Below are positions 1 to 64,000 of a stretch of DNA of 64,000 bases, piece after piece. The stretch spans positions 1 through 64,000 of the forward strand of contig DASRER010000006.1 in assembly GCA_035651995.1 (NCBI GenBank), in the 5' to 3' direction. Numbering within the stretch: the stretch's first letter is position 1; every line of letters starts with the position of its first letter. The notes under the pieces were generated by a model, which was not told the DNA's origin, did not search any database, and was given only the letters and a program-made list of their open reading frames with translations. The stretch is from Terriglobales bacterium. Its GTDB lineage: Bacteria; Acidobacteriota; Terriglobia; Terriglobales; Acidobacteriaceae. Made by a program: the position numbers and the translations under genes.

Positions 1-224
1 CCGACGAACCCGACCGATGGTGTGCTTTGTGAACGTCAAAAGCGTGGACCGAATCATCTACTCCATTTTCCAGAGATTTACCCTGGAATGGAAAACCCGC
101 ACCCTCAAGCTATTTACACAAGCCGCGTGACATCACCCAGCCTGGCCGCCAAGTTGACACGATCAAACTCGAAGCGTAGATTCCATGTCCCGGCCGAGTT
201 TGGGCCGCGATCTTTTCCAATTCA
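1..224. other. Upstream flank without a recognisable gene
   Basis: No open frame here resembles a known protein. The short frames that cross this stretch run into the riboswitch and have no ribosome binding site. The segment probably holds the promoter for the cobalamin riboswitch transcript, but I cannot point to convincing -35 and -10 boxes. Confidence 0.4.
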
Positions 225-225
225 C

Positions 226-400
226 TGATGCGTGCGTTCTGCGCCATCGCGGCGCAGGACTGGGAAGCGGGTGCAAATCCCGCGCTGCCGCGCAACTGTA
301 AGGCGGCCCGGCGCAAGCCGGGCAGGCGGAGGGCCACTGCGACAACCGTCGCGGGAAGGCCGCCGCAAGCTTCATTCGCCAAGCCAGGAGACCGGCTCGC
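226..400 (+). promoter_or_regulatory. Cobalamin (B12) riboswitch
   Basis: The sequence carries the signature of the cobalamin riboswitch aptamer: a GGGAAGCGGGTGCAAATCC-type core around 271-290, the GCCGCGCAACTGTA element ending near 300, and the B12 box AAGCCAGGAGACCGGC at 381-396. Spacing and order fit the family. It lies directly upstream of a TonB-dependent receptor gene whose ribosome binding site is at 431-436. By family knowledge, adenosylcobalamin binding represses expression, here probably by occluding that site, because no terminator with a T-tract is visible between the B12 box and the start codon. Confidence 0.93.
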
Positions 401-442
401 ATCGCAAGTCGCAACCCCTTTCGCGTGCAAAGGAGGAAAGCC

Positions 443-2635
443 GTGCGGTGTCGCTTTCTCGTTTTTTCTTTTCTCTTCAGTTTGATCTGGTCCGCTACCG
501 TGGCGCAGGCGCGCGCTTCCACGGCGCTACGCATCAGCGTGGTTGATCCGCAGGACGCCGTCGTTGTCGGAGCGCGCGTGACCCTGATGCAGGGCGCGCG
601 TGTTGTGGAAGTGCAGACAACGTCGGCCGAAGGCGTGGCTGTGTTTGCCGCTTCCGGAGACGGCGTGCAGGTCTTCGCGCCGGGATTCGCTCCGGCTTCG
701 GCGGCACTGGCGCAGTCCGGTGAGGCATCAACGCGAGTGAAGCTCGCGGTCGCCGCGGCGCCGCAAACCGTGGTCGCGAGCGCCGTGCTCACTCCGGTGG
801 CGCAGGAAGAGACCGGAACGGCAGTGGCCGCGCTCGGCCGCGGCGACCTGCTGGCCATGCAGCCGCTCGGGTTGAACGAAGCACTGCGCTTTCTGCCCGG
901 CGCCGTGGTGAGCACGGCGGGGCAGCGCGGCGGACAGGCCAGCCTGTTCGCGCGCGGCGGCGAATCGCGCTACAACAAGGTGATCGTTGACGGCGTGCCC
1001 ATCAACAACGACGACGGCTTTTTCGACTTCGGCGTCATTCCCCCGCAGGAGCTGGAACGGGTGGAGCTGCTGCGCGGCCCGCAGAGTACGCTCTACGGCT
1101 CCGACGCGATGAGCAGCGTGGTGCAGCTCTGGTCGGCGACGGGCCGGACGCGCACCCCCGAGCTGCGCTTCGGCGCCGATGGCGGGAACTTTGCCACGGC
1201 GCACGGATACGCCAGCCTCGCGGGTGCGCGCGGGCGCTTTGACTACGACCTGTTCGGCGACCAGGTGAACACCGACGGCGACGGCGTCAACGCCGCCTAT
1301 TCGAATTCGTCCGAGGGCGCGAACGTGGGCGTGGCGATCTCGCCGCGGATGCTGTGGCGCACGCGGGTGCGGCACCTGAACAGCCGCGCCGGCGCGCAGA
1401 ATGCGTGGAAGTTCAACGGCGTGCCGCTGCTTCCACCCGACAGCGACCAGGTGGCGCGCCAGAACAGCCTGATTGCGAGCACTGAGCTCGCCATCAACGG
1501 ACCGGGACCGTGGCAGCACCGGCTGACCGGCTACGAGTACAGCCATCGGCTGGCGAACGTGGACCTGGTCCCGGACCGCGGCTGCGATTTTGCCCAGTTC
1601 ATCTTCCGCGACTGCCCGTTCGATTCCCGCATCAACCTGAACCGCGCGGGAGTGGATTACCAGGGTGAGTACACACCGCGCGGCTGGTCGCGCACCACCT
1701 TCGGTTACGGATTCGAGGACGAACACGGCGACACTCGCAGCCTGCTCTCGGGCGCGGTGGCGAGCGGGCTGCGCCGCAATCATGCGCTGTACGTGGAGCA
1801 TCTCTTCCTGCTGCCGCGCGGCTCGCTCACGGCCGGCGCCCGTTACGTGCACAACGAGAGCTTCGGCAGCAAGGGCGTTCCGCGCGTTGCGGGAACGTAT
1901 CTGGCGCGGCGCGGCAAGGAGAGAATCGGCGGCACGCGACTGCGTGGCGCGTTTGCCACCGGCATCAAGGCGCCAAGTTTCCTGGAGTCGTTCGGCGAGC
2001 CGGCATTCAGCATCATTCCGAATCCCAATCTCAAGCCAGAAGAGAACCGTTCGCTTGAAGCGGGCGTGGAGCAGTCGCTTGCGGCCGGGCGCGTGGCCGT
2101 AACGGCGCTATACTTCAACGACCTGTTCCACAACCGCATTGACTTCCAGTCGCTGGGTCCGCCGGCGTTCCAGGCGCGGTTCATCAACATCAACAAGGTC
2201 CTATCTCACGGGGCGGAGTTCGAGGCGCACGCGCGGCTGCGCCCGTCGCTCTCACTGAACGCCGCCTACGACTACACCGCCACGCAGACGCTGGAGGCGC
2301 CGCTGGCGCCTTCGACGATCGGCAAGCCGTTGCTGCGGCGGCCGAAACACCTGGGATCGCTGCTGCTGGTGTACTCGGGGCGGCGCTGGGGCGGGAACCT
2401 GGGCGGAAGTTTTGTCGGCCGGCGTCCGGACAATGATTTTCAGGGCTTCGGCATCGACCACGCCGCCGGCTACGCGCGCGCGGACTTTGGCGGATGGTTC
2501 GCTGTGAGTCGCTACGCCACGGCCTACTTCAACGTGGAGAACGCGCTGAATCGCAACTACAACGAAGTGCTCGGATTTCCGGCGATCGGCGCCAGCTTCC
2601 GCGCCGGCATGCGGTTCCGGGTCGGCGGAGAGTAG
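443..2635 (+). CDS. TonB-dependent outer-membrane receptor, BtuB-like (cobalamin uptake)
   Basis: About 730 residues. An N-terminal signal peptide (hydrophobic FLVFSFLFSLIWS core) precedes a carboxypeptidase-regulatory-like beta-sandwich at roughly 28-100, then the plug domain at about 105-220 (LLRGPQSTLYGSDA is typical plug sequence), then a C-terminal beta-barrel. GTG at 443 is chosen because AGGAGG at 431-436 lies six bases upstream. The in-frame GTG at 425 would place that site inside the gene. Control by the cobalamin riboswitch immediately upstream makes vitamin B12 or another corrinoid the likely substrate, which energised TonB would drive across the outer membrane. The extra N-terminal domain, absent from enterobacterial BtuB, is common in Acidobacteriota and Bacteroidota receptors. 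The substrate is inferred from the riboswitch, not from barrel sequence. Confidence 0.88.
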   Translation: MRCRFLVFSFLFSLIWSATVAQARASTALRISVVDPQDAVVVGARVTLMQGARVVEVQTTSAEGVAVFAASGDGVQVFAPGFAPASAALAQSGEASTRVKLAVAAAPQTVVASAVLTPVAQEETGTAVAALGRGDLLAMQPLGLNEALRFLPGAVVSTAGQRGGQASLFARGGESRYNKVIVDGVPINNDDGFFDFGVIPPQELERVELLRGPQSTLYGSDAMSSVVQLWSATGRTRTPELRFGADGGNFATAHGYASLAGARGRFDYDLFGDQVNTDGDGVNAAYSNSSEGANVGVAISPRMLWRTRVRHLNSRAGAQNAWKFNGVPLLPPDSDQVARQNSLIASTELAINGPGPWQHRLTGYEYSHRLANVDLVPDRGCDFAQFIFRDCPFDSRINLNRAGVDYQGEYTPRGWSRTTFGYGFEDEHGDTRSLLSGAVASGLRRNHALYVEHLFLLPRGSLTAGARYVHNESFGSKGVPRVAGTYLARRGKERIGGTRLRGAFATGIKAPSFLESFGEPAFSIIPNPNLKPEENRSLEAGVEQSLAAGRVAVTALYFNDLFHNRIDFQSLGPPAFQARFININKVLSHGAEFEAHARLRPSLSLNAAYDYTATQTLEAPLAPSTIGKPLLRRPKHLGSLLLVYSGRRWGGNLGGSFVGRRPDNDFQGFGIDHAAGYARADFGGWFAVSRYATAYFNVENALNRNYNEVLGFPAIGASFRAGMRFRVGGE

Positions 2636-2654
2636 GGCTGAGTGGCTTCATCAC

Positions 2655-2741
2655 GGCTGGCAATCAGAAAAGAGCAATCCCCCAGGGGCTGAAGCGCGCA
2701 TTGCTGGCGGCTTGAAACGGCGCGGCCGGAAGCCGCGCCCC
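2655..2741. repeat. Intergenic hairpin element between the receptor and the membrane gene
   Basis: The 145-bp gap after the receptor holds a perfect hairpin, GGCGCGGC at 2719-2726 with GCCGCGCC at 2732-2739, preceded by a smaller CCCCCAGGGG-type palindrome. No T-tract follows, so a strong rho-independent terminator is unlikely. It may reduce or process the transcript between the receptor and the downstream genes. Confidence 0.4.
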
Positions 2742-2780
2742 TTCCAAGCGTTTTGTGAACCGACTCAAAGGAGGCAGGCG

Positions 2781-3347
2781 ATGGCTGCGACCACGGACGC
2801 GAACGGGAAGACAGGCCAGCCGCTGGGGATCGGGCTGGTGGTGATGAGCGTGGCGGCGCGGCTGCTGCCGCATCCGCCGAACTTCACGCCTGTCGGCGGC
2901 AGCGCACTGCTGGCGGGCGCGCGGCTGCGCGGATGGCGAGCTTGGCTGGCGCCCCTGGCGGCCATGGCCATCAGCGATCCGATCATCAACTGGGGTTACG
3001 GGCTGCGGCCGTATGGACGCGGCACGGTGTTCATCTACGCCAGCTTTCTGCTGAACGTGGTGATCGGGAGGCTGTGGCTGCGCGCGAGCGAGAACGCCTG
3101 GCGGATCGGCGCGGCGGCGCTGGCAGGCAGCGCGCAGTTTTTCCTGATCAGCAACTTTCCGGTGTGGCTGTTCGGGACGCGCTATCCGCATACCTGGGCG
3201 GGACTGATCGGGTGCTACGTGGCGGCGATTCCGTTCTTCGGCGGGACGGTGCTCGGCGATCTGTTCTGGAGCGGAGCGCTGTTCGGCTTACATGCGTGGC
3301 TCAGCCGTCGCGCATTTCCCGCCGAGCGCGTGGGGGCGGCCGCGTGA
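2781..3347 (+). CDS. DUF6580-type integral membrane protein, possible corrinoid transporter component
   Basis: 188 residues with about five hydrophobic segments (for example around LGIGLVVMSVAARLL, WLAPLAAMAIS, VFIYASFLLNVVIG, AALAGSAQFFLIS and GCYVAAIPFFGG). The conserved pattern PPNFTPVGGSALLAGAR near the N-terminus and the NFPVWLFG and YPHTWAGLIGCY segments fit my memory of the DUF6580 family, described as putative transport proteins. ATG at 2781 follows AAAGGAGG at 2767-2774. It sits between a riboswitch-controlled TonB-dependent receptor and a Dph6-related ATP pyrophosphatase gene, so a role in moving corrinoid through the inner membrane, like the S-components of ECF transporters or BtuM, is plausible. 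That function is inferred from neighbourhood only. Confidence 0.72.
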   Translation: MAATTDANGKTGQPLGIGLVVMSVAARLLPHPPNFTPVGGSALLAGARLRGWRAWLAPLAAMAISDPIINWGYGLRPYGRGTVFIYASFLLNVVIGRLWLRASENAWRIGAAALAGSAQFFLISNFPVWLFGTRYPHTWAGLIGCYVAAIPFFGGTVLGDLFWSGALFGLHAWLSRRAFPAERVGAAA

Positions 3348-3363
3348 ACCACAGGTTGGGCGC

Positions 3364-4044
3364 GTGAAGCGCGTTTTGCTTTCCTGGAGCAGCGGCAAGG
3401 ACAGCGCCTGGGCGCTGCACGCGCTGCGGCAACGCGCTGACGTCGAAGTCGTCGGGCTGCTCACCACCATTAATGCCGAAGCCGACCGCGTGGCCATGCA
3501 TGCGGTGCGGCGCGAGCTGGTAGAAGCGCAGGCGCGCGCCGCGGGACTGCCGCTGACCACGCTCCCGCTGCCGTGGCCTTGTCCCAACGCCGAATACGAG
3601 CGGCGGATGCGGCGGGCGTGCGAGGAGGCGCGCGAGCGCGGCGCGGAAGCGGTCGCGTTCGGCGACCTGTTTTTGCAGGACGTGCGCGCTTACCGCGAGC
3701 GCCAGCTCGCAGGCACGGGCCTGGGGTCGCTGTTTCCGCTGTGGGGATTGCCGACCGCCGAGCTTGCGCGCGAGATGATCACTAGCGGGCTGCGTGCGCG
3801 CCTTACGTGCGTGGACACGCGCGTCCTGCCGGCTGAGTTCGCCGGCCGCGAGTTCGACGAGGCGTTGCTGCGCGACCTTCCCTCCAGGACCGATCCCTGC
3901 GGCGAAAAGGGCGAGTTCCACAGCTTCTGTCACGCCGGGCCGATGTTCCCGGAGGCCATTCCGGTGGAAGGGGGCGAGGTGATCGTGCGCGATGGTTTCG
4001 CGTTCGCGGACTTGAAGATCGCGGGCCGCCTGGAAAAGCCTTAG
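3364..4044 (+). CDS. Dph6-related ATP pyrophosphatase (PP-loop, MJ0570 type)
   Basis: 226 residues. The N-terminus carries the PP-loop SWSSGKDS (residues 7-14) of the adenine-nucleotide alpha-hydrolase fold. The remainder (EAVAFGDLFLQDVRAYRE, then LFPLWG and the GEFHSFC motif) matches the diphthine-ammonia ligase/MJ0570 family. Bacteria lack diphthamide, so the bacterial members do something else. They activate an unknown substrate by adenylation. The GTG at 3364 is 16 bp after the upstream stop, giving a tight operon with the DUF6580 and riboswitch-controlled receptor genes. Co-location suggests a task in corrinoid remodelling or amidation, which is inference. The gene faces the convergent secreted-protein gene 33 bp away. 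Confidence 0.8.
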   Translation: MKRVLLSWSSGKDSAWALHALRQRADVEVVGLLTTINAEADRVAMHAVRRELVEAQARAAGLPLTTLPLPWPCPNAEYERRMRRACEEARERGAEAVAFGDLFLQDVRAYRERQLAGTGLGSLFPLWGLPTAELAREMITSGLRARLTCVDTRVLPAEFAGREFDEALLRDLPSRTDPCGEKGEFHSFCHAGPMFPEAIPVEGGEVIVRDGFAFADLKIAGRLEKP

Positions 4045-4077
4045 CAAGCTGCGTCTCTACGTTGGTTGGGCGGAGTT

Positions 4078-4950
4078 TCAGTTCCCCGACGCAGCTGAGG
4101 CGGCTGCGCGCAGCCCGCTCACTTCGGCTTCGGTGCCGGGGACGGGACGGGCCTCGTAGTCGCGGTAGGTGATGTCCACCACTGCCTTGCCCACCAGGCG
4201 GGTGCTCGCCGAGGAATGCGTGCGTACCGGCAGGACGAAGCCGGCCACGTCAGCGTAGTCCTGCACGAACTCGATCTTCTTCACGAACCAGGAGGGCGAC
4301 TTCACCAGCGTGCCTTCGGCGCGGCGCAGCGCGCCGGTTGCCGCGTCGAGGTAGACGCGCCCTTTGAACAGGCCGGGCACTTTGTGCCGCGGCTTGAGCT
4401 GAAAGACGTGCACCGCCACGCCGTCGATTTTTTCCACGCCCTTGTAGCTGAATTTGTAGTTCTGGTTGCTGATGGCCGTCGAGGCGGGATCGTTCTTTTC
4501 GACGTGGTCAACCTCGGATTGCAGCAGGCGGTTGATCACGTTGGTCTTAACGAATCCGTCGCCGGTGAACTGAATGGGAGTGAACTTGAGCTCGCGCGGC
4601 GCAGTGTAGTTGCGGCGCAGCTGGAACGTGCCCTGCTGGCGGGTGTCGGGCAGTTGCGCGGCGATTTCAGTGACGGATGCGAGCGAGGCGAGGTCGGCGG
4701 ACTGGACCTGGGCGCGCCTGTGGAAGGTGGCCAGGGCCAGTTCAGGCGACATGCGCGGCAGCGCGGCCGAGCTTGGCATCACCGCCGGCAGCGCCTGCTG
4801 CGGCGCGGCTTCGATGAGCTGCGGCATGGCCGGGCCGCCGGCGGAGGCTTCAGCGACGGTTGCGGCGGCAAAATTGAACGATTGCCCGCATACCGGCGCG
4901 GCCGCCCCGAGCGCGCTGCACGCCGTCAAAATGATGGCCAAATGCCTCAT
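4078..4950 (-). CDS. Secreted protein with a LolA/outer-membrane-lipoprotein-sorting-like fold
   Basis: 290 residues with a clear signal peptide (LAIILTACSALGAAAPVCG) and a low-complexity Ala/Pro linker to about residue 65. The C-terminal 190 residues contain RRNYTAPRELKFTPIQFTGDGF, YKFSYKGVEKIDG, VHVFQLKPRHKVPGLFKGRVYLD and a final strand pattern. Alternating 'Y-x-F-x-Y-x-G-x-x-x-I-D-G-x-x-V-x-V-F-x-L' strands resemble the beta-rich LolA/LolB-like proteins that acidobacterial genomes encode in number. No lipobox is evident, so it is probably periplasmic. Start ATG at 4950. It is divergent from thyX, with 116 bp between. The fold call is by pattern only. Confidence 0.65.
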   Translation of the reverse strand: MRHLAIILTACSALGAAAPVCGQSFNFAAATVAEASAGGPAMPQLIEAAPQQALPAVMPSSAALPRMSPELALATFHRRAQVQSADLASLASVTEIAAQLPDTRQQGTFQLRRNYTAPRELKFTPIQFTGDGFVKTNVINRLLQSEVDHVEKNDPASTAISNQNYKFSYKGVEKIDGVAVHVFQLKPRHKVPGLFKGRVYLDAATGALRRAEGTLVKSPSWFVKKIEFVQDYADVAGFVLPVRTHSSASTRLVGKAVVDITYRDYEARPVPGTEAEVSGLRAAASAASGN

Positions 4951-5066
4951 GAATGCCTGATCGGCAATCCTTCTCTTATATGCGACCCGCCAGACCCTGA
5001 AAAGTGACGGAGGTAATGCCTCCGTTGCCGTTCGACCGCAGGCGGCAGTAGGATGGCCTTCCCGTC

Positions 5067-6668
5067 ATGGCCGGCAACGTCAGCGAAAAAGATCGCGCGA
5101 ATCCCGCTTTCACTGCTTCGAACCAAGATGCAGGCGAGTCCGCGCCCGATTCTTTATCCGAAACCGACGTCTTCGCCGTGTTCGGCGCCGAACCCGAGGT
5201 GCAGGCCTACGCGATGGCCAAGTACTCGCGGTCGGCGCTTTCGATGAAGGAGTCCCTGAAAGAAATAAACGACCAGAAGGCGGAAAAGTTCCTCAATACC
5301 TTCTACTTTCAGTACGGGCACCGCTCCATTGCCGACCTGGCGCACGTGGCGCTGGCCATCGAGCGGCTGACGATCCTGGCGGCCATCATCCTGGTGGACG
5401 AGCAGCGCTGGGACGGCCAGGAGCGCTCCACCCGCTATCAGGACTTCAGGAAGTCCGGCTATTACACGCCCGATTTCGGCGGGGATGCGGCGGCGGCGCG
5501 GCTCTATCGCGAGACGGCCGACTTTCTCTTCGCCGAGTACGAGTGGCTCGGCGGGGCGATGTTCGACTACCTGGCCGCGCGCACGCCCAAGCCCGCCGAG
5601 ATGAAACAGGAGGCGTACGAGCGCACGCTGCGCGCCCGCGCCTTCGACTTTGCCCGCTACCTGCTGCCCATGGCGACCAACACGTCGCTGGGGCAGATCG
5701 TGAACGCGCGCACGCTGGAGACGCAGGTGGCGCGGCTGCTGTCGAGTCCGTACGGCGAAGTGAGGCGCCTGGGCGAGAAGCTGAAATCAGCCGCGCGCGA
5801 GGCCGCATGGAATGTTAACCGCGACCGCCTGGCTGCTCTCGTCGAAGAAATTCGCGCTCTCGATCCGGCGCTCGGCGCGCGCGCCGGGCAGGAGCTGCTC
5901 AAAGACGTCCGCGTGGCGCCCACGCTGGTCAAGTACGCCGAGACGAATCGGTATCGCCAGGAAACCGAGCGCGAGATGACGCAGCTGGCGCGCGAGCTGC
6001 TCGCCGGACAAAAGATCGAGAGCGCGCCGCCGGTTGACCTGCTGGAAGACGAGCCGGTGGAGATCGAGCTGGCGGCGACGCTGCTGTACGAGTTCTGCGC
6101 GCACCCTTACCGCCAGGTGCGCCGCGTCGTCGAGGGCCTGCCCGGCGCTGGCCGCAAAGAAATCGTCGCGATGGGCACGCGCCATCGCAGTCGCCACGAC
6201 GAGCTGCTGCGCGCGTTCTCGGCAGGGCAGAGGTTCCGCTTCGACATCCTCATGGACCTGGGCGGCTTTCGCGACATGCATCGTCACCGCCGCTGCGTGC
6301 AGATTTCGCAGCCCTTCACCGCCGCACATGGACACGACACGCCCGCCGAGATTCCGGACGCGGGCCACGGCACGCGCTACGCCGCCGCGATGCGGCGCGC
6401 GGCAGGCGCCGTGCAGTCACTCGCCCAAAGAGAGGACCACGCGGGGGACTACCTCTTGCCGCTCGGCGTCCGCCATCGCACGCTGTTCAAGATGGACCTG
6501 GCCGAAGCCGTGTACATCTCAGAGCTCCGCACCGGCCCCGCGGGACACTTCTCGTATCGCAACGTGGCGTACGGGATGTACGAGGCGGTGGCGAAGCGGC
6601 ATCCGGAGCTGGCGGGGTTGTTCCGGGTGACGGATGTGAACGAGCCGGTGGATTTGCTGAAGCGATGA
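5067..6668 (+). CDS. thyX: FAD-dependent thymidylate synthase, tandem-domain ThyX
   Basis: 533 residues, about twice a typical ThyX, because two ThyX-like halves follow one another. The first half has GHRSIADLAHVALAIERL (84-101) and QERSTRYQDF (118-127), the places where classical ThyX has its helix and its S-x-x-S-x-R-Y segment. The second half has FRDMHRHRRC, with RHR at 406-408, and ends with an SYRN-type motif. ThyX makes dTMP from dUMP using methylene-tetrahydrofolate, NADPH and FAD. In these double-length proteins the active site is probably built from both halves, since neither carries a perfect RHR-x7-S motif. The ATG at 5067 is preferred over the out-of-frame ATG at 5053. A small hairpin (5007-5025) lies in the leader. 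Confidence 0.78.
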   Translation: MAGNVSEKDRANPAFTASNQDAGESAPDSLSETDVFAVFGAEPEVQAYAMAKYSRSALSMKESLKEINDQKAEKFLNTFYFQYGHRSIADLAHVALAIERLTILAAIILVDEQRWDGQERSTRYQDFRKSGYYTPDFGGDAAAARLYRETADFLFAEYEWLGGAMFDYLAARTPKPAEMKQEAYERTLRARAFDFARYLLPMATNTSLGQIVNARTLETQVARLLSSPYGEVRRLGEKLKSAAREAAWNVNRDRLAALVEEIRALDPALGARAGQELLKDVRVAPTLVKYAETNRYRQETEREMTQLARELLAGQKIESAPPVDLLEDEPVEIELAATLLYEFCAHPYRQVRRVVEGLPGAGRKEIVAMGTRHRSRHDELLRAFSAGQRFRFDILMDLGGFRDMHRHRRCVQISQPFTAAHGHDTPAEIPDAGHGTRYAAAMRRAAGAVQSLAQREDHAGDYLLPLGVRHRTLFKMDLAEAVYISELRTGPAGHFSYRNVAYGMYEAVAKRHPELAGLFRVTDVNEPVDLLKR

Positions 6669-6752
6669 GCCGAAGGGTTTCAACGCGGAGGACGCGGGGG
6701 ACGCGGAGGCCTATGTTCTGGCGCCGTAGTCTCGTCTCAGGCTCATGATTTC

Positions 6753-7109
6753 GGTGACATTAGGGATCCTTCGACCTCGCCCGCCTGCGGCGGGCTTCGC
6801 TCAGGATGACAGAATGAAACGTGGACGCTCGCTGCTCTTCCTTGGCGGCGCGATGCGGAGGGACGCGGAGGCCTATGTTCTGGCGCCGCAATCTCGTCTC
6901 AGGCTCATGATTTCGGCGACATTAGGGATCCTTCGACTTCGCCCGCCTGCGGCGGGCTTCGCTCAGGATGACAGAATGAGGTGACATTAGGGATCCTTCG
7001 ACTTCGCCCGCCTGCGGCGGGCTTCGCTCAGGATGACAGAATGAGGTGACATTGGGGATCCTTCGACTTCGCCCGCCTGCGGCGGGCTTCGCTCAGGATG
7101 ACAGAATGA
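6753..7109 (+). repeat. Four copies of a 65-bp repeat within a 162-bp tandem duplication
   Basis: Copies lie at 6753-6817, 6915-6979, 6980-7044 and 7045-7109, each exactly 65 bp and differing by a few bases. Each contains GGATCCTTCGAC, a GCCCGCC-TGC-GGCGGGC hairpin, and ends CAGGATGACAGAATGA. Copies 1 and 2 belong to a tandem duplication with 162-bp period that starts near 6700 (ACGCGGAGGC at 6701 and again at 6863). The first unit also carries a duplicate (6814-6855) of the first 42 bases of the downstream beta-propeller gene (7106-7147). The last repeat therefore supplies that gene's ATG. The whole 437-bp gap after thyX is explained by this array. Confidence 0.9.
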
Positions 7110-7549
7110 AACGTGGACGCTCACTGCTCTTCCTTGGCGGCGCGATGGCGCTTGCCACCGCAACTTACGCACAGGTGCCCTCGCCGGCGCTCGTCGTCCT
7201 CAACAAAGGAGCGAACGAGCTGGCGATTGTTGATCCTGTGAACCTGAAGGTGGTCGGACGTGTGCCCACCGGCGAAGGGCCGCATGAAGTGGCCGTCTCG
7301 GCCGACGGCAAGACCGCCTTCGTCGCCAACTACGGAACGGGACCGGCGCCGGGAAGCACGCTGAGCGTGATTGATCTCGCGACGCGCAGGGAGCTGAAGC
7401 GGGTGAACCTGGGCGGGCTGCGGCGACCGCACGGCATCGTGGAAAATGGCGGCAGGATTTACTTCACCTGCGAGGGCAACAAGCTGATCGCGCGCTACGA
7501 TCCCGCATCGGGCACGCTCGACTGGATGATGGGCACCGGGCAGGAGTGA
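7106..7549 (+). pseudogene. N-terminal part of a frameshifted secreted YncE-like beta-propeller protein
   Basis: 147 residues: a signal peptide (LLFLGGAMALATATYAQ) followed by beta-propeller blades with the YncE/cytochrome-D1-type pattern (VLNKGANELAIVDP, VPTGEGPHEVAVSADGKTAFVANYG, LSVIDLATRRELKRVNLG). The frame ends at TGA 7547-7549 in the middle of a blade. The remaining blades continue in the next frame from 7546. Adding one G near 7544-7546 would restore a continuous protein of about 327 residues. The break may be a natural mutation or a sequencing/assembly error. The start codon comes from the last copy of the upstream 65-bp repeat, and no strong ribosome binding site precedes it. Confidence 0.75.
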
Positions 7550-8088
7550 CGCACATGCTCGTGCTCTCCGCCGACGGCAAGCGCATCTTCACGTCGAACA
7601 TCGCCAGCGGCACGGTGACCGCGCTGGAGCAGGGCCCGGGCGGCGGCTGGCGCGCCACGCACATCGCCGTGGGCGCCGGGCCGGAGGGCATCGACATGTC
7701 GCCCGACGGGAAGGAAGTGTGGTCGGCGCACTCGCAGGATGGCGGCGTGTCTGTTATCAGCGTCGAGACGAAGAAAGTCACCGACACGATCGCGCGCATG
7801 ACCAAGCACTCCAACCGCATCAAGTTCACGCCTGATGGCAAGCGGGTGCTCGTCTCTGACCCCGAGGCAGGCGAGGTGGTGGTGATCGACGCCGCCACGC
7901 ACAAGGAGATCCAGCGGATTCACACCGGCGGCCAGCCGCTGGGGATCCAGATGGAGCAACTCGGCAATCGCGCCTGGGTGGCGCTGGCCGGTGAAGGCGC
8001 GGTGGCCGCGATTGATTTAGACAAGCTCGCCGTCACCGACAAGCTGCCCACGGGCCCGGGGGTGGATGGGATGGCGTGGGTGAAGTAA
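7546..8088 (+). pseudogene. C-terminal part of the frameshifted YncE-like beta-propeller protein
   Basis: 180 residues continuing the propeller of the upstream frame. It starts with THMLVLSADGKRIFTSNIASGTV and has further blades (GAGPEGIDMSPDGKEVW, FTPDGKRVLVSDPEAGEVVVID, TGGQPLGIQMEQLGNRAWV, ending in a GPGVDGMAWVK strand). It has no signal peptide or ribosome binding site of its own. The nominal GTG at 7546 overlaps the TGA of the first part (GTGA), so translational coupling is formally possible, but the blades join seamlessly, which favours one broken gene. Its stop codon is directly followed by an inverted repeat shared with the convergent sodC. Confidence 0.75.
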
Positions 8089-8199
8089 GCACTCAGCACC
8101 TGGCACTCAGCATTCAGCCTCTGCGCATCCCGGCAAAACGCTTCCTGCAGTTTTGCCGGACTGTTCAGGGGCTGAATGCTGGTTGCTGAGTGCTGAATG
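8089..8199. repeat. Inverted repeat filling the gap between two convergent stop codons (family F1)
   Basis: Left arm 8089-8139 and right arm 8150-8199 form a stem of about 50 bp with few mismatches and a 10-base loop. The words are CACTCAGCATTCAGCC and their complements. The element starts on the base after the propeller stop (TAA 8086-8088) and ends on the base before the sodC stop (minus strand, 8200-8202). Related copies occur at 19411-19524 and 26055-26158, and a half copy at 44479-44516. It probably ends transcription from both sides. Confidence 0.88.
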
Positions 8200-8754
8200 C
8201 TACTTCGTGATTTTGCCGCAGGCGATGCGGTCGCCGGCGTTGCCGGCCGGATCGGTCTTCATGTCGTCGGCCTTGGCGTGGACGACCAGCGCGGTGCCGC
8301 CGTTGGTGAAGAGGGAATTCGGGCCTTCGCCCAGGGTCACGCGATCGTCATGAATGGTTTCCGTCGCCTTGCCCTTGGCTGACGCGGTGAAGTTGCTCAT
8401 GTCGCCGGCGTGCGGGCCTTCGGGGTTCTGCAGGCCGTGCTTCCTGCCTTCCGGGTTGAAGTGCGGGCCGGCGGACTTGAAGTCGGGCCCGTCGCACTGA
8501 GCGTTCTGATGGAAATGAAGCGCGTGCTCGCCCGGCGGCAGACCGTGCAGGTTCAGCTTCACGTCCACGCCCTTGCCGGTTTCCTTCAGCGTGGCGGCGC
8601 CTACACTCGTACCCTTGGCGTCGTTCAGCGCCACGGTGACGGACGCGGGTTTCTTCGTCTTTGCCTTGTCTTTGGTCGTGTCTTTGCCCTTGGTCTGGGC
8701 GGCAACCGTGGCGAAGAGCGCGAGGAGCAGCGTAAACAGCAGTGCGCGTTTCAT
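8200..8754 (-). CDS. sodC: Cu/Zn superoxide dismutase, exported
   Basis: 184 residues. It dismutates superoxide to oxygen and peroxide in the periplasm. A signal peptide (LLFTLLLALFATVAAQ) is followed by a Lys-rich linker and the SOD beta-barrel. All metal ligands can be placed: copper by H80, H82, H98 and H159; zinc by H98, H106, H115 and D118. The family motifs HALHFHQ, GPHFNP, GPHAGDM and GDRIACG are present, and Cys87 and Cys179 can form the conserved disulfide. The ATG at 8754 has a GAGG-type ribosome binding site. Longer in-frame extension toward 9159 lacks one and would hide the signal peptide. It converges on the broken propeller gene through a shared inverted repeat. Confidence 0.93.
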   Translation of the reverse strand: MKRALLFTLLLALFATVAAQTKGKDTTKDKAKTKKPASVTVALNDAKGTSVGAATLKETGKGVDVKLNLHGLPPGEHALHFHQNAQCDGPDFKSAGPHFNPEGRKHGLQNPEGPHAGDMSNFTASAKGKATETIHDDRVTLGEGPNSLFTNGGTALVVHAKADDMKTDPAGNAGDRIACGKITK

Positions 8755-8940
8755 GGCGTGACCTCGGATGTCGGGCCTCAGGCCCGGTGTGCAACCCTGC
8801 ATGATAAAGCACCGCGCCTGGTTGCGCTTGTTGGCGCATCCGTTCCGGGCCGCGGCGGTGTAAAAGACCGAGGTTTTGGGAGCGGCGGCGCATTCCTCCG
8901 CCGCTCGGCGCATAATGCTGGTGGAACGAGGAGGTGGGCG

Positions 8941-9300
8941 GTGGTCCGAGAGCGGATCCTGAAAGCGGTGCTGGTGGTGATTGGGCTGCTGTTCGCGGCG
9001 GCGGTCTATCCCATGACGATGTTTTTCGCCAAACAACCTGGGCTGGCCATGATGCTCAGCGTTTACGCGACGCTTGGGGTGTTTCTGCTGATCGCGTCGC
9101 GAAGGCCTTCGGCGCATCGCAGCCTGATCGCCTTCACCGCGTGGTCGAGCTTGGCGCACGGCGGGCTGATGGGCGCGCAGGCGTACCGCGGAGTGATCGA
9201 ACGGACGGAACTGACGGGCGTGGCCGGGTTTCTCGTAATCGGGCTGGCGCTGGTGGCGCTTGCGCCCGCACCAGAGGCGGCAACAGCGCCGGCGCGCTGA
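8941..9300 (+). CDS. DUF6632-type small membrane protein
   Basis: 119 residues with four predicted membrane helices: VLVVIGLLFAAAVYPMTMFF, MMLSVYATLGVFLLIA, LIAFTAWSSLAHGGLMG and TGVAGFLVIGLALVAL. The loop pattern ASRRPSAHRSLIAFTAWSSLAH matches what I know of the DUF6632 family, common in Acidobacteriota and of unknown function. The GTG at 8941 is preceded by AGGAGG at 8929-8934, six bases away, which decides the start. A GGCGG/CCGCC hairpin lies just upstream (about 8880-8907). The gene is followed by recA but is probably a separate transcript, since a TATAAT box lies between them. Confidence 0.72.
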   Translation: MVRERILKAVLVVIGLLFAAAVYPMTMFFAKQPGLAMMLSVYATLGVFLLIASRRPSAHRSLIAFTAWSSLAHGGLMGAQAYRGVIERTELTGVAGFLVIGLALVALAPAPEAATAPAR

Positions 9301-9308
9301 TTCGCTTT

Positions 9309-9341
9309 TTGTTCGCCCACAGGCGGAATGCAGTGTATAAT
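9309..9341 (+). promoter_or_regulatory. Possible recA promoter
   Basis: TATAAT at 9336-9341 is the only perfect -10 box in the 129-bp gap before recA. A -35 match is weak (TTGTTC at 9309-9314, with spacing longer than ideal). No obvious LexA operator could be recognised, so SOS control cannot be claimed from sequence alone. Confidence 0.3.
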
Positions 9342-9429
9342 GCCGCGAAGCGGGACGGCAGCTGGGGGGTTAGCGGCGCAAAGCCGCGTCCAGAGCGGGT
9401 TTGAAGCGACTTCAAGGAGAGAGAGCAAG

Positions 9430-10518
9430 ATGGCAGACGAGCGTAGCAAGGCGATTGACCTGGCGCTTTCCCAGATCGAGAAGCAGTTCGGCAAGGGCTC
9501 GATCATGCGCCTGGGGTCGAAGGAAGCCGTGGTGCCCATCTCGGTGATCTCGACCGGCGCTATTTCCTTCGACGCGGCGCTGGGCGTGGGCGGCTTCCCG
9601 CGCGGCCGCGTGGTGGAGATCTTCGGCCCGGAATCGAGCGGCAAGACCACCATCGCGCTCCAGGTCGTGGCCGAAGCGCAGAAAGCCGGCGGCATGGCCG
9701 CCTTTGTGGACGCCGAACACGCCCTTGATCCGATCTACGCGCGCAAGCTGGGGGTTGACGTGGACAACCTGCTGGTTTCGCAGCCCGACTACGGCGAACA
9801 GGCACTGGAAATCACCGAAGCGCTGGTCCGCTCGGGCGCGATTGACGTGCTGGTGGTGGACTCGGTTGCGGCGCTGGTCCCGAAGGCGGAACTGGACGGC
9901 GAAATGGGCGACAGCCACGTCGGCCTGCAGGCGCGGCTGATGTCGCAGGCGCTGCGCAAGCTCACCGGCACGGTCTCCAAGTCACGCACCTGCCTGGTGT
10001 TCATCAACCAGATCCGCGAAAAGATCGGCGTCATGTTCGGCAATCCCGAGACCACCACCGGCGGCCGCGCGCTGAAGTTCTACAGCTCGGTGCGCATTGA
10101 TATCCGGCGCATCGCCGCCATCAAGGAAGGCGACGTGGTGGTCGGCTCGCGGACGAAGGTGAAAGTGGTGAAGAACAAGGTCGCGGCGCCGTTCCGCGAG
10201 GCCGAGTTCGACATCATGTACGGCGAGGGCATCTCGCGCGAAGGCGACCTGATTGATATCGCCGTGAACCACAACATTGTGGAGAAATCGGGCGCGTGGT
10301 TCAGCTACAAGGGCGAGCGCATCGGTCAGGGACGCGAGAACGCGCGCCAGTTCCTCAAAGACAACCGCGACATCTACGCGAAGGTCGAGGCCGAGGTGCG
10401 CAAGGCGCTCGGCATTGGCGTGCACGCCGTCCCGTCGCCCGCGCCAGCGACGCCGGAGCAGAAGTCGGCGGCCGCGGCGCACGCGGGGGCCAAGCCGGCG
10501 GCGCCGGCACGGCGGTAG
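9430..10518 (+). CDS. recA: Recombinase RecA
   Basis: 362 residues. It forms filaments on single-stranded DNA, drives homologous pairing, and acts as co-protease for LexA-type repressors. The N-terminal helix [27 protein letters not shown] is typical. Walker A is GPESSGKT (66-73), followed by the EHALDP segment, the Walker B strand [24 protein letters not shown], and loop L2 around [20 protein letters not shown]. The C-terminal 30 residues are an Ala/Pro-rich tail as in many high-GC RecA proteins. The ATG at 9430 follows AAGGAGAGAGAG. The in-frame ATG at 9328 adds residues not found in the family. Confidence 0.98.
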
Positions 10519-10532
10519 CGGCGCGTGACCGA

Positions 10533-10922
10533 ATGCCGACAATCCTGCGCCACAAAGGCTACAGGTTTTTCTTCTTCAGCAATGAAGGCGCTGAGCCTCC
10601 GCACGTGCACGTGGGGCGCGGTGACGAGGTCGCGAAGTTGTGCTCAACCCTAGTGGCGCTAGCGTGGAAGCGAGGGTTTCGCGCTCCCTCGGCGAGATTT
10701 CCGCGGCTTTTGGGCGCTACTTTTCAGCAGCGGAGTCATTGGCGCATCATCGGTCATGGGATCGGCGTTCACGGGCCACTGCCGGATGAAGACATCTCTG
10801 TGGCCGGCTTGCTTGCGCCTCACAAGCGCAAACCGCATCGCCGAGCGGGCACTCGCCCGCGCGGACAATGTCCCGCAGTAGTTGAACCCTTTCTCGTCGC
10901 CAGACGTCCAACGGAATCGTGA
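10533..10922 (+). pseudogene. Hybrid remnant of a DUF4160-DUF2442 gene pair
   Basis: 129 codons. Residues 1-49 are the N-terminal half of a DUF4160 protein (MPTILRHKGYRFFFFSNEG, EPPHVHVGRGD, then ALAWKRGF). Residues 55-95 are instead the C-terminal part of a DUF2442 protein (FPRLLGATFQQRSHWRIIG, then DEDISVAGLL). The two families are normally encoded by adjacent small genes, often considered toxin-antitoxin-like. The simplest reading is a deletion that removed the end of one gene and the start of the next and left an in-frame fusion. The tail (96-129) resembles nothing and overlaps the start of the methyltransferase gene. Probably non-functional. Family assignments are from pattern recognition. 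Confidence 0.7.
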
Positions 10923-11633
10923 AGCGTGTTCGCAAGGCCGAGCTACTCACGGTACTGGTTTGCCTGCTGGTCCCGGCTCTCCGTGCCCAATACCGCGAGC
11001 GGCAGACGGCCGCCGAGCGCGACAAGTGGCAGCATCCCGAGCAGGTGATGGACGCGCTCGGGCTGCGCGCCGGCTCGCGCGCCGCCGACGTTGGCGCCGG
11101 GCCGGGATACTTCACGCTGCATCTGGCCGAGCGCGTTGGCCCGGGCGGCAAGGTTTACGCGGTTGATATTGATCGCGAGTCCACGCGCAAGCTGCGGGAG
11201 CGGGTGGGAGATCTCGGCCTGAGGCAAGTGCAGGTGGTGGACGGGGCGGAAGACGACCCGCGTCTGCCGCCCGGCGAACTCGATGCCATCCTGGTGGTCA
11301 ACGCGTACCACGAATTCCGCAAGCACGACGCGATGCTCCGGGCCTTCATGCGCGCGCTCAAACCGGGTGGGCGGCTGGGCATCATCGAGAAGGCCGACAC
11401 GCCCGGGCGGGAGCGCTCCAGCTACGAAAGCGCGCACCGGCTGCCGGAAAACTTCGTCCGCGACGACCTGGCGCGCAACAGCTTCAAGACGGTTCGCGAG
11501 CAGCCCGGCTTCGATCCCACCGACCCGGAGCACGCCGGCGAGCACTGGTACTTTCTGGTTGCCGAGAAGGCGGCGGGGCAGCCGGCGCCTGCGGTGTCCG
11601 ACGTCGAGCATGCTGGATTCGACGGCGCTCTAG
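10919..11633 (+). CDS. Exported class I SAM-dependent methyltransferase, stop codon missing in frame
   Basis: GTG at 10919 opens a signal peptide (LLTVLVCLLVPALRAQ), then a Rossmann methyltransferase: AADVGAGPGYFT (SAM motif I), KVYAVDID (motif II), LDAILVVNAYHEF (motif IV), ALKPGGRLGIIEKAD (motif V) and a final EHWYFLVAEK strand near 11560, where homologues end. No stop follows. The frame stays open through the terminator hairpin at 11688-11724 and antisense to the DUF4142 gene until 12292 (457 codons in all). A stop in the +1 frame at 11631-11633 is used here as the likely original end, implying a frameshift between about 11560 and 11630. A methyltransferase with an export signal is odd because SAM is cytoplasmic. 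The N-terminus may instead be an anchor. Confidence 0.65.
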
Positions 11634-11687
11634 GACACGCACATCTGCCAAAGGAAGGCCGATGCGGGGCACCCTCGGCGGACTTTG

Positions 11688-11724
11688 CAAAAAAGGGGAG
11701 CAGCCTGGTGCTGCTCCCTTTTAG
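11688..11724. terminator. Bidirectional rho-independent terminator
   Basis: GGGAGCAGC and GCTGCTCCC form a strong stem with a short loop, flanked by an A-run on the left and TTTT on the right, so it can act on both strands. It serves the convergent methyltransferase and DUF4142 genes. Confidence 0.9.
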
Positions 11725-11755
11725 TTTTCACACGTCAGGCGCACTGCAGGTGCGG

Positions 11756-12457
11756 TCATTTGGGCGGCATTTTCTCCATCTCGTGGTCCTTCTCCATATC
11801 CATGCTGGTGCTCACGCCGAGCTTCTGGGCGATCTGCTGGGCCTTGCCGAGGTGCTCCTGCTGCTTGTGGAGCATGTTCTCGGCGTACTGCCTGGCATCG
11901 GGATCGGTAAGCGACTTAGAGGCCTTCTCGGTCATCGCGATCGCCTGGCGATGATCGCGAATCTCGTGGCGAATGTAAGCCTTGTCGAACTCACTGCCGG
12001 ACAGGCGGCTGAGTTCCTTTTCTTCCCGACTTTCCTTGGCGGGAGGCTGATCGCTTTGCGGAAGCTGGAGCTTGTCTTTTTGCGCGACCTGTTTCAGCTG
12101 GCCTTCCGCCTGGTTGTGGTCGTTTTCGATCTGTCTGGCGAAATCTTTCACGTCCTGGCTGCTGGCCTTCTGCTGCGCCAGCCTGGCCATGCTGATCTCC
12201 GACGCATTGGCCCGCGACGTGTGGTCGAGGTAGCTTTGCGCCGTCATGGCGCCGTGCTCATGTTTTTCCTGCGTGGCCGGCGCCTGGTCTGACTGCGGGT
12301 TCTGGTTGCGGTCGCGCTCACGCGCCTCATCAGACCTGCCGCTTTGCGGCTTGTCCTGCGATGGAACACTCGTCTGCGCCCAGAGCGGCAGGGCCATCAC
12401 CAGGCAGCCCAGCAACCCGGCGCGCAGACAGCGAAATAGTGCGGAATTGCGATTCAT
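11756..12457 (-). CDS. DUF4142 domain secreted protein
   Basis: 233 residues. A signal peptide (LRAGLLGCLVMALPLWAQ) leads into a charged, Gln/Asp/Lys-rich linker to about residue 70. A four-helix, ferritin-like DUF4142 domain follows: YLDHTSRANASEISMARLAQQKASSQDVKDFARQIENDHNQAEGQLKQVA, then SEFDKAYIRHEIRDHRQAIAMTEKASK and the final helix DPDARQYAENMLHKQQEHL. DUF4142 proteins are periplasmic and of unknown biochemical role, common in Acidobacteriota and Proteobacteria. The ATG at 12457 has GGAGGAG just upstream. The C-terminus (MDMEKDHEMEKMPPK) is Met/His-rich, which could bind metal. The gene ends at the shared bidirectional terminator. Confidence 0.88.
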   Translation of the reverse strand: MNRNSALFRCLRAGLLGCLVMALPLWAQTSVPSQDKPQSGRSDEARERDRNQNPQSDQAPATQEKHEHGAMTAQSYLDHTSRANASEISMARLAQQKASSQDVKDFARQIENDHNQAEGQLKQVAQKDKLQLPQSDQPPAKESREEKELSRLSGSEFDKAYIRHEIRDHRQAIAMTEKASKSLTDPDARQYAENMLHKQQEHLGKAQQIAQKLGVSTSMDMEKDHEMEKMPPK

Positions 12458-12696
12458 ATGCGGACTCCTCCGGAAGAGTTTGCTACCGTGTGGGATGTCG
12501 GTTGGCGAGCAAGCGTGCACTGCTGCTCAATCGAAAAGCGGAGCTGCACAAGACGGCGGTGGAACAGAATTTCCAATAGTGAGTATTAGGGATATTGATT
12601 TCAGGCGGGCGCTGGGTCCGAGTAGGCTCGTCATTGCCTCGCGGCGCGCATGAAGCATAAAATCGCGGCAGTCCCAGCCACGCTGCCCGAGGCAAA

Positions 12697-13341
12697 TTGC
12701 GCAAGATTGTCGCTATTTATCCCGGATCGTTCGATCCGCCGACGAACGGCCACCTCGACCTGATCGAGCGCGGCAGCCAGATTTTCGACGAGCTGGTGGT
12801 GGCCATCCTGCGCAATCCGGAGAAGGAAGCGCTGTTCACGCTCGGCGAACGGCGCCGCATGCTGGAAGCGCTCACGCGGCCGTGGCCGAACGTGCGCGTG
12901 GACACCTTCACCGGGCTGCTGGTGGACTACGCCGTGGGACAGAAGGCGCAGGTGGTGCTGCGCGGCATTCGCGCCATCAGCGATTACGAGTACGAGTTGC
13001 AGATGGCGCTGATGAACCGCAAGCTCCAACCGCAACTGGAAACCGTCTTCATGATGCCGGCCGAGGCGTACTCGTATCTGAGCTCGCGGCTGGTGAAGGA
13101 AGTGGCGCACCTGGGCGGCGACGTGCGCGAGCTGGTGCCGCCGCTGGTCGCCGGGCAGTTGAAGCAGCGCATGCGCCGTGTGCAGGCGGCAAGTTTTCGT
13201 CCGTCGGCGCCGGGAAGCGGTGAAGCGATGAACAGTGCCCGCCGGGGACGCGCCGACGGCCGCGGACGTCCCGGGCAGCGCGGCTGGCGGGCCGATCGCC
13301 GCGCCGAGGCCCGGCAGGCGCTGGGGACGAAGAAGAAGTAA
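12697..13341 (+). CDS. coaD: Phosphopantetheine adenylyltransferase with a basic C-terminal extension
   Basis: 214 residues. It transfers AMP from ATP to 4'-phosphopantetheine, the fourth step of coenzyme A synthesis. The nucleotidyltransferase motif YPGSFDPPTNGH (8-19), RGIRAISDYEYELQMALMN and AYSYLSSRLVKEVA are diagnostic. The start is TTG at 12697 with a weak GAGG about 6 bases upstream, and no better start exists before the first conserved residue. The usual protein is about 160 residues. Here about 50 extra residues rich in Arg, Gly and Ala follow (RRGRADGRGRPGQRGWRADR), which could bind nucleic acid or be a run-on after loss of the ancestral stop. Confidence 0.93.
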   Translation: MRKIVAIYPGSFDPPTNGHLDLIERGSQIFDELVVAILRNPEKEALFTLGERRRMLEALTRPWPNVRVDTFTGLLVDYAVGQKAQVVLRGIRAISDYEYELQMALMNRKLQPQLETVFMMPAEAYSYLSSRLVKEVAHLGGDVRELVPPLVAGQLKQRMRRVQAASFRPSAPGSGEAMNSARRGRADGRGRPGQRGWRADRRAEARQALGTKKK

Positions 13342-13380
13342 GGCGCTCCTGGCCTCTGACTCCTGGCCCTTGGCTCAAGC

Positions 13381-13470
13381 AAGACCAAAGGCAAAAGCCG
13401 GATCAAAGGCAAAAGCGAAACACAAAGGACACGAAGGAACACGAAGGGCACGAAGGCGCACGAAAGTTCA
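13381..13470. repeat. Low-complexity intergenic repeat (family F3, CACAAAGGACACGAAGG words)
   Basis: After coaD the sequence repeats GGCAAAAGC and (A/C)ACGAAGG words. The reverse complement of the same words occurs at about 33432-33478 upstream of xseA. No open frame with a start signal lies here. Confidence 0.6.
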
Positions 13471-13507
13471 AGCTAACAGCTGAGAGCGCATTTTTTTGGG
13501 GGAGGAC

Positions 13508-14710
13508 ATGAGCAGCACGACCGTCGCAGCCAATCCGTTGAGCGAGCGCATCAACCGCATCGAGCCGTCACCCACGCTGGCCGCCACCATCGCGGCTGAG
13601 AAGCTGCGCGCGCAGGGCATTGACCTGGTGGACCTCGGCGCCGGTGAGCCGCACTTCTCCACGCCCGAGCACGTCAAGGAAGCGGCCATCGCGGCCATCC
13701 GCGCCAACTTCACCAAGTACACGCCGGTCGGAGGGACGGGGGAATTGCGCGACGCCATCATTCGCCGCCACGCGGCGGACTTCGGTTCGGCGTACAAGCG
13801 CGAGGAGTGCGTTGCCTCCGTGGGCGGCAAGCAGGCGCTGTTCAACGCCATCCAGGTGCTGGTGGACGAGGGTGATGAGGTCATTCTGCCGGCGCCGTAC
13901 TGGGTGTCGTTCAAGGACATTGTGCGCTACGCCGGGGGCAACTGCGTGCTGGTCCAAACCGACGAGCGCGAGAACTTCAAGCTCACGGCCGATATGATCA
14001 CGCGCGCCATCACGCCGCGGACGCGCGCCATCATTCTGAACTCGCCGGCCAACCCTTCGGGCGCGGTGATGAACCCGGCCGACATGACCGAGATCGCGCA
14101 CGTGGCCCAGGAGCGCGGCATCTGGCTGCTCGCCGACGAGTGCTACGTCTACCTGAATTACACGGGGCAGAACTTTTCGCTCGGGTCGGTGACCGCGGCC
14201 AAAGAGCACATGGTCATTCTTGGATCGCTCTCGAAGACGTACGCGATGACCGGCTGGCGCCTGGGCTACGCGCTCGGGCCCGCGGCGGTGATCTCGGCCA
14301 TGGCCAAGCTCCAGGGACAGAGCACGTCGAACCCAACCTCGATCGTGCAGAAAGCGGCGGTCGCCGCGCTCACCGGATCGCAGCAGTGCGTGGAGGAGAT
14401 GAAGGCCGGCTACATCCAGCTGCGCGACCGCGTGGTCGCCGGCTTGCGCGCCATTCCGGGCATCACCTGCTCCAAGCCCGAGGGCGCCTTCTACGCGTAC
14501 CCGAACGTCTCCGCATTCTTCGACGGCAAGTCGCTGCGCTCGGCCAATGACGTGGCCGATCGCCTGATGAACGAAGTCCACGTGCTCACGGTCGCCGGCG
14601 AGGGCTTCGGCACGAAGGAACACATCCGTCTTTCCTACGCCACGTCGATGAAGGAAATCGACAAGGCGCTGGAGCGGATGGCGAAGTTCTTCAGCGGCAT
14701 CCGCCGCTGA
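13508..14710 (+). CDS. Pyridoxal-phosphate aminotransferase, aspartate aminotransferase (AspC-like, class I)
   Basis: 400 residues of fold-type I aminotransferase. The PLP lysine is K243 in GSLSKTYAMTGWRLGY. D210 in LLADECY binds the pyridine nitrogen. N178 and the NSPANPSG segment are family signatures, as is the YTPVGG segment at 71-76. It most probably interconverts aspartate/oxaloacetate and glutamate/2-oxoglutarate. Related enzymes also transaminate prephenate or aromatic acids, which cannot be resolved here. The ATG at 13508 follows GGGGGAGG at a good distance. No neighbouring biosynthetic gene narrows the substrate. Confidence 0.9.
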   Translation: MSSTTVAANPLSERINRIEPSPTLAATIAAEKLRAQGIDLVDLGAGEPHFSTPEHVKEAAIAAIRANFTKYTPVGGTGELRDAIIRRHAADFGSAYKREECVASVGGKQALFNAIQVLVDEGDEVILPAPYWVSFKDIVRYAGGNCVLVQTDERENFKLTADMITRAITPRTRAIILNSPANPSGAVMNPADMTEIAHVAQERGIWLLADECYVYLNYTGQNFSLGSVTAAKEHMVILGSLSKTYAMTGWRLGYALGPAAVISAMAKLQGQSTSNPTSIVQKAAVAALTGSQQCVEEMKAGYIQLRDRVVAGLRAIPGITCSKPEGAFYAYPNVSAFFDGKSLRSANDVADRLMNEVHVLTVAGEGFGTKEHIRLSYATSMKEIDKALERMAKFFSGIRR

Positions 14711-14712
14711 GT

Positions 14713-14788
14713 TGAACATCGGGCCATTGCGTCATCGGGACATTGGGTCCAGTGACGCCATGGCCCGGTGACCCGATATTCGATGGCA
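14713..14788. repeat. Inverted repeat after the aminotransferase gene (family F5)
   Basis: ATCGGGCCATTGCGTCATCGGG and, about 30 bp on, CCATGGCCCGGTGACCCGAT form an imperfect inverted repeat starting two bases after the stop codon. A related element lies at 39536-39621. Confidence 0.6.
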
Positions 14789-14823
14789 GACCACCTGTTG
14801 CGCCAGCCTGCATCTAATCGGTT

Positions 14824-15198
14824 GTGGGTGCAAGCAGGCTCCTGACGCGCGTTTTGCCGGGTTTTGCAGCAGTTTTGCTGTTGGCCGCCGCCGCTTTTGC
14901 CACGCCCATCCGCCCCGATCCCCGTAAGTTGGTGAAAGATGCGGGCCGCCGGCACGAGTTCGTGCCGGCGCGTGTGGGATGGAATGGCCCCGAGACGCGC
15001 ACGCGCGATCTTGCCGCGAATCCGGCCCTGGCCGAGCCGGCCGCCATACGCGCATCGTTGATTGCTGCCGCCCTCCCCGACCCGCGCGCGGCGCTGGCCG
15101 TGGTGGCAGCCATCCTTTTGCTGCGCCGGCTGCGTCACAACAAAGGAGCGCAGCTCCGGGCCGCCCCGCCTCAACCAGGGCGAGAGCTGGCGGCCTGA
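14824..15198 (+). CDS. Hypothetical small protein with an N-terminal signal and a C-terminal membrane segment
   Basis: 124 residues from GTG 14824. I do not recognise the family. The N-terminus (RVLPGFAAVLLLAAAAFATP) looks like a signal peptide, the middle is polar with a WNGPETRTRDLA segment, and AALAVVAAILLLRRLRH near the C-terminus is a short hydrophobic helix ended by basic residues. That layout resembles small surface proteins with a membrane-sorting tail, though the usual PEP motif is absent. There is no clear ribosome binding site. It could be spurious. Confidence 0.4.
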   Translation: MGASRLLTRVLPGFAAVLLLAAAAFATPIRPDPRKLVKDAGRRHEFVPARVGWNGPETRTRDLAANPALAEPAAIRASLIAAALPDPRAALAVVAAILLLRRLRHNKGAQLRAAPPQPGRELAA

Positions 15199-15240
15199 GG
15201 AACCGCGCCGGCCCGCGTGCCGGCGCCACGGTGTTACCGC

Positions 15241-15382
15241 GCGGAAGGCCCCGAGGAGGGGCCAGACCAATCTCGCTGTACCGGGCCTGGTTGGTCAGCA
15301 GCAGAAGGCTTCTCGTCTTCCCGGAGTTCCAGCCGCATCGGTGACTGGAACTGATCCTGAATCGGAGACGCGGGGCCTTTTT
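15241..15382 (+). ncRNA. Candidate structured RNA upstream of the EF-G-like gene
   Basis: In the 448-bp gap before the EF-G paralogue, AAGGCCCCG (15245-15253) can pair with CGGGGCCTT (15371-15379), directly followed by a T-run. Inside lie two perfect hairpins: GACCAA (15265-15270) with TTGGTC (15291-15296), and GTTCCAG (15326-15332) with CTGGAAC (15345-15351). GGCCCC can alternatively pair with the adjacent GGGGCC (15257-15262), a layout like a switch or attenuator. No protein frame fits. I cannot match it to 6S, SRP, RNase P or tmRNA signatures. It may be a riboregulator or an independent small RNA. Confidence 0.4.
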
Positions 15383-15397
15383 GCTTTGGAAAAGCTC

Positions 15398-15503
15398 TTC
15401 ACCGCAGAGATCGCGGAGAACGCAGCGGAAGGCAATTCACAAAAGCATTTGCGGTTTTTTCGTCGAATTGTGCTCCGCGGTCACTGCGTTCTCTGCGGTG
15501 AAA
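15398..15503. repeat. Inverted repeat with CACCGCAGAGA/GAACGCAG words (family F4)
   Basis: The left arm 15398-15425 (TTCACCGCAGAGATCGCGG and following) pairs with the right arm 15477-15503 (ending TTCTCTGCGGTGAA), separated by about 50 bases. It sits between the candidate RNA and the EF-G-like gene and has no coding potential. Confidence 0.75.
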
Positions 15504-15646
15504 AAGGCGGGGCGATTCCGCACTCCAGCGCCGCTGTGCTAGCATTTTTCCTTTGCAATAGCCGATTTCCACTGCTCTGTCGCCGAGGCGCGCCGACGGC
15601 CGCACCCCGCAGCGGTTTCTTGGGGAGAGTCTGAAAGGAGCCATAG

Positions 15647-17752
15647 GTGAAGGTTTACGAAGGGGCCAACATCCGTAATGTACTGTTCGCCGGCCACTCG
15701 CATGCCGGCAAAACCTCCCTGGTCAGCGCCATGTTGTTCACCGCCGGATCCACGCAGCGGCTGGGGCGCATCGACGACGGCACCACCACCACCGATTACG
15801 ACGACGAAGAGATTGCCCGCAAGATGTCGATCTCGACGGCTGTGGCCGCAGCCGAGTGGGCCGGAAAGAAGATCAACCTGGTAGACGCGCCCGGCTTCAA
15901 CCTGTTCGTGCACGAAGCCAAGCTGGCGATGCCCGCGGTGGAATCGGCCGCCATCGTGGTGGATGGCGTCGCCGGCGTGGAAGTGGTGACGCAGCGCGTG
16001 TGGGGCGACGCCGATGAGTTCGAGCTGCCGCGCATCGTGGTGGCCAGCCGCATGGACCGCGAGCGCGCCGATGCGACGCGCACCCTGGAGTCGCTAACAT
16101 CCGCCTTCGGACGCAACGTGATTCCCGTGCAGCTCCCCATCGGCAGCGAGAAAGGGCTGAAGGGCGTGGTCGACCTGGTCCGCATGAAGGCCTACACCTA
16201 CGAGCTCGGCGGCAACGGCAAAGGCAAGGAAGGCGAAATTCCCGCCGACCTGGCCGGCGCCGCCCAGGCGGGACACGAAAAGATTGTCGAGCTGGTTGCC
16301 GAAGGCAACGACTCGCTGATGGAAGAGTTCTTCGACAAGGGCACCATCCCCGACGAGCACCTGATTCCCGGATTGCGCGACGCGGTGCGCGAGCGCCGCA
16401 TTTTCCCGCTGTTGTTCGCTTCGGGCCTGGGCAACATCGGCGCCGACCGCGTGCTCGACTTCATCGGCGAGTTTCTGCCTGCCGCCACCGAGCGCCCGCC
16501 GGTGACCGCCGCCGTGCAGCCCAATAACGGCGAGCCCGCCACGCGCAAAGTGGCCGACTCAGAGCCGCTTTCCATGTATGTCTTCAAGACGGTGAACGAC
16601 CCGTTTTCCGGGCGCATTTCCTTCTTCAAGGTCTACTCCGGCGTGGTGAAGAACGACATGACGGTGCAGAACTTCACGCGCAACACGGCCGAGAAGCTCT
16701 CGCACATCTCGGTGATGCAGGGGAAGAACGCGATTGCGGTCCCCGAACTGCACGCCGGCGACATCGGCGCCGTTGCCAAGCTCCGCGAAGTCCTCACCGG
16801 CGACACGCTGGGCGACAAGGCGCACCCCATTCAGTATCCCAACATCGCGCTGCCCGAGCCGGCGATCACGTTCGCCATCGAGCCGAAGTCACGCGCCGAC
16901 GAAGACAAGCTGGGCACCGGCGTCCACAAGCTGATGGAAGAAGATTCGATGCTGCGCTTTTTCCGCGACCCGCAGACCAAGGAATTCCTCATCGCGGGCA
17001 CCGGCCAGCAACACATCGAAGTGGTTGTTTCCAAGATGAAGCGGCGCTACCACACCGAGGTCACGCTGAAGGCGCCCAAGGTGCCGTACCGCGAGACGAT
17101 CCGCGGGCGCGCCGACGTGCAGGGCCGCCACAAGAAGCAGACCGGCGGGCACGGCCAGTTCGGCGACTGCAAGATCAGGATGGAGCCGCTGCCGCGCGGC
17201 GGCAACTTCGAGTTCGTCAACGACATTTTCGGCGGCGCCATCCCCAAGAACTTCATTCCCGCCGTGGAGAAGGGAATCGTCGAGGCAGCGGCGCGCGGAT
17301 ATCTCGCCGGATATCCGGTGGTGGACTTCCGCGTGACGCTCTACGACGGCTCCTACCACGACGTGGACTCGAACGAACTTTCGTTCAAGACCGCCGGACG
17401 CATCGCCTTCAAGAAGGCGATGGAGCAGGCCAAGCCCACGCTGCTGGAGCCCATCATGAAGGTCGAAATCACCGTGCCCGACGAGTTTGCCGGCGCCATC
17501 ATGGGCGACCTGAACTCGCGCCGCGGCCGCATCCAGGGCATGGACAACAAGGCCGGCAACACCGTGGTGAAGGCCGAGGTGCCCATGGCCGAAATGCTCA
17601 GCTACGGCAACGAGCTCACCTCGATGACCCAAGGCCGGGGCAGCTTCCACATGGAAATGGCGCACTACGACGTCGTCCCCGGCATGATCCAGGAGAAGAT
17701 CGTGGAGAAGTACAAGAAGGAGCGCGGCGAGGTCACGGAAGAAGAGGAGTAG
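15647..17752 (+). CDS. Elongation factor G-like protein (EF-G2 type) with altered GTPase motifs
   Basis: 701 residues with the full EF-G domain order: GTPase with G' insert (1-280), domain II (about 300-400), III, IV (NDIFGGAIPKNFIPAVEKG, then GSYHDVDSNELSFKTA) and V. The P-loop is GHSHAGKT (16-23). The G3 motif is DAPGF (80-84) where EF-G has DTPGH, so the catalytic histidine is Phe. G4 is SRMD (134-137) instead of NKMD. These changes suggest slow or lost GTP hydrolysis or altered nucleotide choice. Paralogues of this type coexist with canonical EF-G in many bacteria and are thought to have auxiliary ribosomal or recycling roles. Start GTG 15647 with AAAGGAG at 15634-15640. A terminator follows at 17813-17840. 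No str-operon genes flank it, supporting a paralogue. Confidence 0.88.
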   Translation: MKVYEGANIRNVLFAGHSHAGKTSLVSAMLFTAGSTQRLGRIDDGTTTTDYDDEEIARKMSISTAVAAAEWAGKKINLVDAPGFNLFVHEAKLAMPAVESAAIVVDGVAGVEVVTQRVWGDADEFELPRIVVASRMDRERADATRTLESLTSAFGRNVIPVQLPIGSEKGLKGVVDLVRMKAYTYELGGNGKGKEGEIPADLAGAAQAGHEKIVELVAEGNDSLMEEFFDKGTIPDEHLIPGLRDAVRERRIFPLLFASGLGNIGADRVLDFIGEFLPAATERPPVTAAVQPNNGEPATRKVADSEPLSMYVFKTVNDPFSGRISFFKVYSGVVKNDMTVQNFTRNTAEKLSHISVMQGKNAIAVPELHAGDIGAVAKLREVLTGDTLGDKAHPIQYPNIALPEPAITFAIEPKSRADEDKLGTGVHKLMEEDSMLRFFRDPQTKEFLIAGTGQQHIEVVVSKMKRRYHTEVTLKAPKVPYRETIRGRADVQGRHKKQTGGHGQFGDCKIRMEPLPRGGNFEFVNDIFGGAIPKNFIPAVEKGIVEAAARGYLAGYPVVDFRVTLYDGSYHDVDSNELSFKTAGRIAFKKAMEQAKPTLLEPIMKVEITVPDEFAGAIMGDLNSRRGRIQGMDNKAGNTVVKAEVPMAEMLSYGNELTSMTQGRGSFHMEMAHYDVVPGMIQEKIVEKYKKERGEVTEEEE

Positions 17753-17812
17753 AACCGTGTGGACGTGAGCGAACCGTTCGAGGCCTCGCCCGCGCAGAAC
17801 TCCGCTAAGATG

Positions 17813-17840
17813 GAGCCCGGCCGCACCCGGCCGGCTTTTT
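17813..17840 (+). terminator. Rho-independent terminator after the EF-G-like gene
   Basis: A GC stem built from CCCGGCCG and CGGCCGG arms is followed by CTTTTT, about 60 bp after the stop codon. Confidence 0.8.
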
Positions 17841-17877
17841 GCTCGCCCGTACAGTCAAACAAACCTGCTCTAACTAT

Positions 17878-19410
17878 GTGCCAGTGACCGCGACCTCCAC
17901 ATCGCCGGCGGTTCCGGAATCGCGACGCTGGCGGGGTCCCTGGTCGAGCGACGCCGCTGTCCTCGCCTATGTCGCCGCCGCGACGGTAATCATTCAGCTG
18001 CTTGTTGGCCACCGCTACGGCTTCCATCGCGATGAACTGGCCACGCTGGATGACGCGCGCCATCTCGCCTGGGGATACGTCGCGTACCCGCCGGTAACGC
18101 CGTTCTTCGCACGAATCTCGCTGGAGCTGTTTGGGACGTCGCTGACCGGGTTCCGCTTGTTCGCGGCGATCGCCGAGGCGATTGCGGTTTTTCTTACCGG
18201 GCTGATGGCGCGCGATTTGGGCGGACGCCGCCTGGCGCAGCTTTTCGCCGCCACGGCAGCTGTGCCCTTCTGCCTCGCGGCCGGCGCGGTGATGCAGTAC
18301 GTCTCGTTCGACTATCTGGCGTGGGTCCTGGTGGCGTACTTCACCATGCGGCTGCTGCAGTCAGACGATCCCCGCTGGTGGTTGGCCATTGGCGCGGCCA
18401 TCGGATTCGGAATGCTCTCCAAGTACGCGATGCCGTTCCTGGTCTTCGCGCTGGGCATCGGACTGCTGCTGACGCCGGCGCGCCGCCACCTGCGAAGCAA
18501 GTGGTTCCTCTGCGGGGCGGCGGCGGGGCTGCTGATATTCCTGCCCAACCTGCTATGGCAGGTGCGGCACAACTTCATCTACCTGGATTTTGTCCGTCAC
18601 ATCCACGAGCGCGACGTAAGCCAGGGCCGGCACCGCCTCTTCCTGCCCGAGCAACTCGAGCTGACGCTGTTCGCGTTCCCGCTGGCCATCGCCGGCCTGT
18701 ACTACTTCTTTTTCTCGCCACAAGGAAAACGCTACCGGACCCTTGGCTGGATGTACATCGTTCCCCTCGTGGTGTTCATACTCGCCAAGGGGCGCAGCTA
18801 CTATCTCGCGGCGGCGTATCCCATGCTCTATGCCGCGGGCAGCGTGTGGCTGGAGGGCACACTCGCCAGCCGGCGTCTTTCGCTGAAGGCGCTGGTGTGG
18901 GCGGCGCTAGTCGCCGACGTCGCCCTCGCCGCGGCATTCACCCTGCCGCTGGCGCCCGAGGGCTCGAAGTGGTTCGGCGCGGCATGCGCGGTGCAGGAGA
19001 ACTTCCGAGAAGAAATCGGCTGGCCGGAGCTGGTCGAGACGGTCGCCAAAATTCGTGATGCGCTGCCGGCGGGAGACCGCATGCGCTACGGAATCCTGGC
19101 CGCGAACTATGGCGAGGCGGGCGCCATCAATCTCTATGGGCCGCGGTATGGGCTGCCGACAGCGATCAGCGGCGTGAATTCGATGTGGGAGCGCGGCTAT
19201 CCCCAGCCGCCGCCCCAGACGCTGATCGTTCTCGGATTTTCGGCGCGCTTCCGCGAGCGGCGCTTCACGTCATGCCAGGTGGCGGCCAAAGTCTGGAACC
19301 ACCTCGGCGTGCTCAACGAGGAGACGAAAGACCATCCCGAGATCTACGTTTGCCGAGGATTAAAACAGGGCTGGCCGGAGTTCTGGAAGGACTTTCATTA
19401 CTACGGGTGA
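17878..19410 (+). CDS. GT-C glycosyltransferase, family 39/ArnT-like integral membrane protein
   Basis: 510 residues with roughly ten membrane helices. The first periplasmic loop carries the acidic motif YGFHRDELATLDDARHLAWGYVAYPP. HRDE and YPP are typical of the PMT_2/DUF2029-like glycosyltransferases that use polyprenyl-phosphate sugars on the outer face of the membrane. The C-terminal 150 residues form a soluble domain (EEIGWPELVETVAKIRDALP, then ILAANYGEAGAINLYGP). It probably glycosylates lipid or cell-envelope acceptors. The true substrate is unknown. Start GTG 17878 is preferred to upstream in-frame TTG 17839, which lies in the terminator. A GTG at 17884 is also possible. It converges on the XRE gene through a repeat. 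Confidence 0.82.
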   Translation: MPVTATSTSPAVPESRRWRGPWSSDAAVLAYVAAATVIIQLLVGHRYGFHRDELATLDDARHLAWGYVAYPPVTPFFARISLELFGTSLTGFRLFAAIAEAIAVFLTGLMARDLGGRRLAQLFAATAAVPFCLAAGAVMQYVSFDYLAWVLVAYFTMRLLQSDDPRWWLAIGAAIGFGMLSKYAMPFLVFALGIGLLLTPARRHLRSKWFLCGAAAGLLIFLPNLLWQVRHNFIYLDFVRHIHERDVSQGRHRLFLPEQLELTLFAFPLAIAGLYYFFFSPQGKRYRTLGWMYIVPLVVFILAKGRSYYLAAAYPMLYAAGSVWLEGTLASRRLSLKALVWAALVADVALAAAFTLPLAPEGSKWFGAACAVQENFREEIGWPELVETVAKIRDALPAGDRMRYGILAANYGEAGAINLYGPRYGLPTAISGVNSMWERGYPQPPPQTLIVLGFSARFRERRFTSCQVAAKVWNHLGVLNEETKDHPEIYVCRGLKQGWPEFWKDFHYYG

Positions 19411-19524
19411 GGCAGCAATCAGCACTGAGCAATGAGCATTCAGCCCTTGCGCGTACCCGGCCAAAAGTGAACGTGATCGCGATCGCAGAAGGCGTTCGGG
19501 GACTGAATGCCGACTGCTGATTGC
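19411..19524. repeat. Inverted repeat filling the gap between two convergent stop codons (family F1)
   Basis: It begins on the base after the glycosyltransferase stop (TGA 19408-19410) and ends on the base before the XRE stop (minus strand, 19525-19527). The arms share words such as CAGCAATCAGCACTGAG and ACTGCTGATTGC with the 8089-8199 and 26055-26158 copies. The centre differs and contains a GATCGCGATC palindrome. Confidence 0.88.
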
Positions 19525-19878
19525 TTACTTGCCGGCGCTGGCGGCCATTTTCTTCACCATGGCGAGCACCAGTTTGCGGTCGCTTTCGTTCAGGCTGGGC
19601 GAGTAGCGGCGGATCTGTGTGAGGAAGCGGACTTCGTCTTCGCTGAGCTGGGGGACGGCCTTGGCATGGCCGTTTTCCCCGGCGCTATCGGCAAAGAAGT
19701 TGCCGAGCGGAACATCCATGGCGCCGGCGATTTTGGCCAGGGTATCGAGCGAGGGAATCGTGTGGCCGTTTTCGACTCGCGAGAGGTAGCAGCGCAGCAG
19801 CCCGGTGCGCTTTTCTATGTCGCCCTGCGACATGCCCTTTTGTAGGCGGAAGTTTCTTATCGTCTCGCCAATGTTCAT
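19525..19878 (-). CDS. XRE-family helix-turn-helix transcriptional regulator
   Basis: 117 residues. The HTH_3/Cro-CI domain spans about 3-60: IGETIRNFRLQKGMSQGDIEKRTGLLRCYLSRVENGHTIPSLDTLAKIAGAMDVPLGNFF. The GLLRCYLSRVENGHTIPS segment is a version widespread in Acidobacteriota. The C-terminal half is a short helical region (LSEDEVRFLTQIRRYSPSLNESDRKLVLAMVKKMA) of unknown role. ATG 19878 begins right at the conserved first helix. An upstream in-frame start at 19956 is possible but adds an unconserved 26 residues. Target genes cannot be inferred. It is the promoter-distal member of a run of minus-strand genes but is separated from them by a 215-bp repeat-bearing gap. Confidence 0.88.
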   Translation of the reverse strand: MNIGETIRNFRLQKGMSQGDIEKRTGLLRCYLSRVENGHTIPSLDTLAKIAGAMDVPLGNFFADSAGENGHAKAVPQLSEDEVRFLTQIRRYSPSLNESDRKLVLAMVKKMAASAGK

Positions 19879-19978
19879 GGGTTGTGGCGCTAAGTCCAGG
19901 GCTGCGTTGGGGGTCCGACGCATACTAACCAGAGTAGTACCTTCTGGCAAGGACAATTTTTGTTAGTCGTTAACAGCG

Positions 19979-20093
19979 GCAATGGAAAGGAAATTGCCGA
20001 ACTGCGAAGTGCCGAACTGCTGAATTGAAACCGGGCCGGGGAATGCAGGGTCCATCAGTTCGGCAATTCGGCCCTTCGGCCGTTCCGCAATGC
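19979..20093. repeat. Inverted repeat of family F2 (AATTGCCGAACTGC words)
   Basis: The left arm has GGAAATTGCCGAACTGCG and the right arm CAGTTCGGCAATTCGGCC and CCGTTCCGCAATG. The right end abuts the stop codon of the GNAT gene (20094). Related elements occur at 28199-28240 and 33388-33519. Confidence 0.8.
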
Positions 20094-20582
20094 CTAGAGT
20101 TCCAGCTCCATGTAGATCGCGCCCTCGATGGGATTGGTGTAGTACGGCGCGATTTCGTAGAAACCAAGGTCGCGATAGAGCTCCACGGCCGTTCCCATCA
20201 GCCGGGGGATGGTGTCGAGCCGCATGCGCCGGTAGCCCATCGCCCGCGCGTCGGCAATGAGGCGCTCGGCCAGAAGACGGCCGAGTTCCCGTCCGCGGAA
20301 CGCAGGGCGCACGTAGAGCCGCTTCATCTCGCAGATGTCCTCGCCGCGCGCGTGCAGCGCGATGCAGCCGGCATACTCTGCGCCGACCTTCGCCAGGACC
20401 AGCGTGCCCGACGGCGCGCCGTAGTCGCCCGGCAGGTTTGCCAGATCGTGCTCGAAATTCTGGAAGCAGAGGCTGAAGCCCAGCGACCTGGCATACTCGA
20501 GCCAAAGCTCGCGGACCGCTTCCAGTTCCGATGGCGATTCGGCTTGCTTCAGGACGATGGCGTCTTGGGCGGGTGAGGACAC
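20094..20582 (-). CDS. GNAT-family N-acetyltransferase
   Basis: 162 residues of GNAT fold. Acetyl-CoA-binding motif A is CEMKRLYVRPAFRGRELGRLLAERLIADA, in which R-x-x-G-x-G/A is represented by RGRELG. The final strands LDTIPRLMGTAVELYRDLGFYEIAPYY are characteristic of small-molecule or amino-acid acetyltransferases. The substrate is unknown. The start is GTG 20582. It lies 44 bp downstream of the YjdF-like gene on the same strand and probably shares a transcript with it, fabG and the antiporter. A family F2 inverted repeat begins immediately after its stop codon. Confidence 0.85.
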   Translation of the reverse strand: MSSPAQDAIVLKQAESPSELEAVRELWLEYARSLGFSLCFQNFEHDLANLPGDYGAPSGTLVLAKVGAEYAGCIALHARGEDICEMKRLYVRPAFRGRELGRLLAERLIADARAMGYRRMRLDTIPRLMGTAVELYRDLGFYEIAPYYTNPIEGAIYMELEL

Positions 20583-20626
20583 TTGCCCTTAAAAGACGCA
20601 GCGCCGGGCCGATCCGGCGCAGGAAA

Positions 20627-21292
20627 TTATGCGACCGGCCCGGTGGCGGAGCGCGCCAGGGCGTCCGGATCCATCCTGGCGATCTGGCGATTGTGCAGCG
20701 GCGCCGCCAGCGTCACCGCAAGGATGGCGCCGACCAGCGCGGTCGCCATGTCTTCCTGAGTGTCCCACGGGTCGCCCTGCGTGCCCAGAAAAGCGTCTGA
20801 CGCCGAGCCGAACGCCACCGCCGCGCGCCACTCCAGCAGCTCGTACAGCGCGCTGATCGCGAGGCACACGCACACCACCAGGAAGGGCGCCCAGCGGCGC
20901 TTCACCACGCGCCGCCGCAGGAAGAATTCGCGCGCGATCAGCGCCGGCACGAATCCCTGCATGAAGTGGCCCACGCGATCGAAGTCGTTCCGCGCCAGTT
21001 GCCAGTGGTCGCGCAGCCAGTTGAAGGCGGGCACCTCGGCGTAGGTGTAGTGCCCGCCGACGAGGAGAACGACAGCGTGCGCCCAGATCATTCCGTAGAC
21101 AAAAGTCGTGAACTGGAACGACGAGTAGGTAGCAGCCAGTACGAGGAGCGCGGCCAGCGCCGGCCAGGTTTCCAAAATCCAGGTGAAGTAGTCGTGCGGA
21201 CGAATCGCGGACCACGCCAGGACGATGCCGAATGTGATGAGCAGTGCGGCAAGTGCGCGGGATTGCCTGTTGGAGCTCAACTCCCCATCCAC
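20627..21292 (-). CDS. YjdF/DUF2238-type integral membrane protein
   Basis: 221 residues with about six membrane helices. The diagnostic motifs are DFDRVGHFMQGFVPALIAREFFLRR, SALYELLEWRAAVAFG and FLGTQGDPWDTQEDMATALVGA, all conserved in the DUF2238 family. Its E. coli member is YjdF, an inner-membrane protein of unknown function. The Asp, His and Glu residues within or near the helices may bind metal. GTG 21292 overlaps the last 16 bases of fabG, pointing to translational coupling. Confidence 0.87.
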   Translation of the reverse strand: MDGELSSNRQSRALAALLITFGIVLAWSAIRPHDYFTWILETWPALAALLVLAATYSSFQFTTFVYGMIWAHAVVLLVGGHYTYAEVPAFNWLRDHWQLARNDFDRVGHFMQGFVPALIAREFFLRRRVVKRRWAPFLVVCVCLAISALYELLEWRAAVAFGSASDAFLGTQGDPWDTQEDMATALVGAILAVTLAAPLHNRQIARMDPDALARSATGPVA

Positions 21293-22038
21293 ATCCCGCC
21301 GTTCACATTCAGCACGTGCCCGGTGATGTAAGCCGCCTGATCGGAGGCGAGGAAGCGCACGGCGCTGGCCACGTCCTGGTCGCTGCCGGCGCGGCCCAGC
21401 GGGACCATTTTCAGCACCTGCTCGCGCAGTTCGGGCGCGAGCGCGGCGGTCATGGCCGTCTCGATGTAGCCGGGCGCCACGGCGTTGACCGTGATGTTGC
21501 GCGACGCCACCTCGCGCGCCACCGCCTTGGTCAGCCCAATCAGCCCGGCTTTCGAGGCGGCGTAGTTGGCCTGCCCGACCTGGCCCATCTGCCCGAAGAT
21601 GCTGGTGATGTTGACGATGCGTCCCCAGCGCTGCCTGAGCATGGAGCCGATCACGGCTTGAATGCAGAGGTGCGCGCCGGTGAGGTTGGTGGCGAGCACG
21701 TCGTCCCAGTCGGCGCGCTTCATGCGCATGACCAGCGTGTCGCGCGTGATGCCGGCGTTGTTGACCAGGATATCGATCTTGCCAAACCGAGCGATCGCCG
21801 CTTTCGTGGCCGACTTGATGTCGTCCTCGCTGGCCACGTCCATCCTGAAGGCGGCGGCTTTTCCGCCCGCGCCGGTGATTTCGCCGACCACGGCGGCCAG
21901 CTTATCTTGGCTGCGCGCGGCGAGCGCCACCGCGGCGCCGGCTTCGGCCAGCGCCAGCGCGCAGGAGCGTCCGATGCCCTGCGAAGCGCCGGTGACGAGC
22001 GCGACGTGTCCTTCCAGGTTGGTGGTGGGAAGCGGCAT
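21277..22038 (-). CDS. fabG: 3-oxoacyl-[acyl-carrier-protein] reductase family SDR
   Basis: 253 residues of classical short-chain dehydrogenase. The cofactor motif TGASQGIG is at 16-23 and NNAG at 93-96. The catalytic residues are S146, Y159 and K163 (YAASK). The C-terminal ITGHVLNVNGGMWMG segment is very close to FabG, which reduces beta-ketoacyl-ACP with NADPH in fatty-acid elongation. There is no fab cluster around it (neighbours are a membrane protein and an antiporter), so another hydroxyacyl substrate or a second FabG copy is possible. Start ATG 22038. It sits 67 bp downstream of the antiporter gene on the same strand. Confidence 0.88.
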   Translation of the reverse strand: MPLPTTNLEGHVALVTGASQGIGRSCALALAEAGAAVALAARSQDKLAAVVGEITGAGGKAAAFRMDVASEDDIKSATKAAIARFGKIDILVNNAGITRDTLVMRMKRADWDDVLATNLTGAHLCIQAVIGSMLRQRWGRIVNITSIFGQMGQVGQANYAASKAGLIGLTKAVAREVASRNITVNAVAPGYIETAMTAALAPELREQVLKMVPLGRAGSDQDVASAVRFLASDQAAYITGHVLNVNGGMWMGS

Positions 22039-22105
22039 GATTGCAGGAACGCGTGATTATAGCGGGAAGGGGCGGGTCACACGACTGCCCCCAGCGGGCC
22101 CAGGC

Positions 22106-23311
22106 TTACTCGACAGCGACCGGTCCGGCCGCGGCGCGGACCGGCACCGGCTCTTCCGGCCCGGTGCGGAACAGGCAGCGCAGCACGGGCGGCGCCACGA
22201 TGGTGGTGACCGCCGTCATGAAGACCACGATGGCGTAGGTGCGGTTGCTCACGATCCGCATGTTCAGCCCGATCAGGGCAACGATCAGCGCCACCTCGCC
22301 GCGCGGCGTCATGCCCACGCCCACGCGCAGCGCCGCGCGCCAGCCATCGCGCAAGACTGGAAGCCCGCAGCCCACAACCTTGGAGATGAGCGCCAGCACC
22401 GAGACCACGATTGCGGCGGTGAGCACGCCGCTGGCGCCAAACACGTGGAAATCCAGCAGCGCGCCCATGGTGAAGAAAAAGTACGGCGCAAGGAATTCGT
22501 TGATGGCGTGTGCGCGCATCTCCAGGTTCCACTCGCGGGAGTATTCGGCGAAGGCGAGGCCGGCGAAGAACGCGCCGATGATGGCGGCCAGTCCAATTCG
22601 CTCCGCCGCGACAGAGAGTCCCAGGCAGATGGCCAGCGCCAGCACCAGCGGCGCGTTGCGGGTGCTCATGCGCTCCAGCCCGGGCCGGATGCGCGCCACG
22701 ATGCGCGGCCCAATGAAGATCATGAACAGCGCGAAGCCGACCGCCTCCAGCGCCAGCACGATGAGCTGGGTCCACTGCACGCCCAATTCAGAGGCGAGTC
22801 CGACAACCACCGCGAGCAGCACCATGCCGAGGATGTCGTCAAACACGGCCGCGCCCAGGATGATGCGCGCCACCCGCGTCTGCAGCACGTGCATGTCGCT
22901 GAGCACACGCGCCGTGATGCCAACGCTGGTGGCCACCATCGCCGCCGCCACGAACGTAGCCTCGTGCGAGGGGCTGCCGTGCAGCAGCATGTAGCCGAAG
23001 CCGAGCACGAAGGGCACGATCACTCCGGCGATCGCAACCGTGAGCGACTGCCGCCCCACGCGCACCAGCTCCTTGGGATGCGTTTCCAGCCCGGCGACGA
23101 ACAGCAGGAAGATGGCGCCGAGTTGCGCGATCGAGTTCACCGTGGGACTGGGCTGCACCACGCCCAGGGCGTAGGGCCCGAGCACCACGCCCGCGAGAAT
23201 TTCGCCCAGCACCGCCGGCAGCGCGAGCCGCTCGAACACCTCGGCGAAGACTTTCGCCCACACGAAGATGGCGAACAGCTCCAGCAGAAGGATGTCGGGC
23301 GCATGCGACAT
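22106..23311 (-). CDS. Cation:proton antiporter of the CPA2/Kef type
   Basis: 401 residues with about twelve helices covering the Na+/H+ exchanger domain. Typical are VLGEILAGVVLGP in the first repeat, FLLFVAGLETHPKEL, VAAAMVATSVGITARVLSD, VFDDILGMVLL (the paired-Asp exchange site in the middle of the membrane) and GMTPRGEVALIVALIGL near the end. There is no C-terminal TrkA-N/RCK domain, so it is the short type. It likely exchanges K+ or Na+ for protons across the inner membrane. Start ATG 23311. It is the first gene of the minus-strand run antiporter-fabG-yjdF-GNAT. Confidence 0.9.
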   Translation of the reverse strand: MSHAPDILLLELFAIFVWAKVFAEVFERLALPAVLGEILAGVVLGPYALGVVQPSPTVNSIAQLGAIFLLFVAGLETHPKELVRVGRQSLTVAIAGVIVPFVLGFGYMLLHGSPSHEATFVAAAMVATSVGITARVLSDMHVLQTRVARIILGAAVFDDILGMVLLAVVVGLASELGVQWTQLIVLALEAVGFALFMIFIGPRIVARIRPGLERMSTRNAPLVLALAICLGLSVAAERIGLAAIIGAFFAGLAFAEYSREWNLEMRAHAINEFLAPYFFFTMGALLDFHVFGASGVLTAAIVVSVLALISKVVGCGLPVLRDGWRAALRVGVGMTPRGEVALIVALIGLNMRIVSNRTYAIVVFMTAVTTIVAPPVLRCLFRTGPEEPVPVRAAAGPVAVE

Positions 23312-23465
23312 GGGAGCGCCGAAAGCGGCGATCTATCTAATCCTAAGTTGAGTTCTCACGCCATTGAATTCCAGAGCTGCTGCTCAATCTGAGACGGGCG
23401 CGCTGGAGCCCCCGATTTTCACAAGAAACCGGGCGCCGCCGAGCATCCAACAGAAGGGATCGGTC

Positions 23466-23885
23466 ATGCGAAACCCTCTACCCCAGCGGCTGGACGACGG
23501 CGTGCGCGTGCTGATGGGCGTCGCCCTGGCGGCCGGTGCGGCGATTCTGGTCTCGGCCACGGCTCCCCGTCCCACCTCGCCCTGGCTGCCGTTTGCTTTC
23601 CTCATCATTGTGTTCGGGCTGGCATGGCGGTACGGCGCCGTGGCGGGCATGCTCGGGTCGGTTGCCTCGGTGGCGGTCTTCGCCATCACGCTGTATCCGC
23701 CCCTGGGGAGCCTGTCGGTGGGCAGCACCTCGGAACGCCAAGCCCTGAGCTGGATGTTGCTGGCAGGCGTGGCTTTTTCCTTCCTGCTGGCGCCGCGCAA
23801 AGGCTGGCGTCGTCCTCCGGACCTCCCGGCCGGCGGCGCTTCCGAACAACAACCCCGGTCCCAAGAGGCATCCAAGCAAGATTGA
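23466..23885 (+). CDS. Four-helix membrane protein resembling the KdpD DUF4118 module
   Basis: 139 residues. Four hydrophobic segments (VLMGVALAAGAAILVSATA, LPFAFLIIVFGLAWRYG, AVAGMLGSVASVAVFAITLY and WMLLAGVAFSFLLAP) resemble the DUF4118 four-helix module found in KdpD-like sensors. Here no kinase follows, only a short Gly/Gln/Pro-rich tail. Similar small proteins occur in Acidobacteriota with no assigned role. ATG 23466 has a weak AAGG upstream. It lies 60 bp before the DUF5752 gene and could be the first gene of the trehalose operon, though that link is only positional. Confidence 0.65.
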   Translation: MRNPLPQRLDDGVRVLMGVALAAGAAILVSATAPRPTSPWLPFAFLIIVFGLAWRYGAVAGMLGSVASVAVFAITLYPPLGSLSVGSTSERQALSWMLLAGVAFSFLLAPRKGWRRPPDLPAGGASEQQPRSQEASKQD

Positions 23886-23945
23886 CGGGCAGCGCCGGAC
23901 CCGGGCACTTCCATCCAACCTGAGTCAGCCAACAGGAGGAAGACT

Positions 23946-24620
23946 GTGGCCATCACGGCCCCAAAATCGCGCTGGGCGAGCTTGCCGTTTTACTTCAACT
24001 CGGCGGCACACCTCATGCGCATCGGCCGCACCAGGAGCTACAACCTCAATGAGCTGCTGGAAGGGCTGCGCAGCGTGCCCGAAGACTCCATTTTCCAGCA
24101 CATGTTCCGGACGCTGGAAGATCACCACTTCATCCAGGAGGGATTTTCCAACGACTTTGCGCACTGGGCGTTCGCCTCGTGCAACGAGGTCGGGCTGGCG
24201 GAGCGGCTCGCGTCCATCGACGTGCGCGAGTACACCAGCCTGAAGGCGCTGCGCGAAAACGTGGTCGGGGTGGTGGAAGACTATCTGCGGCGCAACCCGC
24301 GCGCCGGCGAGCGGGCGGCGCTGGAGCCCTTCTACTTCTGCGCCAGCGACACCGTGGTCGTGCCCACGCAGCTGGTGGCGCGCAACCTGCGCGAATTCGC
24401 CGACTGCATCGAGAAGGCGAGCGTGCACAGCATCCATTACCACTTCATCGAGGCGCGGCTGCGGCTCAAGCTCAACAGCAACGACTTCTCGCTCTGGCTG
24501 GAGGAGCAGCTGGGCCTGGGCGCCGTGGCCGACCGCATCAATCGCATTGACATCTATACCTCCACTCTGCAGGACGTCCGCCGCCAGATGCTGCGCGCGC
24601 TGGAGCCGGCCCTGGGGTAA
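23946..24620 (+). CDS. DUF5752 family protein, partner of the trehalose-synthase-type glycosyltransferase
   Basis: 224 residues, soluble and mostly helical. Conserved-looking parts are PFYFNSAAHLMRIGRTRSYNLNELLEGL near the N-terminus, FQHMFRTLEDHHFIQEGFSNDFAHWA, and SVHSIHYHFIEARLRL with several His residues. I recognise this as the DUF5752 family, which is repeatedly found next to, or fused with, GT4 trehalose synthases. No catalytic mechanism is known. Start GTG 23946 with AGGAGGAAG just before. It is followed after 18 bp by the glycosyltransferase gene, so the two are almost certainly co-translated. A regulatory or accessory role in trehalose synthesis is inference. Confidence 0.8.
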   Translation: MAITAPKSRWASLPFYFNSAAHLMRIGRTRSYNLNELLEGLRSVPEDSIFQHMFRTLEDHHFIQEGFSNDFAHWAFASCNEVGLAERLASIDVREYTSLKALRENVVGVVEDYLRRNPRAGERAALEPFYFCASDTVVVPTQLVARNLREFADCIEKASVHSIHYHFIEARLRLKLNSNDFSLWLEEQLGLGAVADRINRIDIYTSTLQDVRRQMLRALEPALG

Positions 24621-24638
24621 GCGGGAGACAAGCGTCGC

Positions 24639-26054
24639 ATGACTGACAGCAGACAGAGCGGAAGCACGTCAGCCGATGTCCAGAAGCCGGGAACTCCGGC
24701 GGGCAACGGAAACCCAGCCTCGACCACCACCGAAGCGCCGCCTGAGCGCCGGCAGCGGCCGCGGCCAAAGATCAGCGAAACCCCGCCGGCCCCGCCGCCG
24801 CCGCCGGTGATGGACGACTACGAGCCCATCGTGGGCCGCGCCGAGCTCGACGAAATCCGCTTCCTGGCCCAGCGCCTCCGCGGCAAGACGGTGAAGATGG
24901 TGAACTCCACCGCCATCGGCGGCGGCGTCGCCGAAATGCTCAATCGCCTGGTTCCACTCATCAATGAGCTGGAAGTGCAGTGCAAATGGGAAGTCATAAC
25001 CGGCGGCAACGACTTCTACGAGATCACCAAGGGATTCCACAACGCGCTGCACGGCGGCGAATACAACGTGACCAAGGAAGCGCTCGACATCTTCATGATG
25101 TACAACGAGCAGAACCGCCAGCGCATGGAGTTCGCGGAAGACCTGTTCGTCATCCACGATCCGCAGCCGGTCGGCCTCATTCGCGCCAAGCGCGACCGCG
25201 GCAAGTGGATCTGGCGCTGCCACATCGACCTGAGCAATCCGCATCCTGACGTGTGGGGCTTCCTGCGTCCCATGGTCGAGCAGTATGACGCGGCGAACTT
25301 TTCCTCGCCCTCATTCGCGCGCCAGCTCACCATTCCCCAGTATTTGTTTTGCCCCTGCATTGATCCGCTCTCGGAGAAGAACAAGGAACTCGAGGAGAGC
25401 TTCATCCAGAAGGTGTGCGAAGACTTCGGCATTGACCGCTCGCGCCCCATCCTCGTGCAGGTCTCGCGCTTCGACCGCCTCAAGGACCCGGTGGGCGTGA
25501 TCCAGGCTTACAAGCTGGTGAAGAAGTATGTGGACTGCCAGCTGGTGCTGGCCGGCGGCGGCGCCACCGACGATCCCGAGGGCGCGGCCGTCCTCCAGGA
25601 AGTAATGAACGAAGCGGGCGACGACCCCGACATCATCATCCTCAACCTGCCGCCGTGGTCGGCGCTGGAGATCAACGCGCTGCAGCGCGCCGCCACCATC
25701 GTCGTGCAGAAATCCATCAAGGAAGGCTTCGGCCTGACCGTCACCGAAGGACTGTGGAAGGGCAAGGCGGTCATCGGCGGCGCCGTCGGCGGCATCCCCA
25801 CGCAGATCATCCACAAGCTGACCGGCGTGCTGGTGCACTCGGTGGAGGGCTGCGCCTACCAGATCCGCTACCTGCTCACCCACCCCGAATTCGCCGCGCA
25901 ACTGGGACGCAACGGCCGCGAGCACGTGAAGGAAAACTTCCTGATGACCACCAACGTGAAGCGCTGGCTGCTGCTGTTCCAGATCATCCTCGGCCTGGCG
26001 AAGCCTGCGCCACCGGAGATGAAGGACCCGAAGAACTTGAGCGGGAGGGGTTAA
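24639..26054 (+). CDS. treT: GT4 glycosyltransferase, trehalose synthase (TreT-like)
   Basis: 471 residues. A Pro-rich N-terminal 50 residues is followed by a GT-B fold. TAIGGGVAEMLNRLVPLINELEVQCKWEVITGG is the signature region of TreT and fungal trehalose phosphorylase relatives. WRCHIDLSNP and LFCPCIDPLSEKN are also typical. The donor-binding motif is IKEGFGLTVTEGLWKGKAVIG, an E-x7-E pair. TreT couples NDP-glucose and glucose to give trehalose. Related enzymes phosphorolyse trehalose, so direction and donor cannot be settled by sequence. Trehalose would act as osmoprotectant or reserve. It is 18 bp after the DUF5752 gene. A family F1 repeat begins right after its stop codon. Confidence 0.85.
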   Translation: MTDSRQSGSTSADVQKPGTPAGNGNPASTTTEAPPERRQRPRPKISETPPAPPPPPVMDDYEPIVGRAELDEIRFLAQRLRGKTVKMVNSTAIGGGVAEMLNRLVPLINELEVQCKWEVITGGNDFYEITKGFHNALHGGEYNVTKEALDIFMMYNEQNRQRMEFAEDLFVIHDPQPVGLIRAKRDRGKWIWRCHIDLSNPHPDVWGFLRPMVEQYDAANFSSPSFARQLTIPQYLFCPCIDPLSEKNKELEESFIQKVCEDFGIDRSRPILVQVSRFDRLKDPVGVIQAYKLVKKYVDCQLVLAGGGATDDPEGAAVLQEVMNEAGDDPDIIILNLPPWSALEINALQRAATIVVQKSIKEGFGLTVTEGLWKGKAVIGGAVGGIPTQIIHKLTGVLVHSVEGCAYQIRYLLTHPEFAAQLGRNGREHVKENFLMTTNVKRWLLLFQIILGLAKPAPPEMKDPKNLSGRG

Positions 26055-26158
26055 CGGCAGCAATCAGCAGTCAGCACTCAGCATTCAGCCCTTGAGCATC
26101 CCGGCTACGAATGGCAGGTTTTGCCGGGCGGTTCAGGGGCTGCATGCTGACTGCTGAT
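26055..26158. repeat. Inverted repeat filling the gap between two convergent stop codons (family F1)
   Basis: It starts on the base after the treT stop (TAA 26052-26054) and ends on the base before the aldolase stop (minus, 26159-26161). Arms contain CAGCACTCAGCATTCAGCCC and GGGGCTGCATGCTGACTGC. The central part, including GGTTTTGCCGG, matches the 8089-8199 copy. Confidence 0.88.
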
Positions 26159-26860
26159 TTACTGCGGCCTCTTGCTCGTGCCCGTCGCGCGGTGGGCTTC
26201 GGCGGCTGCCGCCTGCGCCGCGCGGTTGTACTCCGCGCGCTGGGCGTTCAGCTTGCGGACAGCTTCTTCCGGGAGCATCTGCTCGCGCCCAAGCTGGTGG
26301 GTGACGAGCGCGATCTTGGCCGCGTGCTCCACGATTTCCATGTTCATGTAGGCGCGCTCCAGGTCGTGTCCGTAGGCGACCACGCCATGGTTGGCCATCA
26401 GGATGGCGTCGTGGTGCGGCACCAGCGGCGAGAGCGAGTCGGCCAGTTCCGGCGTTCCCGGCGTGCCATAGCGCGCCAGGGGCACCGAGCCGAGCGTCAC
26501 GATGACTTCAGCGAGAATCGGCTTGTCCAGCGCCATGCCGGCCACGGCGAAGCCGGTCGCCGTCGGGGGATGCGCATGCACAATCGCGTGCACGTCAGGC
26601 CGCTCGTGGTAGATGAGCAGGTGCATGCCCATCTCGGTCGAGACGGCGCGGTCGCCCGACTTGCGCCGCCCGTCGGGATCCACCAGCACCATGTCGTCGG
26701 CCGACAGCGTGCCTTTGCACAAGCCGGCGCAGGTCACCAGGATCGTGTCGTCGTCGAGGCGGACGGAAAGGTTGCCGTCTTTGGCGGCGATGAAGCCGCG
26801 CTCGTAGAGCATGCGGCCGAAGCGGACAATCTCTTCCCGGTATTGGCGCTCGCTTTTCAA
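26159..26860 (-). CDS. Class II aldolase/adducin family protein
   Basis: 233 residues. The zinc-site histidines lie in VHAHPPTATGFA and later in MANHGVVAYG. The catalytic acidic residue lies in STEMGMHLLIYHER. The N-terminal GNLSVRLDDDTILVTCAGLCKGTL phosphate-binding segment is characteristic. The family includes L-fuculose-1-phosphate and L-rhamnulose-1-phosphate aldolases, ribulose-5-phosphate 4-epimerases and methylthioribulose-phosphate dehydratase. No neighbouring sugar genes identify the substrate, so only the family is called. The start appears to be TTG 26860 with a weak AAGG upstream. The Ala-rich tail after residue 205 is not conserved. It is divergent from queA. Confidence 0.85.
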   Translation of the reverse strand: MKSERQYREEIVRFGRMLYERGFIAAKDGNLSVRLDDDTILVTCAGLCKGTLSADDMVLVDPDGRRKSGDRAVSTEMGMHLLIYHERPDVHAIVHAHPPTATGFAVAGMALDKPILAEVIVTLGSVPLARYGTPGTPELADSLSPLVPHHDAILMANHGVVAYGHDLERAYMNMEIVEHAAKIALVTHQLGREQMLPEEAVRKLNAQRAEYNRAAQAAAAEAHRATGTSKRPQ

Positions 26861-27094
26861 GTGCTGGGCCTTCGAAGGTCGGGGGGAAAAAGCATCCTAA
26901 CCCGCTTTCGGTTGCCGCGGCAAACTGAATCGTAAGTTGCTGTTTCGCAAGCGCGGCGCAATTTTCCGCGGCGCTGCGACGATTTTGGGGCGTGCGCCGG
27001 TTCGCTGGGCCCACGCCCCTGAGTAAGACGCGCGGCGCCGGCCTTGGGCAGCCTGCCGTGCATGCCCTTGGCGCCGCATAGTAGATTCAAGCTT

Positions 27095-28198
27095 GTGCTG
27101 GTTTCCGACTTCGACTACCACCTGCCGCCGGAACTGATCGCGCAGCAGCCCGCCGCCGAGCGCGCCGCCGCGCGCATGCTGCACCTGCGGCGCGGCGTCG
27201 AAAGCGGCGCACTCGCGGACCGGCAATTCCGCGACCTGCCCGGGCTGCTGCGTCCTGGCGATCTGCTGGTGATGAACAACACGCGCGTCTTTCCGGCGCG
27301 GCTCTTCGGGCGTCGCTCCGGCGCGCGCGCGCAACCGGTCAGCCCGCGGAATCCCGCAGCCCGCGAATTTCTGAAGGGAACGGTGGAGGTGCTGCTCACG
27401 CGTCCGCTGGGAACAGCGGGCGAATGGGAGGCGCTGGTCCGTCCCGGGCGCAAGATCGGCGTGGGCGAGCGGCTCGCCTTCGGCGAACGCGAATGCGACG
27501 CGCTCCATGCCGAGGTGATCGCGCGCGGCGAGTTCGGCGAGCGCACCTTGCGCTTCGATTCCGTGCCTGACTTTTTCGATCGCGTGGAGCGCATCGGGCA
27601 TGTGCCGCTGCCCCCTTACATCGCGCGTGCCGATGGGGCCTCCGACCGCGAGCGCTACCAGACCGTCTACGCCCGCGAGCGCGGCTCCGTGGCCGCGCCC
27701 ACCGCCGGGCTGCACTTCACGCCTGAGGTGCTAAGCGAGGTCCGCGCGCGCGGCGTGGAAACCTGTGAGGTCACGTTGCACGTCGGACTGGGAACCTTTC
27801 AGCCGCTGCACGCCGAAGTGGTCGAGCAGAACAAGCTGCATGGAGAGCGCTACTCGATTTCGCGTGTGGCCGGCGAACAGATCAACCGCGCCCGCCGGGA
27901 GAAGCGCCGCATCGTCGCCGTCGGCACCACCACGGTGCGCACGCTGGAGTATGCGGCCTCACTCTCCGACGCCGCCGGGATTTCGCCGGGCAGCGGCGAA
28001 GCAGAGCTGTTCATCTATCCCGGGTACGAGTTCCGCGTGGTGAACGCGATGCTCACCAACTTCCACCTGCCGCGCTCCTCGCTGCTCATGCTGGTGTGCG
28101 CCTTCGCCGGCCGCGAACGCGTGCTAGCGGCCTACCGCCATGCGGTCGCGCAGCGCTACAGGTTTTATTCTTATGGCGATTGCATGCTGATTGAGTGA
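27095..28198 (+). CDS. queA: S-adenosylmethionine:tRNA ribosyltransferase-isomerase
   Basis: 367 residues. It transfers and isomerises the ribosyl part of SAM onto 7-aminomethyl-7-deazaguanine in tRNA, giving epoxyqueuosine at the wobble base. Typical are [17 protein letters not shown] at the N-terminus, [66 protein letters not shown], and [18 protein letters not shown]. There is a short insertion (PVSPRNPAA) after the first domain. GTG 27095 gives the family's usual N-terminus. An in-frame GTG at 27044 would add 17 residues, and neither has a clear ribosome binding site. No other queuosine gene is in the window. Confidence 0.93.
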
Positions 28199-28240
28199 GC
28201 CGATTGCGAATTGCCGGAGTGCGGAGTTGCCGGATTCTTC
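28199..28240. repeat. Short F2-type repeat between queA and the M28 peptidase gene
   Basis: GATTGCGAATTGCCGGAG and GCGGAGTTGCCGGA words follow the queA stop codon without a gap and fill the whole space to the ATG at 28241. Confidence 0.6.
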
Positions 28241-30466
28241 ATGCCGACACGAGCAAATAAGTTTGCAGAGGGCGCAGCGCCGATACGGCGGAAAAGGGCG
28301 CGCGCGATTCTGCTGGCTTTGGCGACCGCGTTCAGCCCGCCTTCCCCGGGCCGGGCCGCGGCAAGCCGCGGCCAGAACTCCCAGGCGCCGCCGCCTGCGA
28401 TCATCGGCTTCCGCGACGCTCCCCGCCAGGCCGAGCTCGAGCGCCGCTTCCTCGCCGTGCCCGATCCCAAGCTTGCCGAGCAGCACCTGCGCGCCATGGC
28501 GTCGGCGCCGCACATCGCCGGCTCGCCGAAGGACCGCAAAACCGCCGACTACGTGGCGCAGCGCTTCCGCGAAGCGGGCCTTGAAACGGAAATCCGTGAG
28601 TACCGGGTGTGGATGAACAGGCCTGGCGAGATCAGTGTTGACGTGGTCGCACCGCCGGGAGTGGCGATGCACGGGCCGAACCCCGAACGCGTTGAGGGCG
28701 ACCCGTGGCAGGACGACGCACGGGTCATCCCGCCCTTCAACGGCTTTTCTCCCTCGGGCGACGCTGAGGCCGACGTCGTCTACGCCAACTACGGCCGCCC
28801 GGAAGACCTCAAGCAGCTCGAGCAGATGGAGATTGACGTGCGCGGCAAGATTCTGCTCATCCGCTACGGGCAGAATTTTCGCGGCGTGAAGAGCTACATC
28901 GCGCAGGAGAGGGGCGCTGCCGGCGTGCTGCTTTACTCCGATCCGTTCGATGACGGCTACGTTCGCGGTGACGTGTATCCGCGCGGGCCGTGGCGGCCGT
29001 CGAGCGCGGTGCAGCGCGGCTCCATTCAGTTCGCGTTCGAGTACGCCGGTGATCCCACCACGCCGGGCATCGCCGCGGTCCCGAGCCTGCCCGACGCGCA
29101 GCGCATTGCTCCCGAGCGCGCGCCTGACCTGCCGCGCGTGCCGACCACGCCGCTCTCATCAGCCGACGCCGAGCCGCTGCTTCGAAACCTGGGTGGACCC
29201 GAGTCGCCGCGCGATTGGCAGGGCGGCCTGCCGTTCACCTATCACGTGGGGCCCGGGCCGGTACGCGTGAAGATGCGCCTGAAGCAGAGCTACGCGTACA
29301 CCACGATCTGGGATGTGATCGGACGCCTGCGCGGCTCGAGCGAGCCCGAACAGTGGGTCGTGGCCGGGAATCACCGCGACGCGTGGGTGTACGGCGCAGT
29401 CGATCCAGGCAGCGGCACGGCGGCGATGCTGGAAGCGGTTCACGGCATCGGTGAACTTCTCAAATCAGGCTGGCGCCCGCGGCGCACCATCGTCCTGGCG
29501 AGCTGGGACGCCGAGGAGCAGGGCCTGATCGGCTCGACCGAGTGGGTGGAAGACAACGAACGCGCGCTCGCCAATGCCGCCGCGTACGTCAACATGGACA
29601 GCGGCGCCTCGGGCCCTAACTTTCGCGCCTGGGCGTCGGGCGAGCTGAAGGATTTTCTGCGCGACGTGGCGCGCGCCGTGCCGAGTCCCAGGGGCGGCAC
29701 GCTCTATGAGGCCTGGCGAGCAACACCGGAGCCGGCGCGCCCAACTTCACGCACTCTGACGCCGTCTCTGCGCGGGGCCGTCAGCGGCGATCCGCCGGTC
29801 GGCAACCTGGGCAGCGGGTCCGACTTCACGCCCTTCCTCGAGCACGCCGGCGTGCCCGCCACCGACGCGCGCAGCAGCGGCAGCTACGGCGTGTACCACT
29901 CCGTCTTCGACAACTTGAGCTGGTTCATGAAATTCGGCGATCCAACCTTCGCCTACACGCAGGAACTGGCGCGCTTCTTCGGCCTGGAAGTCCTGCGGCT
30001 CGCCAATGCCGACGTGCTGCCGTATGACTGGCAGGACTACGGAAAGGAAATCTCCGGCTACGTGGACGCCGCCGCGCAGCGCGCCGCTTCCGTTGCCGGC
30101 GCAACGCCGGCGGGATTCACCGCGGCGTCCGCGGCCGCCCAGCGCCTCACCGCCGCCGGCGCTTCCATTGCGGCAGCACAGAAGAATCCGCCCGCGGACG
30201 CGGCCGCGCTCAATCGCGCGCTGATCGCTGCCGGACGCGCGCTGCTCCTGCCCGGCGGACTTCCCGGCCGCGCATGGTATCGGCATGCGATCTACGCCCC
30301 CGGCGAGTACACCGGATACGCCTCGGCGCCGCTGCCCGGCCTCGCCACGGCGATCGAGAACAAAGATGCTGCGCAGATCGAGCAGCAGGCCGCCGCGCTG
30401 GCCGCGGCGCTGAACCGCGCGGCGGAGATGTTGGAGAAGGCAACGAAACCGGTTTCTGGTTTCTAG
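28241..30466 (+). CDS. M28-family zinc metallopeptidase, glutamate carboxypeptidase II-like, exported
   Basis: 741 residues. After a basic and hydrophobic N-terminus (RARAILLALATAFS) come a protease-associated (PA) domain (about 130-310), the M28 catalytic domain, and a C-terminal four-helix TFR-like dimerisation domain (about 620-735). Metal and catalytic residues fall at almost the same numbers as in human GCPII: H378 and D388 (NHRDAWVYGAVD), E425-E426 (DAEEQG), D453 (NMDSG) and H553 (YHSVFDN). By family it cleaves C-terminal residues, often glutamate, from peptides outside the cytoplasm. The first ATG after the upstream repeat, 28241, is taken as the start, without a clear Shine-Dalgarno. 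The stop lies inside a GGTTTCTAGAAAC palindrome. Confidence 0.88.
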   Translation: MPTRANKFAEGAAPIRRKRARAILLALATAFSPPSPGRAAASRGQNSQAPPPAIIGFRDAPRQAELERRFLAVPDPKLAEQHLRAMASAPHIAGSPKDRKTADYVAQRFREAGLETEIREYRVWMNRPGEISVDVVAPPGVAMHGPNPERVEGDPWQDDARVIPPFNGFSPSGDAEADVVYANYGRPEDLKQLEQMEIDVRGKILLIRYGQNFRGVKSYIAQERGAAGVLLYSDPFDDGYVRGDVYPRGPWRPSSAVQRGSIQFAFEYAGDPTTPGIAAVPSLPDAQRIAPERAPDLPRVPTTPLSSADAEPLLRNLGGPESPRDWQGGLPFTYHVGPGPVRVKMRLKQSYAYTTIWDVIGRLRGSSEPEQWVVAGNHRDAWVYGAVDPGSGTAAMLEAVHGIGELLKSGWRPRRTIVLASWDAEEQGLIGSTEWVEDNERALANAAAYVNMDSGASGPNFRAWASGELKDFLRDVARAVPSPRGGTLYEAWRATPEPARPTSRTLTPSLRGAVSGDPPVGNLGSGSDFTPFLEHAGVPATDARSSGSYGVYHSVFDNLSWFMKFGDPTFAYTQELARFFGLEVLRLANADVLPYDWQDYGKEISGYVDAAAQRAASVAGATPAGFTAASAAAQRLTAAGASIAAAQKNPPADAAALNRALIAAGRALLLPGGLPGRAWYRHAIYAPGEYTGYASAPLPGLATAIENKDAAQIEQQAAALAAALNRAAEMLEKATKPVSGF

Positions 30467-30534
30467 AAACGAGAAACTGGAAACGAGCAACTCAGCCAGC
30501 GCGCTGAGCCCGGAGCAGTTGTTAAACTTACCTG

Positions 30535-33387
30535 TTGCCTCGCAAAGTCAAATCCAAAGCTGAAGCCCCAGTCGCCACGCAGGAAGCGCCCGCTCCGGCG
30601 CCGGCGTCACAGCCCCAGCCCATCGCGCCGGCCAAGCCGCAGCTGCCCAAAGGCTCGCGCGGGAAGGGCCGCGTCTTCCTCATCGACGCCATGTCGTTCA
30701 TCTTCCGCGCGTACCACGCCATGGCGCGGCAGCGGCCCATGTCCACCAAGACCGGCATTCCCACCGCCGCCACCTACGTGTTCGTCAACATGCTGCGCAA
30801 GCTGCGCGCCGACTTCAAGCCCGAATACATCGCGGCGGTGTTCGACGTGGGCGCGCCCACGTTTCGCGATCAGCAGGCGGCGGCGATCACTTCGGTGCGC
30901 AAGTACGATTCGAAGACGCAGCAGTTCCAGGACGTGGCCTACGATGGCTACAAGGCCAACCGCTCCGCCATGCCCGACGACCTGGCGCAACAGGTGCCGT
31001 ACATTCGCCGTGCGCTCGAGGCGTATCGCATTCCCATCCTCGAGTACGCCGGCTACGAGGCCGACGACCTGATTGGCACGCTCGCGCAGAAGGCGGCGAA
31101 GGCCGGGCATCCGGTGTACGTGGTTTCCAGCGACAAGGACATGCTGCAGCTGGTGAACGAGCGCGTGTGCGTGCTCAATCCGCCGAAGGACAACCTCATC
31201 TGCGACCGCGCGGCGGTGGAGCAGATTCTGGGCGTGCCGCCCGAGCGGGTGGTGGACGTGATGGCGCTGCGCGGCGACTCCATCGACAACATTCCCGGCG
31301 CGCCCGGCATCGGCGACAAGGGCTCGGTGGAACTGATCCAGCGCTTCGGCACGGTCGAAGCGGCGCTGGATCACGCGGCCGAGGTCGAGCGCAAAACGTA
31401 TCGCGAGTCGCTGCTCAACAATCGCGACGTGGTGCTCAAGAGCAAGGAACTGGTCACCATCGACTGCAACGTGCCAGTGGAACTCGACGTGGAAGCCATG
31501 ACCGCGCGCGATCCTGACTCGAACTCAGCGCGCGCGCTGTTCACCGAACTGGAGTTCACCACGCTCGCCAAGGACTTTGCCCCAACGCTCGATCTCGGCG
31601 AGCGCAAGTACACCGAAGCAGAGTCGGCCGCCGACGTCGAGCGCGTGCTCGCGCGCGTCTCGGCTGAGCAGCCGCTGACGTTTGTCCTCGAAGCGCAGGC
31701 CGAGGCGCCGCCGGCTGCGGAGGAAGAGGAAGAGGACGAGGAGGCGGAAGAGACAAGCGGCAAACTGCCGCTCAGCGCGCCGCCGCCGGAAACTGCGGCC
31801 CAACCTGCGCGCCGCGTGGCAGTCTCGTCGCAGCCGGGCGAGGCGCTCACGCTCTCGCTCGACGACGGCGGCGCATCATTGCGGCTGAGGAAAGCGCTGG
31901 CCGATCCAAACCTGCCGAAAGCCACGCACGACCTCAAGTCGGCGCTTCGTGTGCTTGCTCGGAAGGGCCTCGCGCTCGCCGGCGTTGCCGACGACGCGCT
32001 GCTTTATAGCTATCTGCTGGATCCCACCTACTCCTCACACTCACTCGCCGCCGTCGCGCTGCGCCGCTTCAACCTCAAACTCGAAGGCGGGCTGGCCGAG
32101 AGCGCCGACGTGGCCGGCCGCCTGATCACGCTCCTGCGCGGCGAGGTGGCCGAAGCCGGTCTGCGCGGCGTTTACGACGACATCGATCTGCCGCTGGCAC
32201 CGGTGCTCGCGCGCATGGAAATTGCCGGCGTCAAGATTGATTGCGGCGTGCTGGCTGCCATGTCGCGCCGCCTGGAGCGCGAGGTGAACGCAAAAGCGCG
32301 CGAGATCTACGACAAGGCCGGCACCGAGTTCAACATCAACTCGCCGCGCCAGCTCGGCGACGTGCTCTTCAACAAGCTCGCGCTGCCCAAGCCGGTCAAG
32401 TACGGCAAGGGCAAGACGATCTCAACCGCGGTCGATGTGCTGGAGGGGCTTGCCGCCGAGCACGAAGTCCCGCGCCTGGTGCTCGAGTACCGCCAGCTGT
32501 CGAAGCTCAAGTCCACGTACGTTGACGCGCTGCCCGCGCTCTGCGATCGCTCGAGCGGCCGCCTGCACACCACGTTCAACCAGGCCGGCACAGCCACGGG
32601 CCGGCTCTCATCCACGAATCCGAACCTGCAGAACATTCCCATCCGCACGGAACTCGGGCGCGAAATTCGCGCCGCCTTCGTCGCGGAGAAGGGAAACGTG
32701 CTGCTGGCGGCCGACTACTCGCAGATCGAGCTGCGCCTGCTGGCGCACTTCTCCGAAGACCCGCTGCTCACCGAGGCGTTCCGCCGCGGCGACGACATCC
32801 ACACGCTCACGGCCTCGCAGGTCTTCGGCGTGCCGCCGCTCATGATCAACGCCGAGCACCGCCGCCGCGCCAAGGCGGTCAACTTCGGCATCGTGTACGG
32901 CCTCTCGCCGTTCGGCCTGTCGCAGCAGCTCGGCATCGAGACGAAAGAAGCCAAGCAGTTCATCGACGCCTACTTCGCCAGGTACACCGGCGTGCGCCGC
33001 TTCATCGATCGCACGCTGGACGAAGCGCGGCGCGATGGGAAAGTGCGGACGCTGTTCGGACGCGTGCGCCCCATTCCCGACATCAACAGCAAGAACACCA
33101 ATATGCGCGGCTTCGCCGAGCGCACCGCGGTGAACACGCCGTTGCAGGGCACGGCCGCCGACCTGATCAAGCTGGCCATGATCCGGATTGACCGCGAACT
33201 CGCCGCCCGCAAGCTGCGCGCGCAGATGACGCTCCAGGTGCACGACGAGCTGGTGTTCGAAGTTCCCGAATCTGAAGTGGACACGGTGCGCGCGCTCGTC
33301 GGCGAGCAAATGGAGCGTGTGCATGCGTTGCGCGTGCCGCTAGTGGTGGAAGTCGGCGTGGGACCGAACTGGCGGGACCTGGAGTGA
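30535..33387 (+). CDS. polA: DNA polymerase I, proofreading site apparently lost
   Basis: 950 residues. The 5'-3' exonuclease/FEN domain (about 40-330) has FLIDAMSFIFRAYHAM, AGYEADDLIGTLA and SSDKDMLQLV. The polymerase domain has motif A AADYSQIELR with D727, motif B RRRAKAVNFGIVYG and motif C HDE at 903-905. Between them, the 3'-5' exonuclease-like domain carries an acidic/Pro insertion (AEEEEEDEEAEETSG) and lacks the D-x-E metal motif, so proofreading is probably absent, as in Taq-type enzymes. It functions in Okazaki-fragment maturation and repair. The start is TTG 30535. The first 38 residues are a Lys/Pro/Ala-rich extension. A family F2 repeat starts right after the stop. Confidence 0.95.
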   Translation: MPRKVKSKAEAPVATQEAPAPAPASQPQPIAPAKPQLPKGSRGKGRVFLIDAMSFIFRAYHAMARQRPMSTKTGIPTAATYVFVNMLRKLRADFKPEYIAAVFDVGAPTFRDQQAAAITSVRKYDSKTQQFQDVAYDGYKANRSAMPDDLAQQVPYIRRALEAYRIPILEYAGYEADDLIGTLAQKAAKAGHPVYVVSSDKDMLQLVNERVCVLNPPKDNLICDRAAVEQILGVPPERVVDVMALRGDSIDNIPGAPGIGDKGSVELIQRFGTVEAALDHAAEVERKTYRESLLNNRDVVLKSKELVTIDCNVPVELDVEAMTARDPDSNSARALFTELEFTTLAKDFAPTLDLGERKYTEAESAADVERVLARVSAEQPLTFVLEAQAEAPPAAEEEEEDEEAEETSGKLPLSAPPPETAAQPARRVAVSSQPGEALTLSLDDGGASLRLRKALADPNLPKATHDLKSALRVLARKGLALAGVADDALLYSYLLDPTYSSHSLAAVALRRFNLKLEGGLAESADVAGRLITLLRGEVAEAGLRGVYDDIDLPLAPVLARMEIAGVKIDCGVLAAMSRRLEREVNAKAREIYDKAGTEFNINSPRQLGDVLFNKLALPKPVKYGKGKTISTAVDVLEGLAAEHEVPRLVLEYRQLSKLKSTYVDALPALCDRSSGRLHTTFNQAGTATGRLSSTNPNLQNIPIRTELGREIRAAFVAEKGNVLLAADYSQIELRLLAHFSEDPLLTEAFRRGDDIHTLTASQVFGVPPLMINAEHRRRAKAVNFGIVYGLSPFGLSQQLGIETKEAKQFIDAYFARYTGVRRFIDRTLDEARRDGKVRTLFGRVRPIPDINSKNTNMRGFAERTAVNTPLQGTAADLIKLAMIRIDRELAARKLRAQMTLQVHDELVFEVPESEVDTVRALVGEQMERVHALRVPLVVEVGVGPNWRDLE

Positions 33388-33519
33388 AGCAATTGCCGAG
33401 CTGCCGAATTGCCGAACTGCCGAGTTGCATTTCCTGCGTGCCCTTTGTGCTCGGTTTGTGTCCTTTGTGTTTAGCTTTTGACTTTCAACTCCGCGGTCCC
33501 GCAGTTCGGCAATTCCGCA
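33388..33519. repeat. Composite inverted repeat between polA and xseA (families F2 and F3)
   Basis: The left arm has AATTGCCGAGCTGCCGAATT words directly after the polA stop. The right arm (CCCGCAGTTCGGCAATTCCG) ends at the base before the xseA ATG (33520). Between the arms lies a reversed copy of the CACAAAGGACACGAAGG-type words (33432-33478). The element fills the whole gap. Confidence 0.82.
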
Positions 33520-34926
33520 ATGTCTTCTGAAGGCCAACTCGACTTCACCTTCCAGCCGCAGGCCGCGGCGCGCCGCGTGTGGCGTGTGGGCGACCTGGTC
33601 GGCGCGGTGCGCACGCGCCTGGAGCGCGAGTACACCGACGTGTGGGTGGAGGGGGAGCTTTCCAACGTAAGGCCTGCTGAGAGCGGACACATCTATTTCA
33701 CTCTGAAGGATGGCAGCGCGCAGCTTCGCGCCGTGATGTTCCGTTTGCAGGTGCGCCTGCTGCGCTTCCGTCCCGACAACGGCCAGCTAGTGATCGCCCG
33801 CGGACGCGTCACCGTGTACGACGCGCGCGGCGATCTGCAACTGCTGGTCGAATACCTCGAGCCGAAGGGCGCGGGCGCCCTGCAGGTCGCCTTCGAACAG
33901 CTCAAGGCGAAGCTCGAAGCGGAAGGCCTGTTCGCGGCTGAGCGCAAGAAGGCGATTCCATCGCTGCCGCGGCGCATCGGCGTGGTCACGTCGCCGCGCG
34001 GCGCCGCCATGCATGACATTCTCAACGTCCTGCGCCGCCGCCACGAGAACGTGCACATCCTTATATATGGCGCGCAGGTGCAGGGCGAGACGGCGGCGGC
34101 CGAGGTCGCGACGGGCGTCAAGCTGTTCAACATGCCCTCGCGCCTGCCGGGCAAGAGGCCTGTGGACGTGATCATCGTGGCCCGCGGCGGCGGCTCGGCC
34201 GAAGACCTGGCTGCGTTCAACAACGAGGCGCTGGCGCGCACCGTCGCCGACTCGCGGGCGCCGGTCATCTCCGCCGTGGGGCACGAGACCGACTTCACCA
34301 TCGTGGACTTCGTCGCCGACCTGCGCGCGCCCACGCCCTCGGCGGCCGCGGAGCTGGTGATCCGCAGCCGCGACGAACTTGACGAGCGCCTGGCGGCATT
34401 GCGCTCGCGCCTCGGCCGTGCCGCGCGCTATCGCCTGCTCCTCGCACGCAACGCGCTTACCGAACGCGCGCAGCACGGCGCCTTCGCCCAGATGCGCCAA
34501 TCGCTCGGCCGCCGCCAACAGCGCCTCGACGAACTGACCTTCGCGCTCATTTCGCGCGCTCGCGCGCAGGTGCACGACTGCCGCCAGCGCCTGGAGCGCG
34601 CCGCCACCCGCGTGCGGCACCACGACATCCGCCGCAAGCTCGCCGCCACGCGCAGGGAAGTGGAGTCGCGCAGCGCATCGCTGGTTTCACTCCAGCGCCG
34701 CCTGCTGGCCGACCGCCGCGCCCGCGTGGAGGCCGTTGGCGCGCGCCTTGAAGCTCTCTCGCCGCTGAAGGTCCTGGAGCGCGGCTACGCGCTCGTGTTC
34801 GACGCCGCAGGCAAGCTGGTCAAAGACGCCGCCCAGGTCGCGCCGGGGGACGAGATCCGAGCCCGCGTCGCGCGCGGCGAGATCACGTCGGTGGTCCAAG
34901 GGAGCGACCGAGGCTCCAAACAGTAG
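33520..34926 (+). CDS. xseA: Exodeoxyribonuclease VII large subunit
   Basis: 468 residues. An N-terminal OB-fold (about 17-115: VWVEGELSNVRPAESGHIYFTLKD, AVMFR) binds single-stranded DNA. The central catalytic domain has RIGVVTSPRGAAMHDI, VIIVARGGGSAEDLAAFN and VISAVGHETDFTIVDFVADLRAPTPSAAAEL. A long coiled-coil (about 285-410, Arg/Leu-rich) mediates binding of several XseB subunits, and a C-terminal beta segment ends with LERGYALVFDAAGKLV. With XseB it degrades single-stranded DNA in both directions. No xseB is visible after it in this window. ATG 33520 lies at the right end of an inverted repeat and lacks a good ribosome binding site. Confidence 0.95.
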   Translation: MSSEGQLDFTFQPQAAARRVWRVGDLVGAVRTRLEREYTDVWVEGELSNVRPAESGHIYFTLKDGSAQLRAVMFRLQVRLLRFRPDNGQLVIARGRVTVYDARGDLQLLVEYLEPKGAGALQVAFEQLKAKLEAEGLFAAERKKAIPSLPRRIGVVTSPRGAAMHDILNVLRRRHENVHILIYGAQVQGETAAAEVATGVKLFNMPSRLPGKRPVDVIIVARGGGSAEDLAAFNNEALARTVADSRAPVISAVGHETDFTIVDFVADLRAPTPSAAAELVIRSRDELDERLAALRSRLGRAARYRLLLARNALTERAQHGAFAQMRQSLGRRQQRLDELTFALISRARAQVHDCRQRLERAATRVRHHDIRRKLAATRREVESRSASLVSLQRRLLADRRARVEAVGARLEALSPLKVLERGYALVFDAAGKLVKDAAQVAPGDEIRARVARGEITSVVQGSDRGSKQ

Positions 34927-35008
34927 TTGGCGGGCAGCAGCGTTCCGTCCCCGCACCCGTTACAATGACCCCAGCCGCGCGCGGCAATCTGACCGGGAGG
35001 GGACCGCT

Positions 35009-35908
35009 TTGCCGACGCACCTGGTGCAGCGCTGGACAGACGTGTCAGCACTTGAAGTGCTCGACATCGTGCTCGTCGCCGTGCTGATCTATCAGTTCCT
35101 GGTGCTGGTGCGCGGCACGCGCGCCACGCAGATCCTGGTCGGCGTCGCCGTCCTGGCCGGCGCCTTCTACATGGCGCGGCAGAACAACCTGCCCACGCTG
35201 AACTGGCTGCTGAGCACCGCGTTGCCTTACGCGGTGTTCGCTCTCATCGTCGTCTTCCAGCCGGAGATCCGCCACGCGCTGGCGCGCCTCGGCCACCGCC
35301 TCACCTTCACGCGCATGGCCGGGCAGGAGGGCGACTCCTACGACGACATCGTGCTCGCCGCCAACCTGTTTTCGCAGAACAACACCGGCGCGCTGATGGT
35401 GATCGAGCGCGACATCGGCCTGCGCACGCACATCGAGAGCGGCGTGCCGCTGGAGGCCAAGCTCAGCTACGACCTGCTGGCCACCGTCTTCCGTCCCAGC
35501 GCGCCGCTGCACGACGGCGCCGTCATCATTCAGAAAGACCGCATCGCCGCCGCGGCGTGCTTCCTGCCGCTCTCGATGAACCCGGTGCTCTCCCCGCAGC
35601 TCGGCACGCGGCACCGCGCCGGCATCGGCATCACCGAAGAAACCGACGCGATCGCGGTCATCGTCTCGGAAGAAACTGGCGCCATCAGCCTGGCGGTTTC
35701 CGGCAACATCGAGCGCGACATCTCGACCGACCACCTGCGTGCGCGCCTGGCCGATCTGCTGCACTGGCGCTTTGCGCCGAGCACGAGCGCACCGCAGCCG
35801 CTGATCTCCGAGTCCGATCTGCTGCCCGAGCGCGACCAGCCGCTGCGCCCGCCCAAGCTCGGCGAAGGCGTGCCGTCGCCCGCCTCCAAGCCCGGAGAGG
35901 AGCCATAA
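35009..35908 (+). CDS. cdaA: Diadenylate cyclase, membrane type (c-di-AMP synthase)
   Basis: 299 residues. Three N-terminal helices (LEVLDIVLVAVLIYQFLVLV, ILVGVAVLAGAFYMA, LPYAVFALIVVF) precede the DAC domain (about 105-245). The catalytic motifs PLHDGAVII and GTRHRAGIGI are intact. It makes c-di-AMP from two ATP. In Firmicutes it controls potassium and osmolyte transport and wall turnover. A Pro-rich tail of about 45 residues follows. Start TTG 35009 with GGGAGGGG just upstream. It is the first gene of the conserved cdaA-cdaR-glmM operon. The cdaR start codon follows its stop directly (TAAATG). Confidence 0.95.
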   Translation: MPTHLVQRWTDVSALEVLDIVLVAVLIYQFLVLVRGTRATQILVGVAVLAGAFYMARQNNLPTLNWLLSTALPYAVFALIVVFQPEIRHALARLGHRLTFTRMAGQEGDSYDDIVLAANLFSQNNTGALMVIERDIGLRTHIESGVPLEAKLSYDLLATVFRPSAPLHDGAVIIQKDRIAAAACFLPLSMNPVLSPQLGTRHRAGIGITEETDAIAVIVSEETGAISLAVSGNIERDISTDHLRARLADLLHWRFAPSTSAPQPLISESDLLPERDQPLRPPKLGEGVPSPASKPGEEP

Positions 35909-36586
35909 ATGGACTTGCTCCGGCGCTACGTCTTCAGCAATTTCTGGCTCAAGCTGCTCTCACTTTCCAGTGCGTTGCTGCTGTGGCTGGGCGTGGCTCG
36001 GCAGCCGCAGGTGGAGATCGCGCATACCATTCCGCTGGAGTTCGTCCACATGGCCGACGACATTTCGGTCGTCACCGACGCTCCTCCGCAGGCGCAGGTG
36101 TGGATTCGCGGCCCCGAGCGCGTGGTGGGCGGCGTCAGGGCCGACGACCTGCATGCCACCATTGACCTGGCCGGCGTGCGCCGCGAAGCCGGCGAGCGCA
36201 CGTTCGAACTCGCTCCCGGCCAGATTCGCGCGCCGCACGGCATTACCGTGGTGCAGGTGGTGCCCGGCGAATTTCATCTGCGCTTCGACCGCCGGGTTAC
36301 GCGCCAGGTGCCGATCAAGGCGCGCGTGCAGGCAACACTTCCTCCGGGATACGAGATCCAAAGCGTGACCGCCGATCCGCCCACCGCGATGATCGAAGGT
36401 CCGGAGACGCGGGTCACGCCGGTGGAAGCGGCTACGACGGACACGATTGACGCCAGCGGCACAGCCGGCCGCGCCGTTTTCAGCGCGAGCGCCTACGTGG
36501 ACGACCCCCTGGTGCACGTCGTGGCGCCAACGCACGTGCGGGTTATCGTGGTGACGGGCAAATCGAGTTCGGGGGCGGCGCAGTGA
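35909..36586 (+). CDS. cdaR: YbbR-domain protein CdaR, regulator of diadenylate cyclase
   Basis: 225 residues. One N-terminal membrane helix (WLKLLSLSSALLLWLGVA) is followed by two extracytoplasmic YbbR-type repeats with the recurring strands VEIAHTIPLEFVHM, QAQVWIRGPERVV and FHLRFDRRVTRQVPIKARVQATLPPGYEI. In Firmicutes CdaR binds CdaA and modulates its activity. The number of repeats is lower here than the four of Bacillus. The gene begins right after cdaA, and its TGA overlaps the glmM start codon (GTGA at 36583-36586), so all three are translationally coupled. Confidence 0.92.
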   Translation: MDLLRRYVFSNFWLKLLSLSSALLLWLGVARQPQVEIAHTIPLEFVHMADDISVVTDAPPQAQVWIRGPERVVGGVRADDLHATIDLAGVRREAGERTFELAPGQIRAPHGITVVQVVPGEFHLRFDRRVTRQVPIKARVQATLPPGYEIQSVTADPPTAMIEGPETRVTPVEAATTDTIDASGTAGRAVFSASAYVDDPLVHVVAPTHVRVIVVTGKSSSGAAQ

Positions 36587-37983
36587 GCGCGAAGGGCGAA
36601 CCGGGAAAAACGCGTCAGCTGTTCGGCACGGATGGGATTCGCGGCGTTGCCGGCGAATTTCCGCTCAACGAGAGCACGGTCTTCGATATCGGCCGCGCGC
36701 TCGGGGCGCGCCTCAGCGCCAGCACGGGCACGCGCCGCGCCGCTCGCGTCCTCATCGGCCAGGACACGCGCGAGTCCAGCCAGTGGATTGCCGAAGCGCT
36801 CGCCGCCGGGCTTCGCTCCAAGCAGGTCGAGGCGCACAGCGCCGGCGTCGTCACTACGCCCGGTGTCGCGTACCTGGCGCGCACGCGCGGCTTCGAAGCC
36901 GGCGTGGTGATTTCGGCTTCGCACAATCCCTGGCACGACAACGGCATCAAGGTCTTCGGCGCCGACGGCTACAAGCTCAGCGACGCCGTCGAGCACGAGA
37001 TCGAGCGCGAGATTTTCCAGCACATCGCCGAGGGATCCACGCCGCCGGCGCGGCGCCAGGCGCTCGAGGTCAACGAGGCGCTGCACTCCAGCTACGTGGA
37101 GTGGCTGGCGGCGCAGGTCAGCGGCACCGACCTGGGCGGCCTCAAGGCGCTCATCGATTGCGCGCACGGCGCCACGTCGCAGTTGGCCGGCGAGGTCATG
37201 CGCGCTGTTGGTGTGGAAGCGGTGCTCATGAACACCGCGCCCGACGGGCGCAACATCAACGACGGCTGCGGCGCGCTGCATCCGGAGATTGTGGCCAAAG
37301 CCATCGGCGAAGCGTCGGCGTTCGAGCATTACGACCTGGGCATCAGCTTCGACGGCGACGGCGATCGCGCGCTCTTTTCAGACGCCAGGGGCCGCGTGGT
37401 GAACGGCGACGGCGTGCTCCTGCTCTGCGCCCGTGTCATGCTCGCCGCCGGCAAGCTGCGCAACGCCACCGTGGTCGCCACCACCATGTCGAACATGGGA
37501 CTGGAAGCGGCGCTGCGCCACAGCGGCATCCAGATGCTGCGCGCGCCGGTGGGCGACAAGTACGTGCTGGAAGAGATGGTGCGCTCGGGCGCAACGCTGG
37601 GCGGCGAGCAGAGCGGCCACATCATTTACCGGGATGGCGACTCCACCACCGGCGACGGCCTGCTCACCGCGCTCCGCGTGATGCAGGTCATGGCCACGAG
37701 CGGAAAAAGCCTGGCCGAACTGGTGGGCGACCTGAAGGTCTTCCCGCAGACCATCAAGAACGTGCGCGTGCGCGAGAAGCGCCCGCTCGACCAGATCGCC
37801 GCCGTGGCCTCGGCCATCAAGCGCGCGGAACTCGAGCTGGGCGAAGAAGGCCGGGTGGTCGTGCGCTACTCCGGCACCGAGCCGCTGGCGCGCGTGATGG
37901 TCGAAGCTGCCGATGAGGCCAAGATGCGCGCCTCGGCCGACGCGATTGCAGGCGTGATTCAGCGCGAGCTGGGCGCGCAGTAG
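36583..37983 (+). CDS. glmM: Phosphoglucosamine mutase
   Basis: 466 residues. It converts glucosamine-6-phosphate to glucosamine-1-phosphate for peptidoglycan and lipopolysaccharide precursors. The signatures are LFGTDGIRG near the N-terminus, the phosphoserine loop ISASHNPWHDNGIK, the metal loop SFDGDGDRALF and the phosphate-binding loop RYSGTEPLARVM. GTG 36583 overlaps the cdaR stop. In other bacteria GlmM and CdaA interact, linking c-di-AMP to wall precursor supply. The shared operon here is consistent. A hairpin at 38008-38032 probably ends the transcript. Confidence 0.96.
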   Translation: MSAKGEPGKTRQLFGTDGIRGVAGEFPLNESTVFDIGRALGARLSASTGTRRAARVLIGQDTRESSQWIAEALAAGLRSKQVEAHSAGVVTTPGVAYLARTRGFEAGVVISASHNPWHDNGIKVFGADGYKLSDAVEHEIEREIFQHIAEGSTPPARRQALEVNEALHSSYVEWLAAQVSGTDLGGLKALIDCAHGATSQLAGEVMRAVGVEAVLMNTAPDGRNINDGCGALHPEIVAKAIGEASAFEHYDLGISFDGDGDRALFSDARGRVVNGDGVLLLCARVMLAAGKLRNATVVATTMSNMGLEAALRHSGIQMLRAPVGDKYVLEEMVRSGATLGGEQSGHIIYRDGDSTTGDGLLTALRVMQVMATSGKSLAELVGDLKVFPQTIKNVRVREKRPLDQIAAVASAIKRAELELGEEGRVVVRYSGTEPLARVMVEAADEAKMRASADAIAGVIQRELGAQ

Positions 37984-38584
37984 TTGCCAGCTGCCAGTTG
38001 CCAGTCTAAGACCCGCTCCGAAGCGGTCTTCAATGCGGGCGCCAGCCTCGCGAAGCGAGCGGCACGAACATATGCCCTCCCCCACCGCCACTGAATGGAA
38101 TCATCAGCTTAGCGACCGAAGTATGTTCGTGGTCTGTCGATCTAAAGGGGTTAGGGGCAAAGTATATTGCCTAAAGGAATTAGGCGCGCAGTTGTCAAAG
38201 AACCAATGCCCGCGCGCGTGTGCGCGGGCCTGCTTTCAAGGGTAGCAGCCTGGGCTGGGCGGATGGGAAGGCCGGGTGAATTTCTCTTCGTCGTGTTTGG
38301 AATGAGTTGCGGCGGATTTTGCGTTGGCAGGGGCTTGACACGGTTTTTGTGTCGCTCGCTACGCGAGCTTGGGCGTCGGCGCGCGGTCTACCCACAGCTT
38401 ACGCTGTGGGCCACTACAGTGCCGCCGGCTTCGCCGGCTGTGCTTGCATGCCCGCGAACCTCGAGATTCTTCAAATCAGGAAACGATGGCTGAGAAACAA
38501 ACCGAGAACCGATACCAGCGAACTGAGAACCGAGAACTGAGAACCGGGAACTGAACTGGCAACCTGCAACTGGCAACTGACAAC
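37984..38584. repeat. 601-bp gene-free gap: inverted repeat arms enclosing a hairpin-rich segment
   Basis: Directly after the glmM stop come TTGCCAGCTGCCAGTTGCCA words. Their complement (GCAACTGGCAACTGACAAC) ends directly before the stop of the convergent proline dehydrogenase gene. The enclosed segment has a terminator hairpin (38008-38030), a direct repeat TAAAGGGGTTAG/TAAAGGAATTAG (about 38143-38184), and four more hairpins: CCCGCGC/GCGCGGG near 38209-38228, GCTCGC/GCGAGC at 38354-38368, CCCACAGC/GCTGTGGG at 38391-38410, and GCCGGC/GCCGGC at 38424-38438. It also contains GAGAACTGAGAACCG words (about 38505-38555). No coding frame is credible. Confidence 0.8.
38008..38032 (+). terminator. 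Terminator-like hairpin after glmM
   Basis: AAGACCCGCT pairs with AGCGGTCTT (one bulged C) around a CCGA loop and ends in TCTTC. The T-run is weak. Confidence 0.55.
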
Positions 38585-39511
38585 TCACGAAAACAGGTTC
38601 TTCACCACGAACCACCCGTTCGCGGGCCGCTCCGCCAGCCGCCGCATGAACCAGGGAAACCAGAAGTCGCCGTAGGCCACCAGCACAATGGACTGGTAGC
38701 CCTGGCGCGCCAGGCGCAACTGCTCGGCGCGCTGTATTCCGTACAGCATCTGGAACTCGTACTCGCTCCTGGCCAGCTTGCGCTCGGAGGCGTGCTGGAT
38801 GACGCGCGCGATCAGCGACAAATCGTGCGTCGCAATCGCGGCCCGCAAACCGGCGCGCCGCGCCTTTTCTGACAGGAGCGTTGAGGCGAGGGCAAAGTAG
38901 TTTTCGTCCACGTCTTTCTTTTTCGGAAAGGCGACTTCGGGCGGCTCCAAGTACGCGCCCTTCACCAGGCGTATCGCTCCGCCCAGCGGCAGCAGCGCCG
39001 CCACGTCGGCCGCGGTGCGCCGCAGGTAGGCCTGCACGCAAACGCCGGTGTTGGCGCCTTCAGCGCGCGAGCGCCGATAAATGGCGAGCGTGCCGTCGAC
39101 GTACGGGCTTGACTCCATGTCAATCCACACCGTGCTGCGCGGTCCGGCCGTCTCGATGATGCGGCGCACGTTGGCATAGCAGAAGTCGGGGTCGAGATCG
39201 AGCCCGAGGTGGGTCAGCTTGATGGAAACTTCCGCCGCCGGGCCGGAGGAGCGCACCGTGCGCAGCACTTCGATGTAGTGGTCGGCGACGCCCGCTGCTT
39301 CCTCGCGCCGGGCCACGTTTTCCCCCAGGTGGGTAAGCACGCAGCCGATGCCGTCGCGCGCCAGCGTCGCGGCGGCAGCCAGCGCATCGCCGGCCGATTC
39401 GCCGGGCATGAAGCGCGAGACCGTGCGCCGCACGAACCGGTAGCGTGGCGCGCGTTCACGCAGCCAGCGGCTGGTGGAAGCGGCCAGGAACGCGCTGCGC
39501 ATCACGTTCAT
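38585..39511 (-). CDS. Proline dehydrogenase (monofunctional)
   Basis: 308 residues. It oxidises proline to delta-1-pyrroline-5-carboxylate with FAD, passing electrons to quinone. The barrel motifs are in order: VSIKLTHLGLDLDP, VWIDMESSPYVD, GVCVQAYLRRT, IRLVKGAYLEPPEVAFPKK, AIATHDLSLI, and YEFQMLYGIQ, followed by the Arg pair in FPWFMRRLAERPAN that holds the substrate carboxylate. It is the short PruB/FadM-like type rather than PutA. The partner P5C dehydrogenase is not in the window. Start ATG 39511. It converges on glmM across a 601-bp repeat region. Confidence 0.92.
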   Translation of the reverse strand: MNVMRSAFLAASTSRWLRERAPRYRFVRRTVSRFMPGESAGDALAAAATLARDGIGCVLTHLGENVARREEAAGVADHYIEVLRTVRSSGPAAEVSIKLTHLGLDLDPDFCYANVRRIIETAGPRSTVWIDMESSPYVDGTLAIYRRSRAEGANTGVCVQAYLRRTAADVAALLPLGGAIRLVKGAYLEPPEVAFPKKKDVDENYFALASTLLSEKARRAGLRAAIATHDLSLIARVIQHASERKLARSEYEFQMLYGIQRAEQLRLARQGYQSIVLVAYGDFWFPWFMRRLAERPANGWFVVKNLFS

Positions 39512-39535
39512 GGGCGCGATGGTACCAGACGCCGA

Positions 39536-39621
39536 TTGAACATCGGGTCACGGGCCATGGAGTCGCTGGATGCACGCGCGGTTGACGCGGTCCAATGATC
39601 AATGACCCGATGACGCGATGC
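39536..39621. repeat. Inverted repeat between the response regulator and proline dehydrogenase genes (family F5)
   Basis: TTGAACATCGGGTCACGGGCCATGG on the left and CCAATGATCAATGACCCGATG on the right are imperfectly complementary. The right arm abuts the stop of the response regulator (39622-39624). Related to the element after the aminotransferase gene (14713-14788). Confidence 0.7.
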
Positions 39622-39981
39622 TCACTGCTTCACCCTCGCAATCTCCGCTTTCAGCTGCGCGCTTTCGATGGGCTTGGTCACGTAGCCATTGAAGCCTGCC
39701 GAGATGGCTTTTTCGCGATCGCCGGCCATGGCATAGGCGGTCACGGCGAGCACGGGCACGCCGTTCAGTTTCGGATTCTGCCGGATGCGGCTGAGCACTG
39801 CGTAGCCATCGAGCACGGGCATCTGCAGGTCCAACAGGACCAGGTCGGGCACATCGGCCTCCATGCGGTCCAGCGCCTGCTGGCCGTTCTCCGCCAGCGC
39901 GACCGTATGTCCCCAGTTTTCGAGAAGCTCGGAGAGCATCTCCTGGTTCAGCGGATTGTCTTCCGCCAGCAGTATCTTCAT
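39622..39981 (-). CDS. Single-domain response regulator (CheY-like)
   Basis: 119 residues, a receiver domain only. The acidic pair is in LLAEDNPLNQEML (E7, D8), the phospho-acceptor is D51 in LVLLDLQMPVLDG, the conserved Thr is in VLAVTAYAM, and the Lys is in GYVTKPI. The EDNPLNQ start is typical of receivers that take phosphate from hybrid kinases. ATG 39981 overlaps the stop of the hybrid kinase gene (ATGA), so the two are co-translated. It has no output domain and probably passes on phosphate or acts by protein contact. Confidence 0.93.
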   Translation of the reverse strand: MKILLAEDNPLNQEMLSELLENWGHTVALAENGQQALDRMEADVPDLVLLDLQMPVLDGYAVLSRIRQNPKLNGVPVLAVTAYAMAGDREKAISAGFNGYVTKPIESAQLKAEIARVKQ

Positions 39982-42185
39982 GCCACCCCTGCCCAGTTTT
40001 TGCCCTGCGCGGTGGCGTTGCGAACGCTCTCCAGCAGCCGCGACTGCCACTCGTCGCTCTTATGTAGCAGCGCGCGGGCGCGGCGCGCCACCGTTTCGCG
40101 CTCCGGCGGCGTAAGGTCTTTGGCGGTGAGCACCAGAACGGGAATGCGGCGCCAGCCCTCGTTGTCGTGCAGGCGCTCCAGCACCTCAAAGCCGTCCATC
40201 TCCGGCATCAGCAGGTCCAGCAGGATGACGTGCACGCTGTTCTCGCGCTCCAGGCACGCAAGCGCTTCCAGGCCGTTGGCGGCCGAAAGGATGCCGAACC
40301 CCGCCGGTTCCAGCACCTCGCGCACCAGCCGCAGCATGTCAGGATCGTCGTCCACCGCCAGGCAGGTCAAGGGTTGGCCGGGACGCCCGGCAGTCTTGCG
40401 GCGCACCGCATCAAGCAGCTGCTCGCGGTCGACCGGTTTTACCAGGTAGTCGGAGGCGCCGAGCGAAAAGCCCAGCTTTTTCTGGTCGACGATGGAGACC
40501 ACGATCACGGGAATGTCGGCCGTTTCGGGCGTGTTGCGCAGCTCGAAGAGCGTTTCCCATCCGCTTCCGGTCGGCATCAGCACATCGAGCGTCACCACTG
40601 CCGGACGCAGCGTGCGCGCCCTTTCCAGCGCTTCCTTGCCGCTGTTCGCCACCGCCGTGCGATAGCCCGCGTTGGAAAGATGGCTGACCAGCAGCTCGCA
40701 GGCGGCCATCTCGTCGTCCACCACCAGAACGAGCGGCGCCTCCGGGGAACCGGCGATTTCGATGGCCTCGGGCGGGGGACCGATGCCGGCAGCCAGTTCC
40801 GCGGCCGGCAGGGTGAAGCTGAAGCTGCTGCCCGCACCCGGCTGGCTGCTCACGGTCAGGCTGCCGCCGTGCTGCGCCACCAACCGGCGCGTGATGGCCA
40901 GCCCCAGGCCGGTGCCCTCGGTCACACCGCTCGAGGCCTTGCCGACCTGGCGGAACTCCTCGAAGATGACCTTCTGGTCTTCTTCGCTGATGCCCACGCC
41001 GGTATCGGTCACCGAGCAGCGCACCATCTTGCCTTCGTTCACGGCCTCGATCGTCACCGATCCGCCCTCGGGCGTGAACTTGATCGCGTTGCTCAACAGG
41101 TTGTAGAGCACCTGCTTCACCCGCGTCCGGTCGGCATAAACCGCGATTCCCGGCGCCACCGAACTGCGTACGGTGATGCGCTTCGTCATGGCCAGCGGCC
41201 GTGTTGTGGAGAGCACTTCGCCCAGCCCCGCGGCGAGGGCGAACGTCTCCGGCGCCAGCTCCACTTGCCCGGCCTCGATCTTGGAAAGGTCGAGGATGTC
41301 GTTGATCAGCTGCAGCAGGTGGCGTCCGCCTCTCTGGATGTGTTCCACCCAGCGCACCTGCTTGGGCTGGAGCGGCCCGGCCACCTGGTCCTTGAGCAGC
41401 TCGGAAAACCCCAGGATCGCGTTGAGCGGCGTGCGCAACTCATGGCTCATGCTGGCCAGGAACTGGCTCTTGAGCTGGTTGGCGCGCTCCACCTCCTGGC
41501 TGCGGAGTTCAACCTCGTGTTTGCGCCGCTCGGCTTCGTCCTGGAAATGGCGGCGAATGGCGACCTCGCGGTTCAGTCGAAGGAAGATGAAGATCACCAG
41601 CAGGACTGAAAAGCCGCCGCCCGCCAGCAGAATGATGGCGACCGAACGTGCATCGGCCTGGGCCATGGCCTCGCGGTCCTGCAGCAGCGTCCTTTCTTCT
41701 TCCACGACATCATCGAGTAGCATTCGAGCGTCGCGGGAAAGCTGTGGCCCCCCGCTGGAGCGCACGAATTCAATCGCCGCTGCTTCTCCCTTGCTCTGAC
41801 GCAATGCCGCGCCCTGCTCCAGCCGCTGCAAGCGCGCGCGCAGGAGGGGCTCGATACCCGCCAGCCGGCGTTGTTGCACCGGATTGTCTTTGGTGAGCTG
41901 GTTCAGGTCCTCTAAGTGCTGCCACACGCGCGCGGAATGCATGTGGAAGGCGTCCAGATAGGGCTGGTCGCCGGTCAGCAGGAAATCGCGCTGCTCGGCT
42001 TCGGCGGCGCCCAGTTCCGCAAGGACCTGCTCAACCGACTGGATCACGATGTAGGTGTGGCTGACCCAATGGGCATTCACAGTGAAACCCGCGGTTTGCC
42101 GGTACCCTACGATCCCGACCGTAACCAGGGCCACTATGGTGCCAAGAAAGAGGATCGCCAGCTTCGTGTCCTGCAGCCGGTGCAT
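39978..42185 (-). CDS. Hybrid sensor histidine kinase with CHASE3 sensor and two receivers
   Basis: 735 residues. TM1 (about 9-26), a periplasmic four-helix CHASE3 domain (about 35-180), TM2 (181-203), HisKA with phospho-acceptor H248 (SMSHELRTPLN), HATPase_c with N366 (NLLSNAIKF), the DTGVGIS and GTGLGLAI boxes, then receiver 1 with D534 (TLDVLMP) and receiver 2 with D657 (LLDLLMP). The second receiver ends RRARALLHKSDEW, so its usual Lys segment is altered. The signal is unknown, since CHASE3 domains sense extracytoplasmic stimuli. It is co-translated with the downstream single receiver, giving three receivers in one pathway. Start ATG 42185, divergent from the HTH-PAS gene. Confidence 0.93.
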   Translation of the reverse strand: MHRLQDTKLAILFLGTIVALVTVGIVGYRQTAGFTVNAHWVSHTYIVIQSVEQVLAELGAAEAEQRDFLLTGDQPYLDAFHMHSARVWQHLEDLNQLTKDNPVQQRRLAGIEPLLRARLQRLEQGAALRQSKGEAAAIEFVRSSGGPQLSRDARMLLDDVVEEERTLLQDREAMAQADARSVAIILLAGGGFSVLLVIFIFLRLNREVAIRRHFQDEAERRKHEVELRSQEVERANQLKSQFLASMSHELRTPLNAILGFSELLKDQVAGPLQPKQVRWVEHIQRGGRHLLQLINDILDLSKIEAGQVELAPETFALAAGLGEVLSTTRPLAMTKRITVRSSVAPGIAVYADRTRVKQVLYNLLSNAIKFTPEGGSVTIEAVNEGKMVRCSVTDTGVGISEEDQKVIFEEFRQVGKASSGVTEGTGLGLAITRRLVAQHGGSLTVSSQPGAGSSFSFTLPAAELAAGIGPPPEAIEIAGSPEAPLVLVVDDEMAACELLVSHLSNAGYRTAVANSGKEALERARTLRPAVVTLDVLMPTGSGWETLFELRNTPETADIPVIVVSIVDQKKLGFSLGASDYLVKPVDREQLLDAVRRKTAGRPGQPLTCLAVDDDPDMLRLVREVLEPAGFGILSAANGLEALACLERENSVHVILLDLLMPEMDGFEVLERLHDNEGWRRIPVLVLTAKDLTPPERETVARRARALLHKSDEWQSRLLESVRNATAQGKNWAGVA

Positions 42186-42501
42186 CGCTGCCTCCCAAGT
42201 GCGCGGCGCTTGCGGGAATGCACTCAGTCCCCGGTGCTACTTACAACGTTTCAGGCCATGAAAGTGCTTTACAGCGTGAGGCTTGCGGCAGGGCAAGCTT
42301 AGCCGGGGCACGGTGCCGGTGTCCACGCAAAACAGGACTCTAGGGGAATGTCGGGGAGGCCAGGTGCGTCAAAATGCGTCAGAGCGTGTACAGAGGCCTA
42401 TTTTGAGTAAAATACGCGTCCACGCATCCGTGGAAAATTCCATTTTGGCAGGCAGGTTTGCCGTGGGACTGACAACATACGCCAGATCGGATTTTGGTGT
42501 G
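42186..42501. promoter_or_regulatory. Divergent control region between the hybrid kinase and HTH-PAS genes
   Basis: This 316-bp gap must hold both promoters. A direct repeat TGCGTCA lies at 42365-42371 and 42375-42381, ten bases apart, so on the same DNA face. It is a candidate operator. An AT-richer stretch (TTTTGAGTAAAATACG, about 42400-42415) is the best promoter-like sequence. No gene is visible. Confidence 0.4.
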
Positions 42502-43092
42502 ATGCGCGCTGCCTCTTTCGATCCCGACCGCAAGGTTCTGACCGGCTGGAAGGAAATCTCCGCTTACTTACAAAAGAGCATTCGCACGGTGCAGCGCTTT
42601 GAGGAGCTGCAGCGCCTGCCGGTACGCCGCGTTGCCGGCAAGCGGCGCGGGCTGGTCACCGCCTACACCGACGAGCTGGACCAGTGGCAAAAGGACTGGA
42701 CCGTGCTTCGCCACCGCGCGGTCGCGGCCGACGCCGGCGACTTCCGGCTGATGTTCGAACAGGCGCTCGATGCCATCCTCATCACCGATGACCGGCGCAT
42801 GATCGTCGAAGTGAATCCCGCCGCCTGCCGGCTGCTGCGCCGCGAACGCGACGAGCTTGCCGGGACGCGGCTGGATACGATCACTCCGCCGGAGCTGGCG
42901 CCGCACCTGAGCCTGATGTGGGAGCGCTTTCTCGCGGAGGGTTCGCTGCGCGGCGTCTTCCGCCTGCGCCGCGGACAAGGGGACGACCTGGTAGTGAACT
43001 TTGCCTGGCGGGCGCACTATCGGCCGGGCCGCCACTTCAGCGTGCTGCGTCCGGTGCCGGCGCACGATCCACAGCGCGAGGACTGCCCGTAG
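42502..43092 (+). CDS. Winged-helix (excisionase/MerR-like) and PAS domain protein
   Basis: 196 residues. The N-terminal 60 residues (LTGWKEISAYLQKSIRTVQRFEELQRLPVRRVAGKRRG) form a short winged helix as in excisionase-like DNA binders, where a helix-turn-helix is followed by a basic wing and an acidic YTDELDQWQKDW helix. A PAS domain follows (about 75-175: FRLMFEQALDAILITDDRRMIVEVNPAACRLLRRERDELAGTRLD). It may sense a small ligand or redox state and bind DNA. It faces the hybrid kinase gene across a shared control region. ATG 42502 lacks a strong ribosome binding site, and a GTG about 40 bp upstream is an alternative start. Confidence 0.7.
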   Translation: MRAASFDPDRKVLTGWKEISAYLQKSIRTVQRFEELQRLPVRRVAGKRRGLVTAYTDELDQWQKDWTVLRHRAVAADAGDFRLMFEQALDAILITDDRRMIVEVNPAACRLLRRERDELAGTRLDTITPPELAPHLSLMWERFLAEGSLRGVFRLRRGQGDDLVVNFAWRAHYRPGRHFSVLRPVPAHDPQREDCP

Positions 43093-43137
43093 ACTCGGGC
43101 CGCCTCTTGAGCGGACAAGCCGGATGCGCAGACCTTG

Positions 43138-44388
43138 CTACGCCGACGCGGCGACGTCCGTCTGCAACGCGGGGCTCCGCAGCACGCCCTCGGTCAGCGC
43201 TTCGGCCACGAACCGCACCAGCTCGCGCGGCAGGAACGGATGGAACATGCAGGGCACGCCGCTGGTGCGAATGAATTCTTCGACCTCGTCGTCGCACGCC
43301 GCCAGGGTGAGCGCGATGCGGCGCTCCAGGCCGGGATGGTGACGCGCCAGGCAGCCGTGGATGTGCGGCGCGGCCCAGCCGTCGGCGGTAATGTCGTTAA
43401 TCAGCAGCAGGTCGGGCGTGCCGGTTTGCAGCCGGTCCACCGCGTCGGACCAGGAGGGCAGCGCCAGCACCCACGCGCCCGCCTTCTCCAGGATGCGTTT
43501 CTCTACTTCGATCACGGCGCTGTGCGAACCTACGATCATCAGGTGCGAGCCGGCGAGCGGGCCCGGATCCGGAGAGGCGGCTTCGGCTACTGGCGCTTTC
43601 GCTACGGGCGGCTTCACTTCTTCTGTTTCGCGAGCCGCGGGCGCTTCGACAGCCGGCGCTGGGGACGCCGCGGCCGGCGCCGGAGCGCTGGCTGCGCGCT
43701 CGCGCTCGGCGATCGCGCCGGTCAACGTGTTTGACGTCCACATGCCGAACGCGACGGTTGCGCTCAGCGACGGCGGCGTTGCGGTCCGCTCCACCGGCGG
43801 CGCACCGATCGTTACTTGTACTTGTGGCGGACGCGTTGGTTGCGGCTGATGCACTGGCTTGGGTTGCCGCGCAGCTTGCGACTGAGGAGCCGGCAGCGGC
43901 GGTTGCGCCGCTTTCGGCGTCGGCACGGGACGCGGCTGCGCGGCGGGCTGGGGCTTCGGGGTCAGCTCTCCCAACACCGGTTGCGCCACCACGGGGCGCC
44001 TGAGCACGGGACGCAGCAGGGAAATTTTCAATGACGTCAATACCGGCACCTGGAAGCGCCACTCGAGCAGGACGAGGCCGGTGAGGATCGCGGCCGAGCA
44101 GAGCAGGAAAATCAGGCCCGCGGGCATGTGCGAGGGCGCTTCCGGCGGAACGGGCGCCATTTGAAAACGCACTTCCAGGCCCTCGGGCGTCTTGTACCCG
44201 AGCTGATTGATGACAACTTTTTTCGGGTGCGCGGCGTTGTAACCGCGCGTGTTGACGTACTGGACTTCGCGCTCGGCTGTGTCTTTGCGGGCCTGCCCGA
44301 GCACCTCTGATACGCCTGCGAGTCCGAACCATGCCAGGACCGCGATCGTCCCGGCGGCCGCCGAAGCCGTGCGCCGCGTGATTTTCAT
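43138..44388 (-). CDS. Membrane protein with Pro-rich linker and C-terminal pseudo-receiver domain
   Basis: 416 residues. A signal or first helix (TIAVLAWFGLAGVSEVLG), a short periplasmic part (QYVNTRGYNAAHPKKVVINQLGYKT), a second helix (LIFLLCSAAILTGLVLLEW), and a Pro/Ala/Gln-rich linker (about 145-280). The C-terminal 130 residues have receiver-like secondary structure: LMIVGSHSAVIEVEKRILEKAGAWVLAL, PDLLLINDITADG, RRIALTLAA and GVPCMFHPFLPRELVRFV. The acidic pair (VGSHS) and the Lys (FHPFLP) are replaced, so normal phosphorylation is unlikely. It is probably a protein-interaction module at the membrane. The function is unknown. It converges on the HTH-PAS gene, 45 bp away. Confidence 0.65.
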   Translation of the reverse strand: MKITRRTASAAAGTIAVLAWFGLAGVSEVLGQARKDTAEREVQYVNTRGYNAAHPKKVVINQLGYKTPEGLEVRFQMAPVPPEAPSHMPAGLIFLLCSAAILTGLVLLEWRFQVPVLTSLKISLLRPVLRRPVVAQPVLGELTPKPQPAAQPRPVPTPKAAQPPLPAPQSQAARQPKPVHQPQPTRPPQVQVTIGAPPVERTATPPSLSATVAFGMWTSNTLTGAIAERERAASAPAPAAASPAPAVEAPAARETEEVKPPVAKAPVAEAASPDPGPLAGSHLMIVGSHSAVIEVEKRILEKAGAWVLALPSWSDAVDRLQTGTPDLLLINDITADGWAAPHIHGCLARHHPGLERRIALTLAACDDEVEEFIRTSGVPCMFHPFLPRELVRFVAEALTEGVLRSPALQTDVAASA

Positions 44389-44478
44389 CAGGACTGCGGG
44401 GTTCGACCAGAGCTGCGGCCAGTATCTGCCCGGCTGACTGTGCGTGGAATTACTAAGTGAATACCCGCTGTGGAAAAA

Positions 44479-44516
44479 CCAGCAATCAGCACTTAACAGT
44501 CGGCATTCAGACCCTG
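44479..44516. repeat. Half copy of the F1 repeat
   Basis: CAGCAATCAGCACTTAACAG and CGGCATTCAGACCCTGAA match one arm of the F1 inverted repeats. The complementary arm is missing before the patatin stop codon at 44548. Confidence 0.6.
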
Positions 44517-44547
44517 AACCCTGCGGAATTGTCCAGCTTGGGAGCAG

Positions 44548-46164
44548 CTAGGTGCTGACCGTGGCCCCCGCTGCCCGCTCGGCTGCGAGCCGCAGAGTGA
44601 CCCTGGGAAGATCGTGCGGCAGGTCGAGCAGGTATTGGCGGAATTCCAGCACGGCGCGGCAGCCGTCGGCGTACCCCTGCAGGATGGCGGGCGCGGTGAT
44701 GCGGCCGTCGAAGTCGAGCACGGTGGGCGCCAGCGGCGTCTCGGGACATACCGTGAACGCCTTCAGATAGCGATAGCGCCGCGCGCCCAGCTCGATGGTT
44801 ACCTGTTCGGGGCGCAAGTTCATCGGCGCCGCCGAGGCCTCACAGAGTCCGTTGATGTTTTCCAGGAAGCGCAGGTCGGCCTTCACGTTCTGCGCCACCA
44901 GCACTTCCAGGGCGCGCAGGCCCACGTCGAGAAAACTCATGCGCCCCGTCTGCGCGGGCGCGTGCCGCGGCTCCACCATGATGAGGAACAGCACCTCGGC
45001 GCCCAGGCGGATGGCGGGGCGGATCGGCTGGTTGGCCACAATGCCGCCGTCGGTCCAGTCATGCTTTTCCATCTGGACCAGTTCGTAAACCAGCGGAAAT
45101 GCCGACGAGGCGATGACCGCGCGGAACAGGTCTTCGGCCGTGCGTACCTCGTTGCGCACGAAGTCCACGTCGACGCCCGGATCGCGCGCCAGCTCGCCGG
45201 CATTGGCGTTGGTGAAGAACTGCACTTCGCCGTTGCGTATGTCGCTGCTGGTCACGACTACGCGAATGGGGGAAGCGCGCAACCCGGCCGCCGGAATGCA
45301 ATCGCGCAGATAGTTCGACCGGTCGAAGTTGGCGAACAGTCCGCTGCGCAGCGGCAGGCGCAGAAACTTGTGCCCGAGCAGGCTGATGGGACGCCGCAGC
45401 AGCCATCCCAGCGCGCCCAGCAGCGCCAACGACCCGAGCAGAAGCAGGCGCTCGTCAATCGGAAGACGCACGATGCCGCTGCGCCCCAGGTGCAGGTGCA
45501 TCGCCACGAAGATGCTCCACACCACGGCGAGCACCACCGCGTTGCCGGCGATGGAAGCGAGAATCTTTTCCGTGCGCGGCTTCCAGTGCTCGTGCCGCAA
45601 CTGCCGGCGCAGCAGGATCAGCAGGTAGGGAAAGCTGTCGTAGAACCACATCACCACCAGCCCGGCCAGTCCCAGGGAGAGCCACGCCAGGCGGGGGTGC
45701 TCCAGGTGGACGTAAACGTTCTTCTGATACAGCCAGGCTCGCGCCAGGTTTCCAAAGCCGGCGGTGGCCGCGATCAGCCCCGCCAGCATGACCAGATAGC
45801 GGCCCCAGTCGATGCCCACCGCCGTGGAGGTCACCTTGAACCAGGCGTCCACCGCGGGTTCCGCGTTGCCCACCAGGGTGCTCGATTGCGCCGCGTACGA
45901 GCCCGCATTGATGCTGCCCACCGACGTTGACGTGAGGATGTGGGTTGGCAGGGCAGCGTCCTGGAACGCGAGCAGCACGCCCGCTTCGTAGGCGCCGCGC
46001 GCGCCGCCGCCGGAGAGCACCGCCGCAATGCGCCCCGGCGATCGCGACCAGAGTTGCGCTGTATCGGCGGCCAGGCCGGCGCGAAACTCGGCGCGCCGCG
46101 CCTGCAGGACCTGGCGCGCCGCGCCGATTTGCAATTGGGCAGAGCTCCGCATTGCTCCAAGCAT
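44548..46164 (-). CDS. Patatin-like phospholipase interrupted by a multi-helix membrane insertion
   Basis: 538 residues from ATG 46164 (ATG 46152 is also possible). The patatin oxyanion loop is SGGGARGAYEAG (51-62). The nucleophile is S81 in TSTSVGSINAG, where the usual Gly before the second position of G-x-S-x-G is Ser. The catalytic Asp is in WTDGGIVANQP, about 260 residues later. Between them lie four to five hydrophobic helices (YLVMLAGLIAATAGFG, LAWLSLGLAGLVVMWF, VVLAVVWSIFVAMHL, LLLLGSLALLGALGWLL), so the catalytic domain is split by a membrane region. It presumably hydrolyses membrane phospholipid acyl esters. The long N-terminal frame up to 46257 lacks a ribosome binding site. Confidence 0.82.
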   Translation of the reverse strand: MLGAMRSSAQLQIGAARQVLQARRAEFRAGLAADTAQLWSRSPGRIAAVLSGGGARGAYEAGVLLAFQDAALPTHILTSTSVGSINAGSYAAQSSTLVGNAEPAVDAWFKVTSTAVGIDWGRYLVMLAGLIAATAGFGNLARAWLYQKNVYVHLEHPRLAWLSLGLAGLVVMWFYDSFPYLLILLRRQLRHEHWKPRTEKILASIAGNAVVLAVVWSIFVAMHLHLGRSGIVRLPIDERLLLLGSLALLGALGWLLRRPISLLGHKFLRLPLRSGLFANFDRSNYLRDCIPAAGLRASPIRVVVTSSDIRNGEVQFFTNANAGELARDPGVDVDFVRNEVRTAEDLFRAVIASSAFPLVYELVQMEKHDWTDGGIVANQPIRPAIRLGAEVLFLIMVEPRHAPAQTGRMSFLDVGLRALEVLVAQNVKADLRFLENINGLCEASAAPMNLRPEQVTIELGARRYRYLKAFTVCPETPLAPTVLDFDGRITAPAILQGYADGCRAVLEFRQYLLDLPHDLPRVTLRLAAERAAGATVST

Positions 46165-46504
46165 AAGCCGGAACTCCAAACCCGGGCCGCAAACCCGGCC
46201 GAGTCCAGTAACCGGAGTCCAACCGCATGCCAGCCCGAATCGCCCGCGTCCTGCCACTTCCGTCAGGGGAGATTCAGACCCTGTCGAACAGGCGATTACT
46301 CTTTGAACACCAATGTGCTAGCGGGAAAAATGCAGATTTTCATAGATACATTTCAAATATAGGAAAAGGGACGAGAAGGTTATCCAAGGTGTCAACAACC
46401 GCCATTGTGGGATGAACGACTTGCGGGCAGGTACTTTGGAACCCAAGCTGCTAAGTTGAAGTTCGTACGTGTTCCCCCAAGTAAAACACAGTTTTGGAGG
46501 AGAG
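46165..46504. promoter_or_regulatory. Divergent gap upstream of the first Oar-type receptor
   Basis: 340 bp without a gene. It contains an AT-rich patch (TTTTCATAGATACATTTCAA, 46337-46356), the most promoter-like stretch, and a leader with ACTTGCGGGCAGGTACTTTG (46419-46438) that resembles the leader of the second receptor (about 50239-50265). GGAGGAG at 46496-46502 is the ribosome binding site. Confidence 0.45.
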
Positions 46505-49500
46505 ATGGAGCGCGACTTCCGTCTTACGAGCAGGACATGGGTTGTTCTGGCGCTGGCCCTGGCGCTGGCGATTCCAGGATTGGCCCAGACCAGCCGCGGT
46601 ACGCTCACCGGCACAGTCACAGATCCGACTGGCGCCGTGGTAGCGAACGCAGCCGTCACCATCAGCAACGCGGCAAATGGAACCAGCCGCAGCACCACCA
46701 GCAACAGCGCCGGCATCTACCGCTTCGACGCGGTTGACCTGGGCGTGTATGACGTTTCGGTCAAGGCCAAGGGCTTTGCCGAATCGAAAGCGGTGGGCGT
46801 GAACGTGCCCGCCGTCGTGGTCACCGCGCTGGACATCGCCCTGAAAGTGGGCGCCAGCACCGAGACCGTCACCGTGGAAGCGACGCGGCAGGAAGTGCTG
46901 CAGACCACCGAGCAGGTGCGCGGCGGCAACTACACACCGCGGACCATCCAGAACATTCCCCTCGCCGGCCTGGACTCGCTGGCGGTGCTCACGCTGATTC
47001 CCGGCGTCACCACTCCGACGACCAGCTTCAGCAACGGCACGTTCAACTTCGTGGTGAACGGGCAGCGGCCGCGCGGCAACAACTTCATGATTGACGGCGT
47101 GGAGAACAACGACATCTCCGTCGCCGGGCCGGCCAACACCATCACCAACTACAACGCGGTGCAGGAAGTTTCGGTTCAGACCACCAACTTCACCGCTGAG
47201 TTCGGACGCGCCGGCGGCGCGGTCATCAATCAGGTGACCAAGTCCGGGACGAACTCGTTCCACGGCAACGTGGAGCACTACTACCTGAGCAACGCCTTCA
47301 ACGCCACCAGCAACGACGATCGCCTGGGTGGCCTGAAGCACCCGGCCAAGTACGTGGAGAACATCCCCGACTTCACCGCCGGCGGACCGGTGATCATTCC
47401 GGGCCTTTACAACGGCAAGAACAAGACGTTCTGGTTCGCCGCCGGACAGTGGGACCGCCAGTATCAGGGCGGCCAGCTCAACATTCGCGTTCCCACGGCG
47501 TCGGGTTTCGCGACGCTGCAGGCGCTGGCGTCGTCGTGCCCGAACGTGGCCACCTATCTCCAGGCCCTCGGCCCCATCCGCGGTGGCGATACGCTTTCTC
47601 CGACCACGATCAGCATTGCTGCTCCGGCCGGCACGACCACGTGCAATGGCACGCTCCGCACGGGCCAGAGCATCACCACCGGCCTGTTCTCGCGCATCGA
47701 AGCCGAACCGTTCCTCGACAACAACCACATCATCCGCATCGACCACGTCGTTTCGGCGAAGCAGAACATGACGTTCCGCTGGCTGTATGACGACAGCATT
47801 CAGACGCCGAACGGGCTCGCCAGCCTGCCCGGCTTCGACAACGCCTTTAAGGGCCGCACACTCTCCGGCACCTGGGCCGATACCTATGTGCTCAGCCCCA
47901 GCTGGACCAACGAATTCCGGTTCAACTATGGCCGCATCAACTTCGGCTTCCCCAGTGCCGCGCCGGACGCGTTCCACAATGACCTGCCGCGCTACACCAT
48001 CACCGGTGTGACCGGCTTCGGTCTGATGACCAACATCCCGCAGGGACGTATTGCCAACAACTGGCAGTACCAGGACACCATGACCAAGGTGGAGGGCACG
48101 CACACCTTCCGGTTTGGCGGCGACTTCCTGCGGCAGATCGCGGCCCAGGACCCGCCGTTCAACTTCCGTGGCTCGTTCAGCTATGCGGCGAGCACCGGCG
48201 TTGGAGCGGCAACCGCGCTGGCCAACTTCATCGACAACTTCGGCGGCAACGGCGGCAGCCTCAACAAGCAGTTCGGTGTGGCCCGCTATCGTCCGAACCT
48301 CTTCCGCCAGTCCTACTTCTTCCAGGATGCGTGGAAAGTCCGCTCGGACCTGACGCTGAACCTTGGCCTGCGTTATGAGAACTTCGGCACTCCGGTGAAC
48401 TTCTTCACCGTGGCCGCCTTCACCAACTACGACCCGGTGAACTTCGCCGCGCCGCACAAAGTGAATGCGGACAACAACAACTTCGGTCCGACCGTCGGCT
48501 TCGCGTGGAATCCGCGTGGCAGCTCCGGCTGGCAGCACGCCCTGTTCGGAGACGGCAAGACGGTTGTCCGCGGCGGCTACCAGGTGACCTACGACACTTG
48601 GTTCAACAACCTGCTGTCGAACATCGCCGGCTCTTCGCCGAACACCCTGGGCGGCTCCATTGCGTCCATCCAGAACGCGGCGAATCCTCGCGGTTCGGGG
48701 AACTTCTCCGATCAGTTCGCCGGCATTACGGCGACGCCTCCGACCAAGGAGTCGGCGCAGAGCAGCTTGTTCGATCCCAACATTCGCAACCCGTACACGT
48801 ATCACTATTCGCTGGGCGTCCAGCGCGAGGCCCCGCTCGGCATGATCTTCGACGTGTCGTACGTGGGCACGGCAGGGCGCAAGCTCTTCCGCACGCTCGA
48901 CATGAACCCCATCGTGAACGCCGCGACCGGCGACCGCCTGCATCCGGAACTGCAGTCTCCGGGCACGGTCAATGGTCTGTCGCACGCCAGCCAGGGTGTC
49001 CGCTCCATCCGGTGCGCCTGCGTCAACTCGCGTTACGACGCGCTGCAGGTCAACGTGAAGCGGCGCTTCAGCGCCACGCCGGTGGGCACCATGGCGGTGG
49101 AAGGCTCCTACACCTGGTCGCACACCTTCGACGCGGGCTCTGAGGCGTTCGCTACCGCGAACACCAACAGCTCGTTCCAGTCGATCGCGCAGGTGCTCGG
49201 GCCGCAGTTCTCACGCGTTGACTACGCTGACTCCGATCTCGATCGCCGGCAGCGCCTGGTCATGAACTTCGTGTGGGATGTGCGTGGACCGAAGACGGGA
49301 GTGCTCAGCTATATCCTGGGTGGCTGGTCGCTCTCGGGTATTCCGCGGTGGCAGACGGCGGCTCCGTTCACCATGCTGAACGGTACGGACCGCAACTCTG
49401 ACGGCCAGGCCGGTCCGGACCGTCCGGATGTCGGCAACCCGAACGCGCCGCTCAACACCCGCGCCACCTCGGTGGCCACCAGCGTGTGCGCCAGCGGCCT

Positions 49501-49825
49501 GCGCAACATTGACACCAGCGCCTGCGTCACGGCGAACGATGTTCACTGGATCGTGGGAACCGGGAACCCCACGGCCGCGACCATCCGCCGCAACAGCCAG
49601 CGCAGCAACGGCTTCGACATCGTCGATGCGAACGTGATCAAGCACTTCAAGATTCGCGAAGGCATGGATCTGCAGTATCGCCTCGAGATGTTTAACGCCC
49701 TCAACACCATCAACTTCACGGGCGTTCCCGCGGTCACGGTTGCGTCGTCGTCTTCTTTCTACGACTTCACGCAGCTGGCCGCCAGCGGCCGCACGATGAG
49801 GATGGCGCTTAAGTTCACCTGGTAA
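46505..49825 (+). CDS. TonB-dependent receptor, Oar type, with carboxypeptidase-regulatory domain
   Basis: 1106 residues. Signal peptide (TWVVLALALALAIPGLAQ), a carboxypeptidase-regulatory-like beta-sandwich (about 30-115: GTLTGTVTDPTGAVVANAAVTI, AGIYRFDAVDLGVYDVSVKAKGF), a plug domain (about 120-260: NFMIDGVENNDISVAGP, EFGRAGGAVINQVTKSGTN) and a long beta-barrel ending in the aromatic KFTW. These Oar-like receptors are abundant in Acidobacteriota and are thought to import plant or microbial glycans and other large nutrients, or to take part in surface functions. The substrate here is unknown. ATG 46505 after GGAGGAG. It is a paralogue of the next gene, with shared leader and terminator. Confidence 0.93.
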   Translation: MERDFRLTSRTWVVLALALALAIPGLAQTSRGTLTGTVTDPTGAVVANAAVTISNAANGTSRSTTSNSAGIYRFDAVDLGVYDVSVKAKGFAESKAVGVNVPAVVVTALDIALKVGASTETVTVEATRQEVLQTTEQVRGGNYTPRTIQNIPLAGLDSLAVLTLIPGVTTPTTSFSNGTFNFVVNGQRPRGNNFMIDGVENNDISVAGPANTITNYNAVQEVSVQTTNFTAEFGRAGGAVINQVTKSGTNSFHGNVEHYYLSNAFNATSNDDRLGGLKHPAKYVENIPDFTAGGPVIIPGLYNGKNKTFWFAAGQWDRQYQGGQLNIRVPTASGFATLQALASSCPNVATYLQALGPIRGGDTLSPTTISIAAPAGTTTCNGTLRTGQSITTGLFSRIEAEPFLDNNHIIRIDHVVSAKQNMTFRWLYDDSIQTPNGLASLPGFDNAFKGRTLSGTWADTYVLSPSWTNEFRFNYGRINFGFPSAAPDAFHNDLPRYTITGVTGFGLMTNIPQGRIANNWQYQDTMTKVEGTHTFRFGGDFLRQIAAQDPPFNFRGSFSYAASTGVGAATALANFIDNFGGNGGSLNKQFGVARYRPNLFRQSYFFQDAWKVRSDLTLNLGLRYENFGTPVNFFTVAAFTNYDPVNFAAPHKVNADNNNFGPTVGFAWNPRGSSGWQHALFGDGKTVVRGGYQVTYDTWFNNLLSNIAGSSPNTLGGSIASIQNAANPRGSGNFSDQFAGITATPPTKESAQSSLFDPNIRNPYTYHYSLGVQREAPLGMIFDVSYVGTAGRKLFRTLDMNPIVNAATGDRLHPELQSPGTVNGLSHASQGVRSIRCACVNSRYDALQVNVKRRFSATPVGTMAVEGSYTWSHTFDAGSEAFATANTNSSFQSIAQVLGPQFSRVDYADSDLDRRQRLVMNFVWDVRGPKTGVLSYILGGWSLSGIPRWQTAAPFTMLNGTDRNSDGQAGPDRPDVGNPNAPLNTRATSVATSVCASGLRNIDTSACVTANDVHWIVGTGNPTAATIRRNSQRSNGFDIVDANVIKHFKIREGMDLQYRLEMFNALNTINFTGVPAVTVASSSSFYDFTQLAASGRTMRMALKFTW

Positions 49826-49846
49826 ACCCCTGCATCCTCCAGGTGG

Positions 49847-49877
49847 CCCCGGAGATTTTCTCCGGGGCCTTTTTTCT
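49847..49877 (+). terminator. Rho-independent terminator of the first Oar-type receptor
   Basis: GGCCCCGGAG and CTCCGGGGCC form a perfect 10-bp stem around ATTTT, followed by TTTTTT. A nearly identical hairpin follows the paralogue at 53759-53789. Confidence 0.95.
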
Positions 49878-50329
49878 TTCGGCAAGCAGCCGGCGCTCAG
49901 CACTCAGCCGAGAACGATTGCGGAACCGCCGAATTTGATAGGCCTTCGTCCACCGGCGGATGCCGTCCGTCGTGTTTGCTTTTGAGTTTCAATTCCGCTC
50001 GGCAATCTGGCCCATTTGACGCATTGAATGCGCCGCTCATCGCTGCCAAATCCCATATCTTCCTTCCACATTTACATAACTCACCATTCATAACGCGGAT
50101 TGGCCGTTCATCACCACACTCATCCCTTCGTCACATCGAGGAAACTCATTGTCCCGGACACTGGTCCCCCCGCTTCCTGGCTCGCTCTGAAATGCGGAAT
50201 TCACGCCTGTTTCGCGCGCCTCTGGCACACAAGTGCGGCCTGTAGATTGAGCAACTTACGGCAGCAGCTTTGGAAGTGCGGCTGCAAAAAGCAGCGATGT
50301 TCCCTCAGCACCAAATTTTTGGAGGAGAG
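49878..50329. other. Gap between the two Oar-type receptor genes
   Basis: It holds repeat words of families F1 (GCTCAGCACTCAGC, about 49890-49905) and F2 (GATTGCGGAACCGCCGAA, about 49917-49935), then unremarkable sequence. The last 100 bp contain a leader (CTTACGGCAGCAGCTTTGGA, about 50246-50271) matching that of the upstream receptor, and GGAGGAG at 50321-50327. No gene is supported. Confidence 0.5.
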
Positions 50330-53300
50330 ATGGAGCGCAACTTCCGCAACACTGTTTCAATTGTGCTGATCGCGGCCCTGGCCATGTTGCTGGCCATTCC
50401 GGCGTTGGCGCAAACCAGCCGCGGCACCCTGACAGGGACCGTGACTGATCCCAGCGGCGCCGTGGTCGCGAACGCCACGGTCACGCTGACCAATACCGCG
50501 ACCACCGTCGCGCGCACCACCGAAACCAACAGCGCCGGCGTGTACCGCTTCGACGCGGTTGATCTTGGCGCCTACACCGTCGCGGTGAAGGCCGCCGGCT
50601 TCGCCGAGGTGAAGGCGAGCACCACCATCAACGCCGAGCGCACTTCCAGCTACGACTTCCAGCTGCGCGTCGGACAGGCGAGCGAAACGGTGACGGTAGA
50701 GTCCGCCGCCGCGCAGCTCCAGACCGAAGAGACCGTCCGCGGGGGCGCGATCCAGCCGCACGACCTTCTCAACCTGCCGATCATCGCGCAGAACTCGCTG
50801 AACCTGGTGCTGGTGCTTCCCGGCGTGGTCCGCTCGCGCCAGGGGGGCTCGCTCGACAGCGGCATCGGCTCGGTGAACGGCGCGCGCGCCCGCTCCAATC
50901 TGTTCCTGATCGACGGCGCGCTGAACCAGGACATCTCCGTGGCCGGCCCGGCTTTCACCATCACCAACAACGACGCGATCCAGGAAGTGGCGGTCCAGAC
51001 GTCGAACTTCACCGCCGAATTCGGGCGGGCGGGCGGCGCAGTGGTGAACCAGATCACCAAGGGCGGCACCAACAGCCTGCACGGCACCGTGGCGGAGGTC
51101 TATCAGAGCGAAGTGCTGAACTCGGCCACGCAGACGCAGCTCAACGCCTTCTTCAACGCCGGTCAGACGGGCGTGCTGAAGCCGGCCTACAAGGAAAACA
51201 TCCCCGCCTTCACCATCGGCGGGCCGGTGATCATTCCCCACCTTTACAACGGGAAGAACAAGACGTTCTTCTTCGGCGCCGGGCAGTGGGACCGCTTCTC
51301 CTCCGGCGGCGTGCAGCAGGACTTTACACTTCCCACGGCGGCGGGCATCGCAACCCTGCAGCCGCTGGCCGCGACATGCCCCAACGTGGCCCTGCTGCTC
51401 ACCACGCTGAATGGCGAAGTTGCGCCCACGGCGCTGGGTGCTCCGATCAGCATTGCCATTCCAAACCAGATCGCGAACACCTCGTGCGGTGGTGGCGCGC
51501 GCGCCGGCCAGTCGGTACAAGTCGGCACGTTTAGCCGATTCGCACCGTCGCTCGTGCTCGACAACAATCACTCCGTGCGCATCGACCACGTGGCCTCGCA
51601 GAAGCAGACCCTGAGCTTCCGCTGGCTGTATGACGACACCACCGCAACCGCCTCGTTCATCGGCCTTGTCCCTGGCTTCGACAGCAACTTCCAGGGCCGC
51701 ACGCTGAGCGCGACGTTCAACGACACCTACATCATCAACAACACCTGGACGAACGAGTTCCGCTTCAGCTTTGAGCGGTTCAACTTCCAGTTCCCGCTGG
51801 CGGATTCCAACGGCATCGGCGCCACGCTGCCGGAAATCACTATCTCCGGCCTGTTCGCCTCGGGCAACAACCTGGGTGTTCCATCCACCTTCCCGCAGGG
51901 GCGCGTGGCCAACAGCTTCCAGTACCAGGACACGATGTCGAAGGTGGCGGGTAAGCACACCTTCCGCTTCGGCGGCGAAGTGCTTCGCCAGCTGGCGCGG
52001 CAGGTCGCTCCGTTCAACGGTCGCGGTCAGATTGCCTACGCCAACTTCACTCCCAACGCCGCTCAGCAGGTGTTCACTGGCGGCTCCATTACCGGCCTGG
52101 CTAACTTCGTCGACGATTTCGTGACGTCGGCCTCGAACGTGGCGGCGATCTCGTTCGGCAGCGGCCTGTATCGTCCGAATCTGTTTACTTACGGCCTGTT
52201 CTTCCAGGACAGCTGGAAGTTCACGCCCAACCTGACGATTTCGGCCGGGTTGCGCTACGACAACTTCGGCCAGCCGGCGAACATCTTCAAGTTCCCGGCG
52301 TTCACCGGGTTCTGCGACGCCTGCGTGAACGACGGCAAGCGCGTGAACCAGGACAACAACAACTTCGGCCCGAACCTTGGCTTCGCCTACAACCCGCAGT
52401 GGTCGAATGGGTTCCTGGGCAAGCTGACGGGCAGCGGCCGGACGGTGATCCGCGGCGGATACGCGGTGAGCTACGACACGTTCTTCAACAACATGTTGTC
52501 GAACATGGCGGCCGGTTCGCCGAATGCCTTGACCAACCTGAACATTCCGGCAGCGCCGTCGGCAGCCACTCCACGCGGTTTGGGGAACATCCGCAACATC
52601 ATCCCCACGTTGCAGCCTGTAGCCATCACGCCGCTCTCCACCGTGACGTCGGTTTTCAACCAGAACATCCGCAACCCCTACGCCAACCGCCTCTCGTTCG
52701 GAGTTCAGCGAGAGACGTTCGGCAACATGGTGGTGGACCTGTCGTACGTCGGCCTGCTGGCGCGGCAGCTGTTCTACACCAACCCGCTCAACCCGCAGCT
52801 CCCCAACGCGACCAACACCGCGCCGGGCGCGCGCTTGTTCCCGAATCGGGGCATTATCCAAGTCCGCGACTCGGGCGCAACCAGCAACTACCACTCCATG
52901 CAGTTGGGCGTGAAGCGGCCGCTGCGTTGGACGCCACTGGGTGAGATGGGCTTCACCTCCAACTACACCTGGTCGCGCAATATGGACACGGCATCGGAGA
53001 TCTTCGCCACCAACTCGTCGGCGCAGAACCCCTCGCTCTCGCCGGCGCTTCATCCGCTGAAGGAGTTCGACTACGGCCCGTCGGACAACGACCGTCGCCA
53101 CGCCTGGGTCACCGCGTTGCAGTGGAACGTGCGCGGCCCCAAGAATGGCGTCCTCGGTCAGGTGCTGGGTGGCTGGAACTTCTCGCCCATCATCACCGTC
53201 CAGAGCGGCATTCCGTTCACGGTGCTCCAGGGTGCGGGCGCTGACCGCGATTTCGACGGCTCGACCATCGGTGATCGTCCGGACATCGGCAACCCCAATG

Positions 53301-53725
53301 CTCCGGTCAACACGCGTGCGAGGAGTGTCGCGATTGCGACCTGCTCCACCGGGTTCCAGAACATTGACACGCTGGCCTGCGTCACGACCAACGACGTGCA
53401 CTTCGTCCTAGCCAACGGCGGCAGCCAGCCCGTCAAGGGTATTGTGGAAGGCCGCAACGCCAACTACACGCCGGGACAGATGGTGGTGGATGCCAACATC
53501 ATCAAGCAGTTCAAGCTGACCGAGCGCTGGAAGTTCGAGTACCGCGCTGAGATATTCAATCTCACGAATACTCGAAACGTGGTCACGCCTTCCACGCGAA
53601 TCAACGTGAACACCACCGCTGCCGGTCAGTTCATCAACTACAACCTGCAGAACCTCGGCCTTACCGCCCAGGGCAATGCGGTCGGCAGCCGCATTATCCG
53701 CATGGGCGTGAAGCTGATCTTCTAG
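50330..53725 (+). CDS. TonB-dependent receptor, Oar type, paralogue of the preceding gene
   Basis: 1131 residues with the same order as the upstream gene: signal peptide (VLIAALAMLLAIPALAQ), regulatory beta-sandwich (TSRGTLTGTVTDPSGAVVANATV, GVYRFDAVDLGAYTVAVKAAGF), plug (NLFLIDGALNQDISVAGP, EFGRAGGAVVNQITKGGTN) and barrel ending RMGVKLIF. The first 20 codons, the Shine-Dalgarno context (GGAGGAGAGATGGAGCGC) and the 3' terminator are nearly the same in both, pointing to tandem duplication followed by divergence mainly in the barrel and thus probably in substrate. Each copy has its own terminator, so they can be expressed separately. The ligand is unknown. Confidence 0.93.
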   Translation: MERNFRNTVSIVLIAALAMLLAIPALAQTSRGTLTGTVTDPSGAVVANATVTLTNTATTVARTTETNSAGVYRFDAVDLGAYTVAVKAAGFAEVKASTTINAERTSSYDFQLRVGQASETVTVESAAAQLQTEETVRGGAIQPHDLLNLPIIAQNSLNLVLVLPGVVRSRQGGSLDSGIGSVNGARARSNLFLIDGALNQDISVAGPAFTITNNDAIQEVAVQTSNFTAEFGRAGGAVVNQITKGGTNSLHGTVAEVYQSEVLNSATQTQLNAFFNAGQTGVLKPAYKENIPAFTIGGPVIIPHLYNGKNKTFFFGAGQWDRFSSGGVQQDFTLPTAAGIATLQPLAATCPNVALLLTTLNGEVAPTALGAPISIAIPNQIANTSCGGGARAGQSVQVGTFSRFAPSLVLDNNHSVRIDHVASQKQTLSFRWLYDDTTATASFIGLVPGFDSNFQGRTLSATFNDTYIINNTWTNEFRFSFERFNFQFPLADSNGIGATLPEITISGLFASGNNLGVPSTFPQGRVANSFQYQDTMSKVAGKHTFRFGGEVLRQLARQVAPFNGRGQIAYANFTPNAAQQVFTGGSITGLANFVDDFVTSASNVAAISFGSGLYRPNLFTYGLFFQDSWKFTPNLTISAGLRYDNFGQPANIFKFPAFTGFCDACVNDGKRVNQDNNNFGPNLGFAYNPQWSNGFLGKLTGSGRTVIRGGYAVSYDTFFNNMLSNMAAGSPNALTNLNIPAAPSAATPRGLGNIRNIIPTLQPVAITPLSTVTSVFNQNIRNPYANRLSFGVQRETFGNMVVDLSYVGLLARQLFYTNPLNPQLPNATNTAPGARLFPNRGIIQVRDSGATSNYHSMQLGVKRPLRWTPLGEMGFTSNYTWSRNMDTASEIFATNSSAQNPSLSPALHPLKEFDYGPSDNDRRHAWVTALQWNVRGPKNGVLGQVLGGWNFSPIITVQSGIPFTVLQGAGADRDFDGSTIGDRPDIGNPNAPVNTRARSVAIATCSTGFQNIDTLACVTTNDVHFVLANGGSQPVKGIVEGRNANYTPGQMVVDANIIKQFKLTERWKFEYRAEIFNLTNTRNVVTPSTRINVNTTAAGQFINYNLQNLGLTAQGNAVGSRIIRMGVKLIF

Positions 53726-53758
53726 TCTTGAACCTGGTAACCCCTGCATCCTCCAGGT

Positions 53759-53789
53759 AGCCCCGGAGAAATTCTCCGGGGCTTTTTTC
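53759..53789 (+). terminator. Rho-independent terminator of the second Oar-type receptor
   Basis: AGCCCCGGAG and CTCCGGGGCT pair around AAATT, followed by TTTTT. The preceding CCTGGTAACCCCTGCATCCT stretch also repeats that of the first receptor. Confidence 0.95.
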
Positions 53790-53930
53790 TTGCCTGCTGG
53801 AGCCAAGCTGCCCTCGGCCTGGCCGCCACCGATTCGCCCAGTCCTGATTTGGGAATTTCACCGGCTCCAGTGAGTGTCCTTTTGTGGCATTACGCTGGCG
53901 TCCAGACACGCCCGTGTAGATGCTTTATCC

Positions 53931-54347
53931 ATGCACAACGCGAAAGTTCTGGGGGGCGCGCCCGGCGAACAGGCCACGGACGGCGCGCCGACGGTCGCCC
54001 TCGACGCGGGTGTTTTGCGCTCACTGAGCGCGCCTGGAAACGCCGACCTCACCGTGCGCCTGCTGAGTCTGTTCCTTTCCGACACGCCCGGCCGTGTGGC
54101 CGAGCTTCTGCGCGCGGCTGACCTGGAGCACCGTGATACGGTGTGCCGGATCGCGCACTATCTGCACGGCAGCGCTGCCTGCGTGGGCGCGAACGAGATG
54201 GCGGGACGCTGCGGTGAGCTGGAGAAGCAGAGTGGCTGCGCATCGCACGGGGACCTGAGGCTGCTGGCCACCGCCATTGCGAACGCTTTTTCCCACGCCG
54301 AGGCGGAGGCGCGCGACTGGCTGGCGCAGGCGAGGACCGAGCCGTGA
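53931..54347 (+). CDS. Histidine phosphotransfer (Hpt) domain protein
   Basis: 138 residues, a small four-helix Hpt domain (about 25-130). The phospho-accepting His is H76 in CRIAHYLHGSAACVGANEMAGRCGELE. The usual AH-x-L-K-G-S-A motif has His in place of Lys (LHGSA). It would relay phosphate from a hybrid kinase receiver to a response regulator. Its TGA overlaps the start codon of the NarL-type regulator gene (GTGA at 54344-54347), strongly suggesting that regulator is its partner. ATG 53931 lacks a strong ribosome binding site, and longer in-frame extension is possible. Confidence 0.88.
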   Translation: MHNAKVLGGAPGEQATDGAPTVALDAGVLRSLSAPGNADLTVRLLSLFLSDTPGRVAELLRAADLEHRDTVCRIAHYLHGSAACVGANEMAGRCGELEKQSGCASHGDLRLLATAIANAFSHAEAEARDWLAQARTEP

Positions 54348-55054
54348 GCGCCGCGGCCACGTCCATGGGCGCGCTGGCCGAACGGCGTCCTGCGCCGGTC
54401 CGCATTCTGCTGGCCGACGATCATCCGGTGGTGCGGATCGGCCTGGCCAACCTGCTGAAGTCGCGTCCCGGATACGTGCTGGCCGGCGAAGCGGCCGATG
54501 CCCGCCAAACGCTTGACCTGGTCCGCAGGCTCAAGCCCGACGTGCTGCTGCTCGACCTCGCCATGCCGGATCTGTCGGCCGGCATTGACGTGCTGCGCCG
54601 CCTGACTTCGGCGCACAGGTCGCTGCGCGTGGTCGTCGTCTCCGCTTATACCGGGCGGGACCAGGTCCACCAGGTTTTGCAGATGGGCGCGCGCGGCATC
54701 GTCGCAAAAGTATCGGCGGCGCGCGAGGTGCTCGACGCCATCGATGCCGTGCTCCATGACCGCTACTGGCTCGGCGGACAGGTGGCCGGCAGCCTGGCCG
54801 ACATCCTGCGCACGGCCGGCCCCGAGCCCGAACGCCCCGCCCCGCGCCGCCGCTTCCGGCTGACCGCGCGCGAGCTGGAGATCGTGGGCGCGGTGCTCGA
54901 GGGCGGCACCAACCGCGACATCGCGCAGCAGTTCTCCATCAGCGAAGAAACCGTGAAGCGTCACCTCACCAACATCTTCGACAAGACCGGCGTTTCCACC
55001 CGCCTCGAACTGGCGCTCTTCGCAATCCACCACCAGCTCGTTCCGAAACGTTAG
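54344..55054 (+). CDS. NarL/LuxR-type response regulator
   Basis: 236 residues. Receiver domain (about 18-135) with acidic pair ADDHPVV, phospho-acceptor D71 in LLLDLAMPDL, Ser in VVSAYT and Lys in IVAKVSAAREVLDAI. The C-terminal LuxR-type helix-turn-helix (about 165-230) is LTARELEIVGAVLEGGTNRDIAQQFSISEETVKRHLTNIF. It should activate or repress transcription upon phosphorylation. It is translationally coupled to the Hpt gene and followed by a second receiver gene 157 bp on. Target genes cannot be told from the window. Confidence 0.94.
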   Translation: MSAAATSMGALAERRPAPVRILLADDHPVVRIGLANLLKSRPGYVLAGEAADARQTLDLVRRLKPDVLLLDLAMPDLSAGIDVLRRLTSAHRSLRVVVVSAYTGRDQVHQVLQMGARGIVAKVSAAREVLDAIDAVLHDRYWLGGQVAGSLADILRTAGPEPERPAPRRRFRLTARELEIVGAVLEGGTNRDIAQQFSISEETVKRHLTNIFDKTGVSTRLELALFAIHHQLVPKR

Positions 55055-55211
55055 TCACCGGCCGTCGCCCGCGCCAAACTTTCGGAACTTCCGCCGCGGT
55101 TACCGTCGTGGGACGCTCTACCACCCTCTCGTGATTCTGCGTTTCAGCGCCACCGCCTACTCTGCACATCAGGACGGAGCACAGCTCCTCATCATGCAAG
55201 GAGAATTGGTC

Positions 55212-55634
55212 ATGACACCCGAGGCGGAAGCGAACACCGGCGGCAATCTGCGAACGATGCAGGCTGCGCGCAATAAAACAATCCTGGTCGCCGACAGCGA
55301 TCCTGTGAGCCGCGAACTGTTGCGCGAACTGCTGCAGTCACGCGGTTATGCCGTCATCGAGGCATCGACCGGCCAGCAGGCCTATGACGACGTCATGGAC
55401 CTGCACCCGGACCTGGTCGTGATGGAACTATACCTGCCGGAGCTGCACGGGCTGACTGTGGCGCGCCGGTTGCGCACTGAGCCACAGTTTGCTGGACTGA
55501 AGATGATCGCCGTCAGCACCGTTCCTTACGACGATTGCGCCGCCCAGGCGCTGAGCGCCGGCTTCGATCGTTATATCGCGAAGCCCGCGCCGCTGCGACA
55601 TCTGCTGGCGGTGGTTGAGCAGGCGCTGCGATGA
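55212..55634 (+). CDS. Single-domain receiver with Glu at the phosphorylation site
   Basis: 140 residues, one receiver domain after a short N-terminal tail. The acidic pair is present (LVADSDPVSRELL). The strand that normally ends in the phospho-Asp reads LVVMELYLPELHG, so E72 replaces Asp. The Lys is present in YIAKPAP. Asp-to-Glu often mimics the phosphorylated state, so the protein may be permanently in the active form or act as a pseudo-receiver. ATG 55212 follows AAGGAG (55198-55203). The upstream ATG 55194 would bury that site. It is near the Hpt and NarL genes and probably part of the same signalling group. Confidence 0.85.
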   Translation: MTPEAEANTGGNLRTMQAARNKTILVADSDPVSRELLRELLQSRGYAVIEASTGQQAYDDVMDLHPDLVVMELYLPELHGLTVARRLRTEPQFAGLKMIAVSTVPYDDCAAQALSAGFDRYIAKPAPLRHLLAVVEQALR

Positions 55635-55786
55635 GCGCCGCTCCCCAGCTTGCTCGACGCTGCCGCTGCTTGCGGCTGCACTTGCGCCGCCTGGCCCGGG
55701 CCGCTCGCGCCAAGCGCGCCGCGCGCGCGCCGCTGCCTGACGGCGGCAGCTTCGCGCGCCCGCTGCCGGCCCGGCAAAGAACGTAG
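55631..55786 (+). CDS. Possible small Arg-rich protein
   Basis: 51 codons. The ATG overlaps the stop of the receiver gene (ATGA), and the TAG falls exactly at the base of a terminator hairpin, an arrangement expected of a real last gene of an operon. The product is Arg/Ala/Leu-rich (RRCRCLRLHLRRLARAARAKRA). I recognise no family, and GC-rich sequence often yields such frames by chance. Confidence 0.3.
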   Translation: MSAAPQLARRCRCLRLHLRRLARAARAKRAARAPLPDGGSFARPLPARQRT

Positions 55787-55823
55787 GCCCGGCGCGACCG
55801 GTTCGCCGGGCCCTGCGGTTTTC
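55786..55823. terminator. Terminator hairpin between the receiver cluster and the kinase operon
   Basis: GGCCCGGCG (55786-55794) pairs perfectly with CGCCGGGCC (55804-55812), followed by CTGCGGTTTTCG. It lies between convergent genes and can serve both sides, though the T-run is only four bases. Confidence 0.7.
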
Positions 55824-55833
55824 GAATCCGGAT

Positions 55834-57195
55834 CTAGTTCGCCGCCGCGCCGCTTTCGTATTCCTTCAGGATGACGGGCGAGATGAACTTCTGGTCAGGC
55901 GGATGGAAGCTCGCCGTCTGCCGCGCCTGGCTGAACGCATTCTTCGCTTCCAGCAACAGCCGGCGCTCCTTGCTGCCCAGGTAGTAGCGCGTGATCTTGC
56001 TGGCGCCGATGTAGAAAAACCCCAGCCCGGTCTTGGTGCCGCCGAACTCGATGTATTCCTTGATGTGGACCTCGGAATCTTCGAACTGTCCGCTGTAGAA
56101 CTCGCCGATGCCGCGTGCCAGCAGAGTATCGGCGTCGGCGGTCGCGGCGGCACTCGGCTTCTCATTCGCCTGCGGCCTGGGCAGCGCGCGCAAGCCGCCG
56201 CGCGCCGTGACGTTCGCCGGCTCCACACCCAGTACGGCGAGATACTTGCCGCGAGCCAGCGCCATGTCACCTTTGCTCTTGGCCGCTTCCGCCTCCTCCA
56301 GAGTCTTTGCGACGTCCAGGGTACGGGTAGGCAGCTTCACTGCGCCGACCACCTTCGCTGGCTGCAGGGCGCTGCCCGACTGCCCGCTCAGTCCCGCGCC
56401 GCCGCCCGACGTCGTGATTGCGCCTCCGCCGGCCTGATGCGAGCCGCCTCCGCCGGCCGCGCTTGCCAGTTGCTGCTGTTGCCTCTTTTCAGCTTCGGCG
56501 GCCGCGGCCATCAATTGCTGCGTCTGCGAAAGCTTGCCGCGCGGATCGCCCGGGCCATCTGCCCTGATCGCGATCGCCTCGTTAAAACGCTCGGTCGCGG
56601 CGCGGTAGTCCTTGGCTTCCAGCGCTTTGTTCCCGGCGGCCATCGCCTGCTCGTACTGGTTGATCTTGGCGAGATAGTCCTTGGCTTCGCCCGCCTTGCC
56701 GCCGGTGATCAGCAGGAAGCTGACCTTCGCGTCGCCGAAATTGCCCGCCTGGTACGCCGCCACGGCCTTCTGGAAGGCGGCCACCTGGCCCGCCTCGGTG
56801 CGCGCGGCGTTGATCTTGGCCAGATACGATCGCGCTTCGTCCAGGTGGGGGCCGTCTTTGACGTTTCGGAATTTCTGCTCGGCGTCTTCCAGTTGACCCG
56901 ACTGGAAGAAGCTCACAGCCTGGCTGAAATTGTCTTCGTACTTCTTTTTGACGCGCGCGGCCTCCTTGGTCATGACGTTGCACATCATGACGACGTCGCC
57001 GTTCTTGTATTTCGGATCTTCCGCCGCGATCGCGCAGTAGAGCTGCGCCGCCTCTTCGAAGCGGCCTTCTTTGCCGGCCTGGTCGGCCAGCTTCCACTGC
57101 TCGCCCTTCTTGTCGGCGAAGGCAGACGTCGCTCCGAGCGCCAGCAGCAGCGCGACCGCGAGGGCGTTAGTAGCTCTTGAGTAGCTTTTCAACAT
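55834..57195 (-). CDS. Secreted TPR-like repeat protein of the kinase operon
   Basis: 453 residues. Signal peptide (ALAVALLLALGATSAFA), then helical hairpin repeats resembling TPRs (WKLADQAGKEGRFEEAAQLYCAIAAEDP, FSQAVSFFQSGQLEDAEQKFRNV, FQKAVAAYQAGNFGDAKVSFLLI, NKALEAKDYRAATERFNEAIAI). A Gly/Ser-rich linker (about 245-280) follows, then a second helical part (ALARGKYLAVLGVEPAN, GIGEFYSGQFEDSEVHIKEYIEFGGTKTGLGFFYIGAS). It is probably periplasmic. Its ATG at 57195 overlaps the 3' end of the kinase gene by 29 bases, so translation is coupled. It may bind the extracytoplasmic part of the kinase or act in envelope assembly, which is inference. Confidence 0.8.
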   Translation of the reverse strand: MLKSYSRATNALAVALLLALGATSAFADKKGEQWKLADQAGKEGRFEEAAQLYCAIAAEDPKYKNGDVVMMCNVMTKEAARVKKKYEDNFSQAVSFFQSGQLEDAEQKFRNVKDGPHLDEARSYLAKINAARTEAGQVAAFQKAVAAYQAGNFGDAKVSFLLITGGKAGEAKDYLAKINQYEQAMAAGNKALEAKDYRAATERFNEAIAIRADGPGDPRGKLSQTQQLMAAAAEAEKRQQQQLASAAGGGGSHQAGGGAITTSGGGAGLSGQSGSALQPAKVVGAVKLPTRTLDVAKTLEEAEAAKSKGDMALARGKYLAVLGVEPANVTARGGLRALPRPQANEKPSAAATADADTLLARGIGEFYSGQFEDSEVHIKEYIEFGGTKTGLGFFYIGASKITRYYLGSKERRLLLEAKNAFSQARQTASFHPPDQKFISPVILKEYESGAAAN

Positions 57196-60100
57196 CAATC
57201 TGCTCGAAGACGGCATTGTACGCGCCGGGAACTTCATTGCTCGCCTTCACCTGGTCGCTGCGCTCGGCGCCATCGGGACCCGCGACCACGATGGTGTAGT
57301 CGCCCGGCGGAACCGCCACGCGCACAGGTGTCTGCTGGTTTACTTCGATCTTGCGTCCTTTGGCCGGCTGCAGATACTTCACCGTGCACCACGGCACCGC
57401 GTTGACTTCGATATACGTCGTTGCCGGCGGGGGACCGGAAAGCCTCTGGTACACGACGAACCCGAGCGCCAGCACCACCACGGCTGCGACCGCTGCCAGA
57501 ATCAGCTTCAGGTTCTTCGACGCGGCGGGCGCGGGCGCCGGCGGCGGAACATGCCGCGCGGGCGCCGGGGCGGCGGCCGCTTTCGCCGGGGCCGGCGCAG
57601 CCGCTGGAGCAGGCGCTTCCGCCGGCGCGACGCTTCCGGCCACCATGGTGTGCTGCGCGGGCGGCGCCGCCGTGCTGCGCGCCGGCGCCGGAACGGGCTC
57701 GGCCGCCGGCTCTTCGTACGAGCCCGCGATCATCGTCTGCTGCGCCGCCGAGGCCGCGCTCTCCGCGGTCACGACTTTGTCAAGTTGCGCGCCTTTCTTC
57801 TGCCGCTCCAGCGCGCTGGCCGCCTCCTTGCGCAGCGACTGGACCTGGTTTCCCAGCTCCGCCGGAGCATGCGGCAGCATATCGGCCACACCGTCGAGCG
57901 ACTTCATCACCGCCGCGTACTGCCGCGCCAGCAGCAGCGTGCGCGCATCACGGATGGCGCGCTCCACGGCGGTCTTGGCGATGCCGGCGCGCTTGCTCTC
58001 GACCTCGGTCGTCGCAGCCGCGATCTCCGGCGTCTCGCCGTGGGCCTTGCGGCAGGTAGCGACAATTTCCAGCGCCGCCTTGAAGTCGCCGCGCCCGCTG
58101 GCCGCGCGCGCTTTCTCCAGGGCGCTGACGATACTCTGCAGCCGCTCCTGCTCGCCGCGCGCGCCTTCCAGTGCCGCGCAGAATTCCGCCGAGCGCGCGA
58201 ACCGCTTGGGCTGCGACTCGAGGAAACCGACAGCTTCGTCGAACTTGCGCGCCTCCACCAGCCGCTTGCTGCGCGTGATGGCCGCGTCGATCTTCTTGCG
58301 CTCGTCGTCGGCGGCGCGCTGCGCCTGCGTGAGCAGCAGTCCCAGTTCTTCGTCCTTGGTCTCGCCCACCGTGGCCTGCAGCAGCGCGATGGCCTGCTCG
58401 TACTCGCCCTCGCCCATCAGCTTCTGCGACTCCTGCGCCACGCTCTCCACCTTCTGCCGCCGCGCCGCCTGTGCCGCTTCATCGCGCGCGAACTGCAGCA
58501 TGTCGGTGATCTCGCCAGCGCCCTCCATCACCGCGTGCGCCGCTTCCAGGATGCTGACCGCCTTCTGGTAGTCCTTGCGGCGCAGCGCGTCTTTTGCCTC
58601 GGCGATGACCTTGCTCTTGCGCTGCTCCAGTTCCTGGCGCTCGGCGCTGTCGCGCACGATCGCCATCAACACCTGGAGCCGCGGCTCGCCCGGAACTTTT
58701 TGCAGCGCTTTCTCCAGGATTTCGAGCGCCTTCTGCGCCTCGCCTTTGTCGAGCAGCTGGCGCGCCGCGGAGGTTTGCTCTTCCAGGAACTTGCGCTTCT
58801 CGGCCGACTCGCGCTGCTTTTCCGCCATGCCCTTCAGCTTGAGCAGGCCGGGATCGGCAGGGAACTTCTGCAAGCCGGCCTCGGCTTTTTCCAGCGCCAG
58901 TTTGAAGTTGTCGGAGTTGAGCGCGTCCTCGATCTCGGTGGTGAACTGCTGCAGTTCGCGGCGCTTGCGCTCCTGTTCGCGCCCGCTCTGCGCCAGGTTC
59001 AGCAGCGCGTGCACTTCCGGCAGCGTGGCGTCGAGTTTCTGCGCTTCCTGCAGGACCTCGAACGCCTGGCTGAACTTGCGCGCCGCAATGCCTTTGCGCG
59101 CTTCGTCGAGCAGTCCCTGGACCTTCTGCTGGCGGTTCTGCTCCGCCAGTTCGGCGGAGAGCGAGGAGTGCATCGCCTTGAGCTGCGCGTTGTCCGGGTC
59201 TTTCTTCAGCGCCTCTTCGATCAGCGCCAGGGCATTGTCGAGCTTGCCGCTCTGCTGGGCCGACTCGGCGCGCCGCAACGCTTCGGCCGCCGCTTCTCTC
59301 TTCGCCTTGGCGTCGGCCATGACCTTGCGCAGGTCGAGCAGTTCGGCGTTGGTCTTGTCGAGCGCAATCGCCTGATCGAGGGAAGAAAGTCCTTCGGTGA
59401 ACAGCTGCTGCGAGAACATCTCCTCGGCGTGCGAGCGCAGCTGGCGGACCTGCTCGTTGCGCTGCTGCTTCTGCAACAGCTGCTGGACTTCGGCGAGCAG
59501 GTCCTTCGCAACCGAGTGGTGGCTTTCCAGCCGCAGCACCTGCAGCAGCAGTTCCTTGGCCTTGGGCAATTCCGACTTCGCGACCAGCGTCTTCGCCGTG
59601 GCCACGTGCTCATCGATGAGCTGCCGCTTGAGTTTTTCCTGGACGCGCCCCAGGTCGAAGGCAAAGTCTTCCGCCGTCTGATAGCGTTCGTCGCGGTCCT
59701 TCGCCAGCGCCTTTTGCAGGACTTCTTCCAGCTCCGGCGGGGCATTTTCCAGGCGCGACGAAAGCGGCGGCGGGTCCTCGTTGACGATCTTCAGCAGCGT
59801 CGAAGCCGTGTCCGGCGCGTCGAACGGCAGCGTATAAGTGAGCAGCTCGTAAAGCATCACGCCGGCGGAGAAAATGTCGGTGCGGCGGTCCACCAGCTTG
59901 GCGCTGATCTGCTCCGGCGACATGTAGCTGATGGTGCCCACCACCTGGCCGGTGCGCGTGAGCGTGTTGTCGCCCAGGCGCGCGATGCCGAAGTCCACAA
60001 TCTTGATGCCGCCTTCCTTCAGCACCATGATGTTGGCGGGCTTGATGTCGCGATGCACGATGTTGCGCTGGTGCGCGTAGTGCAACCCGTTGCACGCCTG

Positions 60101-60451
60101 GATGATGATGTCGAGCTTCTCTACCAGCGATACCGCGCGCCGGGAGGCGATCAGCTTGTCGAGCGCCTCGCCCTCCAGGTACTCCATGACGAGGTAGGGG
60201 CTGCCGTCCAGGTCGCCCAGGTCGTGCACGATGACGATGTTGGGATGCTGCAGGATTCCGGTGGACTGCGCTTCGCGGTAGAAACGTTGCAGCAGGTCGG
60301 GATTTTCAGCGAACGCGCCGGTCATCATCTTGATGGCGACGGTGCGTCCGATGCGCGGATCTTGCGCCTTGTACACGACGCCCATGCCGCCCTTGCCCAG
60401 GACGTCAATGACGTCGTACTTCCCGATCTTGCTGAGAAGGTTCGCCCCCAT
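57167..60451 (-). CDS. PknB-type Ser/Thr protein kinase with long helical-repeat region, membrane helix and PEGA-like domain
   Basis: 1094 residues. The kinase domain (about 11-275) has the glycine loop LGKGGMGVVY, K41, HRD at 133-135 and DFG at 153-155, and GTISYMSPEQ in the activation segment, so it should be active. Residues 280-880 are charged TPR/coiled-coil repeats (recurring A-x-x-A-L-x-x-x-x-x-x-A patterns). A Pro/Ala-rich part follows with TMIAGS at T906 and TMVAGS at T935, a membrane helix (about 982-1002), and a C-terminal extracytoplasmic PEGA-like domain (TTYIEVNAVPWCTVKYL, then PPGDYTIVVAGPDG). It is directly downstream of the cyclase-FHA gene (TAGATG) and overlaps the next gene, forming a three-gene operon. 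The two TM-x-AGS motifs could be phospho-Thr docking sites for FHA domains. Confidence 0.93.
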   Translation of the reverse strand: MGANLLSKIGKYDVIDVLGKGGMGVVYKAQDPRIGRTVAIKMMTGAFAENPDLLQRFYREAQSTGILQHPNIVIVHDLGDLDGSPYLVMEYLEGEALDKLIASRRAVSLVEKLDIIIQACNGLHYAHQRNIVHRDIKPANIMVLKEGGIKIVDFGIARLGDNTLTRTGQVVGTISYMSPEQISAKLVDRRTDIFSAGVMLYELLTYTLPFDAPDTASTLLKIVNEDPPPLSSRLENAPPELEEVLQKALAKDRDERYQTAEDFAFDLGRVQEKLKRQLIDEHVATAKTLVAKSELPKAKELLLQVLRLESHHSVAKDLLAEVQQLLQKQQRNEQVRQLRSHAEEMFSQQLFTEGLSSLDQAIALDKTNAELLDLRKVMADAKAKREAAAEALRRAESAQQSGKLDNALALIEEALKKDPDNAQLKAMHSSLSAELAEQNRQQKVQGLLDEARKGIAARKFSQAFEVLQEAQKLDATLPEVHALLNLAQSGREQERKRRELQQFTTEIEDALNSDNFKLALEKAEAGLQKFPADPGLLKLKGMAEKQRESAEKRKFLEEQTSAARQLLDKGEAQKALEILEKALQKVPGEPRLQVLMAIVRDSAERQELEQRKSKVIAEAKDALRRKDYQKAVSILEAAHAVMEGAGEITDMLQFARDEAAQAARRQKVESVAQESQKLMGEGEYEQAIALLQATVGETKDEELGLLLTQAQRAADDERKKIDAAITRSKRLVEARKFDEAVGFLESQPKRFARSAEFCAALEGARGEQERLQSIVSALEKARAASGRGDFKAALEIVATCRKAHGETPEIAAATTEVESKRAGIAKTAVERAIRDARTLLLARQYAAVMKSLDGVADMLPHAPAELGNQVQSLRKEAASALERQKKGAQLDKVVTAESAASAAQQTMIAGSYEEPAAEPVPAPARSTAAPPAQHTMVAGSVAPAEAPAPAAAPAPAKAAAAPAPARHVPPPAPAPAASKNLKLILAAVAAVVVLALGFVVYQRLSGPPPATTYIEVNAVPWCTVKYLQPAKGRKIEVNQQTPVRVAVPPGDYTIVVAGPDGAERSDQVKASNEVPGAYNAVFEQIDVEKLLKSY

Positions 60452-61762
60452 CTACCGCACCACCCTCAGGATCTGCCCGCCAACCTTCACGCTGGAACCC
60501 ACCGGCACGGGCCCGGCGCCGCGCACGCGGACGAAAGTGCCGTTGCGGCTGCCCACGTCTTCCAGGAAGAAATTTTCGCCGCGCTGATAGATCTTGCAGT
60601 GCGCGCCGCTCATGAATCCGTCATTGGGAAACGTGTACGTGCCCTTGCTGCGCCCCCAGGTCACGGTCTCATCGATCAGGGGAAACCGCATCTCTTCCGG
60701 ATCGGGCGGCGCAATGCGCACCATTTCCGCCACCGGCTCGTTCAGGATCGCACTCAACTCGCTGATGGCGGTCCCGGTGGCCGCCGCGGCCGCCATGGCC
60801 GCCGCTTTTTCGCGGAAGCGAAACACCTGGTTGCCCATCATCACCTGGTCGCCGTCCAGCAGCGTGTACGGGCCTACCAGCCGCACGAACACGCCACCGC
60901 CGCTATCTCCGCTCAGGTCCTCGATCACCAGCTGCTTGCCCTGCAGCCTGAAACGCGCATGCAGCGGCGCCAGCCGCGGGTCGCCGGGAAACTTCAGGTC
61001 GCCCTGCGCGCTGCCTACTGTGAGTTGCCCGTCCTTCAGCGCGCCCTCGGCGCCCACCGAGCCGTCCTGCTTCACCTGCTGCACTTTCAGCTGTGACGGC
61101 GCGGTCAGTCCCGACGATTGCGTGGACATCACCACCGTGTGCACCGCGGCCGCGTTGGCCACGAGCTTCTTTTCCTGCCACACCACTTCGAAGAGGTCGC
61201 GCTGTTCTTCCTTGCCTTTCAGGGCGAAGCGGCCCAGGTGTCTCAACTTGAACTGCGGGTCGGTGGAGATCTCCTGGTGCACGGCGTCGGAAATGACGAT
61301 CTGCTCCGGCTGCGCCACGCTCTCCACCCGCGAGGCCACGTTGACCACGTCGCCGAACACGTCGTTCTTCTTCACGATCCCGGTACCCACGTTGATCCCG
61401 ATGCGGATCGTCACCCAGTCCTGCTCCGGCCTGGGCGCGTTGAAACCGGCCAGGCTCTTCTGCATTTCCACCGACGCCAGCACTCCGGCCCTGGCCGAGT
61501 CGAACGTGGCCATGATCGCGTCGCCGATGGTCTTGATCACCCGCCCGCCCTGCTTCTGGACGGCCTTCTCCAGCAGCTCGTTGCACTCGCTCACCATCAT
61601 CAGCCCGGCAATGTCGCCATGCTTCTCGAAGTAGGAAGTCGAGCCCTTGATGTCGGTGAACATGACGGTGACTTTGCGCCGGAATTTCTCCAGCTCCGCC
61701 AGCATGCCGGGGTTCATCCGCGACGCGGAAATGATCTGGGTAACGCTGTTCTCAGGTTCCAT
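60452..61762 (-). CDS. Class III adenylate/guanylate cyclase with two C-terminal FHA domains
   Basis: 436 residues. The cyclase domain (about 28-200) has metal-binding D37 (FTDIKGST) and D81 (KTIGDAIMATF), the ATP-type Lys K77, and transition-state N141 and R145 (VFGDVVNVASRVES), so it is probably active and uses ATP. After a linker come an incomplete FHA-like fold (about 225-315) and a canonical FHA domain (about 345-436) with GRS, SGAH and SRNGTF. FHA domains bind phosphothreonine, and the next gene encodes a Ser/Thr kinase whose start codon follows immediately. Cyclase output may thus depend on kinase phosphorylation. No membrane helix is present. Start ATG 61762, the first gene of the operon. 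Confidence 0.92.
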   Translation of the reverse strand: MEPENSVTQIISASRMNPGMLAELEKFRRKVTVMFTDIKGSTSYFEKHGDIAGLMMVSECNELLEKAVQKQGGRVIKTIGDAIMATFDSARAGVLASVEMQKSLAGFNAPRPEQDWVTIRIGINVGTGIVKKNDVFGDVVNVASRVESVAQPEQIVISDAVHQEISTDPQFKLRHLGRFALKGKEEQRDLFEVVWQEKKLVANAAAVHTVVMSTQSSGLTAPSQLKVQQVKQDGSVGAEGALKDGQLTVGSAQGDLKFPGDPRLAPLHARFRLQGKQLVIEDLSGDSGGGVFVRLVGPYTLLDGDQVMMGNQVFRFREKAAAMAAAAATGTAISELSAILNEPVAEMVRIAPPDPEEMRFPLIDETVTWGRSKGTYTFPNDGFMSGAHCKIYQRGENFFLEDVGSRNGTFVRVRGAGPVPVGSSVKVGGQILRVVR

Positions 61763-62141
61763 AAAGCGGCAGCCGCAGGAGCTTCACCCCAGCCGGCCAA
61801 ACCGGGTCGCTTGCGGACCTGGCGCGTACGCCCGCAAACGGCGGCAGTAGAAAGGCTTTGGGGGTAAAAAGTACCACGAAAACCGGGCCTTCCCAAAGCA
61901 GATACTCTGGCCGCGTCTTGACCCGTTTTTCACTTGATTTTGCCGCTCAGCAAGCGATATGCCGCGCGCAACCAACAGGCCTCCGGCTGCCGCAGAACCT
62001 CAGGTTGTAGCGACGGGCGCCCTCGCCCGTCGGCACGTCAGCATTGAGCGCCGGGCGAGCAGGAAAAGCCTCCGGCACAAGCCGGAGCCTTCGCTTGTCG
62101 GTCTAAGGCCCGCAGCTAGAAGCCAGCAGCCAGCAGCGGGG
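61763..62141. other. Gap between the kinase operon and the third receptor
   Basis: 379 bp without a gene. It holds a perfect hairpin CGACGGGCG/CGCCCGTCG (62011-62032), the receptor's minus-strand terminator at 62063-62090, AGCCAGCAGCCAGCAGC words next to the receptor stop, and, nearer 61763-61950, the promoter region of the cyclase operon, where no clear boxes can be named. Confidence 0.5.
62063..62090 (-). terminator. Rho-independent terminator of the third receptor gene
   Basis: On the minus strand, GGCTCCGGC pairs with GCCGGAGGC around a TTGT loop and is followed by TTTTCC, about 50 bp after the receptor stop codon. Confidence 0.8.
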
Positions 62142-64000
62142 TTACCACGTAAACCTTGCCGCCATCTGGATCTGCCGCGCCTCGTGCGCGCTCTTGATTA
62201 CGCCGAAGTCCGAGTTCAGCGTGCGTCCATCCACGCTGATCTGGCTGATCGGGTTGTAGAAGTTGTCGCGGTTGAAGATGTTGTAAAACTCCGCCCGCAG
62301 GCTCAGGTTGCGCTTCTCGCCGAACGGGATGAGCTTCTGGAACGCCATGTCCATCTTGGCGAACGCCGGCCCGGTGAACTGGTTGCGCCGCGAGTTGCCG
62401 GTGCAGGCAGAGCCTGCGCGGCCGCCGAAGATCGGCTGCCCCTGCACGAAGCCGAAGTTCGACGCGCAAGCGGCGTTGTTGCCCGGTACGGTGAACGCGC
62501 TGGCGTTCAGGTAGTTGTCCGGATTGCCGGTGATCGTGACTGGCCCAACGATGTTCGCCCGCTGCGTCAGCTCGCCGCCGATCGGCCCGGCGAAGACGGT
62601 GAATGGTTGCCCCGACTGCGCCACGATGATGCCGGAAATCCTCCAGTTCCCGAGCAGCCCTTCGCGGAAGCCGCCGGTCTTCGCATACGGCACGTCCCAG
62701 GTGTAATCCACCACCAGGCGGTGCTTGCTGTCGAAGTCCGAGCGGCCGTAGTCGTCAACCAGGAAGTTCGCCGGGTTCTGCGGGACGTTGTAGCGGCTCA
62801 CGAACACCTGTCCCTGGCCGGTGGTGGTGAGGCCGCTGGTGAGCACGTCGGCGCCCAGCGCCGTCGGCTGCACCGAGCGCGCGTTGGCCAGCGAGCTGGT
62901 GCTGAACGGACTGCCCAGCGCGTTCGACAGGAACCCGAAGATCTGGTTCTGCAGCGTAATCGGGATCAGCGGCAGATTGCCGTTCGAAGCGTTGTCCATC
63001 GACTTCGACCAGTTGTAGGCCGCGTTCACCGTCAGCCCGTGCCACTGCGCGCCGCGCACCCGCACGTTCAGCGAGTGATATGACGATTCGCCCAGGTCCA
63101 TCAGCGTGAACACCGGGTTGATGAAGTCGCAGCTGCTCAGGCAGAACCATTCGTTCTGGAAGTTGGTGTTGTTGACCACCGGCAGGCGGTTGCCCTCACT
63201 GCCCACGTAGCCGATTTCGAGCGCCAGGTTATTGCCCAGTTTCTGCTGGATGCTGGCGTTCAATTGCCGCACCCACGGTGTCTCGGCCTTCGAGCGGTCG
63301 ACGGCAGAAACGCTGAACGCGTTGCTGGCCGACTGGTAGTTCTGCGACCCGATTCCCGGCCCGAAGAAGTTGACGATGTTCGCCGGATCCAAAGTGGCAT
63401 TGCCTGCTCCGCAGGCGAAGCAAAGGATGCTCGTATTGCCCACGCTGACGATCGTGTTGAACACCTGGCCGTAAGTGGCGATCGGGTTGTTCAGATTGAG
63501 CGGCGAGGGCCGGTTGAACATCAGCTGGCCCAGGTAGCTGGCCGGCACCTGGTCGTAGTACATGCCGCCGCCGAAGCGCAGCACGGTGTTGCCGTTCCCC
63601 ATCATGTCCCAGGCAACGCCGCCACGCGGGCTGAAGTGGAATTTACCCGCAGTGGGAACATTCGGCGTGCCGGTGTTGGTGCAGCCCCAGGGGAAGAATC
63701 TCAGCGCAGCCGGAAATTCGTTGAAGTACGGCTGGAATTGCTGGCACGGTGTGCCGTAGCTGTCGGTTACGGCCGTCTGGCCAACTTGCACGATACCGTT
63801 GGCCTTCGGATCGTAGTTCCAGAGCTTGTTGTCGGCCTCGTCGGGCGCCGAGAAGTACTCCCAGCGCACGCCGGCGTTGAGCGTGAGCCGCGGACGCAGC
63901 TTCCAAGTGTCCTGCACGAACGAATCCATTGCGAACGAGTGGATGCGCGCGCGGTAGTCCGATGGCTGGCGGATGGCGTAGTCGAACGACGGCAGGGAAA
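62142..64000 (-). CDS. TonB-dependent receptor, Oar type, C-terminal part (runs off the window)
   Basis: The frame is open to the last base, giving 619 codons of the beta-barrel and nothing of the plug or signal peptide. Barrel strands include DSFVQDTWKLRPRLTLNAGVRWEY, FSPRGGVAWDMMGNGNTVLRFGGGMYYDQ, SASIQ-type strands, GRSDFDSKHRLVVDYTWD and the terminal AARFTW. This is the same family as the receptors at 46.5-53.7 kb but a more distant relative. The six-Cys content (CTNTG, LCFACG, FCLSSC and others) is unusually high for an outer-membrane barrel and could form surface-loop disulfides. The terminator at 62063-62090 ends the transcript. Substrate unknown. Confidence 0.9.
   Translation of the reverse strand, partial: SLPSFDYAIRQPSDYRARIHSFAMDSFVQDTWKLRPRLTLNAGVRWEYFSAPDEADNKLWNYDPKANGIVQVGQTAVTDSYGTPCQQFQPYFNEFPAALRFFPWGCTNTGTPNVPTAGKFHFSPRGGVAWDMMGNGNTVLRFGGGMYYDQVPASYLGQLMFNRPSPLNLNNPIATYGQVFNTIVSVGNTSILCFACGAGNATLDPANIVNFFGPGIGSQNYQSASNAFSVSAVDRSKAETPWVRQLNASIQQKLGNNLALEIGYVGSEGNRLPVVNNTNFQNEWFCLSSCDFINPVFTLMDLGESSYHSLNVRVRGAQWHGLTVNAAYNWSKSMDNASNGNLPLIPITLQNQIFGFLSNALGSPFSTSSLANARSVQPTALGADVLTSGLTTTGQGQVFVSRYNVPQNPANFLVDDYGRSDFDSKHRLVVDYTWDVPYAKTGGFREGLLGNWRISGIIVAQSGQPFTVFAGPIGGELTQRANIVGPVTITGNPDNYLNASAFTVPGNNAACASNFGFVQGQPIFGGRAGSACTGNSRRNQFTGPAFAKMDMAFQKLIPFGEKRNLSLRAEFYNIFNRDNFYNPISQISVDGRTLNSDFGVIKSAHEARQIQMAARFTW

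Follow-up and report, generated by a model that had tools for sequence, protein, structure and literature searches.

A riboswitch-controlled locus in a Terriglobales bacterium suggests that DUF6580 is a probable corrinoid permease of the inner membrane

Results

Organization of the locus

The stretch of DNA analyzed here (the window: 64,000 nucleotides, positions 1 to 64,000 of contig DASRER010000006.1, Terriglobales assembly GCA_035651995.1) carries near its start a cobalamin riboswitch and, consecutively on the same (+) strand, three genes. These encode, in order, a receptor of the BtuB type, a membrane protein of the DUF6580 family and a PP-loop protein. The riboswitch aptamer (215-414, +) matches the full length of the Rfam model RF00174 (1-189) and scores 96.4 bits (gathering score 31.5, E 8.8e-23), in agreement with the first-pass annotation, which had placed a B12 box at 381-396. 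This is the single RF00174 match in the whole 3.66-Mb, 99.35%-complete genome (hereafter G000). A home-made model, R1, built from 27 sequences including the core of this very riboswitch, recovers it at 254-393 with 85.7 bits. The order and the families of the three genes, proposed from the letters of the DNA, were likewise confirmed with Pfam.

The receptor gene (443-2635, +) encodes a signal-like N-terminus followed by Pfam Plug and TonB_dep_Rec matches. Among NCBIfam models, TIGR01779 (TonB-B12) matches it best (E 5.7e-42), at 144 bits for a curated equivalog cut-off of 599.7; the protein is called BtuB-type by context only. Translation more likely starts at the GTG at 443, which follows an AGGAGG at 431-436, than at position 425. 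A gap of 145 nt, in which the scan described below found no terminator-like site, separates the receptor gene from the DUF6580 gene (2781-3347, +; PF20221, E 9.9e-47, 159.6 bits for a gathering score of 27), and only 16 nt separate the latter from the PP-loop gene (3364-4044, +; PF01902, E 2.4e-26), whose product shows an SSGKDS loop and a CGEKGEFH motif. We infer that the three genes are co-transcribed. A weak sigma-70-like promoter candidate, TTGACA-17-TAGATT, lies at 154-182 (+; one seen, 0.3 expected in shuffled sequences). Terminator-like sites on the + strand occur at 191-207, 620-636, 3117-3133, 3362-3374 and 3651-3667, the site at 3362-3374 being weak and located where the PP-loop gene begins. 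As the scan of positions 1-5200 on both strands gave seven sites against 5.1 in shuffles, it carries little weight, and promoter and terminator predictions were both set aside as uninformative.

The DUF6580 protein

The AF2 model of the DUF6580 protein (pLDDT 92.3) is predicted to adopt the fold of the S-components of ECF transporters. Its first-ranking Foldseek match is BtuM (E 0.014), and BtuM is again first in VIA (Z 13.2, 3.5 Å, 167 residues aligned), where each of the first 20 rows is either an S-component or CbiM from an ECF transporter for cobalt. With the model of a DUF6580 protein from a Levyibacteriota locus (L161), BtuM also ranks first (Z 13.1); the two models share most of their alignment rows and are not fully independent, and neither gave a Foldseek match at E 0.001 or better. 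The runner-up, 4huq_S, reaches Z 12.3 with the window model and 12.5 with the L161 model. Since VIA treats differences under one Z unit as ties, the fold alone suggests an S-component and does not single out B12. Indeed, S-components for folate, thiamin, biotin, riboflavin and pantothenate share the predicted fold at Z of about 9 to 12.5. CbrT, an ECF S-component for B12 (PMC5997447), is absent from the fold-match tables of both models.

BtuM itself is a solitary S-component-type B12 transporter from Thiobacillus denitrificans (PDB 8c7p, 8ovv) whose loop 3 bears an invariant cobalt-ligating cysteine, Cys80 (PMC6072759). DUF6580 resembles it in size (near 22 kDa), in its predicted fold, in being found in a host lacking detectable ECF module and BtuC, and in its proximity to btuB and adenosyltransferase genes. 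In contrast, kinship between the two sequences was not detected: DUF6580 profiles A3 and A4 gave no match at E≤10 against all PDB chain sequences, and the loop-3 cysteine, expected between window residues 72 and 83, occurs in 0 of 81 aligned DUF6580 rows. Membership in the BtuM family was ruled out on these two grounds and, judged from sequence, DUF6580 is a separate family. BtuM, moreover, is mostly proteobacterial, whereas DUF6580 genes follow a riboswitch in 12 named phyla (see below). Cys145, kept in 72 of the 81 rows, was considered as a universal cobalt ligand and rejected, being replaced by alanine in the riboswitch-linked L161. His31 is replaced by glutamine in another locus, L202.

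B12 need and import routes in the host genome

G000 contains five B12-binding matches, among them MetH (964.9 bits for a cut-off of 1010.85, its locus being cut at the end) and the C-domain of a methylmalonyl-CoA mutase, which scores above the TIGR00640 cut-off. A genome-wide search returned no FecCD (BtuC-type permease) match, while the control was positive in 13 of 14 genomes, extending to the entire genome the absence of BtuC that had been claimed for the locus. Neither EcfT/CbiQ (PF02361; without a match in 57 of the 61 genomes searched, G000 among them) nor CbiB was detected in this 99%-complete genome. With CbiB, FecCD and EcfT all missing from the matches, something must import corrinoid. 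DUF6580 differs in this from the ECF S-components, which work with EcfT and ATPases.

Among 247 genomes of the phylum, DUF6580 is present in 6 of 212 that are FecCD-positive (E≤1e-40) and in 24 of 35 that are not (p 1e-19). Within the family to which the window belongs, the anticorrelation disappears (p = 1); outside this family, FecCD is missing in 4/8 genomes with DUF6580 and in 5/210 without it (p 9e-5). In the set of 61 relatives, DUF6580 is absent from 8 of 12 BtuC-positive genomes (FecCD E <1e-70) and from 4 of 49 BtuC-negative ones, the latter including 11 genomes with weaker matches (1e-4 to 1e-12). Being driven in part by one family, this pattern was not retained as the main proof.

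DUF6580 loci in other phyla

The first-pass annotation had made its reading depend on an association with cobalamin riboswitches in other genomes, and such an association was found. The best 80 loci were chosen solely for the similarity of their DUF6580 proteins; a scan of them with R1 (whose E-values are rough) gave 59 matches at E≤1, of which 55 were used. R1 matches are contained in 44 loci and, in 40 of the 80, from 12 named phyla, the riboswitch lies upstream on the DUF6580 strand. All but one of the 55 matches (54) fall on this strand, with 0.31 expected at the rate in the 61 relatives. Rfam confirmed 12 of the 14 R1-positive loci submitted; matches at L141 and L182, and the second one at L161, were not confirmed, and four loci without a used R1 match showed no cobalamin riboswitch by Rfam either.

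Genes within 6.5 kb likewise support a link to B12: BtuB is found at 33 of the 80 loci, DUF71 at 18, Peripla_BP_2 at 16 and Cob_adeno_trans at 11 (Pfam names come from scans of cluster representatives and chosen genes). A FecCD cluster, scored with Pfam on cluster representatives only, lies near 4 of the 80. None of five B12 marks is seen at 28 loci, in some cases because the contig ends. L202 has the order CobT-CobS-phosphatase-DUF6580, and L161 combines a ribonucleotide reductase-cluster gene, a riboswitch, DUF4430, DUF6580, adenosyltransferase, CobS and CobT in pieces. DUF4430 (PF14478) presumably resembles the C-terminal domain of transcobalamin, and DUF5074 we take to be a BtuG-type propeller. 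Patescibacteria are not known to have an outer membrane. No paper naming DUF6580 was found in a literature search whose scope stopped short of subscription papers and preprints. PMC5317091 assigns B12 uptake in Caldithrix to BtuCDF.

The CobT and CobS genes of L202 and L161, users of lower-ligand precursors, raise the possibility that what DUF6580 carries in is not the whole corrinoid but a precursor for B12 assembly, either alpha-ribazole or dimethylbenzimidazole, like CblT, or else cobalt; CblT and several cobalt transporters count as B12-pathway transporters in PMC8123684. We consider this very unlikely given the BtuB-like receptor at 33 of the 80 loci, the lack of CbiB, FecCD and EcfT matches in G000, the absence of FecCD from half of the DUF6580-bearing genomes outside the home family, and BtuM as the nearest predicted fold.

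DUF6580 in near relatives

Among near relatives the association with riboswitches is less common. Only 5 of the 53 DUF6580 genes have a riboswitch within 5 kb, as do 4 of the 26 PF01902 genes; the DUF6580 count comes from a scan with stricter filters. In the tree, 16 of 22 placed DUF6580 copies from relatives form a clade devoid of B12 marks, many of whose members adjoin YdjM/DAGK genes. G000 itself holds a second copy, C26, of this unlinked kind. Hence the proteins grouped by Pfam under DUF6580 may not all share one function.

The unlinked clade, together with four relatives (G018, G034, G051 and G055) that keep DUF6580 although they have a true BtuC-type permease, could be taken to mean that DUF6580 serves the operon in an accessory role, for instance in sensing or assembly, with corrinoids entering by another transporter. 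S-component folds occur in receptors too, according to PMC11109136. Such a role appears highly improbable for the gene at hand, with no FecCD or EcfT match in G000 to supply the other transporter and with DUF6580 as the only inner-membrane transporter identified, among annotated neighbors, in the salvage clusters of L202 and L161.

The PP-loop protein

A Dph6 function was ruled out for the PP-loop protein: it misses the cut-off of the diphthine-ammonia ligase model TIGR03679 (68.9 for 197.3 bits), and alignment to 3rjz places a histidine where the Dph6 motif (EGGE/D-x-E188) has E188. The histidine is found in 31 of 31 clustered DUF71 proteins, this one included. By this residue and by its B12 gene neighborhood, the protein is assigned on sequence to the DUF71-B12 subgroup. 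In 2012 this subgroup (COG2102) was predicted to act in B12 salvage (PMC3541065), which makes the protein less of a novelty than first stated. With the published proteins it shares the PP-loop ATP pyrophosphatase character, the ENGEF/YH-type motif, the His for Glu188 and B12 transport neighbors; it differs from them in being paired with a solitary permease instead of BtuCDF and in a host without CbiB.

The same paper further reports that genomes with CbiB, few excepted, have either CbiZ or DUF71-B12, the two being mutually exclusive in bacteria. This co-distribution speaks for its proposal that DUF71-B12 substitutes for CbiZ, in which imported pseudocobamides would be cut to cobyric acid and built up anew, and the window protein does carry the subgroup's His motif. 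Yet CbiB, needed for cobyric acid reuse, is found in 4 of 61 genomes, all four lacking PF01902, and in none of the 26 genomes with PF01902 (G000 included; one of the 26 matches is below the family cut-off and several of the genomes are incomplete). For the present host the proposal seems rather unlikely. Thus, of the initial suggestion that the enzyme activates or remodels the corrinoid, the tie to B12 salvage holds through the subgroup and its E-to-H change, whereas remodeling of the CbiZ kind fits poorly because CbiB is missing.

Discussion

The initial proposal that DUF6580 is an alternative inner-membrane corrinoid permease emerges well supported by the riboswitches linked to it in other phyla, by its gene neighbors, by the predicted fold and by the absence of BtuC and EcfT, albeit with the rarer linkage in near relatives; transport itself we infer. 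Very probably the locus is a B12-repressed cobamide import operon in which DUF6580 acts as a BtuM-like, motor-free permease and DUF71-B12 processes the corrinoid. DUF6580 would share with the BtuCDF ABC importer its place in the pathway, riboswitch control and the BtuB partner, although the proteins are unrelated and FecCD is neither found in G000 nor common near DUF6580 genes.

In the mechanism we envisage, low intracellular adenosylcobalamin would let the riboswitch permit expression of the operon, and the TonB-dependent receptor would take corrinoids into the periplasm. DUF6580, solitary, S-component-like and lacking an ECF motor, would then move them over the inner membrane, working like BtuM, probably by facilitated diffusion pulled by intracellular trapping. 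Contacts to the corrinoid would most likely be made by the PHxxN motif conserved in loop 1, with His31, and by Cys145 at the top of helix 6. The DUF71-B12 enzyme would act on the imported corrinoid through an ATP-dependent step.

A more specific version of this scheme, quite unlikely as a whole, would have riboswitch-linked DUF6580 as a motor-free importer distinct from BtuM, with the loop-1 His31, in place of a loop-3 cysteine, on cobalt. It would be paired in several phyla with DUF71-B12 and with a signal-peptide-less, BtuF-like C-x-x-C-A protein serving as cytosolic corrinoid trap. In hosts without CbiB, DUF71-B12 would put amide groups back on hydrolyzed side chains of the corrinoid, by analogy with the amidation of diphthine by Dph6, in a reaction of repair and not of remodeling.

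DUF6580 probably provides the entry across the inner membrane that had been missing for B12 in bacteria without the textbook importer. If so, one unnamed family would account for this step in several phyla, among them Acidobacteriota, Planctomycetota, Bacteroidota and Levyibacteriota; BtuB-bearing genomes that lack BtuC would become explained B12 users; and DUF6580 would represent a further sequence solution to motor-free S-component transport, beside BtuM and some BioY proteins.

A cobalamin riboswitch and three genes at the contig start

The window forms the beginning of contig C6 in a 3.66 Mb genome that is 99.35% complete. A cobalamin riboswitch (positions 215-414, forward strand; RF00174, 96.4 bits) is followed on the same strand by genes for a TonB-dependent receptor (443-2635), a DUF6580 membrane protein (2781-3347) and a PP-loop protein of family PF01902 (3364-4044), confirming the arrangement described in the first-pass annotation. 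The gaps measure 145 nt between receptor and DUF6580 genes and 16 nt between the latter and the PF01902 gene. Shine-Dalgarno-like sequences precede the receptor gene (AGGAGG, 431-436) and the DUF6580 gene (AAAGGAGG). Among curated models the receptor scores best against the TonB-B12 equivalog, with 144 bits of the required 600; the designation "BtuB-type" is therefore a name from context. The adjoining segment encodes a secreted-looking 290-aa protein (4078-4950, reverse strand; sub-threshold DUF5686 match) and an unusually long ThyX-like protein (5067-6668; 533 aa), which matches PF02511 Thy1 in two stretches and falls far under the thyX equivalog cut-off.

The riboswitch is the single RF00174 match in the whole genome. 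Methionine synthase (TIGR02082; 964.9 bits where the cut-off is 1010.85, the locus being cut at its end) and the methylmalonyl-CoA mutase C-domain (TIGR00640, 181 against 57 bits) are among five matches to B12-binding domains. The genome gave no match to FecCD, the BtuC family, in a search that detected this family in 13 of 14 control genomes, bearing out genome-wide the proposed absence of a BtuC-type permease. EcfT/CbiQ and CbiB were likewise without a match. Taken together, the enzymes present and the FecCD and CbiB matches absent suggest that the organism appears to need adenosyl- and methyl-cobamide while having neither a BtuC-type permease nor CbiB.

DUF6580 lies behind cobalamin riboswitches in many phyla

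Fifteen aligned DUF6580 proteins served as the query against genome contigs, and the best 80 of at least 590 relatives were kept, a sample that leans to the window's kind of DUF6580 and in whose choice riboswitch presence played no part. Twenty-seven riboswitches, from relatives and the window, were used to build a covariance model (R1), which recovered the known ones in control loci. Over the 0.99 Mb of the 80 loci R1 returned 59 matches at E ≤ 1, of which 55, in 44 loci, were used; about 0.3 would be expected at the rate of 61 related genomes (75 in about 241 Mb). All but one of the 55 lie on the DUF6580 strand. The co-occurrence anticipated by the first-pass annotation was found in other genomes: 40 of the 80 loci, from 12 named phyla plus one SAR324 record, have a riboswitch upstream on the same strand, in 14 cases within 600 bases of the gene. 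Rfam gathering scores confirmed 12 of the 14 R1-positive loci submitted, some as AdoCbl or AdoCbl-II types, and left unconfirmed L141, L182 and the second R1 match of L161; four loci without a used R1 match had no cobalamin riboswitch by Rfam.

Neighbours within 6.5 kb of DUF6580, with clusters named by Pfam on representatives, included BtuB-like receptors (33 of the 80 loci), DUF71, i.e. PF01902 (18), Peripla_BP_2 (16) and Cob_adeno_trans (11), FecCD appearing in four. One or more of these first four markers or a riboswitch occurs in 52 loci and none in 28, among which L151 and L166 have instead a ribonucleotide reductase or DUF5074-cluster member. Gene order is riboswitch, BtuB, adenosyltransferase, DUF6580, DUF71, BtuF-like in acidobacterial L130; riboswitch, BtuB, DUF5074, CobT, CobS, phosphatase, DUF6580 in L202 (Arcticibacter); and ribonucleotide reductase-cluster gene, AdoCbl-II riboswitch, DUF4430, DUF6580, adenosyltransferase, CobS and CobT in two pieces in L161 (Levyibacteriota).

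Four Patescibacteria-type records (L134, L142, L151, L161) combine DUF6580 with ribonucleotide reductase, assigned by Pfam in the first three and by clustering in L161; the class II signature or domain itself was observed in L142. Adenosyltransferase occurs in L134, L142 and L161, and AdoCbl-II riboswitches in L134 and L161. From gene content, these sets may be read as a compact B12-use module. Behind the DUF6580-adenosyltransferase pair, L161 (5990-7288) and L134 (9141-10535) share a 430-460 aa protein (cluster k63), whose L161 copy has no Pfam match. In four Bacteroidota loci (L171, L186, L189, L201) the riboswitch stands immediately ahead of DUF6580, followed by a cluster k10 protein and BtuB; the k10 protein of L189, the only one of the four scanned, is a DUF4465 protein with a sorting tail, and k10 is possibly a surface corrinoid binder.

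Two kinds of DUF6580

The window's genome holds a second DUF6580 gene (L088:2811-3374, on contig C26), adjoining YdjM, DAG kinase, NAD-dependent DNA ligase, VTT and MoaC/MoCF genes. In a tree of 103 rows (the window, the 80 loci and 22 copies from relatives), the window copy groups with B12-linked copies from acidobacterial records, Bryobacterales among them (SH-aLRT 92, no starred set). The second copy belongs to a 16-member clade without such linkage (SH-aLRT 94), in which many copies adjoin YdjM or DAGK genes and some have molybdenum-cofactor genes nearby. N34, discussed below, is missing in 5 of 11 such family copies. The label "B12-linked" requires 21 changes on the tree, compared with 33.5 after shuffling; linkage is thus clustered, yet recurrent in many branches. 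Since only 5 of 53 DUF6580 genes in the 61 relatives have a riboswitch within 5 kb, and an unlinked clade exists, the corrinoid claim is confined to linked DUF6580.

A survey of 247 genomes of the phylum (FecCD scored at E ≤ 1e-40) found DUF6580 in 24 of 35 genomes without FecCD versus 6 of 212 with it. Outside the window's family FecCD is missing in 4 of 8 DUF6580-positive versus 5 of 210 DUF6580-negative genomes (p = 9e-5); inside it the two groups do not differ (p = 1).

The PP-loop and BtuF-family proteins

Aligned to 3rjz, the PP-loop protein reads CGEKGEFH against AGEGGEFE. PMC3541065 gives His in place of Glu188 as the mark of the DUF71-B12 subgroup, and this His is present in all 31 clustered DUF71 proteins, the window's included. 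The first-pass proposal that the protein acts in corrinoid salvage therefore stands as to its B12 link, which is already in print. The paper envisages that the subgroup acts like CbiZ and supplies CbiB, and here the evidence diverges: CbiB was found in none of the 26 PF01902-positive genomes among the 61 (one below cut-off, several incomplete), including the window's, and the four CbiB-positive genomes all lack PF01902. A riboswitch occurs within 5 kb of only 4 of 26 PF01902 genes in the 61 relatives. As to the chemistry, we favour, as conjecture, an enzyme that acts on the intact corrinoid, amide repair being one possibility.

A TQ-C-x-x-C-A motif occurs in 15 of 24 clustered BtuF-family proteins, mostly with a HECDYP-like motif as well. 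Examples adjoining DUF6580, and often DUF71, include L091:4631-5542, L095:809-1729, L128:3274-4134 and L159:8539-9501. Thirteen of the 15 start so close to the mature-like VSLLPSATE (about 20 residues or fewer) that a signal peptide would not fit; the six copies from BtuCD-type loci are without the motif, and most of them carry a leader. The motif-bearing L095 protein matches solved BtuF. Judged by sequence, such leaderless proteins could trap or bind corrinoid in the cytosol. No BtuF-family protein is encoded in the window operon.

DUF6580 is predicted to fold like BtuM

For the predicted window model (pLDDT 92.3), the top PDB match in Foldseek was BtuM with hydroxocobalamin (TM 0.65/0.69, E 0.014), no PDB match reaching E 0.001. 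VIA gave BtuM Z 13.2 (rmsd 3.5, 167 aligned), then S-component entries to rank 20, with CbiM at 19 and unrelated rows from Z 6.2. BtuM again came first for the L161 model (pLDDT 96.5; Foldseek E 0.12, Z 13.1). 4huq_S (Z 12.3 for the window, 12.5 for L161) ties with BtuM by the tool's own criterion. Membership of the BtuM family was rejected: DUF6580 profiles showed no relation to any PDB chain sequence at E ≤ 10, and whereas Cys80 in loop 3 of BtuM ligates cobalt (PMC6072759), all 81 aligned DUF6580 rows lack a loop-3 cysteine. Invariant in these rows are N34, F120, F121, N125, V128, W129, Y135 and G141; R27, P30, H31, D66 and G96 are kept in 80, and C145 in 72. Because the loop-1 PHxxN is conserved and the loop-3 cysteine absent, PHxxN is a candidate corrinoid contact.

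The models suggest that the system may work like BtuM. Riboswitch linkage, gene neighbours, predicted fold and the lack of FecCD and EcfT matches support the first-pass view of DUF6580 as a corrinoid permease, and linked DUF6580 is quite likely an alternative inner-membrane permease for corrinoids.
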